Source: Candidatus Acetothermia bacterium
GTDB lineage: Bacteria; Bipolaricaulota; Bipolaricaulia; UBA7950
DNA length: 40,067 nucleotides
Reading direction: 5' to 3'
NCBI GenBank assembly: GCA_022684035.1
Contig: JAJHSB010000056.1
Location: forward strand, 1-40,067
The position numbers were made by a program, and so were the translations under genes. The notes under the pieces are model-generated. The model was not told where the DNA came from, ran no database searches, and worked only from the letters and a program-made list of their open reading frames with translations. The stretch's first letter is position 1; the number at the start of each line of letters is the position of its first letter. Shown here in pieces: positions 1 through 40,067 of this stretch.

Positions 1-208
1 ATGACCAAATCTCAATTTCCAAACAATAACCAAATCCCAATAACCAAACTTCTATGAGCGATTTGTCAACAATCGAGGAAAAGACTCCGGCCTTTCTGTT
101 TGAGATTTTGGTCATTGGTCATTGAGATTTGTTTGGAAATTAGTGTTTGGAATTTGTGATTTCAATTCCTTCCCATTTTGCGCAAGACTTCAGATTTTAG
201 TATCTAAA
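1..208. repeat. Dispersed repeat, copy 1 (partner at 21231-21515)
   Basis: Positions 1-27 are identical to 21231-21257, and 177-208 (32 nt) are identical to 21484-21515, in the same orientation and order. The two ends of this copy are also imperfect inverted partners of one another: the CAAATCTCAATTTCCAAACA words near position 7 are echoed in reverse complement around 120-155. The middle parts of the two copies differ. No protein coding is evident. This is a non-coding dispersed element with an inverted-repeat architecture; its class (MITE-like or other) is unknown. Confidence 0.75.
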
Positions 209-224
209 CGAGCATTATCTCTTT

Positions 225-260
225 GAGATTGCCACGAGTTCTCCGAACTCTCGCAATGAC
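225..260 (-). repeat. Palindromic GTCATTGCGAG...GCAATCTC repeat
   Basis: On the minus strand this reads GTCATTGCGAGAG, a variable centre, then GTGGCAATCTC. It is nearly identical (a couple of mismatches) to the plus-strand copy at 7009-7045, and shorter relatives lie at 7141-7167 and, degenerately, at 36050-36077. Repeats of this type are widespread between genes in many bacterial genomes. Downstream, 299-329 can form a small hairpin (TCAGGGAT paired with ATCCCTGA). Confidence 0.7.
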
Positions 261-411
261 AAGAAAAAGAGACGCCGCACCTCTACCGCGAATCAGGATC
301 AGGGATCAGGTTTTTGGGGTTATCCCTGACCCCGAATAGATGCAGGGCAACGGTCTTGTCAAGCTCAGGGACGAAACCGACTAATTTGAGCAGGAATAAC
401 TTAACATTCAC

Positions 412-460
412 TTGACAAGCGGGAACATGGTGGTAAAATAATGAATGAACACTCATTCAT
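412..460 (+). promoter_or_regulatory. Sigma70-type promoter with TetR operator
   Basis: A perfect -35 box TTGACA (412-417) is separated by 16 bp from a -10-like TAAAAT (434-439). Directly after it lies the palindrome ATGAATGA-ACAC-TCATTCAT (441-460), two perfect 8-bp arms with a 4-bp spacer, which is the typical shape of a TetR-family operator. Its position over the expected transcription start, 22 bp before the tetR start codon, suggests that the regulator represses its own operon. The binding is inferred from layout. Confidence 0.8.
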
Positions 461-481
461 ATATAAAAAACAGGAGAAACA

Positions 482-1090
482 ATGGTACGTCGACAAAATA
501 TTGGTAAAGAAGAGTTGATCCGCCAAGCAGCAATCCACGTCTTTGCACGTCACGGATTCCATAACACACAAGTCGAGGAGATTGCACGCGAGGCCGGGGT
601 GGCGGTAGGGACGATCTATAACTATTTCCCCAGTAAAGAGGAGATCCTGCTCTCTATCTTTGAGGCCGATTTTGAGGCGCGCATAGGCTCGTATCAACAA
701 CTGCGCAACAGTAATCTACCGATTCCCGCGCAGATTCGCGCTCTCTTGGAGGAGCATTTTTTACTCGCAACGGATCGGGGCGATCTGGCACAGGTATCGG
801 TGCGGGAACGGTTTTATCCCGGCAAGAGATTCAAAGAGAGAATACACAAATTTCACCGAGAGATGGTGCAGCGTATCGAAGCGTTAATCAACGAGGGAGT
901 GGCGCAGGGATGGGTACGACCATGTAATCCGCGAATTATCGCGCATGCGCTGATCGGTATTGTTGAATCGGTCACTGCCGGCGCATTGCTCTATCCGGCA
1001 CAGGAAGCAGATCAAATCCGCAAAGAAGCTCCTGCCGAATTGGTCGATCTACTTTGGAACGGGCTTAAACAGGAGGAAGCAAGCGCATGA
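482..1090 (+). CDS. TetR/AcrR-family transcriptional regulator
   Basis: A 202-residue one-component regulator. The N-terminal helix-turn-helix covers about residues 10-58, with the family signature around FHNTQVEEIAREAGVAVGTI (26-45) followed by YNYFPSKEEIL; the all-helical remainder is the ligand-binding and dimerisation domain, whose ligand cannot be predicted. The start is fixed by an AGGAG box at 472-476, five bases upstream, and by the promoter/operator just before it. The stop overlaps the start of the exporter gene by 4 nt (ATGA), so the two are translationally coupled. By analogy with similar TetR-RND operons it probably represses the exporter until a hydrophobic ligand binds. Related proteins of the FadR type sense acyl-CoA, but nothing here proves that. 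Confidence 0.93.
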   Translation: MVRRQNIGKEELIRQAAIHVFARHGFHNTQVEEIAREAGVAVGTIYNYFPSKEEILLSIFEADFEARIGSYQQLRNSNLPIPAQIRALLEEHFLLATDRGDLAQVSVRERFYPGKRFKERIHKFHREMVQRIEALINEGVAQGWVRPCNPRIIAHALIGIVESVTAGALLYPAQEADQIRKEAPAELVDLLWNGLKQEEASA

Positions 1091-3411
1091 AGAAAAGATT
1101 TTTCACACTCATCATCGACCATCCATACCGAACACTGGTGGTCATTCTCCTGATCAGTATTGGGTTAGCAGCCTTTATCCCGCAACTCACAATAAAGATC
1201 GATTTTGCCGACTTTCTTGATCGGGATGACCCGGCAGTACAAGCGATGGAACGAGTACAGGAGCGTTTCGGTCTCCCCCCGATTATGTTCATGGTTGCCG
1301 TAACAAACGAAGCAGGGATATTTAACTACACAACTCTTTCTAAGATAGAGAGCATGCAGGAACGCTTTGCACAGTTACCGGGAGTGGACGAGGTGATCGG
1401 CCCACTTGATTTTCAGGTGATTACCGGCATGAAGGCAGCGATCCGTATCGGTCCAGCTGCGCCAGGCGGAAGAGTCCCCCAGACGGCCACAGAGATGGAG
1501 GTTTTCCGCATGAGAGCGATGGAAAGCGATGCAATGCGTGGTTTTATCATCTCTGCCGATAGCAAAGCTGCTGGAATCTCGATTCAACTTAAGCGCGATG
1601 CCGACAATATCGCGGTGGCTCGCCAGGTTATAGCGATCGTTGAGGAATATCGATATCAAGCTGATGCCAAACAGATATATATCGCCGGGCTTCCGTACAT
1701 GAATCTTATCCTCATGGAGGCTGTCATTGGTGATATGCAATTTCTCTTTCCACTTGCTATTCTGGTAATCGCGGCCATCTTGTTTTTTTTCTTCCGCAAC
1801 CGGCGCGGGGTAATCATCCCGTTTTTGGTCGCCGTCCTTGCTGTTCTATGGACACTAGGTGCAATGGCCGTCTTTGCCATCCCGTTGACAGTCATCTCGA
1901 TGATCCTCCCAGTAATCCTGATATCGATCGGAATCGCCAGTGGAATACATGTTTTGAATCGACACCACGAGGAGATGGTTCATGGAAGCGAAAGACGTAC
2001 TGCAATCCTCACCGCAATGGATGGAATCTTCTCGCCGGTAGTGATCTCCGCTCTCACCACCGTAGCCGGATTCCTTTCATTCTTAAATGCGGTGTTGCCG
2101 CCACAGCGACAATTCGGCCTATTCACTGCGGTGGGAGTATTGGCGGCAATGGTGCTCTCTCTCACCTTAATCCCTGCTCTCCTGGCGATTCTCAAGCCGT
2201 CGCACAGTAAGAAGCAAGCAGAGAGGCAGAAGATGCTGACATATATTCTGACCGCTCTTAAGCGAGTAGTCTTACGCTATCCTCGCATGGTCATGATCGG
2301 CGCATTAGTCTTATTTATCGTCTGCTTGGCGGGAATCCCGTTACTACAGGTGGAGATATCTCCAGTCGTCTTTCTCGGCAGGAACCACCCAGTAGTGGAA
2401 GGAATTGCGGTGATGGATCATCATTTTGCGGGCAGTGAGCAGATCCACATCGCAATCGATACTGGTAGGCGGGACGGAATGAGAGACCCGAAACTGTTAA
2501 AGGAGATCGTCTTGTTGGAGGAGTTCCTCTATGAACAAGGGGTGAGAAAAACGATCTCACTTGCCGATATAGTGCGAGAGATGCACCAGAAGCTCCGCGG
2601 TGATAATCCGGCTTATTACGTGATCCCATCTGATCGTCGGCTCGTCGACCAGTTGCTCTTTTTGCTCGCCTTACAAGGTGCTGATCTGTCACCGATGGCA
2701 GTGGGAGATTTCTCTGCCGGAAAGGTGATAGGAATGTATACGCGTAAGCCCAGTGCCCAGTTAGTCGATTTTACCCGTGAAGTCCAGAAGTATCTCGATG
2801 AGCGATTTAGTGGGTTGGCAAAGGCAGAGCTGGTCGGGACCTCACGTATTCACGCAAGCCTGCACGCACGTACGATTACTACCCAGATCACAAGTTTAGT
2901 GGGAGTCATTATCGCTGTTGGAGTTATCGTCAGTCTTCTGATGGGGTCTCTCCTCGCTGGGTTGATCGCTCTGATTCCTCTTCTGCTTACGGTGGCGATA
3001 AACTTCGGGATAATGGCCTATATTGGCACATACTTAGGTATAGCTACGCTGATGATCGCTTCGATCACAATCGGAATCGGAATCGACCATGCGGTTCATT
3101 TTATCAGCCGCTTCCGGCAAGAGACTTGCACTGGTAAATCAATGGACAACGCACTGCAAGCAACGATCCAGACAAGTGGACGAGCAATTGTTTACAACGC
3201 GCTTGCGCTTGCCCTGGGGTTTATCGTGCTTCTCTTCTCCGGTTTTCGGGGAATAAATGATTTTGGAATGCTTCTTGCGATGACTATGGTGATCAGCATC
3301 CTTGCCACGTTCACTGTGGTTCCGGCGATACTTATCACTTGGCGACCTGGATTCCTCATGCATCCGGTCTGGTCAAAGAAGAGAACAACGACACCTAAAA
3401 AGGAGGGTTAA
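1087..3411 (+). CDS. RND/MMPL-superfamily exporter
   Basis: A 774-residue inner-membrane transporter with the two-fold repeat of the RND superfamily. The first half has TM1 (about 17-34), a large periplasmic loop to about 215, then a run of membrane segments (about 219-365). The second half repeats the plan from about 395 (TM, loop, then five TMs to about 755) and ends in a basic tail. Size and architecture fit the MMPL/HpnN-like branch, which exports lipids or hydrophobic compounds using the proton gradient, rather than the roughly 1000-residue AcrB type. No membrane-fusion protein or TolC-like gene is adjacent. It overlaps tetR by 4 nt and is followed one base later by a LolA-like gene, a pairing that points to lipid or lipoprotein-linked transport in the envelope. 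The substrate is unknown. Confidence 0.9.
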   Translation: MKKRFFTLIIDHPYRTLVVILLISIGLAAFIPQLTIKIDFADFLDRDDPAVQAMERVQERFGLPPIMFMVAVTNEAGIFNYTTLSKIESMQERFAQLPGVDEVIGPLDFQVITGMKAAIRIGPAAPGGRVPQTATEMEVFRMRAMESDAMRGFIISADSKAAGISIQLKRDADNIAVARQVIAIVEEYRYQADAKQIYIAGLPYMNLILMEAVIGDMQFLFPLAILVIAAILFFFFRNRRGVIIPFLVAVLAVLWTLGAMAVFAIPLTVISMILPVILISIGIASGIHVLNRHHEEMVHGSERRTAILTAMDGIFSPVVISALTTVAGFLSFLNAVLPPQRQFGLFTAVGVLAAMVLSLTLIPALLAILKPSHSKKQAERQKMLTYILTALKRVVLRYPRMVMIGALVLFIVCLAGIPLLQVEISPVVFLGRNHPVVEGIAVMDHHFAGSEQIHIAIDTGRRDGMRDPKLLKEIVLLEEFLYEQGVRKTISLADIVREMHQKLRGDNPAYYVIPSDRRLVDQLLFLLALQGADLSPMAVGDFSAGKVIGMYTRKPSAQLVDFTREVQKYLDERFSGLAKAELVGTSRIHASLHARTITTQITSLVGVIIAVGVIVSLLMGSLLAGLIALIPLLLTVAINFGIMAYIGTYLGIATLMIASITIGIGIDHAVHFISRFRQETCTGKSMDNALQATIQTSGRAIVYNALALALGFIVLLFSGFRGINDFGMLLAMTMVISILATFTVVPAILITWRPGFLMHPVWSKKRTTTPKKEG

Positions 3412-3412
3412 G

Positions 3413-4321
3413 ATGAAGATTAAGTGCACTGATTCAACACAGAATACAAAATCAAGCAAAAATAACGAATTGGGATATTACCTGGGCCGACTTGGTAAAT
3501 ACAAGCGATTAACCGCACCATTACTCATTGCGGCACTGATCTTTATTGTGGGTGGAGTCGCATCGGTAGCAGCGTTAAGTGGGGATGAGATCTTTACCCG
3601 GGTGCAGATGCAAGCTGATTCGATTCTCGAAGGTGATCTGATCTTTATATTTCGCATCACTGATCGGCATGCCGATGGAACAACGAGCACAAAACTCTTT
3701 GCCGGTCTGTCACAACGGGTGGCGAGAGAGGGCGAATCCTTTCTCCTGTTCGTTAAGGAGCCAGCGGAGAACTTTGGGATGATCCATCTGCTGCTGCACC
3801 GCGACGGGGAAGCCCGCATGTGGCTCTATCTGCCGCTCCTGGGAATTACAACTGAAATCATCGTTGAGGAGGCTATCACTGGCGCTGGCGGTCTTTTTAT
3901 GATCGGGGTGCAACCGATTATTATTGAGGAATACTCAGCACAGCGGATCGGAGAAGAGATCCTATTTATTGCTGAGGAGAAGCGGCCGGTCTACCTGCTC
4001 GCCCTCACTGCCCGACCAGATGCGCGCGTTGATTTTCCCAGCGTGCAGATGTGGGTCGATAAAGAGAGATTCCTCCCACTGCGCATTGAGAACTACACCG
4101 CTGCCGGAGAACTGGCACTACAAGTCGAAATCCTCGCTTGGGAAGAGTTTGAGGAGGTATTCGCTCCCACAAAGATCAGTATCCGTAACTTACTTGCGGG
4201 GAGCGAAAGGACGATCACTATCTATGAGCGGTGGCGACCGATAGAACCATTTCCAGCGCAGCTATTCGATCCGAAGAAGCTCGCTGATTTTGATCCTGCT
4301 ATCTATGGGCTGATCGATTAG
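3413..4321 (+). CDS. LolA-like outer-membrane lipoprotein-sorting protein
   Basis: A 302-residue exported protein. The ATG at 3413 is chosen because a strong AGGAGGG box (3401-3407) sits five bases upstream; an in-frame reading from further upstream would run inside the exporter gene. Residues about 1-34 are polar and basic, followed by one hydrophobic segment (about 35-58) acting as signal or anchor, so the mature part is periplasmic. The remainder is beta-rich and resembles the fold of the 'outer membrane lipoprotein-sorting protein' family often encoded beside MMPL exporters, for example the stretch MWVDKERFLPLRIENY. Such proteins are thought to shuttle lipid or lipoprotein acyl chains across the periplasm. 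It is the third gene of the TetR-controlled operon. Family assignment is fairly sure, the precise role is inferred. Confidence 0.82.
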   Translation: MKIKCTDSTQNTKSSKNNELGYYLGRLGKYKRLTAPLLIAALIFIVGGVASVAALSGDEIFTRVQMQADSILEGDLIFIFRITDRHADGTTSTKLFAGLSQRVAREGESFLLFVKEPAENFGMIHLLLHRDGEARMWLYLPLLGITTEIIVEEAITGAGGLFMIGVQPIIIEEYSAQRIGEEILFIAEEKRPVYLLALTARPDARVDFPSVQMWVDKERFLPLRIENYTAAGELALQVEILAWEEFEEVFAPTKISIRNLLAGSERTITIYERWRPIEPFPAQLFDPKKLADFDPAIYGLID

Positions 4322-4383
4322 TCCACTCTTTAACCCGATTAGGGAACCGGGTCGCTGCCACCGCGGCTAAACGGGTGGCAGCG
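4322..4383. terminator. Convergent-end hairpins (putative bidirectional terminator)
   Basis: Between the converging lolA-like and yidD genes there is an imperfect stem around 4334-4352 (CCCG/CGGG plus TT/AA, loop AGGG), followed on the minus strand by TTAAAG. A strong perfect 10-bp stem CGCTGCCACC/GGTGGCAGCG (4353-4362 with 4374-4383) lies inside the yidD 3' end. Neither has a clean U-tract, so the terminator role is tentative. Confidence 0.35.
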
Positions 4384-4551
4384 AAGGATACGGCGAAAGG
4401 TGAGTAGTACTCCGCGTAAGAGACCGTATTTCATAATTACTTCCTTGGCGTACTGCGAACAGCTCGGATAGAAACGACAGCTGCCAGGCAAGGCAGGCGA
4501 GATGATCCGCTGATAACAAGCAATCAGCAAACAAGCAAACCGTCTAATCAT
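4339..4551 (-). CDS. yidD: Membrane protein insertion efficiency factor YidD
   Basis: A 70-residue protein matching the YidD (UPF0161) family over its whole length. It has an amphipathic N-terminus, the signature YQRIISPALPGSCRFYPSCS (13-32) with its conserved cysteines, the following YAKEVIMKYG, and the C-terminal CHPFSRGGSDPVP. YidD helps insert proteins into the inner membrane together with YidC and SecYEG. It is usually found between rnpA and yidC near the origin; none of those genes is here, so it is an isolated copy. The next gene on this strand (5'-nucleotidase-like) ends about 60 bp upstream, so they may be co-transcribed. Confidence 0.95.
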   Translation of the reverse strand: MIRRFACLLIACYQRIISPALPGSCRFYPSCSQYAKEVIMKYGLLRGVLLTFRRILRCHPFSRGGSDPVP

Positions 4552-4610
4552 CGCGCTCCTATTATCACTCTTTATACCTTCATTTTTCGGTCGTTGGACT
4601 CTCCCAGATA

Positions 4611-6833
4611 TTACCGCCTGACTGCTCTTATTCGCCCCTCCACCTGGGGCTCGATCTTTTCACCCCTTGCGTGAGCAGCTTGAATATACTTTGCTACTGC
4701 GTCGCGCAGCAATCTTTCGCTCACTACTCTCTTAACATCCCTTAAGATCACATATCCATCTCCTCCGCCTGCCATGAAGCAGTTCACCGCCACACGATAG
4801 ATCGTAGTAAGATCTAATGGCAGCCCATGAACCTTTACTTCCAAGATGCGATTGCCAGGCTCTCGGGTCGGATCGAACGTGAAGCTCATCCCAGATACAT
4901 GCGGAAAGCGGCCCGCTGGGTATCTGCTAACACCGTTCTCTAATGCAGCCAAGAGTTGTTCGCCGGTTAGTTCTAAGGTGACGATATAATTATCAAACGG
5001 GAATGTCAGGTATAACTCTCCTAAGGTAATCGGCCCCGCGTCAATACAGGCTCTGATACCGCCACCGTTTTGAATTGCGATTTCCGCTCGGAGATACTGA
5101 CGGATAGCATCGGTGATCAGGTTACCTATCTTAGTCTCTTGTTGTCGTACATATTCAGCACTGAGCGCCACGGCGGCTATGCCGACTACCCTAGCAAGTA
5201 TTTCCTCTACATATGCTATGTAAGGAGCCAGCATCTCCTCTATTTCACCACATTTTTCGATTTCCGAGGTGACCGGTATGAACGCCCCCTTGCGCTCGCT
5301 TACCTCCCCCGCTTCAACCAGGATATCCAGCCGCGCCAGAGCTTTACCGTATTCGCCGGCACTGATCATCGGAATACCGCGCCGTACTTCATAATGCTGG
5401 CGGTGAGAATCAGCACTTACTGCAGCAAGAAGAATGCCCGGTACCTTCCTCTCTACAGCTGCCACCACTACCCGCTTATCAGTCCAGCTCATATGCAATA
5501 GTAGGATGATCGCGTCAACTCTTTGATATAACTTACGTGCATACTCGATTGCCACCGCTGCCGGATCTAAGAACTGTAGTCCCGCTATATCAGATGGATG
5601 GGTCTTTTCCGGTGTCCTGACGCATGTTAGCCCGATTACTCCTACTTTTAGCTTTCCAACAGTAAAAATGGCATAAGGCGGCAAAAATTGCACTGCAGCG
5701 CCATCAGCATGACGTACGTTAGCCCCAAGGAACGGGAATTTCGCCTCCTTAGCCCGCTTCGCCAGGATATCTTGCCCGAAATTAAAATCATGGTTGCCAA
5801 CGACCATTGCATGGTACCCCACGGCATTCATGACAGCTATCACCACCTCACCTTCAGTCAAACCAGCAAGTGGGGTGCCATGAATGGTATCACCGCCATC
5901 AAGCAAAAGAACGCCTGGATGGTCCGCCTTTATCTCTCTCACCAGAGTAGCAATCCGGGATAGGCCGCCAATTTCGCCGAGAGTGCCATGTGCCTCCATG
6001 TATCCATGGAGGTCACTAGTAAGCAAAAGAATGAGATTAGACTTAAGCTCCGGTTTTCCTGCGATGTGGCGAAAGACTAAGTCCGCCGTGCTACGGGGGA
6101 AGATTCGATATTCATCATGGTGCGGTTCGCTGCGGTCGAACTGGCCGACAATACCGGTAATGAAATAAATACCGCTAACTGTCAGATCACGTAGATCAAT
6201 TCCGGTTCCGACTCCGACTCGTAAGGTGGCAGTATGCTCTGCCGTCACATCAGTAATAGTAATATTATAAGCCCCGCCGATTGAGCTTGCCGGAATAGTT
6301 ACAATCTTGGTCTTTACCCGCACCAATTCACCTTCGAGGGGCTCAGCACGGGCAAACGAGGTCAAATCAGAGACTAATATCTCTTGTGGCTCCGGCAAAG
6401 GGTTGTTGTGGCTTAAGACCTTGTACGTAACAACGTTCAACTGTATTAGACCATTAAAGTGTTCCACCACGCCGGTGACGCGCACCTCATCCCCACGAGC
6501 AACTGTAATATGCCTCCCATGGCTAAATAGTCCAATACCTCCTGTGTGATCCTGTAAAAACATGACTGTATGATGCGGGTGAATTACCCCCGCACCTACG
6601 GTGGCGATGCCTTCGATAGTAACTTCATCGCCCAACCGGGTAGGTAAACCGGTCGCTTCATCCACCACCGTGACTCGGTTGATCTCCACAATAGTCGCTT
6701 GATCGACTGACTCTTCAACCCGCGGCTGTACGGCCGGCGTACCTGGTGCCGGCCAGCCAATCAGAATCACCAGCAGAGTTGCTGTTATCAGTAACGCCAC
6801 AAACCCGATTGTTGCAATTAGTTTTCTATCCAC
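4611..6833 (-). CDS. OB-domain plus 5'-nucleotidase-like metallophosphoesterase
   Basis: A 740-residue exported protein read from a GTG start (AGGAAA just upstream). Residues 7-27 form a signal anchor. Residues about 45-255 hold two OB-like (YhcR-type) domains; 265-510 are a calcineurin-like phosphoesterase; 545-735 the 5'-nucleotidase C-terminal domain with NGGGIR (589-594) and GGGDGY (689-694). Metal-site motifs TSDLHG (272-277) and LDGGDTIHG (311-319), GNH (346-348) and H447 are present. Two usual positions differ: GNHDFN (346-351) has Asn where UshA-type enzymes have the catalytic-dyad Asp, and the expected GGHxH/GGHxQ motif reads SADSH (473-477), replacing a metal-binding His by Asp. It probably acts on nucleotides or related phosphoesters in the periplasm, but reduced or altered catalysis is possible. 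Confidence 0.9.
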   Translation of the reverse strand: MDRKLIATIGFVALLITATLLVILIGWPAPGTPAVQPRVEESVDQATIVEINRVTVVDEATGLPTRLGDEVTIEGIATVGAGVIHPHHTVMFLQDHTGGIGLFSHGRHITVARGDEVRVTGVVEHFNGLIQLNVVTYKVLSHNNPLPEPQEILVSDLTSFARAEPLEGELVRVKTKIVTIPASSIGGAYNITITDVTAEHTATLRVGVGTGIDLRDLTVSGIYFITGIVGQFDRSEPHHDEYRIFPRSTADLVFRHIAGKPELKSNLILLLTSDLHGYMEAHGTLGEIGGLSRIATLVREIKADHPGVLLLDGGDTIHGTPLAGLTEGEVVIAVMNAVGYHAMVVGNHDFNFGQDILAKRAKEAKFPFLGANVRHADGAAVQFLPPYAIFTVGKLKVGVIGLTCVRTPEKTHPSDIAGLQFLDPAAVAIEYARKLYQRVDAIILLLHMSWTDKRVVVAAVERKVPGILLAAVSADSHRQHYEVRRGIPMISAGEYGKALARLDILVEAGEVSERKGAFIPVTSEIEKCGEIEEMLAPYIAYVEEILARVVGIAAVALSAEYVRQQETKIGNLITDAIRQYLRAEIAIQNGGGIRACIDAGPITLGELYLTFPFDNYIVTLELTGEQLLAALENGVSRYPAGRFPHVSGMSFTFDPTREPGNRILEVKVHGLPLDLTTIYRVAVNCFMAGGGDGYVILRDVKRVVSERLLRDAVAKYIQAAHARGEKIEPQVEGRIRAVRR

Positions 6834-7187
<354 letters not shown>

Positions 7188-8069
7188 TTACGATCTTTCC
7201 CGGCCACTCAGTACGCCGCGCACAGACATCGAGAGTTCATGCAGCGTCATCTCTTCACTGAACAGAATATCGTCTGTTGTCAACTCGGAAAGAATCTTCT
7301 TGACCGTCGCTTCAACGCCAATTTTATCAGATATTCTATTTACTCTTTGTATCCATATCGGTAATAATGCTGCATAACGGTCAAGTACTTCTACTCCATC
7401 GGTCGCCGGACCAAAATGGGCGTACAGTAGTTGCTTCGGATTCAACTCCTTCAGTTTTTTTAGGCTATCTAATGCTTTAGAAAGATCAAACCGTGGCGGC
7501 GGCGTTGCCGGTAGAAGTCTATTTCGGCTCGATAATCCAGCTGCATCCCCAACAAAGACCGACGCGCTCTTAGGTTCGAAAAAAGCAAGATGATGCGAAG
7601 CATGGCCAGGAGTAGCAACTGTTTGGATGATAATATCGTCCCCTAAATAGAACTCTTCGTCGCCGCTGCAGGCGATGATTTGTTCCGAAAGTATGGGGAC
7701 AGCTTCACCGTAATATTCGAACGTACTTCCTGTCGCTGCTTTTACACTCTCTACCAGCTCAGTTGGATTAATGAGATGACGCGCTCCCCGATGATGCACG
7801 ATTATTTTCACATTCGGATATCGATGCGCGAGCAAGCCAGCGCCTCCCACATGATCGAGATGGATGTGAGTGACAAAGATATATTCCAAGTCATTGATCC
7901 CGATTTCCGCCAGTGCATCCACAATCGTTGTCGCTGCATGTGATGTGCCTGCATCGATCAACGCCGCTTTCTTCCCCTGCACGACATATACACTGCCATA
8001 TTCTTTTAGTCCGAACAGATCAATGTCGATCATCGCAATTTGCGAATTCAATCGTTTAACTTCTGGCAT
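7188..8069 (-). CDS. Metallo-beta-lactamase-fold hydrolase
   Basis: A 293-residue cytoplasmic protein with the MBL zinc-hydrolase fold. The signature HIHLDHVGG (HxHxDH) lies near residue 69, after LIDAGTS; further ligands are the His of ATPGHASHH (around 155) and the Asp of VFVGDAAG (around 173), with a late His in YAHFGPATDG (around 218). The layout matches the glyoxalase-II-like / 'MBL fold metallo-hydrolase' group that cleaves thioester or ester bonds; no lactamase resistance role is implied. The C-terminal 60 residues form a helical tail seen in several such hydrolases. The ATG has only a weak AGG box. It lies 168 bp downstream of the Nudix gene on the same strand. The substrate cannot be read from sequence. 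Confidence 0.9.
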   Translation of the reverse strand: MPEVKRLNSQIAMIDIDLFGLKEYGSVYVVQGKKAALIDAGTSHAATTIVDALAEIGINDLEYIFVTHIHLDHVGGAGLLAHRYPNVKIIVHHRGARHLINPTELVESVKAATGSTFEYYGEAVPILSEQIIACSGDEEFYLGDDIIIQTVATPGHASHHLAFFEPKSASVFVGDAAGLSSRNRLLPATPPPRFDLSKALDSLKKLKELNPKQLLYAHFGPATDGVEVLDRYAALLPIWIQRVNRISDKIGVEATVKKILSELTTDDILFSEEMTLHELSMSVRGVLSGRERS

Positions 8070-8237
8070 GTGCGTTACCTAATCCTTCTAACTTAGTTGC
8101 AACTACTCATTTTATTAGATTGAAGAGCGAAGGTGGACGTATTTTAGCCATTGTGGGTGTTACGCATAATTTATCCCGATTAGCCTTTCCTCTTCAGTCA
8201 ATCCGGCTTAAGTAGTATCCCAGCACATAGTGCTCTG

Positions 8238-8690
8238 TTATGGCTTGTGGCTTCTTTCCTCCCGCAGACGCAAAAATTCTTCTGCTCGGCGCAATACCGC
8301 TCGACTCTCTTTATAAGTAATTTGCTTTAAGGCAGCATCAAATGGTAATAATCGGTAATCGATATGCTCTGCTGATAAGCGATACTCGGTGGTAAATGTG
8401 CGACCGAGAAAAAAGATAACCTTCTTTACAACAGGATATTTCCCTCGATAGAAGCGATATGAAACCTCCTCACGGAATCCAGGGATAATCTCTATCTCGG
8501 TAAGGCCTAGTTCTTCTGCAGTCTCCCGTTGCGCAGTCTCTTTTTCGTCCTCATTCGCCTCGATGTTTCCTTTGGCAAACCCCCAATGCAAACCATTGCT
8601 GTGGCAGAGAATAACGTAATAACGATTTTTTCCCTCATCCTGATAAAAGACAACGAGGCCGGCTGATCTCTCCTTAATGAAAGGTAACAT
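8238..8690 (-). CDS. Nudix hydrolase, Ap4A (bis-nucleosyl-tetraphosphatase) type
   Basis: A 150-residue protein with a nearly perfect Nudix box (G-x5-E-x7-RE-x2-EE-x-G-L) from GNIEAN through REtaEELGL, at about residues 39-61. The N-terminal ERSAGLVVF and the HWGFAKGNIE context are typical of the asymmetric diadenosine tetraphosphatase (NUDT2/MutT-like) group, which cleaves Ap4A to ATP and AMP using Mg2+. It lies directly downstream of rpoB (171-bp gap), exactly where rpoC would be expected in almost all bacteria. The start has only a distant GAGG box, so the first few residues are uncertain. Confidence 0.88.
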   Translation of the reverse strand: MLPFIKERSAGLVVFYQDEGKNRYYVILCHSNGLHWGFAKGNIEANEDEKETAQRETAEELGLTEIEIIPGFREEVSYRFYRGKYPVVKKVIFFLGRTFTTEYRLSAEHIDYRLLPFDAALKQITYKESRAVLRRAEEFLRLREERSHKP

Positions 8691-8861
8691 CTTACGCGAT
8701 AATCCTCACTCCATACTGCAGTTTTCCTTCCATTTTGTATCTTTAATTGCTTGCCTGTACCTGCTTGTACATCTGCATTCAAAGAGATGCAGTACGCACC
8801 GGCATGCTGCAGTTTGAAATTCTTCTGCCTCGGTTACGTTTTACTGGCTAAATAACCAACA

Positions 8862-11800
8862 TCACAGAATATCGATTTCACGGTTATTTTTGTCGAAAAT
8901 ACGCGGATGGAGACAGAGATTCCGAATTTCGCGTAACAGGACTAAGAACGATTCTGACAATCCGCTCCCACCAAGTTTTTCACCTTTAAGAATCGATTTA
9001 TACAGTTGGGTTCTACCGCGTGTGTCATCGGATTTAACCGTCAGCATCTCTTGCAGGAGAGAGGCAACGCCGTAGGCTTGCAGCGCCCATACTTCCATCT
9101 CACCCAGTCGCTGTCCCCCGAATTGGGATTTTCCTCCCAGAGGTTGTTGAGTGATAAGTGCGTAGGGGCCGGTAGAACGGGCATGAATCTTCTCGTCGGC
9201 AATATGCTCTAATTTAAGGATGTACATATAACCAACACTGACCGGCCGGCTGAACGGTTCTCCGGTTCTGCCATCATACAATGTGACCTTGCCGTCGAAA
9301 TTATCTCCTGCTGCTAATCCTGCTTCTTCGCGCAGCTGATGTAGTTCGTTGAATATCTCATCCTCTTCTGCACCGTCAAATACCGGCGAAGCAGTATAAA
9401 TGCCCTTTAACTTGGCCAGCCAACCGAGATTAAGTTCAAACAACTGTCCGAGATTCATTCGCGATGGAACTCCCATCGGGTTGAGCAGAATATCGATCGG
9501 AGTACCATCAGGGAGGAACGGCATATCTTCCACTGGAAGAATCTTGGAGATTACTCCTTTATTGCCGTGCCGGCCGGCAATCTTATCACCAACAGAGATT
9601 TTCTTCCACTGAGCAATGTAAATCTTAATTAACTCGTTGACGCCGGCATCCAGTTCGTCACCTTGATCGCGCGAGAATTTTTTGACTTTGATAACTTTAG
9701 CTATCCCGGAGATCGGAGGCATCCGCAGTGACGTGTTTCTGACATTGCGTGATCGTTCGCCAAAGATCGCGCGGAAGATCTTCTCTTCCGGAGTAGGTTC
9801 AGCTTCACCACGGGGAGTTATCTTTCCCACCAAGATATCTCCAGTACGGACAACGGTTCCTATCCGAACTATTCCTGCTTCATCCAAATTCTTTAAATCT
9901 TCTTTACTGATATGCGGGATATCAGCAGTAATCTCTTCTGGGCCAAGTTTTGTCTCTTCAGCCCTGATTTCAAACTCCTCGATATGAATAGAATCAAGCA
10001 GATCTTCGCGTACCAGTCGCTCGCTCACTAAGATCGCATCTTCGTAGTTGTATCCTTCAAACGACATAAACGCGACAAGAAGGTTCGCCCCTAAAGCCAG
10101 TTCACCTAAATCACTCGACGGTCCATCGGCCAACACATCTCCTGCCTCTACTTTCTCTCCCTTTTCGACAATCGGACGATGACAAAGGATCGTATCTTGA
10201 TTGGAACGCTCAAAGTTCAGCAGCTGATGGCTGTATTTTGTTCGGCCATACTTGACGACAATCTCTGACGCATCAACTTGCACAACCTCGCCTTTCCCCT
10301 TTGCCAATACGAGCATGCCGGAATCGACCGCAGCTTGATATTCCATTCCCGTCCCTACGTATGGAGCTTCCACTTTAAGAAGCGGTACTGCCTGCCGTTG
10401 CATATTCGCTCCCATCAACGCACGATTGGAATCATCGTGTTCAAGAAAAGGGATCAACGCCGCCGAGACTCCAACAAGCGCTTGCGGTGAAATACCAATA
10501 TAATTAACTTGTTTCGGACTTACCAGCAGAATCTTATCTTGCCCAAATCGCACCTCAATCCTTTCGCCTCGGATATACCCATCATTCCGCAATGGTGACG
10601 TTGCCGGAGCGATATAGTATTTTTCTTCTTCATCCGCCATTAGATACTCGATCTCATCAGTCACATACCCATCTTTCACTTTACGATAGGGAGTTTCCAA
10701 AAAACCATACTCATTGATCCGCGCATAGCACGCAAGCGACGTGATCAGACCGATATTCTGTCCTTCCGGAGTTTCAATCGGGCAAATGCGTGCATAGTGA
10801 GAAGAATGGACATCTCTCACCTCAATTTTTGCGCGCCGTTTTGTCAATCCTCCTCCTAATGCGCTCATCCGTCGTTTGTGCGTAAGCTCGGTAAGCGGAT
10901 TCACTTGCTCAAGAAACTGGGAGAATCGCCCCGTGTAAAAGAGCTGATTGATAGTGCCTTGCACTGTACGGGTGGAGATCAAACGTCGGATCGTATCTTG
11001 GTCATTAAGTGCGTATTTATTCAGTCTATCCTGCACAATGCGCGCCATCCGGATAAGGCCAGTCCGCAATGCGCTCTCTGCCAATTCACCGGGAAGACGA
11101 ACTCGCTTGTTACCGAGATGATCCTTCTCATCCAAGATTGTCGGATCAGTAGGAGCACGTAAAAGAAGATCAAATGTCCGGAGAATATCTTCCGGATAGA
11201 GCACCGGTTGCTTCAAATCCAGACCGAGTTTGCGATTGACTTTGAATCTTCCCACATCTGACAGATGATATGTAGCGGGATGGAAATAAAGCTTCTCTAT
11301 GTACTCAGCGATCTGCGTTGGTGATGCTTGATCTACAGGACGAAATCGACGATAAAGTGTGCGGAGCGCCTCTTCTTGAGTGTTGATCTGATCGGCTTCC
11401 AATGTCTTCTGGATATAGCGATCAGCCAACTGTAAAGAAGGTAATTTCAATTTCACAAGTTCAGGCACAACCTCGGTTGATAATTCTTCGCCTATTGCGA
11501 GAATAACCTTCTTGTCTGCATTAACATCCATTGCCGAGCGATATCCAATGTAATTTTCCAACCCTTCAGCGGTAACCGGAGAGACAGTAAAGTTATAACG
11601 TGTAATAATCTCTCTTTCATCCATCCCCAACGCTTTGAGCAGAACAGTTGCAAGTACTTTCCCTTTACGGTCGAGATTAACCGTAATTCTCTCGCGGCGA
11701 GTCTCAAGGATGATCTCTAACCATGCTCCAATTGCGGGAAGGAGATGCCCGCGATATTGTTCTTTCTCTTCTTGGGTGAAATATGCACCGGGAGAACGCG

Positions 11801-12191
11801 TTAATTCATTGATTAACGTATTTTCTCTCCCATTGATGATAAATGTACCACGATCAGTCATCATCGGTAGGTCTCCGATATAGATTTCTGTCTCTTTTAT
11901 AACCTGGTCTGCCAATAACAAACGGGCGGTGACGCGTAACGGCCAAGCAAAAGTAAGGCCTCGATCCTTACACTCATATTCGCTGTACCGAGCTTCGCCA
12001 AGGTATGGATCGATAAATTCGAGTGTTGGAGTCTCCTTCCGCTTGCCTCGGATGGGAGATATATCAGCAAATGCTGCCGGGATGCCATCGCTTAAAAATT
12101 TGCGGTAAGATTCCAGCTGGTCGCGCAAAAAATGCGGTGGATCCATTACTTTCCGCATTTGTCCGTAAAATCTTCTCTTTCTAACCTTCAT
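8862..12191 (-). CDS. rpoB: DNA-directed RNA polymerase beta subunit
   Basis: A 1109-residue beta subunit, compact and without the large lineage-specific insertions of the E. coli protein. The ATG at 12191 is chosen because GGAGGAG sits just upstream (12194-12200) and MKVRKRRFYGQ is a natural start; the reading frame stays open 24 codons further. Recognisable landmarks are FIINGRENTLINELTRSPG (117-135), the rifampicin region (about 418-448), RDVHSSHYARICPIETPEG (459-477), SFEGYNYEDAILVSERL, GRHGNKGVISKILP and the C-terminal GGKSQFGGQRLGEMEVWALQ. In the rifampicin region, the positions equivalent to E. coli Q510, L511, D516 and N518 are Arg422, Phe423, Glu428 and Val430, and one residue is missing after SALG. 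rpoC is not next to it. It follows rplL after a long structured gap. Confidence 0.98.
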   Translation of the reverse strand: MKVRKRRFYGQMRKVMDPPHFLRDQLESYRKFLSDGIPAAFADISPIRGKRKETPTLEFIDPYLGEARYSEYECKDRGLTFAWPLRVTARLLLADQVIKETEIYIGDLPMMTDRGTFIINGRENTLINELTRSPGAYFTQEEKEQYRGHLLPAIGAWLEIILETRRERITVNLDRKGKVLATVLLKALGMDEREIITRYNFTVSPVTAEGLENYIGYRSAMDVNADKKVILAIGEELSTEVVPELVKLKLPSLQLADRYIQKTLEADQINTQEEALRTLYRRFRPVDQASPTQIAEYIEKLYFHPATYHLSDVGRFKVNRKLGLDLKQPVLYPEDILRTFDLLLRAPTDPTILDEKDHLGNKRVRLPGELAESALRTGLIRMARIVQDRLNKYALNDQDTIRRLISTRTVQGTINQLFYTGRFSQFLEQVNPLTELTHKRRMSALGGGLTKRRAKIEVRDVHSSHYARICPIETPEGQNIGLITSLACYARINEYGFLETPYRKVKDGYVTDEIEYLMADEEEKYYIAPATSPLRNDGYIRGERIEVRFGQDKILLVSPKQVNYIGISPQALVGVSAALIPFLEHDDSNRALMGANMQRQAVPLLKVEAPYVGTGMEYQAAVDSGMLVLAKGKGEVVQVDASEIVVKYGRTKYSHQLLNFERSNQDTILCHRPIVEKGEKVEAGDVLADGPSSDLGELALGANLLVAFMSFEGYNYEDAILVSERLVREDLLDSIHIEEFEIRAEETKLGPEEITADIPHISKEDLKNLDEAGIVRIGTVVRTGDILVGKITPRGEAEPTPEEKIFRAIFGERSRNVRNTSLRMPPISGIAKVIKVKKFSRDQGDELDAGVNELIKIYIAQWKKISVGDKIAGRHGNKGVISKILPVEDMPFLPDGTPIDILLNPMGVPSRMNLGQLFELNLGWLAKLKGIYTASPVFDGAEEDEIFNELHQLREEAGLAAGDNFDGKVTLYDGRTGEPFSRPVSVGYMYILKLEHIADEKIHARSTGPYALITQQPLGGKSQFGGQRLGEMEVWALQAYGVASLLQEMLTVKSDDTRGRTQLYKSILKGEKLGGSGLSESFLVLLREIRNLCLHPRIFDKNNREIDIL

Positions 12192-12554
12192 CTCTCCTCC
12201 GTAGTACCTGTTTGCCGCCCTTTTTACCAGGTTCAGGACAACAGTTCCATGCAAAATAAACATTCAGCCAAGCGCAAATCGGTAATCTATTGCATGCTAA
12301 TGGCTGAATGCTAATCGCTGGAAAACAGTCTCTTTGGGATAAATCACCAATACTATCCATCACTTAAACTGCTGGGTTACTCATAATTGGCATTTATTAC
12401 ATAACAACTTAAGGTGCTCCGGCTTCCGGCTACTTGTCTGATCTCAATCGTTTCCTACTTTTACACCGTGCACCCAGGAACTTTGGACCCCTGGGCCAGC
12501 CGAGAACCTGCCCCTGGCTTGACCAGGGGGCAGGCCTGAGTTGTTACTACAAAA
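12192..12554 (-). promoter_or_regulatory. Structured rplL-rpoB spacer (possible attenuator or processing region)
   Basis: A 363-nt gene-free spacer between rplL and rpoB. In the transcribed strand it can form a stem of CCTGCCCCTGG with CCAGGGGGCAGG (12507-12517/12523-12534, one bulge, 5-nt loop), a second CCCAGG/CCTGGG stem (12473-12478/12489-12494), and a perfect 10-bp pairing of CATTCAGCCA with TGGCTGAATG (12261-12270/12301-12310), ending about 70 nt before the rpoB start. In E. coli the same spacer holds an attenuator and an RNase III site, which makes a similar role plausible here; no U-tract follows the strong stem. Confidence 0.55.
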
Positions 12555-12938
12555 CTACCTGAGTTCCATTTCGGCACCCAAAGCTTCAAACTTCTCCTTG
12601 AGGATATTAGCCTCATCCGGATTAGCTCCTTCCTTGATAATTGCCGGAAGTTTATCGACCAGTTCTTTGCATTCCTTAAGCCCTTTGCCTGTTACTTCCT
12701 TAATCTCTTTGATGATTTGTATCTTCTTTTGGCCAGGATTTACCAAAACAACATTGTAGGCTTCTACTGCTGCAGTTGCTTTTTCTCCTTCTTCAGCAGC
12801 ACGCGGGGTACTGGCAACAGCAACAGGAGCGATTGCCGCAGCAGAGACATTGAATCGCTTTTCGATCATCGTTACCAGTTCAGCCAGATCTTTAACACTC
12901 ATCTGTTCGATCTCTTGTAAGATCGCGTTTTTATCCAT
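12555..12938 (-). CDS. rplL: 50S ribosomal protein L7/L12
   Basis: A 127-residue stalk protein. The N-terminal helical dimerisation domain (1-35) binds L10, an Ala/Pro/Glu-rich hinge follows (about 36-58), and the C-terminal domain (59-127) shows the typical VVLVNPGQKKIQIIKEIKEV and TGKGLKECKELVD segments. The L7/L12 stalk recruits EF-Tu, EF-G and IF2 to the ribosome. A GGAGGAA box lies six bases before the ATG. It follows rplJ by 49 bp in the conserved rplKAJL order. Confidence 0.98.
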   Translation of the reverse strand: MDKNAILQEIEQMSVKDLAELVTMIEKRFNVSAAAIAPVAVASTPRAAEEGEKATAAVEAYNVVLVNPGQKKIQIIKEIKEVTGKGLKECKELVDKLPAIIKEGANPDEANILKEKFEALGAEMELR

Positions 12939-12987
12939 CTTGATTCCTCCATAAGTCGTGATAATTAAGTTATGTAAGCGCGTTAGT

Positions 12988-13512
12988 TTAAGATTCTTCC
13001 TTCACGCTGCCAATTGCACGCAACACTACCGCAAGCTCGCGAATTTTCGCCTGTAACACCATTGCAAGCATACGCATTGGGCCACTGAGCCGGTTGGCTA
13101 AAGTTGCCAACAATTCCTCGCGTGAAGGGAGTGCAGCATAATATGATAACTGGTCGGGACCAAAGAACTCGCGTTCATAAACTCCTCCTCTCAGAACATA
13201 CCGGGGGTTATATTTTTTGCGATATTCTTCACAGATTCTAAAGACCAATGTTGATCCATCGTAACCAAACGCAATCCCAATTGGTCCTGCGATATGATTT
13301 ACTACCTCGTTAACTCCCGCCTCTTTTGCCGCAATACGGGCCAATGAGTTTTTTACTATGTAAAACTCAAGTCCTTCTTTACTGAACCGCTGCCGTATCT
13401 CGACCATCTCATTGGCATTAAGCCCACGGTAATCGACTAAGACCAGCGCTTCCGTCTGTTCTAATTTTTCTTTTATAAAAGCTACCCGTTCTTGCTTCGC
13501 TTTTGTCGGCAT
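12988..13512 (-). CDS. rplJ: 50S ribosomal protein L10
   Basis: A 174-residue protein with the L10 pattern: KAKQERVAFIKEKLEQTEAL, VDYRGLNANEM and VKNSLARIA near the N-terminus, and a C-terminal helix that anchors L7/L12 dimers. L10 forms the base of the ribosomal stalk and often represses its own operon by binding the mRNA leader. The spacer before it is short (57 bp) and contains a perfect 7-bp stem CTCTTTA/TAAAGAG (13540-13546/13554-13560), too small to call a canonical L10 leader. An AGGTGG box precedes the ATG. Confidence 0.98.
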   Translation of the reverse strand: MPTKAKQERVAFIKEKLEQTEALVLVDYRGLNANEMVEIRQRFSKEGLEFYIVKNSLARIAAKEAGVNEVVNHIAGPIGIAFGYDGSTLVFRICEEYRKKYNPRYVLRGGVYEREFFGPDQLSYYAALPSREELLATLANRLSGPMRMLAMVLQAKIRELAVVLRAIGSVKEES

Positions 13513-13569
13513 CTTCCACCTCTTCGCATCGTTGCCCCTCTCTTTAAGGTCACTAAAGAGGCATATTCT

Positions 13570-14277
13570 CTACACATTTTCTTCTGCTATATTGACTAAT
13601 TCATCGATATCAACTGAAATGCCCGGCCCCATTGTCGACGATATTGTCGCTTTTTTTATATATTTACCTTTAACTCCTTCCGTTGGTCGTCGCTCTAAAA
13701 TGACCTTTACTATATCGAGCAGATTATCGCGTAATGCTTGCGGAGTAAACGATGCTCTCCCAAAAATAGTATGGATAATTCCATACCGATCGCTGCGAAA
13801 TTCCACCATCCCACTCCGAAGATCACTAATTGCTACTCCAATATCTTTTGTGACTGTTCCTGTCTTTGGGCTCGGCATCAACCCGCGCGGACCAAGAAGA
13901 CGTCCAAGCTTGCCTACTATACCCATCATATCAGGTGTAGCAACGACTTTGTCAAATTCGAACCATCCATTCTGAATCTTTTCCGCTAAGTCCTCTCCGC
14001 CGATATAGTCAGCACCTGCCTCTTCTGCTTCCGTATATTTTTCGCCTTTGGCAAAAGCAAGCACGCGAACCGTCTTGCCTGTTCCATGTGGTAATTTGCA
14101 CGTGCCACGGACGACGACTTGTGCCGGTTTGATCGAAAGATTGAATGATACTTCTGCTGTCTCATCAAACCCGGCGGTAGCCCGCTCTTTAAGCATGTTG
14201 AGCGCTTGATCCACCTTATAGATCAAATTGGGCTTTAATCCTTCCTGAGCTTGACTATATCTTTTACTTCGCCTCAC
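13570..14277 (-). CDS. rplA: 50S ribosomal protein L1
   Basis: A 235-residue L1 protein, the mobile stalk that helps release deacylated tRNA. Visible family segments are [27 protein letters not shown], the [14 protein letters not shown] motif (around 133-146) and the near-terminal [13 protein letters not shown]. It starts at GTG and overlaps the rplK stop by 4 nt (GTGA), showing tight coupling with L11, the usual arrangement for these two genes. Confidence 0.98.
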
Positions 14278-14705
14278 TCTTTAATCACCTCGACTCCCAT
14301 ATTCTTTGCTGTTCCCTTGATGATCTCTATCGCAGATTCTAATTTATAAGTATTTAAATCAGGCAGTTTGCGTTGTGCGATCTTTCTTACCTGTTCCATG
14401 GAAATCTTGCCTACCTTAGTAATATTAGGTATTGCTGATCCAGATTTAATTCCAGCCGCCATTTTGATCAATTCCGACGCCGGCGGCTGCTTGAGAATAA
14501 AATCAAAGCTGCGATCCATATACACAGAGATAACCACAGGGATGATCACTCCTGTCTCTTCCTCTTTCGTCGCCTCATTGAACCTCTTACAAAAATCCAT
14601 GATATTAAGTCGATGCTCTCCCAGAGCAGGGCCAACCGGGGGTGCCGGAGTCGCCTGCCCGGCAGGAATATGTAGTACTATTTTTGCTATCGCTTTCTTT
14701 GCCAT
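14274..14705 (-). CDS. rplK: 50S ribosomal protein L11
   Basis: A 143-residue L11. The N-terminal domain shows [20 protein letters not shown] (about 11-30) followed by [13 protein letters not shown]; the C-terminal RNA-binding domain has [14 protein letters not shown] and [21 protein letters not shown]11 with its rRNA site forms the GTPase-associated centre. A GAGGAG box precedes the ATG. A 237-bp spacer with no visible gene separates it from nusG. Confidence 0.98.
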
Positions 14706-14942
14706 TTTTCTCCTCTAATCAGATCTGCCGCCTTCGGGATCAGTAAACCACAGAAAAATACGGATAAATCCCTAGTCCAATGGCACGAGACAACTTTAGT
14801 TCACAATCAGCAGTCAATGGTCGATCATCTATAATTCCCCTTCTCGCTCGTCACATACCTGATTTCTCGTATCTCACACCTCATTCTTCATTTGCCTTTC
14901 TTTGAACTACCTTACATGGATCGGGAGGCACCACAATAACGA

Positions 14943-16043
14943 TTATAACTTTTCGATTCCATCAAATTCTAATTGAACTGGTGTCTCTCGGCCGAATATT
15001 TTAACCAGCACTGTCACTTCTTCTGCCTCTTTATCGATTTCTTTGATTGTTCCCGTGAAATCGGCAAATGGTCCTTCGACAATCTCTACTACTTCTCCGA
15101 CATCGAAATCAATCTCGATCTTCGGATCACTTGTTCCAACAGGAATTTCTAAGAGTCCTGCTTTACGTTTGATCAATTTCATCTCCGGCCCTTCATCTAT
15201 CGGAGCCGGTCTAAAATGTGATCCTACATACCTGATTGCCCCATTGACTCCGGCGATCAGTTCATGCATATCTTTCTCCGCCAACCGCATTCGGGCAAAG
15301 ATGTACCCCGGGATGAGGCGTCGTTTTTCGATCCGCTGGATCGAGACGACTCGTTTATCCTTATACTCCTTTACCTTGACTAAACCGGAAGCTCTTGCCG
15401 TTAGTATATCCTCTCGTTCAAGAAGATCGCCTTGCTTCAGTTCCATACCCTGCTTTAGCGTCACCGCGCGTTTTTCCAGCAGGGTCATAGATCTGGTTTT
15501 GCCCTCAGAAAACGTAAGAGTAATACAGTACACCTTGTCACGCAATACAATTTTCCCTGTATTAGCAACAATAAACCGCTCATCTTTATCAGCTGTGAGG
15601 GGGACACCGTGGCGAATCTTCTCTCCCATGCGGATATCGCTCCTAATACGTTTACTGGCTGGAATCAAATACTCTTCTTCATTCCGATTGGTCATCTCGA
15701 TAATGACCCGCCAGAATAATTCTATCGTTTTGATCTGTCCATCTTTCTCCATATGGCGCGGTGGCTTCCGCGCAATCGGATCACCGCGTGATATCCGTTC
15801 ATTTAAGTTGATGAGGAGATCATATTCATAGGGAACGCGATATTCAGTTCCAGCGCCATGACGACTCCGCGAAGTAATCACCTCTTCTACCGGAACAATA
15901 AATATCTCTTCCTGATCGTCAATTTTGAATATCTCGAATTCTTTCTCCCATCCATGCAATCTGACTTGCTCTGTAAGATGATCTTTGACTGTTAACTCCG
16001 AGCCGGCATAAGTCTGAATTGCATACCATTTTTTCCTACGCAT
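14943..16043 (-). CDS. nusG: NusG with a large domain inserted in its NGN domain
   Basis: A 366-residue transcription elongation/termination factor, about twice the usual 175-190. The NGN domain starts at RRKKWYAIQTYAGSELTVKD (2-21), is interrupted at about residue 58, and resumes at IEKRRLIPGYIFARMRL (238-254) through the GVNGAIRYVGS segment. The C-terminal KOW domain (about 313-366) has VGEVVEIVEGPFADFTGTI. The inserted block (about 58-238) is beta-rich and charged. The architecture matches Thermotoga maritima NusG, whose extra domain is inserted in the same place. NusG binds the beta' clamp and Rho or ribosomal S10. It follows secE in the conserved secE-nusG order. Confidence 0.95.
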   Translation of the reverse strand: MRRKKWYAIQTYAGSELTVKDHLTEQVRLHGWEKEFEIFKIDDQEEIFIVPVEEVITSRSRHGAGTEYRVPYEYDLLINLNERISRGDPIARKPPRHMEKDGQIKTIELFWRVIIEMTNRNEEEYLIPASKRIRSDIRMGEKIRHGVPLTADKDERFIVANTGKIVLRDKVYCITLTFSEGKTRSMTLLEKRAVTLKQGMELKQGDLLEREDILTARASGLVKVKEYKDKRVVSIQRIEKRRLIPGYIFARMRLAEKDMHELIAGVNGAIRYVGSHFRPAPIDEGPEMKLIKRKAGLLEIPVGTSDPKIEIDFDVGEVVEIVEGPFADFTGTIKEIDKEAEEVTVLVKIFGRETPVQLEFDGIEKL

Positions 16044-16117
16044 AAATTAAATCTCTCCCCTTACTATAAGATTGAGAAGTTGAGATCAAATGAGAGTCAC
16101 ACTGGATAGCCAGGTAC

Positions 16118-16306
16118 TTAGATTCGCATCAAAGAAGTAATCAGTGCCGCTACAATTGTATCTATTCCCCATATATAAGTCGTCAATATAACGACCAATA
16201 TAAAAATCAATATTGTAAATGATATCACTTCGCTCTTTTTGGGCCAAGAGACTCGGCTGATCTCTGTACGAACTCCACTTATATACTGCCTAATTTGAGC
16301 GAACAT
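16118..16306 (-). CDS. secE: Preprotein translocase subunit SecE
   Basis: A 62-residue short-form SecE with one transmembrane helix. The amphipathic region VRTEISRVSWPKKSEVISFT (12-31) holds the family's W-P motif and precedes the membrane segment (about 32-57). SecE clamps SecY in the SecYEG channel. A GGAGGAG box precedes the ATG. The position between tRNA-Trp and nusG is the standard one. Confidence 0.96.
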   Translation of the reverse strand: MFAQIRQYISGVRTEISRVSWPKKSEVISFTILIFILVVILTTYIWGIDTIVAALITSLMRI

Positions 16307-16351
16307 TATATCTCCTCCATCGTCAAATGAAAAGAATGTATCCTCTTATTG

Positions 16352-16424
16352 CAGGCCCGGGAGGACTTGAACCCCCAACCTTCCGATTTGGAGTCGGACG
16401 CTCTGCCAGTTGAGCTACGAGCCT
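16352..16424 (-). tRNA. tRNA-Trp (anticodon CCA)
   Basis: The minus strand folds into a full cloverleaf: acceptor AGGCTCG paired with CGGGCCT, D-arm AGCTCAACTGGCAGAGC, anticodon loop with CCA after GGACT, and T-loop GGTTCAAGTCC. The 3' CCA is not encoded (GCAAT follows). It lies between rpmG and secE, a common place for trpT. Confidence 0.96.
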
Positions 16425-16434
16425 TAAGTCTGAA

Positions 16435-16599
16435 CTATACCTCTTTGTGAAGAGAGTGCCGTTGACACCACTTGCAATATTTTGAGAGTTGCAATTTCTT
16501 TTGCGTATTCACTTTATTCCGTTTCGTATGGTAATTCCTTCTTCCACACTCACCACAAGCGAGCTCAGCGTGAATTACCTGCATTCCTTTCTTTGCCAT
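16435..16599 (-). CDS. rpmG: 50S ribosomal protein L33
   Basis: A 54-residue gene. Translation begins MAKKGMQVIHAELACGECGR and continues RNYHTKRNKVNTQKKLQLSK, then YCKWCQRHSLHKEV. This is the zinc-ribbon form of L33, with two CxxC pairs (CGEC, CKWC) and the typical RNYHTKRNK and HSLHKE segments. It starts 13 bp after tuf and ends 10 bp before the tRNA-Trp 5' end, so it is part of the tuf-rpmG-trpT-secE transcript. Zinc-binding forms are often paired with a zinc-free paralogue elsewhere in the genome; none is in this window. Confidence 0.95.
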   Translation of the reverse strand: MAKKGMQVIHAELACGECGRRNYHTKRNKVNTQKKLQLSKYCKWCQRHSLHKEV

Positions 16600-16612
16600 T
16601 TATTCTTCTGCC

Positions 16613-17821
16613 TTAAAAGATTTTAGTAATAACCCCGGCGCCGACGGTTTTCCCACCTTCACGAATAGCGAAACGGAGGCCTTCCGACATCGCGATATCA
16701 TGAATCAATTCGCCAATGACCTTGACATTATCGCCAGGCAATACCATCTCTATTCCTTCGGGCAGGTTAACAGCACCGGTAATATCGGTGGTCCGGAAGA
16801 AGAACTGCGGTCGATATCCGTCAAAGAACGGTGTATGTCGGCCTCCTTCATCCTTTGACAGGATGTACACCTCAGCTTCAAATTTACGATGCGGACGGAT
16901 CGAACCAGGAGCAGCAATAACTTGTCCTCGCTCAATGTCATCCTTGTCGACTCCGCGCAAGAGAATTCCAACATTGTCACCAGCAATAGCGCTATCCAAT
17001 ACTTTATTGAACATCTCAAGACTGGTTGCAACTGTCTTAATTGTCTGATCGCGAATCCCTACAATCTCGACCTCAGATCCCGGAGTAATCTTACCACGTT
17101 CCACCCGACCAGTTGCAACCGTGCCCCGTCCTTTAATTGAAAAGATATCCTCAATCGGCATTTGGAACGGCTTATCTTCCTCACGATCCGGCAGAGGAAT
17201 ATAATTATCTACTGCATCCATCAATTCAAGAATCGGTTGAGCATCCTCACCATCGAGAGCAGGATTACGTAGCGCTTTGCTCGCTGATCCTTTGATGATC
17301 GGAATTTCATCTCCGGGGAATTCATACTCCGAGAGGAGGTCACGGATTTCCATCTCGACAAGGTCAATCAAATCCGGATCATCAACCATATCTACCTTAT
17401 TCAGGAAGACGACCATTGCCGGCACATTTACCTGCCGTGCAAGCAGAACATGTTCGCGCGTCTGTGGCATTGGACCGTCGGATGCAGAGACGACGAGAAT
17501 CGCTCCGTCCATCTGTGCTGCACCAGTAATCATATTTTTGATGAAATCGGCATGACCAGGACAGTCGATATGCGCATAGTGACGTTGATCGGTTTCATAT
17601 TCAACATGAGCGATAGCGATCGTTAAAATTTTCGTCTCATCACGTCGGCCGTGCGCTATACTTGCTTTCGCTACTGTATCATAACTTATCGCCTTTGACA
17701 GACCTTTTTGCGCCAACACCGCTGTAATTGCAGCGGTAAGCGTAGTCTTGCCGTGATCGATGTGCCCGATCGTTCCCACATTAACATGCGGTTTAGTCCT
17801 CACAAATTGTTCTTTTGCCAT
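16613..17821 (-). CDS. tuf: Translation elongation factor Tu
   Basis: A 402-residue EF-Tu. The GTPase domain has GHIDHGKT (19-26), DCPGH (86-90) and NKVD; domains II and III are canonical, with [24 protein letters not shown] and the end [15 protein letters not shown]. Switch I is unusual: where most bacteria read DNAPEEKARGITI, this protein reads [17 protein letters not shown] (52-68). It is about five residues longer and lacks the Arg-Gly of RGIT, though the Mg-binding Thr is kept (Thr67). The protein carries aminoacyl-tRNA to the ribosome. A GAGGAGG box precedes the ATG. It follows three tRNA genes and precedes rpmG. Confidence 0.97.
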
Positions 17822-17894
17822 ATTTATTTAGCCTCCTCTTTAAGTTAACAGATAAAGATATTACCTCTATTTTTTCCGATTTTCAACAGTAAAT

Positions 17895-17967
17895 AGCCCG
17901 CGGTCGGAATCGAACCGACGGCCTCCCCGTTACCAACGGAGTGCTCTGCCATCTGAGCTACACGGGC
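17895..17967 (-). tRNA. tRNA-Thr (anticodon GGT)
   Basis: Cloverleaf on the minus strand: acceptor GCCCGTG/CGCGGGC, anticodon stem CTCCG/CGGGG around loop TTGGTAA (anticodon GGT), and T-arm GTCGGTTCGATTCCGAC. The 3' CCA is not encoded. It corresponds by position and anticodon to thrT just before tufB in E. coli. Confidence 0.95.
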
Positions 17968-18040
17968 AACCCGAAAATATCAAAGATATTAACCGATACT
18001 CACTGCAAAAAACAAATTATTCGCAGTCTTGCTTTGCCTC

Positions 18041-18125
18041 TGGTGGAGGGGGAGGGATTTGAACCCCCGTAGGTATCACCAACGGATTTACAGTCCGCCC
18101 CGTTTGACCGCTTCGGTACCCCTCC
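18041..18125 (-). tRNA. tRNA-Tyr (anticodon GTA)
   Basis: An 85-nt class II tRNA with a long variable arm on the minus strand: acceptor GGAGGGG/CCCCTCC, anticodon loop with GTA in GGACTGTAAATCC, and T-loop GGTTCAAATCC. Unlike its three neighbours it carries an encoded 3' CCA (TGG at 18041-18043 on the plus strand). Confidence 0.96.
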
Positions 18126-18137
18126 AAAGAAGATATG

Positions 18138-18211
18138 AGCCAGCGGCCAGAGTCGAACTGGCAACCTACTGATTACAAATCAGTTGCTCTGCCGGGTTGA
18201 GCTACGCTGGC
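18138..18211 (-). tRNA. tRNA-Thr (anticodon TGT)
   Basis: Cloverleaf on the minus strand: acceptor GCCAGCG/CGCTGGC, anticodon stem CTGAT/ATCAG with loop TTGTA (anticodon TGT), and T-arm GCCAGTTCGACTCTGGC. CCA is not encoded. First gene of the tRNA-tuf transcript, equivalent to thrU of E. coli. Confidence 0.95.
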
Positions 18212-18226
18212 CAACCTTTTACTTTA

Positions 18227-18256
18227 AGTTTAACAGATTGATCTTATCCTTGTCAA
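18227..18256 (-). promoter_or_regulatory. Promoter of the tRNA-tuf operon
   Basis: On the minus strand a perfect TTGACA (18251-18256) is followed after 17-18 bp by TTAAACT (18227-18233), which ends 15 bp before the first tRNA base. The placement is right for a strong stable-RNA promoter. No other good promoter is visible down to rpoB, so much of the block could be read from here. Confidence 0.7.
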
Positions 18257-18458
18257 GGGACTATTGATTCTCACATCATCGAAGATTAAACTTAACTACG
18301 GTTCATAGTTCGTGGTTCAAAGTCATCAGCCGATGCGTGCCTGCCGATTGTAAGTTGCTGAATACTCTCTGCTATGTCCATTAAATATTAAATAAGAAAA
18401 CCATCTCGCGCCAAGATAGACTGCTACAGCGCAAGACAGAAAAAAGAAGGTCAAAATA

Positions 18459-19589
18459 ATGAACTGCCTGATTGATATATTTCCATTTACTAAATTCGAT
18501 TTTGGTCCTACCCATCCCTTCAAAATCCATCGCTTAGAGTTAACATATAAACTGATTGCGGCTTATAATCTGATCGATCTTCCACAAGCCTATCAGACAG
18601 ATCCACAGGTAGCCACTGAAGAAGAGATGCTCTCATTTCACAGCAAAGAATATTTAGAAACGCTATGCATAGCTGATAAAGGAATATGGCATCCTAAAAT
18701 GATAATGCATGGTTTTGGAACTGGAGACAACCCGCTATTCCCTGGTGTCTACGGATGGGCGTCGCTCGTTGCCGGCGCATCGATCACTGCCGCTACTCAA
18801 CTGATCAACGGAAAAGCAAATACAGTGTTTAATTTCGCTGGTGGCCTGCACCATGCTATGCCGACACGAGCAGCCGGATTCTGCCATATAAATGACGTTG
18901 TATTAGCAATCAAAAAGTTATTAGAACACTATGATCGAGTCGCTTATATCGATATCGACGCCCACCATGGAGACGGTGTTCAACATGCGTTTTATTCTAC
19001 TGATCGTGTTATGACAATTTCGATCCATCAAAGTGGCAATTACATATTTCCCGGCACAGGTTTTCCGCATGAAACCGGCAATGGAGCTGGTCAAGGATTT
19101 GCGGTGAACATACCCCTCCTGCCTGGAGCCGGTGACAGTGCGTTCCAGTTAGCAATGAAAGAAGTTATCCTTCCGCTGATCAATGCGTATGATCCGCCAG
19201 TTATCGTCACGCAGCTTGGCGCTGACGCATTAACAGGAGATACGATAGCCTCTTTGGCGATGAGTTTGCATGGGTTTGAACAAATAGTGCAGACTTTCAA
19301 AGATCTTAGGCGACCTTGGCTGGCACTCGGCGGCGGTGGATATAATATCGGAAATGTCGTGCGGGCATGGACGCTCACCTGGGCAGTGATGAATGATGTT
19401 GTAGTTGATGATGAGATTCCTGCAAACTGGCGAGCGATGGCCGCTCGCTGGGGAGTCGACGTTACGAACTTACGGAAAGGAGATCATGAAAGATTTAGCT
19501 ATACAGCTCCCGACCGTGTTTTAGCGGATTTAGAGCAAGTAATCGCTTTTCTACGACACCATCTCTTTCCCCTGCACAATCTTAGGTAG
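18459..19589 (+). CDS. acuC: AcuC/histone-deacetylase-family zinc deacetylase
   Basis: A 376-residue arginase/deacetylase-fold enzyme of the class I HDAC/AcuC type, full length. Catalytic landmarks: GGLHHAMP with the His pair at 131-132, YIDIDAHHGDG (163-173) supplying the zinc Asp (167) and His (169), the second zinc Asp in QLGADAL (Asp256), and GGGGYNIGN (291-299) with the transition-state Tyr. In Bacillus, AcuC deacetylates and so activates acetyl-CoA synthetase; related bacterial enzymes act on acetylated polyamines, but the HDAC-like GGGGY and overall length favour AcuC. No acs or acuA lies nearby. It is a single gene facing away from the tRNA operon; AAGAAGG is a reasonable ribosome site. 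Confidence 0.9.
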   Translation: MNCLIDIFPFTKFDFGPTHPFKIHRLELTYKLIAAYNLIDLPQAYQTDPQVATEEEMLSFHSKEYLETLCIADKGIWHPKMIMHGFGTGDNPLFPGVYGWASLVAGASITAATQLINGKANTVFNFAGGLHHAMPTRAAGFCHINDVVLAIKKLLEHYDRVAYIDIDAHHGDGVQHAFYSTDRVMTISIHQSGNYIFPGTGFPHETGNGAGQGFAVNIPLLPGAGDSAFQLAMKEVILPLINAYDPPVIVTQLGADALTGDTIASLAMSLHGFEQIVQTFKDLRRPWLALGGGGYNIGNVVRAWTLTWAVMNDVVVDDEIPANWRAMAARWGVDVTNLRKGDHERFSYTAPDRVLADLEQVIAFLRHHLFPLHNLR

Positions 19590-19950
19590 ATGACTGTTGA
19601 CTAATGATACGTTTCTTATCTTAGCGGCGTACCACAATTTCCAGTAAGTCTTTGGCTACCGTGGTAACAGTCTCTTCATCCCCAGGTCCTCCAGCACCAG
19701 CAGGTCTATACCTTGCAGAGGTTCTCAATCAGGTTCTTTCGCGTGCCGGTAGTTTAAGCCTCAACGATCTCCTGAGTGAAGTCAAAGGCAGCGCGGTAGA
19801 GAGCGGTGTGACCTGTCTGGAGGGCGGCTACTTAAGAATCGAATTTACAGATGCGGTGTATTATCTTACCAACCGCGGAATTCCTCGAAATTCTTAACTT
19901 ACGTTATCAAGCGCTACGAGTGACTCTGCCACGCTTACTAAAAACCGTGA
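19590..19950. other. Gene-poor gap with one doubtful small ORF
   Basis: Between the deacetylase and alcohol dehydrogenase 3' ends. The only open stretch is 19652-19897 (+), 81 codons from a TTG with no convincing ribosome site. It would encode a soluble protein including AEVLNQVLSRAGSLSLNDLL and YLRIEFTDAVYYLTNRG. I do not recognise it; it could be a gene remnant or a real small protein. Confidence 0.4.
19652..19897 (+). CDS. Doubtful small hypothetical protein
   Basis: An 81-codon frame on the plus strand downstream of the deacetylase gene. The start would be TTG, there is no good Shine-Dalgarno sequence, and an in-frame TAG at 19622 rules out a longer product. The translation is balanced and protein-like, with an amphipathic helix LAEVLNQVLSRAG and a beta-like end. 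No family is recognised. Most likely a remnant; coding status is uncertain. Confidence 0.25.
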   Translation: MATVVTVSSSPGPPAPAGLYLAEVLNQVLSRAGSLSLNDLLSEVKGSAVESGVTCLEGGYLRIEFTDAVYYLTNRGIPRNS

Positions 19951-21009
19951 TTAATATATTACTACAGGCTTAATAAGATTTGCTGGTTTTTCCTTCATTA
20001 GATACCAGGCCTTCTCGATATTTTTCATTCCATGGAAAACATGAGTTGCCAATTTAGAGGGATCTACCCGATTATATCTTACTAAATCTATAAATCTCTC
20101 CAGCTTATAACGACCGGCTGGCATAAGTCCACCTTTTATCGTTTTGTGGCCCATCCCAAGACCCCACTCATTGCGAGGTATCGGTAAGGTTTCGCCTGTG
20201 GAGAAGTAAGCCACATTGGATATAGTACCACCAGCTTTGGTCATTTTTATCGCTTGTAATAAGCCTTCTCCATCCTTTTCTCCACCTGCTACAATAGCAA
20301 CATCTACTCCTATCCCTCCTGTTAAATTCATAACTTGCTTAGCTATATCACCCGTTTTGTAACTAATAATATCAGTTGCCCCATAGTATTTAGCGGCTTC
20401 CACACATGCTTGCCTAGTTCCAACAGCAATAATCCTGCCAGCACCCCTAAGTCTTGCTGCTGCCACTGACATAAGGCCAATAGGACCGATCCCTATAACA
20501 CAGACCGTCATTCCGAATCCCATATCAGCCAGTTCGACACCGTGAAATCCAGTAGGGATCATATCACTAAGCATTACTGCTGCCTCGAGTGGTATTTCGT
20601 TTGGTAGGTGAGCCAAATTCATATCGGCATCGCTTACATGGAAGTATTCTGCAAAAACACCATCTTTAACCGTTGTGAATTTAAATCCTGCAAGCATTCC
20701 CCCGGAATGTTGATGCCAGCCCCGTTGAACGTCGATAGTTCGCCAGTCTGGAGTAATCGCTCCTACCACAATCCTGTCACCTGGCTGAAAATCTTTAACC
20801 TCACGGCCAACTTCCACAACTTCACCAACGGCTTCATGGCCCATAATAAAGTTTACGTCACCCAAAGGACCATCATACACAGTATGAATATCTGATGTAC
20901 ACATGCCTACTGCTAAGGGACGAACTACAGCATCAATTGGGCCTGGCTTTGGTTTTCCCTTTTCGACCCATCCTGCTACTCCAATCTTAAGCATCGCAAA
21001 ACCCTTCAT
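19951..21009 (-). CDS. NADP-dependent secondary alcohol dehydrogenase (TBADH type)
   Basis: A 352-residue zinc-dependent medium-chain dehydrogenase closely resembling the Thermoanaerobacter/Clostridium beijerinckii secondary alcohol dehydrogenases from its first residues (MKGFAML) to the end (LIKPVVIY). The catalytic zinc ligands are recognisable: Cys in GMCTSDIHT (about 37), His-Glu in IMGHEAVGE (about 59-60) and Asp in MLSDMIPTGFHG (about 150). The family's structural-zinc loop is absent, as in TBADH. NADP preference is suggested by VGTRQACVEAAK and a downstream Tyr. It interconverts secondary alcohols such as 2-propanol with ketones. A GGAGGAG box precedes the ATG. It is flanked by non-coding DNA and looks more AT-rich than its neighbours, so horizontal acquisition from a Firmicutes-like donor is possible. 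Confidence 0.93.
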   Translation of the reverse strand: MKGFAMLKIGVAGWVEKGKPKPGPIDAVVRPLAVGMCTSDIHTVYDGPLGDVNFIMGHEAVGEVVEVGREVKDFQPGDRIVVGAITPDWRTIDVQRGWHQHSGGMLAGFKFTTVKDGVFAEYFHVSDADMNLAHLPNEIPLEAAVMLSDMIPTGFHGVELADMGFGMTVCVIGIGPIGLMSVAAARLRGAGRIIAVGTRQACVEAAKYYGATDIISYKTGDIAKQVMNLTGGIGVDVAIVAGGEKDGEGLLQAIKMTKAGGTISNVAYFSTGETLPIPRNEWGLGMGHKTIKGGLMPAGRYKLERFIDLVRYNRVDPSKLATHVFHGMKNIEKAWYLMKEKPANLIKPVVIY

Positions 21010-21621
21010 TGTTCACTCCTCCTTTTTGCTTTTACCTTAAGTCCGTGAAGCAATAGACGAGCTGCCCGCTCATCACGGCCATACAGTATACTAATTAGCA
21101 CGGAAAGAGCAAGTTAACGAAGAGTGGAAATGGGAGTTAGACCCCGTTCTCTATCAAACATGAAGAAGACAAGACAAACAACAGTACATCGTGAATCTGA
21201 TACCCTAACTCGGACAAGCCGGAAATCCCAATGACCAAATCTCAATTTCCAAACAATGACCGTGACTACTCAGGAGTCAGAAGTCAGAAGCCAGAAGCCA
21301 GAATAGAGGATAAAACGAATTGATGAGCCTTTTGCCAAACAATCCAGTCTTGAAAATGCTTGGCTGGTTCCCTTTTCATTCTGACTTCTGAATTCTGGCT
21401 TCTGGCTCCTGATTTATTTGGATATTGGTGCTTGGAATTTGTGATTTCAATTCCCTCCCTTTCCCCGCCTTCGCGAGGACAAGTTTGCGCAAGACTTCAG
21501 ATTTTAGTATCTAAAGCAGGTGATGTAGTTTTTAGCCACGGAAAGATAAAAGATAAGAGTAACTCCAGCTCGCTGCTGCGCGCTTACCAAGCAGTTATTC
21601 TGTTATCCAGTTTTAATCTGG
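21010..21621. other. Repeat-rich gene-free gap
   Basis: About 610 bp between the alcohol dehydrogenase and phosphopantetheinyl transferase genes with no credible gene. Most of it (21231-21515) is the nested repeat element listed separately. The part next to the dehydrogenase should contain its promoter, but I see no clear boxes. Confidence 0.6.
21231..21515. repeat. Nested inverted-repeat element, copy 2
   Basis: Outer parts match the element at 1-208: 21231-21257 identical to 1-27, and 21484-21515 identical to 177-208. Inside are two 34-bp inverted arms, 21271-21304 and 21378-21411, matching at 29 of 34 positions. Each arm is itself built of 7-bp units (CAGGAGT, CAGAAGT, CAGAAGC, CAGAAGC, CAGAAT). 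Compared with copy 1 there is extra sequence (about 21455-21483) near the right end. No transposase is present. Confidence 0.78.
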
Positions 21622-22341
21622 TTAGTCGCTCTGTGCTTTGATCCGCACAGCAGCAGCAATAAATTGCCCATGATGGGATAGGCTTACGTCATATTCTGCG
21701 AGCACTCGCTTATCGTGCCAGAGGCGTGGTGGGCCCCACCGATTACCGACGCGATGTCGAATAATCTCTACATTATTTACCCCATGTTCCGCCAATAGTC
21801 GCTTGGCCAGTTGTCTGACTCGTTGAGATGGTACTGAGTGAATCGATTCAGTTTCCTGCTGTGATAACCGGTCTCCAGTTACTCTTTTCGTTGACGACAG
21901 ATCGTCTATTCCCACAACTACCTCATCGAACGCAGCGGCCTGATCAGGCCATACTCCCACACAGTGAATATTTGTTGATCGGTGTTGCCAGCGAACTGGA
22001 ATCTGCATGCCTTGATAAGTTACCTCGCCGCTTGCTTCGGTATCTGACCGTATGGCAGAGGAGATACGATTAACGATAAATTGTTGTGGCGAAAAGACCG
22101 TTGCGCAGCAGTATTTTTTCGCTATCTTATATGCGCTCTCTTTGGCTGACCATATATACCACAATAGCAATTGTTGATCTTCTGCTACAGCGAGAAGGTC
22201 CTCTTCGTCAGGCGAGCAGATTCTTTTTACAAATCGCAAATCATCGGCTTTATTGGTAACTACAGACAGGTTCAGATCAATAATATCATTACCGACGATA
22301 AGATTTATATCGGTTTTACGTTGATCCATATGCGAATACAT
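21622..22341 (-). CDS. 4'-phosphopantetheinyl transferase superfamily protein
   Basis: A 239-residue protein of the Sfp/AcpS superfamily, which moves the 4'-phosphopantetheine arm of CoA onto a serine of acyl or peptidyl carrier proteins. The Mg-binding motif appears as VGNDIIDL (16-23) and the second signature as WSAKESAYKIAKK (about 64-76). The C-terminal region (DVSLSHHGQFIAAAV) resembles the second half of Sfp-type, two-repeat enzymes. The order PPTase next to fabG suggests a role in fatty acid or polyketide-like synthesis, but no carrier protein gene is near. The start (22341) has no strong ribosome site; Met5 is an alternative. Confidence 0.82.
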   Translation of the reverse strand: MYSHMDQRKTDINLIVGNDIIDLNLSVVTNKADDLRFVKRICSPDEEDLLAVAEDQQLLLWYIWSAKESAYKIAKKYCCATVFSPQQFIVNRISSAIRSDTEASGEVTYQGMQIPVRWQHRSTNIHCVGVWPDQAAAFDEVVVGIDDLSSTKRVTGDRLSQQETESIHSVPSQRVRQLAKRLLAEHGVNNVEIIRHRVGNRWGPPRLWHDKRVLAEYDVSLSHHGQFIAAAVRIKAQSD

Positions 22342-22390
22342 CGGTACTTTTCACTCGTGTAGCACTGACGACTATTCTTTTACGTGTATT

Positions 22391-23128
22391 TCAACCGCCA
22401 TACATCCCGCCATTAATATGGAAAACTGCGCCAGTGCAATATGAACCTTCAACGGCTAAGAAACGGACAAATTGCGCCACTTCTTCCGATGTACCGATGC
22501 GACCTAAGGGGATCCGGCTCAGAATAGCATCGCGTGCTTGTTCGGAGAGCATCTCCGTCATCCGCGTGGCGATGAAGCCGGGCGCGATTGAGTTTACTAA
22601 AATATTATACGGTGACAGCTCGATAGCAGCGGTTTTAGTAAAGTTATCGATTGCTGCTTTGGTCATACTGTAAATGGTCTGTGTCGGGTTGCCGATACTA
22701 CCGACAACACTTGAGATATTGATAATTCGGCCGTGGCGTTGACGGATCATCAGTCGTGCCAGTCGTTTTGTCAGATACCATGTGCTACGCATATTCGTTG
22801 CTATTACACGGTCAAAGTCTTCAATCTTCGCCGATAACAACGGCGCATCAATCGTTATTCCTGCATTATTGACCAGTACCTCCACTCCGCCGCGCTCGCG
22901 AAGCTCATGGTAAATCGAATCCATCCCCAGTTGTGTGGAGAGATCTGCTTGGAGTAAAAACGCACCTTGCAGTTCTGCTTGCAGGGTCTCTGCTGCCTCA
23001 CGGCTGTGATTGTAGTGAATCGCAACGGTAAATCCTACTTTGGTCAATTCACGACAACAGGCTGCGCCGATCCCTGTTCCTCCGCCGGTGACAAGCGCAA
23101 TACGTGGATTATTCTGTGTGTTTTTCAT
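22391..23128 (-). CDS. fabG: 3-oxoacyl-[acyl-carrier-protein] reductase
   Basis: A 245-residue short-chain dehydrogenase. The nucleotide-binding TGGGTGIG is at 14-21, NNAG at 87-90, the catalytic Ser140, Tyr153 and Lys157 in ISS and YSMTK, and the end HINGGMYGG is typical of FabG. It reduces beta-ketoacyl-ACP with NADPH in fatty acid elongation. An AGGAGA box precedes the ATG. It lies 50 bp upstream of the phosphopantetheinyl transferase on the same strand, probably as one transcript. As a lone fabG outside a fab cluster it could also be a specialised paralogue (for example acetoacetyl-CoA reductase-like). Confidence 0.9.
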   Translation of the reverse strand: MKNTQNNPRIALVTGGGTGIGAACCRELTKVGFTVAIHYNHSREAAETLQAELQGAFLLQADLSTQLGMDSIYHELRERGGVEVLVNNAGITIDAPLLSAKIEDFDRVIATNMRSTWYLTKRLARLMIRQRHGRIINISSVVGSIGNPTQTIYSMTKAAIDNFTKTAAIELSPYNILVNSIAPGFIATRMTEMLSEQARDAILSRIPLGRIGTSEEVAQFVRFLAVEGSYCTGAVFHINGGMYGG

Positions 23129-23299
23129 CTTATCGTCTCCTGTCCTGCCGCTGATAAAATTGCTGCGGAATTAGACTTTTCTCTTCTTGTGTCACTCCCT
23201 ATGTCACGATCGTGCAAGCGCTGTAATTAACTACGAACCTGCTTTTGTTGCGTCATTTGTTTTTACAGGGCTGTTTATTTTACTCTTTGCGCTTTGCGC

Positions 23300-23722
23300 T
23301 CACTCCCCAATGATTTTGATCAGAACACGTTTACGCCGCTGACCGTCGAATTTACCATAGAAAATCTGCTCCCATGGCCCAAAATCGAGCCGTCCTTCTG
23401 TAACGGCAACTACCACTTCGCGACCCATTATTTGCCGTTTTAGATGCGCGTCTCCGTTCGCCTCACCTGTGTTGTTGTGGCGATATTTAGCGATCGGTTC
23501 ATGCGGTGCTAATTCTTCCAGCCAGTCTGCATAATCTTGTAACAGCCCGCGTTCATCGTCGTTGATGTAAACACTTGCGGTGATATGCATTGCATTTACC
23601 AAACAGAACCCTTCCTTAATACCGCTCTCTTTCAATGCCAGTGTTACTTGGGGAGTGATATTGATAAACGCCTGTCGCTCAGCAGTTGCAAACCACAGCT
23701 CTTTGCGAAAATGCTTCATCAC
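23300..23722 (-). CDS. YjbQ/UPF0047 family protein (secondary thiamine-phosphate synthase type)
   Basis: A 140-residue protein of the compact YjbQ family, recognisable by [20 protein letters not shown] (about 42-61), the [20 protein letters not shown] block and the terminal [19 protein letters not shown]. Members have a trimeric beta fold with a conserved His/Asp/Glu site; weak thiamine-phosphate synthase activity was shown for the E. coli protein, but the main role remains unclear. It is upstream of fabG on the same strand with a 171-bp gap. Confidence 0.93.
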
Positions 23723-24104
23723 TCATTCCTTTCCTTGTAGTGCGATAGTTTGATATATAAATCATACTCACTGCGTACTGCAGCTACCACTATTTTAATA
23801 AAATGACCGGCATAGAATAAGCCGCATGGCTAGACTGCTACAACTGGAATATCCAGAAAGTTGTCGATCGCGTTCCATGGGAGAATATTCCGCAAATTAT
23901 CTTCTAATTAATGAAGGCTGGGACGTGCGTCACGTGTTACTGGTAAACCCAATGCTGACTTTTCATGGTTTGTGAGGTAATGCGCTATATTGCGGTTTGT
24001 ATCTAATTGGTGTATAGTTGATTAAAATTCTGTTTATTGTTTTCGAGCCAGTCGGAGATTTACGAGGAGAATATACATCGGCAAATGCCAAAAGGAGTCA
24101 AACC
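23723..24104. other. Divergent intergenic region, one doubtful micro-ORF
   Basis: Between the yjbQ start and the glycine-repeat gene. A 49-codon frame at 23826-23975 (+) begins MARLLQLEYPESCRSRSMGE; it has no ribosome site and no recognised family. The region should hold the promoters of both divergent genes, but no clear consensus is seen. The frame of the downstream gene is open back to a TTG at 24018, but ATG 24105 is better supported. Confidence 0.45.
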
Positions 24105-24617
24105 ATGGATAAGATCAAGGTTCAACAAATTTTTACGCGCTATGTAATGTGGATGTGGGTGCCTTTAGGTATCCTGTTTCTACTCATGATAATCAACAGA
24201 ATCGCGGGTTATGATATATTGAGCGCTTTGAACTATCTGAGAATCGCGGGAATCCCCCTTGTCTCCACCAATGCCACGATAAACTTCACTGGGTTTGCCG
24301 GTGTTGGACTCATCAGTGTGGGCGGACTTGCTGTTGGCGCCGTTGCTCTGGGAGGAGCTGCGGTAGGTTTGATTGCTGTGGGTGGTGCAGCTGTTGGCAT
24401 GGTGGCGATTGGAGGTGGCGCAATGGGGCTCATCGCGATTGGTGGTGGTGCTGTTGGCTTGATCTCTGTTAATTACACTGGAGGGAGTATTTACGTATTA
24501 ACAGGAGAGAGAAAGGGCTGGCACGTGCTCCGCTACAATCGTCAAGATGAGCAAGCGGTGAGTTTCTTTTGCCGATACTTGCCGCGTCTGCGAAACGAGT
24601 TTAACAAGAGTTCGTAG
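24105..24617 (+). CDS. Membrane protein with a glycine-rich decapeptide repeat
   Basis: A 170-residue protein, starting at ATG 24105 because AAAGGAG lies seven bases upstream. A basic N-terminus leads to a hydrophobic membrane segment (about 13-33). Residues 63-122 are six consecutive ten-residue repeats of the form GG-[LAG]-A-V-G-x-[IV]-[AS]-[VLI], for example GGAAVGLIAV, GGAAVGMVAI and GGGAMGLIAI. The tail (133-170) is charged and contains a single Cys. Similar Gly/Ala repeats occur in uncharacterised bacterial proteins, where a membrane-embedded or beta-solenoid structure is possible. I cannot name a function. It is a lone gene converging on nadB. Confidence 0.8.
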   Translation: MDKIKVQQIFTRYVMWMWVPLGILFLLMIINRIAGYDILSALNYLRIAGIPLVSTNATINFTGFAGVGLISVGGLAVGAVALGGAAVGLIAVGGAAVGMVAIGGGAMGLIAIGGGAVGLISVNYTGGSIYVLTGERKGWHVLRYNRQDEQAVSFFCRYLPRLRNEFNKSS

Positions 24618-24733
24618 ATTAGGTTATACCACAAAACCTAATTAGGTAGCTTTTGCATTGCGAAGATCGATCAAGAAGATGTGTCGGGCAATTGGAGGAT
24701 ATCTCTGCGTATCGGCGATATATAGAGAACCGG

Positions 24734-26359
24734 TTATGGTTTTTCAGCAGAATCTTTGCTATCTGTACGGAAGTGAACACCGATACTACGACGATTATGC
24801 CAGGCGGATTCGGCAACGATTAGCGCACTTTGGACAGCATTACGTAACCCCAACAGGGCATCGTTGAGCTTTGCCTGTTGGTAGAAATCCACAATATTTT
24901 TTCGTAAGTGAAGTAAATCTTGGATCGCGCGATTGAGGCGATGCGCATCGCGCGAGAGTCCCACATAATACCACATTGTGTATTGAATCGACCGCCAATC
25001 GCGGTGGAGAAGAGCTGGGTCGGCCGGTGTTCCATTAGGCGCAAATTCCCAAGGCGGAATAGTCTTTACAGGAATCAAGCGAGCAGGTTCAGCAGCGATA
25101 TGGCGGCCGGCACGGTCGCCGAAGACAAGTCCCTCCAAAAGTGAGGTTCCTGCTAACCGATTCGCGCCGTGCACCCCACTGCAAGCTACCTCACCGACAG
25201 CATAGAGATTACGAATCGTTGTTTTACCCCATAGATCTGTCCATATGCCGCCGCAGCAGTAGTGTGCAGCCGGCACCACAGGAATCGGTGCTGTTGGTAA
25301 ATCGATTCCATATTCGCGGCAGCGGGTATAGATCGCAGGAAAACGATCAGAGAAATTTTCCACCTGTGAGATGTCGAGGAGAACATAAGGGAAATCATGG
25401 AGTGTCATCTCCCGCTGAATTGCGCGTGCAACCACATCTCGCGGCGCGAGATCCCCCCACTGCGGTGCGTACTCATTCATAAAATAATGGCCGTCTGGTG
25501 TGAGTAAGCGGCCGCCTTCCCCGCGCACTGCCTCGGTGATTAAGAAATTTTCGCTTTCCGGAACAGCAAATGACGTTGGATGGAATTGCACGTATTCTGT
25601 GTTGATGACATGGGCGCCGGCGCGGTAGGCCATTGCCAAACCGTCGCCGCGCGCTCCACTCGGATTTGTGGTGTACCGATAAAGGCGGCTGAACCCACCA
25701 GTAGCAAGGATCGTTGCGCCGGCTAAATAACGATGCACGGCGTTGCTTTGAGTGTCCAGCACATAGGCTCCGTGGCATGTAATCGGTTCGTAAGCCGAGA
25801 GTGGATCAAGAGAATGGTGCGGAAAAGTGATCAGGTCTACTGCTGTTACCCCTGTTATGAGTCGGATGTTAGGATAGCTGGGCAGCAGAGAGTGCAGAGC
25901 TTCAAGGATCGCTGCTCCGGTTTGATCCCCCACATGGAGAATACGCGCCGTCGAATGAGCTCCTTCACGAGTATAATGGTATTGATCGGCTGATATCCGG
26001 TCGAATCGGAGACCAGCCTCGTCAATGATAATCTTTTCCACCAATTGCGGACCTTCAGTTACCAGTATCTCTACTGTTAGAGGCCAACTTGCTCCTGCCC
26101 CAACACGGAGAATATCGCTCACGAAGTTTTCTGAGGAATCATGATCTCCCACTGTGGCGATTCCTCCCTGAGCATAGTAGGTGCTCGACATTTTCGGATC
26201 GGTCTCACGTGTAATGACGATGATATGACGCTGACTATCGCGTGCGAGACGGAGAGCGGCTGAGATTCCAGCAATTCCGCTTCCGATGATGAGAACGTCT
26301 GCCTCTAACAGGTCAGTCTTACAGTCGATACTCGCTGAACTTTGATGACCCTGTTGCAT
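24734..26359 (-). CDS. nadB: L-aspartate oxidase
   Basis: A flavoprotein of about 541 residues that oxidises L-aspartate to iminoaspartate, the first step of NAD synthesis. The frame is open to ATG 26401, but the internal ATG at 26359 has an AGGA box and is preferred. Landmarks: the FAD motif VLIIGSGIAGISAAL near the N-terminus, SSTYYAQGGIA, REGAHSTARILH, TGGFSRLYRYTTNP, VQFHPT, EAVRGEGGRLLT, PAAHYCCGGI and GANRLAGTSLLEGLVFG. These favour NadB over succinate dehydrogenase or fumarate reductase flavoproteins. In anaerobes fumarate can replace oxygen as acceptor. nadA and nadC are not in the window. Confidence 0.94.
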   Translation of the reverse strand: MQQGHQSSASIDCKTDLLEADVLIIGSGIAGISAALRLARDSQRHIIVITRETDPKMSSTYYAQGGIATVGDHDSSENFVSDILRVGAGASWPLTVEILVTEGPQLVEKIIIDEAGLRFDRISADQYHYTREGAHSTARILHVGDQTGAAILEALHSLLPSYPNIRLITGVTAVDLITFPHHSLDPLSAYEPITCHGAYVLDTQSNAVHRYLAGATILATGGFSRLYRYTTNPSGARGDGLAMAYRAGAHVINTEYVQFHPTSFAVPESENFLITEAVRGEGGRLLTPDGHYFMNEYAPQWGDLAPRDVVARAIQREMTLHDFPYVLLDISQVENFSDRFPAIYTRCREYGIDLPTAPIPVVPAAHYCCGGIWTDLWGKTTIRNLYAVGEVACSGVHGANRLAGTSLLEGLVFGDRAGRHIAAEPARLIPVKTIPPWEFAPNGTPADPALLHRDWRSIQYTMWYYVGLSRDAHRLNRAIQDLLHLRKNIVDFYQQAKLNDALLGLRNAVQSALIVAESAWHNRRSIGVHFRTDSKDSAEKP

Positions 26360-26401
26360 ATTAGTATCCTGTGTACCTTGGGGTATTCTTGTTTGTCTCA
26401 T

Positions 26402-26600
26402 TTTACAGTGGTGTTGCGCAAAGATTGCTGCTCATTCTACAACTACTTGCTCGATATTTCTACCTTACTTATCCGGCTTAACTTTAAGAGCCGGAGGTAT
26501 TTTGTTCAGCGAAGAACTGATAAACCTACTCGTTATTATTTGTTGCGTAAAAGAGGGGGGAGATGCGTCGCGGCTGAATGGCAACCAGACTGCGCATAGT
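26402..26600. other. Spacer with small hairpin
   Basis: About 200 bp between the M1-peptidase gene and nadB, both minus strand. CCGGCT (26473-26478) can pair with AGCCGG (26489-26494) around a 10-base loop. No U-tract follows on the transcribed strand, so a terminator role is unproven. No gene seen. Confidence 0.4.
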
Positions 26601-29342
26601 TTATGACAAATGGAGAAAGATCCGCCCACCGGGAAATCCTTGGCCAAGTAGCGGGTAGGCATATCCAATCGTAAATCGCATTCGCATCAACCCTCCCAGA
26701 AGGCTCAGGTTGAAACTGACTTCCACTCCCACTTCTACCTGTGGAACGATCGCTACTAACTGGTTCAAACTCTGCCCCACTGCTCCGGCAGCGATGAATA
26801 TCTGATTGGTGGCGCTGTCGATCATCGCGATGTTGGCTACATTAAAGTGATCTTCGACCGGAGCGGGAATCTTTAGCGCCAGCCGACCGAAGAGGCGATA
26901 GTTACCTCGGATCGGCAGTAGCAGCCAATAGCCATTTACTACTGTTCCGAAGGTATGCATCTCTGGTAGACCAAACTGCATTACAGATGGAAGTTCGCCT
27001 ATCCTGACTCCCACCGAGAGGTTTCCCAGTAAATAAATATTGGGAGCAAGAAAGGCTTCATCGTAAGTTGAGATAGAGATTCGCCCTCCGTAATGTGGAA
27101 TTAAATCGAGCGCTACTGTAGTCGTTGTCTGCCGACGCACCATCTCAATACGGGTATACTGCAAGGAAAGATAATGCAATAATCCTGCTGCAGTTAATCG
27201 GCGATGACCAGAGATAGTGACAAAATACGACGGCACCCAGAGCGTGGCCGCTGATCCAGTAGCCGGCTGAGAAAAACCGGTAAAACTGTATGCCACCGAA
27301 CCGGTCAGTTCGCCTCCGGCGATGGAGAGATGGCCGAGAAAATCATGGTGACGACCATACCGAATATGAATACCGGCGAAATCTCTTCCGATCGTCACTG
27401 TTAATCGATCTAGATAACTGATCATCACTATTCCGGCAAGCGGTTCAGTGCGAATGAGATAGGCATCGAGTGGTAACTGATTGTATGTCGTTACCAAGAC
27501 TACCCTCGTTGGTGAGTGATTGTTGAGCCGATGGCGATCGGGAAGAAGATGATCAGGATCGATCGTTACGCGGCGAACAGGCGCGTCTGTCTTTAATATA
27601 AGAGTCTCTTCCTCAGCCACACCATCCCAATCTATGCGAATTATCTCCCGCGTCGTGATCGCTTGAATCACCACTCTTTGTGGTGTTCCACCGTCCCGGC
27701 GCACTACCACAGTGGTGTAATAAATCTTATCGATCTTTTCCCGCTTGATGATTTCAAGCGAATAATCGACTGAACCTGCGGTCAGCAGCCATGTATAGAC
27801 GAACTGATCCAGATCTATGCCGGTCTGTTCCTCAAGCAAGTTTTGTAGATCACAGAGAGTGATGATCCGGTCGCTGAAGCGGTAATGGGCATCGCGCAAC
27901 GCAGTGACAAACTCCTCGCTTCCCACTTTGGCGGAGAGAGCACGCGCAACGAGGTATCCTTTTTGATAGATACGCATCATCGTTTCATTGGCATAGCGAA
28001 CTTCGCTTTGCGGGTTAATGATCGCTTCATCGAACCCGCGGGCACGGGCGATGATATAGGGAAGTTCATGCATGTGCTCACGCAGATTGAAGAAACCGAA
28101 TTGAGAACGGAAGATTCCTTCCAATAGTCCCGCCCGTTCCAACTCAAATAGATTCGGTCCAAATTCACCATGGCGATACTCGAAATAGGAGATAGACATG
28201 TACTGCACAAGCCCTTCAGAGAGCCAGTTTTGCGCGTTGAAATCAACTCCGATACCGATCCCCCACCACTGGTGCGCAATCTCATGTGCGAGGACGAACT
28301 CGGCAAGTCGGTTGAGAACACCAGGGAGGGTAACATGGCGATGAGTAAAGAAAAAATTCGCCATAAAGAAGATACCGTCAGCCGCCATCGAGATGCCGAG
28401 CGGATTCGGACTCTGCACGATCGTTATCCGGCGACGCGAATATTGGCCGAACCGTTCCACAAAGAATTGCAGCGCATTAACCGCATAGGTGGCAAAGAGA
28501 CGGGCTGTCTCCTCATGCCCAGGTAGATAAAAGACTTCGATCGGTATTGGCAACCCATCCAATGCGAACCGCCGATAATCAGGCCCGGCAACGATGGCGA
28601 TCGACCGCGCCGGCCGATCGTTCCACAACCGATAGCGATGAAACTTCTTGTTAGTCGTCAATCGTTCAATAAAGTCGGCACCGCTAATAAGCACCATCTC
28701 GCGAGGCAATGTGAGGGTCAAGTGATGATGAGCAGCAGGAAGTTCGAATCGCCACGGAATCTTTCCCGCCACCATTGCTTCTGCCTCTGTGCCTTGAAAT
28801 GAGGTGAGAATTGGATGCCAACCGAATCGCCATGTAAAGATCCGTTGAAAATGCCCCATATCGCCGCTCTTTATATGAGGAAAACGTGTACGAAATGATA
28901 TTTGAATACTGATCGTCTCTCCCACGGCAAGTGGACGATTCAGCCTGATTGCCAATATTGTCTCTTTTAGGGAAAAAGTCTGCATGCCAGGAGGGGCAGC
29001 AAGAAGATCGAATCGCAACGGACTCAAAAGACCGTCATCAAGATGAATGACAGAATCGATCTCCATATATGATGGATCAAATCCCCTGACAAAGGTGGCG
29101 TCGATCGCTCTCGGACCGAGATAAGGATTCTTTTCCCGACTGAAATTAGGCAGCAGGAGCATAAGGAGAGATGAAAGCTCTTCGCCAAAGGTGTTGGTAA
29201 CGGTTAATCTCTGTTGTCCGGTTAACCTGTGATCTACCACACAAAGATCTGCTTCTATTTCGTAGATCGATAGTGGGGCTCCAATTATGCTGGATGCCGC
29301 CAGTACTGTGATCAGTATCACCAGTGGAAATACATTCCTCAC
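26601..29342 (-). CDS. M1-family zinc metallopeptidase with barrel-like C-terminus
   Basis: A 913-residue secreted protein. Residues 1-22 are a signal peptide. Residues about 25-255 form a beta-rich domain as in M1 peptidases. The catalytic domain has HEIAHQWW (353-360), the third zinc ligand Glu376 in LSEGLVQY (HExxH-18-E spacing), and a Tyr in YQKG (459-462) at the usual catalytic position. The aminopeptidase GxMEN motif is not seen; the region reads GISMAADG. After about 640 the sequence switches to alternating beta strands with aromatic turns through to a C-terminal GGRIFLHLS, as in outer-membrane barrels. It may be a surface or periplasmic peptidase anchored by its own barrel. It starts at GTG, overlapping the CorC-like gene's stop by 4 nt. 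Confidence 0.85.
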   Translation of the reverse strand: MRNVFPLVILITVLAASSIIGAPLSIYEIEADLCVVDHRLTGQQRLTVTNTFGEELSSLLMLLLPNFSREKNPYLGPRAIDATFVRGFDPSYMEIDSVIHLDDGLLSPLRFDLLAAPPGMQTFSLKETILAIRLNRPLAVGETISIQISFRTRFPHIKSGDMGHFQRIFTWRFGWHPILTSFQGTEAEAMVAGKIPWRFELPAAHHHLTLTLPREMVLISGADFIERLTTNKKFHRYRLWNDRPARSIAIVAGPDYRRFALDGLPIPIEVFYLPGHEETARLFATYAVNALQFFVERFGQYSRRRITIVQSPNPLGISMAADGIFFMANFFFTHRHVTLPGVLNRLAEFVLAHEIAHQWWGIGIGVDFNAQNWLSEGLVQYMSISYFEYRHGEFGPNLFELERAGLLEGIFRSQFGFFNLREHMHELPYIIARARGFDEAIINPQSEVRYANETMMRIYQKGYLVARALSAKVGSEEFVTALRDAHYRFSDRIITLCDLQNLLEEQTGIDLDQFVYTWLLTAGSVDYSLEIIKREKIDKIYYTTVVVRRDGGTPQRVVIQAITTREIIRIDWDGVAEEETLILKTDAPVRRVTIDPDHLLPDRHRLNNHSPTRVVLVTTYNQLPLDAYLIRTEPLAGIVMISYLDRLTVTIGRDFAGIHIRYGRHHDFLGHLSIAGGELTGSVAYSFTGFSQPATGSAATLWVPSYFVTISGHRRLTAAGLLHYLSLQYTRIEMVRRQTTTTVALDLIPHYGGRISISTYDEAFLAPNIYLLGNLSVGVRIGELPSVMQFGLPEMHTFGTVVNGYWLLLPIRGNYRLFGRLALKIPAPVEDHFNVANIAMIDSATNQIFIAAGAVGQSLNQLVAIVPQVEVGVEVSFNLSLLGGLMRMRFTIGYAYPLLGQGFPGGRIFLHLS

Positions 29343-30637
29343 TTCTCTTCCTCCTTATTTGTAATCAATGGGTTGATCTTGACCCGCACTGAGATGATCT
29401 CACGTTCGGTTGCCTCTTTAACTGTTAACTGAATATTGCCGACTGAGATCTCTTCTCCGATATGCGGCATATCTTCAAGATAATATAGAATCAAGCCGCT
29501 GATCGTCACCCACTCATCATCAGGAAGATCTATATCCAATGTCTTGTTGAGATATTTGATCTCTGTGTCGCCATTTACGATCGCTTCATTAGCTGAAATT
29601 CGTTTAATCAACGTGATCGGTCGATCAAATTCATCTTCGATCTCTCCTACTATCTCCTCGAGAATATCTTCCAGCGTGACAAGCCCGGCCACCCCGCCAT
29701 ATTCATCGACGACAACAGCCTGGTGCACACGATCTTTTTGGAACTCACGTAACAATATTTTGATCGGCTTCGTGAGAGGAGTGTAATAAGTAGGATGCAG
29801 GAGATCACGCAAAGTTCTTCTTCCATCAGGGTCATTCCGCAGCAGATCTTTGGCGTACAGAGTTCCGACTATGTTGTCTGGAATCTGTTCATAGACAGGA
29901 AAACGGGAGTGACGCTCTTTCGCGACTATCTTTAACACTTGATCAAGCGGAGTAGTGACTTCAATCGCCTTCATCTCTGTCCGCGGAACCATCACATGCG
30001 CAACGGTTATCTCGCCGAAGTCGAGAATCTGTTTGATCATCTCTCCTTCGCGTTCATCGAAGAGACCGTGTTCCTCGCCAACATCGACTAAAGTTTCAAT
30101 CTGTTCATCACTTACGGTCAATGGTTCCCGCTCAGCAATCTCTTTGCCGAAAACACGTCCAATCCCACGAGCGGTGGCGTGAAAGAGCCGTATCACTGGT
30201 CGAAGTATGCGTGTCAGAAGATATATTTGATTAATTACTGCCAGCGTCACCTGCTCAGCATTATTTTTGGCGAATGTTTTCGGAGTGATCTCTCCAATGA
30301 TGAGGATGGAGATAGTCATCACTCCGGTGACAATCAGACCGGATAGATATTTGGGTAACTCCCACGGAATAATAGCAAGAAACAATAATGTTGCCAATGC
30401 ACTTGCACTCACATTGACCAAATTATTCATCACCAGAAGGGCGGTGATCATTTCATTTGGTTGCGTTAATAGGGCCGAAAGTCCGGTTGCCCTGTTTTTG
30501 TGAATCTTTATCAGATAACGCAGACGGTTCTCGTCGATCGACGTAATCGCCGTCTCAGCACTGGAACAGTAAGCAGAGATTGCTAATAACAACAGCAACA
30601 GCGCAAATTGCACGCCGTATGATAAAATTGAACTCAC
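29339..30637 (-). CDS. CorC/HlyC-type CNNM transporter with CBS pair
   Basis: A 432-residue membrane protein of the 'hemolysin C' / CNNM family. The N-terminal DUF21 domain (about 1-170) holds three or four transmembrane segments with the typical SSAETAITSI and GEITPKTFA motifs. Two CBS motifs follow (about 205-330), with VPRTEMKAIE and VVVDEYGGVAGLVTLEDILEE, then the CorC/HlyC domain (about 345-425). CNNM proteins move Mg2+ or Na+ and sense nucleotides through the CBS pair. The start is a GTG with an unusually close GAGG, so the exact N-terminus is uncertain. It is coupled to the M1-peptidase gene by a 4-nt overlap. Confidence 0.92.
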   Translation of the reverse strand: MSSILSYGVQFALLLLLLAISAYCSSAETAITSIDENRLRYLIKIHKNRATGLSALLTQPNEMITALLVMNNLVNVSASALATLLFLAIIPWELPKYLSGLIVTGVMTISILIIGEITPKTFAKNNAEQVTLAVINQIYLLTRILRPVIRLFHATARGIGRVFGKEIAEREPLTVSDEQIETLVDVGEEHGLFDEREGEMIKQILDFGEITVAHVMVPRTEMKAIEVTTPLDQVLKIVAKERHSRFPVYEQIPDNIVGTLYAKDLLRNDPDGRRTLRDLLHPTYYTPLTKPIKILLREFQKDRVHQAVVVDEYGGVAGLVTLEDILEEIVGEIEDEFDRPITLIKRISANEAIVNGDTEIKYLNKTLDIDLPDDEWVTISGLILYYLEDMPHIGEEISVGNIQLTVKEATEREIISVRVKINPLITNKEEEK

Positions 30638-31172
30638 CTCGTACTTTAATTATAGAAAGGAAGAGTTGGAATTGCAACTATGCTCTCTATGGCCAGATTT
30701 TTTTGGACGAAGCAAAGCGTAGTTTTTTACAACGTGTTATACGCTGTTACCCACTCATTTGGTTTTGCCTGTTGACAAGTAACCACTAATGCTCGCCTTC
30801 CATCCATCTATTAACCTCAATCAGATCGACTGAATAGTTAATTTTGTTCACAAGCTCAAGAGTTAAACGTTCAATTGACGGTGCGATTATAATGATTCTA
30901 ACCTCGTTTCAAATATAACCTTCTCAAACTCTTCTTCTGACGAAAATGGCGTGGAGAGAAGGTTTAATCTTCTTTCGCCTTTACGTTTCAAGAAAAGGTT
31001 TGCCATTTTATCCCCTCCGTAATTTTTTGTGGACAATTACGGATAATCTGTTAATCCTGGCCATATAGACGCTGACCAAGTACATCACCGTAATAGACAA
31101 GCACCTTGATCTCGCATCGCAGGTAGTTTATCCTATACTTGTTTCAATTCATAATCAACTGGGTGATTAAAT
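30638..31172. other. Divergent intergenic region containing a gene remnant
   Basis: About 530 bp between the CorC-like gene and the barrel gene. The only coding trace is the broken nuclease-like gene at 30786-31006, listed separately. The rest holds presumed divergent promoters; no clear boxes are seen. Confidence 0.5.
30786..31006 (-). pseudogene. Broken nuclease-like gene (internal deletion/frameshift)
   Basis: The minus strand has a strong GGAGGGG box, then an ATG at 31006 beginning MANLFLKRKGERRLNLLSTP and continuing with FSSEEEFEKVIFET to a stop at 30887-30889. The +1 frame continues with IIIIAPSIERLTLELVNKIN and ends VDLIEVNRWMEGEH at a TAG (30786-30788). The two halves resemble the start and end of a small predicted endonuclease family (the middle, with its catalytic core, would be missing), which suggests an internal deletion with frameshift. 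Family assignment is from memory of such proteins and is tentative; the broken structure is visible. Confidence 0.5.
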
Positions 31173-32330
31173 ATGAATCAGCGGAAATGGCTCAAAGCAG
31201 GTCTCTGCTGGTCTTGGTTCAGTTCACTTATCCTCAGCGTCCTTTTGCTCGTTGTTATTACGGTTGCAACACACGCGATTCCACTCTATTTTTTCCGTGT
31301 TCCGCGTACCCATATTTCAAATTTAGAACTCAGTTTTTCTTATCAGTTCTATGACGATCGTTTTCTCGATGATCGCAGTAATCTCAATGTAGGCCATTTA
31401 GGGCTAACCTATTTTTCGCTATTTAACTCGCCCCACTTTGGTTACAGTTTGACCGGCAATGCAGACCTTGAACTACGCGCGCAAGATTCTCCTTTAATAT
31501 ACCGAATAATTACTGAAGGTAATGTCAACTATTTTTTTGATCCCCGAGATCTTTTTTTCGGATTTGCCGGCTTTACTGGAAGAGGTGCATCCGTTTATCG
31601 CGCGATGGGGCTTCTGGTCAGTTTAGGAGCTGGGTACGGTCGATTTACCGATGTCACACCACTTGCCCAGGCAGTGCGAATTGAAGCAAGGTTGCGGGCG
31701 CGTGGCAGTTTGGTTGAACCGCTTTCCTATACTGATTTACTTGCTATTGCCCACATTATCGGCCGGCGCTATCGTTACGTAACGCTCGCTGATCTCCTTA
31801 CTTCTCTTCAAGCAAGAATCGAATGGACATTGAAAACTCGTCCTGATGGACTCGATACGCTGGATATCTATATAATCGCAGCAATCATCGAAGATAGACA
31901 ATTCAAACGATTCAGTGGTTGGGATATCAGATTCGGTCTGGGGTACGAACTACTCGATCCGTTCGAGGGAGAACGAGATTTAGTGGCAATAAGTGCATTC
32001 AACATCGCATTTGCGCCCGAACCAGGGTCACAGTTAGTGCTGCGCGGATCCTTTACTGGTGCACGCGATCTTCTGAGAACACACAGCATGTCCATTCGCG
32101 CTGATTATCATTTCCTATGGACTGAGATCATCGACCTACGAGGAAGTTACACTTTCTCGCGGGACAGTGAAGCCGGATTTTATCGACATCGTCATCAGAT
32201 AGACTTAGGAATAGTGGTCAGGCTGCCCGGTGATACCGATATCACGCTCACTTTAGCGTTGATGCATGGACATGATTATGAGGAATGGTCTAAAAGATTA
32301 TTGATAAGCCTCAATATGGATCTTTTCTAA
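31173..32330 (+). CDS. Predicted outer-membrane beta-barrel protein
   Basis: A 385-residue protein with an N-terminal signal segment (about 1-35, hydrophobic 16-32 ending VATHA). The mature part alternates hydrophobic and polar residues in strands, such as LELSFSYQFYDDRF, FGYSLTGNADLEL, WDIRFGLGYELL and IDLRGSYTFSRDSEAG. It ends in Phe (LLISLNMDLF), as expected for a BAM-recognised barrel, so it probably sits in the outer membrane. A central helical patch (about 180-215) may form a plug or loop. No known family is recognised. It is a single gene; the ATG has only a weak ribosome site. Confidence 0.78.
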   Translation: MNQRKWLKAGLCWSWFSSLILSVLLLVVITVATHAIPLYFFRVPRTHISNLELSFSYQFYDDRFLDDRSNLNVGHLGLTYFSLFNSPHFGYSLTGNADLELRAQDSPLIYRIITEGNVNYFFDPRDLFFGFAGFTGRGASVYRAMGLLVSLGAGYGRFTDVTPLAQAVRIEARLRARGSLVEPLSYTDLLAIAHIIGRRYRYVTLADLLTSLQARIEWTLKTRPDGLDTLDIYIIAAIIEDRQFKRFSGWDIRFGLGYELLDPFEGERDLVAISAFNIAFAPEPGSQLVLRGSFTGARDLLRTHSMSIRADYHFLWTEIIDLRGSYTFSRDSEAGFYRHRHQIDLGIVVRLPGDTDITLTLALMHGHDYEEWSKRLLISLNMDLF

Positions 32331-32336
32331 TCGTTG

Positions 32337-32972
32337 TCACAAGGTTTTGCTGTAGAGAGACTCTATTTGTTGCCGCATCACTATGTCATGGAGTTTTTCT
32401 ATTGCGGCGGAAAGAGGAAAATAATCCGCTTCACTGATTTCATCGGGATTAGGAACGACTGTGCCTGTTATTTCTACATGGTAGAAATTATAGATCCAGT
32501 GGAGGCGACTTTTATTTCCGATCCTCCCTTCAACGGAGATAAGACGCAAGGATTTAGTTTGCACCCGTAGTTCTTCGAACAGTTCCCGCTCCAAAGCTGT
32601 TGCCGGGGATTCTCCGAAGGAGACGAATCCACCCGGTAATGACCAGCGTCCTTTAGTTAGCCCGCGGCATGATTTCACCAATAAAACCCGATCATCGCGA
32701 GTAATTATTCCTTCCACCACCACACGGGGCATCGTTGCATGAATCGCCTGTCGCATCAATGATGTAACGTTATCACGTGCGATCAACTCATCTTTACACA
32801 GCCACTCTCGCGGATGACGATCGAGTGTTGGTTCTCCAAAGCAGACTTTGGAAATAGCGATTGGCGGTCCTGGGGTAAATGAAAACGGAATCTCTTCTTG
32901 CCGGGGTAGATCGAGGATCCCATTCCGTTCGATCGTAAAGACCCTGCCATCTGCTTCGATATAATATTGCAT
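32337..32972 (-). CDS. Nudix hydrolase with N-terminal extension
   Basis: A 211-residue protein. The Nudix domain (about 83-195) carries the box GGFVSFGES...LERELFEEL (114-135), which fits the G-x5-E-x7-RE-x2-EE core, although the usual late Gly is Arg136. Residues 1-80 form an extension with MQYYIEADGRVFTIERNGIL, seen in some uncharacterised Nudix proteins. ADP-ribose or related nucleoside diphosphates are plausible substrates, since the SLPGGFVSFGE context is common in ADP-ribose-type enzymes. The gene converges on the barrel gene, ending 6 bp after it. Confidence 0.88.
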   Translation of the reverse strand: MQYYIEADGRVFTIERNGILDLPRQEEIPFSFTPGPPIAISKVCFGEPTLDRHPREWLCKDELIARDNVTSLMRQAIHATMPRVVVEGIITRDDRVLLVKSCRGLTKGRWSLPGGFVSFGESPATALERELFEELRVQTKSLRLISVEGRIGNKSRLHWIYNFYHVEITGTVVPNPDEISEADYFPLSAAIEKLHDIVMRQQIESLYSKTL

Positions 32973-33385
32973 TCGTGCCTCCCTGATGGTAAGTTTTTAG
33001 TTCGTTACTACTGCAGGTACAAAGTTCCGGTGAAAACGCTTGCGGCGTGAACCACGTAGTCGGGGTTGACTGAATATTTACCTCTGATGGACTCATTTTA
33101 ATATCTATGGTGTTGAATGTAAACCATAGATTTACTTGCTCCTATGGAAAAGTGTGTAAACCGTTGTTGGAACGAAAAATTCGTTCGTACGTGTTAAGCA
33201 CTACCAGAATTCTTGCTCCTGAGTAGCTACTCTTAAATAAACGGTGGCAAATCAAGATAAGATCATAGCTAACTCTTTGACAGGTTATATGAGTTTGGTT
33301 TGTTTGTGTGAGGTAACTTGAAAATTTGTATCTAAGATGGAAGCGGGTGATAATATTCAATAATAATTAATATGGAGAATACAGC
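32973..33385. promoter_or_regulatory. Divergent promoter region with hairpins (nudix / antiporter operon)
   Basis: About 410 bp between the divergent Nudix gene and the antiporter operon, with no gene. It holds a perfect 9-bp inverted repeat ATCTATGGT/ACCATAGAT (33103-33111/33123-33131, 11-base loop) and a smaller AACGAA/TTCGTT pair around 33173-33187. A TTGACA (33277-33282) could be the -35 of the antiporter operon, but no good -10 follows at the proper distance. The inverted repeat could be an operator or an RNA stem. Confidence 0.45.
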
Positions 33386-33892
33386 ATGTCTTTTAATGGG
33401 CTCATAATTTGGGTCTTGCTTCTCGCTATCTGGTTTATTCTCACCCGCACAAGTGCGCCGTGGATGGTGCTTTCCGGGGTATTGTGCACAGCAGCGATAA
33501 CTATCTTGCAACAACGCCTCTTTCCACCGACGCCATCGCTGCGTTGGCGAATCCTACTTCAGCCGATCAAATGGATTCACTACTTCGTTATTCTGCTGAT
33601 ACGATTTATCTATTCCACCCTGTACACGACAAAATTGATCATCACCGGGAGAGTCGAAGGAGCGGTCATCACCTTGCCCATCACGCTCACTGATAAATTA
33701 GGTCTCTTTCTACTATTCAGCGCAATAACAATAACGCCGTCGACGATCGCCATCGCAGTTGATGATGACTTGCTCTATGTCCACTGGATCAGAGAAACAG
33801 GAAGTAAGGGAGACTGGCAGCAGATCAAAGAGTCTATCGAAGATAGATTGGTATCTATCTTTATCGAGAGAGAAGGTGTGCGAGATCGATGA
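33386..33892 (+). CDS. mnhE: Mrp-type antiporter subunit E
   Basis: A 168-residue membrane protein of the MnhE/MrpE family, with membrane segments about 5-20, 25-42, 59-80 and 102-125. The family pattern LTPSTIAI appears as TITPSTIAIAVDDDLLYVHWI (about 116-136). MnhE is a small subunit of multi-subunit Na+/H+ antiporters. A GGAG box lies eight bases before the ATG. It is the first gene of a tightly packed operon and overlaps mnhF by 4 nt. Confidence 0.92.
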   Translation: MSFNGLIIWVLLLAIWFILTRTSAPWMVLSGVLCTAAITILQQRLFPPTPSLRWRILLQPIKWIHYFVILLIRFIYSTLYTTKLIITGRVEGAVITLPITLTDKLGLFLLFSAITITPSTIAIAVDDDLLYVHWIRETGSKGDWQQIKESIEDRLVSIFIEREGVRDR

Positions 33893-34146
33893 TTGCTCAT
33901 TTGATCGGCATAGGTATTATTGGCTCGTTACTGATCGTGCTGTATCGGTTTATCGCCGGTCCTACTGTGTGGGATCGCCTGCTCGGCTTCCATGCAGTTA
34001 GCAGTAGAGTTATTCTCCTCCTTGTTCTTTTCAGTGTCTTTGGGAAGAGTGACTTATCTCTCGATGTGGCGTTTATTTATACTGCCGTCAGTTTTTTGGG
34101 AATTGTGGTGGTCGCTAAATTCGCCGAACGCGGAGGAGCAGAGTAG
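33889..34146 (+). CDS. mnhF: Mrp-type antiporter subunit F
   Basis: An 85-residue, three-helix protein of the MrpF/MnhF family, shown by YRFIAGPTVWDRLLGFHAVS (19-38) and the final DVAFIYTAVSFLGIVVVAKF. It is a small membrane subunit of the antiporter. The start overlaps the mnhE stop by 4 nt, and its stop directly abuts the mnhG start. Confidence 0.92.
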   Translation: MIAHLIGIGIIGSLLIVLYRFIAGPTVWDRLLGFHAVSSRVILLLVLFSVFGKSDLSLDVAFIYTAVSFLGIVVVAKFAERGGAE

Positions 34147-34437
34147 ATGGTTGAATATCTCCTTTACGGGGCGGGGATTTTCTTTATCGTTGTCGGTTCG
34201 ATTGGTCTGGTTCGGTTTGAAGATCTATATTTTCGCCTCCATGCCGGCGGGGTGGCTGATAATGCCGGGTTTTCCCTGATATTGCTCGGCCTGATCATTC
34301 GTAGTGGATTCACTCTCCCCGCGCTTATGATCGCACTCCTTCTGCTGTTAAACTTAGTTACCAATCCGATCGTTACGCATTGTATTGCCAAGAGTGCATT
34401 TACGATGCGCTATCGCCCCCGAAAGAAGGAAAAATGA
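34147..34437 (+). CDS. mnhG: Mrp-type antiporter subunit G
   Basis: A 96-residue, three-helix protein of the MnhG/PhaG family, with GSIGLVRFEDLYFRLHAGGV (17-36) near the start, the typical 'R-F-D-x-Y-x-R-L-H-A' block, and RSGFTLPALMIALLLLLNLV. It is an integral membrane subunit required for antiport. It starts with no gap after mnhF, and its stop overlaps the next start by 4 nt. Confidence 0.92.
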   Translation: MVEYLLYGAGIFFIVVGSIGLVRFEDLYFRLHAGGVADNAGFSLILLGLIIRSGFTLPALMIALLLLLNLVTNPIVTHCIAKSAFTMRYRPRKKEK

Positions 34438-35267
34438 CTACCTTACAAGGGTTACTATTATTATTACCTGTTATTGCTATCTTTGCGCTTACGCGTCGCC
34501 GCCCGCTGGGAGCGATTTTGGGGATGGGAGTTTTTAGCATACTGTTGGCAGGAGTCTATCTGCTATCTCATGCGCCTGATGTAGCACTGGTGGAAGTGGC
34601 GGTTGGAACAGCGTTTCTTACTTTTTACATCCTCGCTGTTCGCAAAAAAGGGAAACTGATGGTTGTCGGCGATGAAACCCCTTATCTTCTCTATCGGCAA
34701 GGAGAAGATATTGTTGGATTGGAGCATGAGATTCTCCGCGGATTTGCCGGCGAACTTGGACTTGATTTAGAGATTCTTTTTATCCCTCGGCAACAGGTTC
34801 CTAAATGGCTGGTAAGTGAGGATGCCGACATCGGAGCAGGCGGAATAGTTCCCACCACAAGAGAAAAGAGCAATTTACTGATCAGTGATGGCTATTTGAA
34901 GACACGGCTGTTCCATATTTCCCGTCGCTCAACCAATAAGCGTGTAGCAGGGATTACCGGCAGTCGCGCCCTGAAAGAGATAGAAAAAAAGAACGGCATT
35001 GCAGATCATCACGAATATTTTTCCGACTTATGTGCCGGCATCGACGAGGGAAAAATAACGAAATGCAGCGTTGATTTAGTGAGATTTATCGCTCTCAAGC
35101 GTCAGGTGTTGACAAACTACAATATCGAACGTGACCCCGAAGATCTCAGTTATGTCTTTGCTGTATCACCCGGCGAGAAAGAGATTTACGAAGGATTAAA
35201 CACCTATATTGCGCGCTTACGCAGTAGCGGTGAGTTGGAGAGTATCATAGAGAGGTACTTAAAATGA
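34434..35267 (+). CDS. MbhD-like antiporter domain fused to an SBP_bac_3-like domain
   Basis: A 277-residue fusion. Residues 1-72 are a DUF4040/MbhD-type segment of the antiporter: three hydrophobic helices with RRRPLGAILGMGVFSILLAG and the signature HAPDVALVEVAVG (46-58), equivalent to a piece of MrpA in classical systems. Residues about 74-277 look like a family-3 solute-binding domain as in MltF or amino-acid-binding proteins: ETPYLLY, VGLEHEILRGFAGELGLDLE (94-113), then ADIGAGGIVPTTREKSN (131-147) and a C-terminal SGELESIIERYL. With an odd number of helices the binding domain should face the periplasm. It could sense or bind a small ligand and gate the antiporter; that is inference. ATG 34434 overlaps the mnhG stop by 4 nt. 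Confidence 0.85.
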   Translation: MTTLQGLLLLLPVIAIFALTRRRPLGAILGMGVFSILLAGVYLLSHAPDVALVEVAVGTAFLTFYILAVRKKGKLMVVGDETPYLLYRQGEDIVGLEHEILRGFAGELGLDLEILFIPRQQVPKWLVSEDADIGAGGIVPTTREKSNLLISDGYLKTRLFHISRRSTNKRVAGITGSRALKEIEKKNGIADHHEYFSDLCAGIDEGKITKCSVDLVRFIALKRQVLTNYNIERDPEDLSYVFAVSPGEKEIYEGLNTYIARLRSSGELESIIERYLK

Positions 35268-35992
35268 TCGCAGGGAAAAGACTGACTGCGCAAAAGACGA
35301 TTGCGGTTATTGTTGCTCTCGTCTTCCTTCTCGTTGTGCTTTTTTCATTCTCATTCATCGGCAAGAGACCAGGAGCAGGAGAAGAATTCATCAGGCAAGG
35401 AGTAGAAGATACTGGAGCAGTAAATATTGTTGCTGCTATCTACTTGAATTATCGCCTCTTTGACACGATCTTTGAGATTCTCGTCTTTGCCCTGGCAGTG
35501 ATCGGAGTTCGCTTCCACCTCCACGCAGTCAAAGGTAAACGGCCGGCGCTCAAAGAGACTCCGTTTCTCTCTGAATCAAACGTAGTCCGTGTGGCCGGCG
35601 ATCTATTAGCGCCTGTTGTGGCGCTGATCAGTCTCTTTTTGATCGTTACAGGGCATCTTACTCCTGGAGGGGGGTTCAGCGGCGGTGCTCTGCTGGGAAC
35701 AGGGATTCTGCTATTAGCGGTGGCAAGAGGGGGAGAACAGGTAGGACGTAGTCTAAACGACAATGTAGTAGACCGCCTGGAGCAGATCTTCTTTGTGGGC
35801 ATCATCGCTCTGAGTCTATTGCCACCGCTCTTTGGCCGACCACTCTTAGCTAATTTCCTGCCACTAGGAGAGCCGGGCCACCTGCTGAGCAGCGGGTGGA
35901 TTCCTCTCTACAATCTACTCATCGGAGGGAAAGTATTTATCGGAATATGGGCAATGATATACTGTTTTATTCGTCACCGTGGTGATGTGTGA
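35264..35992 (+). CDS. mnhB: Fused MbhE-like plus MnhB antiporter subunit
   Basis: A 242-residue membrane protein combining two antiporter modules. The first (about 1-88) has a membrane anchor, then VNIVAAIYLNYRLFDTIFEI (53-72), a segment equivalent to MbhE or the C-terminus of MrpA. The second (about 108-240) is MnhB, with LLAPVVALISLFLIVTGHLT followed by PGGGFSGGALLG. Four or five helices follow. It overlaps the preceding fusion gene by 4 nt, so translation is coupled. Confidence 0.9.
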   Translation: MIAGKRLTAQKTIAVIVALVFLLVVLFSFSFIGKRPGAGEEFIRQGVEDTGAVNIVAAIYLNYRLFDTIFEILVFALAVIGVRFHLHAVKGKRPALKETPFLSESNVVRVAGDLLAPVVALISLFLIVTGHLTPGGGFSGGALLGTGILLLAVARGGEQVGRSLNDNVVDRLEQIFFVGIIALSLLPPLFGRPLLANFLPLGEPGHLLSSGWIPLYNLLIGGKVFIGIWAMIYCFIRHRGDV

Positions 35993-36111
35993 TAGGTTTG
36001 AGGTTGAGAAGTTAAGCGGTTCACGGTTCGGGGGTCAGAAGAGAGGCAGAGATTCCTTCTCGGACTTACAATGATAGAAAAAGGCGTTCGTAAGGAGTAG
36101 ATAAACCAAGT
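35993..36111. repeat. Repeat insertion inside the antiporter operon
   Basis: This 119-bp gap breaks an otherwise overlapping operon. It contains AGATTCCTTCTCGG, then ACTTACAATGATAG (36050-36077), a degenerate version of the dispersed GAGATTGC...CGCAATGAC repeat family, preceded by GGGGTCAGAAGAG words of the CAG-heptamer type. The gap therefore looks like a repeat insertion between mnhB and mnhC. An AAGGAG box near 36092 lies rather far (14 nt) from the mnhC start. Confidence 0.6.
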
Positions 36112-36489
36112 ATGGAATGGATAAATGGAGTGACGATCGGTGTGGTTCTGTTCGTCATCGGCCTGCTTACCCTGATGTTACGGCGCGATTTGATCGTGAA
36201 ATTGCTCGGTCTTGGTCTGCTCAATACCAGTGTCATCCTTGTCCTCATCTCTCTCGGCTACTATACCCGTGGCGTTGCGCCGATTATTACTGGTAAACCA
36301 GAACAAATTTACATCGATCCGCTTCCGCAGGCATTGGTTCTCTCAGCTATCGTCATCAATCTCGCTATTCTGGCGCTGTCGCTCGTCTTCGTGATGATCC
36401 TTATGGAGCGATATCACACTACTGACTCAGTTAAGATCGCACAGCAAATAGAGTACGAAAGGAGCCAAGAACAGGCGCATATCCGATGA
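36112..36489 (+). CDS. mnhC: Mrp-type antiporter subunit C (NuoK-like)
   Basis: A 125-residue, three-helix protein of the MnhC/NuoK family, with LLGLGLLNTSVILVLISLGY (31-50) and the conserved DPLPQALVLSAIVINLAILA (68-87), typical of MnhC. NuoK-like subunits form part of the proton channel next to the large antiporter subunits. The start has a Shine-Dalgarno sequence at a long distance. It overlaps mnhD by 4 nt. Confidence 0.93.
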   Translation: MEWINGVTIGVVLFVIGLLTLMLRRDLIVKLLGLGLLNTSVILVLISLGYYTRGVAPIITGKPEQIYIDPLPQALVLSAIVINLAILALSLVFVMILMERYHTTDSVKIAQQIEYERSQEQAHIR

Positions 36490-38027
36490 ATCAATTACTA
36501 CTTCCCGTGCTCTTCTTTACTACCGGCTCGCTCGTCCTTCTCTGGCCACGCTACGCTCGGTTAATTACCCTGGTTGCTGTTCTGCTTAGTGGAGCGTTAG
36601 TCGCGGTTCTCACAACGCACTTTTTTGTCTACGGGCCCATCTCGTATACGATCGGAGGGTGGCCGGATGAGATAGGGATTGAACTTTATTTCGACACGAT
36701 CGGACTCTATTTCAGTGCACTGACCGTAGTGCTGGGGCTGGCAGTAAGTCTTTATTTGTGGAGTCGTCATATGCAGAGTCATTTTTACCTGCTGCTTAAT
36801 TTTTTCTTTGGATCGATCTATACACTTATCTTTGCCTATGATCTCTTTAATATCTTTGTGGCAATGGAGTTTCTTACCCTGCTTGCTTTCCTTCTTATCG
36901 GTTACCCGCGGCGGCCATATCAAATCTGGACCAGCCTCAAATACCTGATCTTATCAGCTATTGGTATGGGGCTGTATCTGTTGGGGGTGGCTGTTCTGTA
37001 TTACCATACCGGCGCACTCAATTTGGGGATAATCGCTGAACTCATCGCTGGTGAATATGAAATGTGGGTGATCGTAAGCAGTGCGCTAATGGTAACTGGA
37101 ATGGCAGTCCGAGCCGGCATCTTCTTATTCAGTATGTGGCTGCCTGATGCGTATTCGTTTTCATCTCCTGTTGTCGCCGCTCTGTTAGCCGGTCTGAGCA
37201 CGAAGATGGCCGGGATCATCCTTATCCGGTTGGCTGCCGCCTTTCCGATCGACTTTAGTCTGTTGATTCTCGGATGTATAACGGGCGTTCTGGGCGGATT
37301 ATATGCAATCTTCTCTCACGATTTACGACGCATCATATCTTTTTCCGCCTTCGCCCAGATCGGCTATTTATTGATCGGACTGGGAGGAAGCAGAGAAGCA
37401 GGAATTACCGGCGGCATGCTCCATCTTGTCGCTCACGGCCTCATTACCTCACTTCTCTTTCTCGCCGGTGGAACAGCAATAGCCGCAGTAGGAGGAGGTT
37501 CAGTGTCGCTGCTCAATGCCAAACGAGCAGTGATTTCACCGCTAGCGCGACTATCGTTGCTGATCGGATTATTGGCACTCAGCGGTTTTCCTTGGTTGCC
37601 TCCATTTGTCGGACGAGTTCTCCTCTCCGGCAGTATCGAAGCAGGGTGGCTGCAAGCGGTTGTCAGTCTCATTTCCTTGACCGGAGTCATTGCGATTGTC
37701 CGATTATTGCCGGTGGGTTATATCAGTGATCGCAACTCCTCGCTCTTTTCCTGCGACTTGAGTCTTGAGTCTCTATCGTTTGTTCTTCTGTTACTGCCGA
37801 TCATCTTTTTTGTGCCGCTCGTGAGAATGACCGGAATAGAAATCGATTTAGGAATCAATCTGATCAAACCGAGCATGATATTGATCAGCGGGATCCTGTT
37901 GTGGCACCTGGTACTCAAAGAGAGAATCACAGGTACACTTCCCAAAGGCATATTGCAGCTTGAATGGGCGATTATCACGCTGGTCGCTGGCTTTTCCATC
38001 ATTTATCTAATGATCGCGCTGTTATAG
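36486..38027 (+). CDS. mnhD: Mrp-type antiporter subunit D (NuoM/N-like)
   Basis: A 513-residue polytopic protein of the proton-conducting antiporter family shared with complex I subunits NuoL/M/N. It has about 14 membrane segments. Key features: YDLFNIFVAMEFLTLLAFLL with the conserved membrane Glu, AGIFLFSMWLPDAYSFSSPV (the Lys usual in many homologues is not evident here), LLAGLSTKMAGIILIRL with the channel Lys, and the loop HLVAHGLITSLLFLAGG. It would carry the ion-translocating channel. No MrpA partner is found. Last gene of the operon. Confidence 0.93.
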   Translation: MNQLLLPVLFFTTGSLVLLWPRYARLITLVAVLLSGALVAVLTTHFFVYGPISYTIGGWPDEIGIELYFDTIGLYFSALTVVLGLAVSLYLWSRHMQSHFYLLLNFFFGSIYTLIFAYDLFNIFVAMEFLTLLAFLLIGYPRRPYQIWTSLKYLILSAIGMGLYLLGVAVLYYHTGALNLGIIAELIAGEYEMWVIVSSALMVTGMAVRAGIFLFSMWLPDAYSFSSPVVAALLAGLSTKMAGIILIRLAAAFPIDFSLLILGCITGVLGGLYAIFSHDLRRIISFSAFAQIGYLLIGLGGSREAGITGGMLHLVAHGLITSLLFLAGGTAIAAVGGGSVSLLNAKRAVISPLARLSLLIGLLALSGFPWLPPFVGRVLLSGSIEAGWLQAVVSLISLTGVIAIVRLLPVGYISDRNSSLFSCDLSLESLSFVLLLLPIIFFVPLVRMTGIEIDLGINLIKPSMILISGILLWHLVLKERITGTLPKGILQLEWAIITLVAGFSIIYLMIALL

Positions 38028-38280
38028 GCAAGCAAATAAGACTTTTTTCTCTCTCCTGTATTACTATACCAGTACTCTCAATCGGGGAATAATTACTGAA
38101 CTCGTTACTGAAGAGTAAACGAGCTGCTCACGCGACAAGTACTGTTCTCACCAACTTTATCGCCATCTATGTGCTCATCTGGTGCAGCGGATAAACTAAA
38201 TATCCCATATTAGCAGAGTTGTCCGTGTCACAAGTTTCGGTGACAATTACAGCAGCTTGATAGAAGCAAGGAAATAAAAG
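38028..38280. promoter_or_regulatory. Spacer with possible operator before nucleotidyltransferase
   Basis: 253 bp without a gene. TTACTGAA occurs twice in tandem around 38091-38110, and TGTCAC/GTGACA (38226-38231/38240-38245) forms a short inverted repeat 36 bp before the next start. No terminator is evident after mnhD. Roles are not known. Confidence 0.35.
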
Positions 38281-39210
38281 ATGTCTCCAAAACTGACTCT
38301 GATTGTGATGGCCGCAGGAATCGGGAGCCGCTATGGCGGACTGAAACAGATCGATCCCATTGGTCCACACAACGAACTTATCATTGACTATTCGATCTAT
38401 GACGCACTCGCTGCCGGCTTTACCCGTGTCGTCTTCGTCATCAACGAAACGATCGAGCAATTGTTTCGCCAACGGGTAGGAGAGGCGATTGAAGATCATT
38501 GTGAAACTGCATACGTGCTGCAACGGATCGACAATCTCCCGGTTGGGTTTACCGTGCCGCCGGCAAGGACGAGACCATGGGGCACGGCACATGCGATACT
38601 CAGTTGCAAAGATATTGTTGACTCCCCATTTGCTGTGATCAATGCCGATGATTTCTATGGTCGCGCCTCGTTTCATATCTTGATCGATTACCTTAAAAAG
38701 TTGCGTGATAATAACGACTTAATCGAATGCTGTATGGTCGGATATGAACTGGAAAAGACATTGAGCAACCATGGCCACGTTACACGTGGTCTATGCACAG
38801 TCGATCAAACCGACTTTCTGGTAAAGATCGATGAACGCTCTCGCATTCAGAAGTTCGGCGAAGTTATAAAATATAGTGAAGACGGGATTCATTGGACCGA
38901 AATAGGGCCGGAAACCATCGTTTCAATGAATATGTGGGGGTTTGTTCCCTCCCTCTTCTCCGAACTTGAAACCCGTTTCCCCTCTTTCCTCCGCGAGAAG
39001 CAAGATGAAATAGAGCAGGCGGAGTTTCTCCTCCCGTCTGTCATCGGATCTATACTGAACGAGCAGCGGGCGCGAGTCAAAGTCTTACCAACGTGCGAAC
39101 AATGGTTCGGCGTCACCTATCAGCAGGATAGGGCGCAAGCCAGAGACGCGATCGCTCTTTTGATTCAGCAGGGTCTCTACCCCAAAAAGTTGTGGGGTAA
39201 CAAATCCTGA
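38281..39210 (+). CDS. Sugar-phosphate nucleotidyltransferase-like protein
   Basis: A 309-residue protein with a GT-A-like nucleotidyltransferase fold. The N-terminal LTLIVMAAGIGSRYGGLKQI (5-24) is the NTP-binding loop, with Arg17 and Lys22. RPWGTAHAIL (98-107) contacts the base, and NADDFYG (121-127) holds the metal-binding Asp. Such enzymes join a nucleoside triphosphate with a sugar 1-phosphate or similar. This subgroup is often annotated simply as nucleotidyltransferase, and the sugar is unknown. An AAGGAA box precedes the ATG. The gene is isolated, with no kinase or glycan genes nearby in the window. Confidence 0.88.
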   Translation: MSPKLTLIVMAAGIGSRYGGLKQIDPIGPHNELIIDYSIYDALAAGFTRVVFVINETIEQLFRQRVGEAIEDHCETAYVLQRIDNLPVGFTVPPARTRPWGTAHAILSCKDIVDSPFAVINADDFYGRASFHILIDYLKKLRDNNDLIECCMVGYELEKTLSNHGHVTRGLCTVDQTDFLVKIDERSRIQKFGEVIKYSEDGIHWTEIGPETIVSMNMWGFVPSLFSELETRFPSFLREKQDEIEQAEFLLPSVIGSILNEQRARVKVLPTCEQWFGVTYQQDRAQARDAIALLIQQGLYPKKLWGNKS

Positions 39211-39294
39211 TCGCCAATCTCAGGCATCCACTATTCAGATCCCAGTTACAGGTGTTATTGCAACCGGTAGATACCAGTAAAAATCCTTCTTAAC

Positions 39295-40067
39295 AGGCTG
39301 TCCAAAAAGTCCGGTGGGGGAGGTAACTGACGAGAGAGAAGCTGGAGAAGGTGAATGTGACGGAACCCGACTCTCGGCTGATGCAGGACAATCGGGGGGT
39401 GATCCAGCCGAGCTACAATGGTCAGATAGCGGTTGATGACAAATGGCAGATAAGCGTTGCGGCAGATGTCAGTTAGAATGCCACTGATCATGCTGAGTTC
39501 AAGTCTATGGTCAAGCAGGTGGAGCGAAATCTTAGGGCACTGCCTAAAGCAGGCAGTGCCGATGCTGGATATTCATCCTATGACAACCGGGAATATGCTG
39601 AAGGGAAAGGCTTAGACCTCTATATGCCAGACAACTTTCTGGAGGCGCTGGACGAGAAAGAGGCAGGCGAGAAGCGATATCACAAGAGTAATTTCCCGTA
39701 TGACGAAAGGAGAGATGCCTATGTTTGCCCGGAAGGTAAGGATTTGAAACGATGGGCAGAGCAGAAGCGCGGAGGGAAGCCGCCGCTTGTCATCGATCGA
39801 GGAGAGTCTTGCAGGGAGTGCTCGGTAAGGGAGCGATGTACAAGGGGAGAGACACGGACGGTAAGTCGAGACGGACGGGAGCTGCTGTTGGAGGCGATGA
39901 GGCAGAAGCTGAGAAGTAAGGGGGGGAAAACGGATCTATGTGAAACGTGGATACACGGTGGAACCAGTTTTTGGAGAGATAAAGTGGAATGGCAGGAAGC
40001 CAGCGATGAACCTGCGTGGCTTGATGAAAGTGCGGGGCGAGTTTCTGTTGATGTGCCTGGTGCACAA
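39295..40067 (+). pseudogene. Degenerate IS1182-family transposase (partial, runs off the window)
   Basis: The frame from 39327 encodes LTREKLEKVNVTEPDSRLMQ and continues as an IS1182-type DDE transposase: GVIQPSYNGQIAVDD, SADAGYSSYDN (second catalytic Asp), the CRECSVRERC Cys motif and, after a frame change, RIYVKRGYTVEPVFGEIKWN (catalytic Glu). It is broken: the N-terminal domain with the first Asp is missing, an in-frame TAG lies at 39474-39476, and a +1 frame change occurs near the G7-A4 run at 39920-39930. AGGCTGTCCAAAAAGTCCGG (39295-39314) looks like an insertion-sequence terminal repeat, so an internally deleted copy is likely. The right end is outside the window. Confidence 0.75.

Follow-up and report, generated by a model that had tools for sequence, protein, structure and literature searches.

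A family-3 solute-binding-protein fold fused to the MbhD subunit of a putative Group 3 Mrp complex in Bipolaricaulota

Introduction

The window (the whole stretch of 40,067 nucleotides that was analysed) contains an Mrp-type antiporter operon in which one small membrane subunit is joined to the domain of a solute-binding protein (SBP). What could such a domain do on a cation/proton antiporter? The first-pass annotation had proposed a periplasmic domain that links ion flux to an extracellular small molecule or tethers a peptidoglycan fragment as in MltF. Mrp-type complexes correspond, in ancestor-like form, to the half of complex I and MBH that pumps ions. The Mrp of P. furiosus has no energy-input module (PMC8415708), and the fusion bears on the question of what drives or controls Group 3 Mrp complexes that stand alone.

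Results

The gene under study encodes a single protein with two parts:

34434..35267, + strand: MbhD-SBP fusion protein, 277 aa (Pfam MbhD and SBP_bac_3; AlphaFold2 (AF2) model; Foldseek)
34434..34652, + strand: MbhD/MrpA-C part with transmembrane (TM) helices 2-20, 24-44 and 48-72 and E54 (AF2, PDB alignments, papers)
34653..35264, + strand: SBP_bac_3-fold domain, residues 74-277, predicted cytosolic, directly after TM3 (AF2, Foldseek, K/R distribution)

The open reading frame (34434-35267, +) encodes all 277 residues without an internal stop. The Pfam model MbhD matched residues 9-71 (E 2.6e-13, 50.3 bits, curated cut-off 27.2) and SBP_bac_3 matched residues 79-276 (E 3.2e-11, 43.5 bits, curated cut-off 26.4). 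Both models were also matched by 20/20 members of the first family alignment. The start of the gene overlaps the MrpG stop in an ATGA (34434-34437), and its stop overlaps the MbhE-MnhB start in a second ATGA (35264-35267). The in-frame fusion and the translational overlaps described in the first-pass annotation were thus confirmed. A frameshift, a chimera or a chance open reading frame was ruled out because the same architecture is kept in 54 of the 100 Bipolaricaulota genomes.

The neighbouring genes were identified as follows:

33386..33892, + strand: MrpE (MbhA) subunit (Pfam MNHE, E 5.9e-20)
33889..34146, + strand: MrpF (MbhB) subunit (Pfam MrpF_PhaF, E 6.1e-10)
34147..34437, + strand: MrpG (MbhC) subunit (Pfam PhaG_MnhG_YufB, E 7.4e-22)
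35264..35992, + strand: MbhE-MnhB (MrpB/MbhF) fused subunit (Pfam MnhB, E 1.5e-20; MbhE just under its cut-off, E 2.4e-5)
36112..36489, + strand: MrpC (MbhG) subunit (Pfam Oxidored_q2, E 1.6e-16; NCBIfam MrpC models)
36486..38027, + strand: MrpD (MbhH) subunit, the sole Proton_antipo_M protein of the genome (Pfam, E 6.3e-39; whole-genome search)

The operon is tightly packed in the order MrpE, MrpF, MrpG, fusion, MbhE-MnhB, MrpC and MrpD, and the next gene downstream in the window encodes a nucleotidyltransferase (Pfam). The Pfam assignments of the neighbours agree with the Mrp/Mbh-type setting noted earlier. However, the operon can be called complete only with regard to this subunit set. The MrpA N-terminal antiporter subunit is absent from it (Pfam; whole-genome search), MrpD being the only Proton_antipo_M protein that the genome encodes. 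A search of the whole genome (1.56 Mb, 92.6% complete) gave a single match each for Proton_antipo_M, MbhD and SBP_bac_3, all three within the Mrp operon. No hidden hydrogenase or second antiporter subunit was detected in the genome, PF00361 and PF13244 giving single matches each. Hydrogenase-like arm genes, which would mark an MBH/MBS respiratory complex, were not found in the window's operon. Because MrpA-N is absent and no Proton_antipo_M protein besides MrpD was found in the genome, the operon is, judged from its genes, a Group 3 Mrp, which comprises MrpB-G-type subunits plus MrpD and no MrpA-N (definition in PMC8415708). Its putative activity is the Na+(K+)/H+ exchange expected of this class. 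As a separate observation, a free family-3 solute-binding protein was not found genome-wide, the one SBP_bac_3 match lying in the fusion itself.

The operon was compared with P. furiosus Mrp and with the ion-translocating half of MBH/MBS. The subunits and their order are the same (MrpE, F, G, MbhD, MbhE, MnhB, C, D). MrpA-N is missing in all of them, MbhE is fused to MbhF as in MbsE, and the Na+-site Glu is kept. On the other hand, the MbhD of this operon is about 200 residues longer than its counterparts, and the extra part has the SBP fold. MbhD of MBH and MbsD of MBS have 94-96 aa and a short cytosolic tail.

The fusion was found in 54 of 100 genomes of Bipolaricaulota (OP1/Acetothermia), partial matches at contig ends included, and is spread over four families (f1, f2, f4 and f6). 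Most of the sequences compared are derived from metagenome-assembled genomes (MAGs), and the named relatives with the fusion are MAGs of Candidatus Bipolaricaulota/Acetothermia. Full-length fusions under other record names were few (L030, L033, L035, L060 and L061) in a pattern-based contig scan, which demands near-exact motifs so that distant fusions elsewhere may escape it. The records L035, L060 and L061 are titled Thermotoga, Caldisericota and Neomarinimicrobiota. Since their fusion sequences fall within the Bipolaricaulota family, these labels are probably wrong, and all five records are probably mislabelled or unlabelled MAGs. Plasmid homologues of the fusion were ruled out, the matches being only free ABC-transporter SBPs with about 22% identity. 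Cyanobacterial-type PRK07377 proteins were set aside as possible relatives, their NCBIfam similarity being confined to the MbhD part.

At the fused loci, the neighbours of the fused gene are the remaining Mrp subunits. No hydrogenase-arm genes were seen beside the fused copies in the flanks covered, 0-3.6 kb past MrpD. Two genomes, G036 (L104) and G028 (L106), have a second, unfused MbhD clustered with 30-kDa and 49-kDa/NiFe subunits, which corresponds to an Mbh-type operon. This agrees with the Mbh reported in Bipolaricaulota (PMC9469722). Because the unfused MbhD paralogues occupy the Mbh hydrogenase clusters, the SBP domain in G036 and G028 sits on the arm-less Mrp copy and not on the Mbh copy. 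The number of antiporter-like genes varies among the relatives. The sister genome (L022:3279-6279) has a tandem pair of MrpD genes where the window holds one; the second gene of the pair shares about 62% identity with MrpD of the window. Two antiporter-like genes each were also seen in L035, L037 and L041-L043.

The AF2 model of the fusion (20 sequences) had a mean pLDDT of 78.3 and a pTM of 0.67, with modest confidence in the TM part (57-72) and at residues 169-192 (below 50). It shows three TM helices, 2-20, 24-44 and 48-72, followed from residue 74 by a two-lobed alpha/beta domain. The best Foldseek matches in the PDB were GlnBP, ArgBP and MltF (E about 1e-14 to 1e-12; TMt about 0.7 for GlnBP and ArgBP). 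The matches also included AncCDT-1, a cyclohexadienyl dehydratase precursor. A profile search against PDB sequences concurred with a binding-protein fold. The f2-type relative L023 was modelled as well (38 sequences, pLDDT 84.6); its fold agrees, and its lobe II is smaller. The Pfam match above cut-off and the modelled two-lobed fold together place the C-terminal part in the SBP_bac_3 fold, as had been suggested. The likeness to MltF holds at the level of fold and superfamily. The MltF N-terminal regulatory domain shares the SBP_bac_3 fold and belongs to a membrane-associated protein (NCBIfam and Foldseek similarity). However, MltF resides in the periplasm and contains a lytic transglycosylase domain, whereas the fusion lacks this domain and its SBP part is predicted to be cytosolic. 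The protein ends at residue 277 with no Pfam match to the lytic transglycosylase domain of the MltF C-terminal part, and the NCBIfam MltF model scored 43 bits against a cut-off of 354.

The side of the membrane on which the domain lies was predicted from several lines of evidence. Among 38 homologues, K and R residues together averaged 2.76 per protein between TM1 and TM2 and 3.05 immediately past TM3, whereas the loop between TM2 and TM3 had none. A Kyte-Doolittle scan of residues 74-277 of the window protein reached a 19-residue maximum of 1.16, and no segment was hydrophobic enough for a fourth TM helix. The product of the following MbhE gene has a short K/R-rich N-terminus ahead of its first TM. 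The MBS structure shows the homologous subunit, MbsD, with its C-terminal tail against the peripheral arm on the cytoplasmic side (PMC7684303). A cytosolic SBP domain is predicted because the K/R pattern, the three TM helices, the lack of a fourth TM and the location of the MbsD tail agree. By the K/R distribution, the three TM helices and the MbsD tail, it would not have the extracytoplasmic location of SBP_bac_3 binding proteins.

The MbhD part has the features by which MbhD/MrpA-C was judged, namely three TM helices, an APDVA motif and the Na+-site Glu. E54 aligns with E69 of MBH and E58 of MbsD (PDB alignments). The equivalent MrpA E706 is essential and lies in the cation path; P721 stands at the end of the E706 helix, and its mutation changes the Km for Na+ (PMC7419157). 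Among the 38 fused proteins, the position is Glu in 30 and Gln in 8. The Gln variants (L035, L036, L037, L041, L042, L043, L046 and L052) come from Bipolaricaulaceae-type MAGs. In the Mrp complexes studied, the Glu is essential.

For the ligand site, the domain was compared with the E. coli GlnBP sequence and site residues (Arg75, Thr70, Asp10 and D157). Arg75 and Thr70 hold the alpha-carboxylate and D157 binds the amino group. At the aligned columns, Arg75 and Thr70 had equivalents in 0/38 homologues. The window protein has R143 one column off the R75 position, and the sister species has Ser there. Asp10 was matched in 16/38. D214 was aligned with D157 by eye, with a one-residue manual shift, and this Asp is kept in 34/38. 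The invariant residues G95, L96, A135 and G136 are a structural signature of lobe I, where the conserved motifs GLE...EIL and GEADI.AGG are found. Since the carboxylate Arg/Thr are unmatched and the strictly kept residues are this structural signature, the domain does not appear to bind amino acids in the classical way. Its ligand, if it has one, may be of another kind. In sum of its likeness to GlnBP and ArgBP, it shares with these family-3 SBPs the two-lobed fold, the Pfam SBP_bac_3 match and the lobe I signature. It differs in being fused behind three TM helices, in its predicted cytosolic location, in the unconserved carboxylate Arg/Thr and in a lobe II that is often shortened.

Mean pairwise identity is 62% for MbhD and drops to 44% for lobe I. 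Lobe II, at 30%, is the least conserved part and is shortened in several clades. Between the window and the sister species, dN/dS was 0.24 for the SBP part (dN 0.116, dS 0.490) and 0.05 for the MbhD part (dN 0.029, dS 0.554). Across six other pairs, the SBP part gave 0.16-0.40. These sequence ratios indicate that the SBP part is under purifying selection.

Discussion

Mrp complexes and the SBP fold are both familiar, and their combination is a new variant. No published description of it was found in the literature searched, which took in few subscription papers. We read the fusion as an MbhD subunit, equivalent to the MrpA C-terminal part, in a Group 3 Mrp that stands alone; its SBP-fold part, predicted to be cytosolic, would be an allosteric or assembly module. 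This reading has about an even chance of being right. The domain would be rigidly attached to TM3, since its first strand begins two residues beyond that helix. It would also stand near the cytosolic cation entrance because TM3 bears the Na+-site Glu, E54. The two lobes could open, close or dock and thereby shift TM3, so that cation affinity or activity is tuned. A possible trigger would be a cytosolic ligand other than a plain alpha-amino acid. The module might stabilise or tune the cation entrance either through lobe movements that depend on a ligand or through contacts with adjacent subunits. The effect would resemble that of cytosolic RCK domains on K+ transporters. RCK and CBS domains of K+ and cation/proton transporters are analogous in that they are cytosolic ligand-binding-type domains on an ion transporter; their fold is unrelated. 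A bolder form is a metabolite-gated Mrp antiporter, in which the cytosolic SBP fold would be wired to the Glu-bearing helix and Na+/H+ exchange would be switched, throughout the phylum, by a cytosolic small molecule other than a plain alpha-amino acid. We regard this form as speculative and rather unlikely.

The strongest competing explanation is that ligand binding was lost and that the cytosolic domain is purely structural, bracing the small subunits or dimerising the antiporter like the MbsD tail. Ligand-driven lobe closure may indeed be lost because the ligand residues are unconserved and lobe II is variable and shortened, and the domain is perhaps only structural. In accordance with this, the C-terminal extension of MbsD is a dimer contact in MBS (PMC7684303). 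However, the full two-lobed fold is retained despite large sequence divergence, the Asp aligned by eye with GlnBP D157 is kept in most homologues, and a brace would not need a hinge. A purely structural brace is quite conceivable, though we lean against it.

The periplasmic model, with ion flux coupled through the domain to a solute outside the cell or to a fragment of peptidoglycan, draws on the presence of MltF among the Foldseek and NCBIfam matches. Characterised SBP_bac_3 domains are also mostly extracytoplasmic. Against it stand the charge pattern, the odd number of TM helices without a fourth, the cytosolic MbsD tail and the unconserved ligand residues. The topology predicted here is the cytoplasmic one, which opposes a periplasmic sensor and is an outcome that the first-pass annotation had itself named as refuting its idea; for a peptidoglycan tether, the lytic transglycosylase domain is lacking as well. 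Both proposals of the first-pass annotation were rejected on topology and domain content, and we consider them very improbable. Hardly more credible is a tethered cytosolic enzyme or substrate-delivery module with a cyclohexadienyl-dehydratase-like SBP fold at the membrane: the SBP fold has been recruited for catalysis elsewhere and AncCDT-1 is among the matches, but no conserved set of catalytic residues was seen, and variability is greatest in lobe II, which would supply one side of a cleft. A neutral fusion with the SBP part as a functionless passenger would suit its weaker constraint relative to MbhD, but is most unlikely given its retention in 54 genomes of four families and a dN/dS of 0.16-0.40 in all pairs tested.

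A predicted cytosolic domain on MbhD that is kept phylum-wide offers a concrete place to seek Mrp regulation; in MBS, it is the tail of this subunit that extends to the cytosolic arm. If true, a family-3 binding-protein fold would here act intracellularly on an ion transporter, which is uncommon.

C-terminal extension of MbhD is also seen in L062-L066 (Clostridia/Thermotogaceae MAGs), presumably on the same cytosolic side. Their MbhD open reading frames span 181-190 codons from stop to stop and end in a conserved tail of about 110 aa of a different kind, without a Pfam match. From a likeness of motifs, this tail was suspected to be a half-SBP; the suspicion was dropped at an hhalign probability of 0.1 against the SBP domain. 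Elsewhere in the window, the open reading frame at 18459-19589 (+) resembles, as judged by eye, a histone-deacetylase/acetoin-utilisation family protein.
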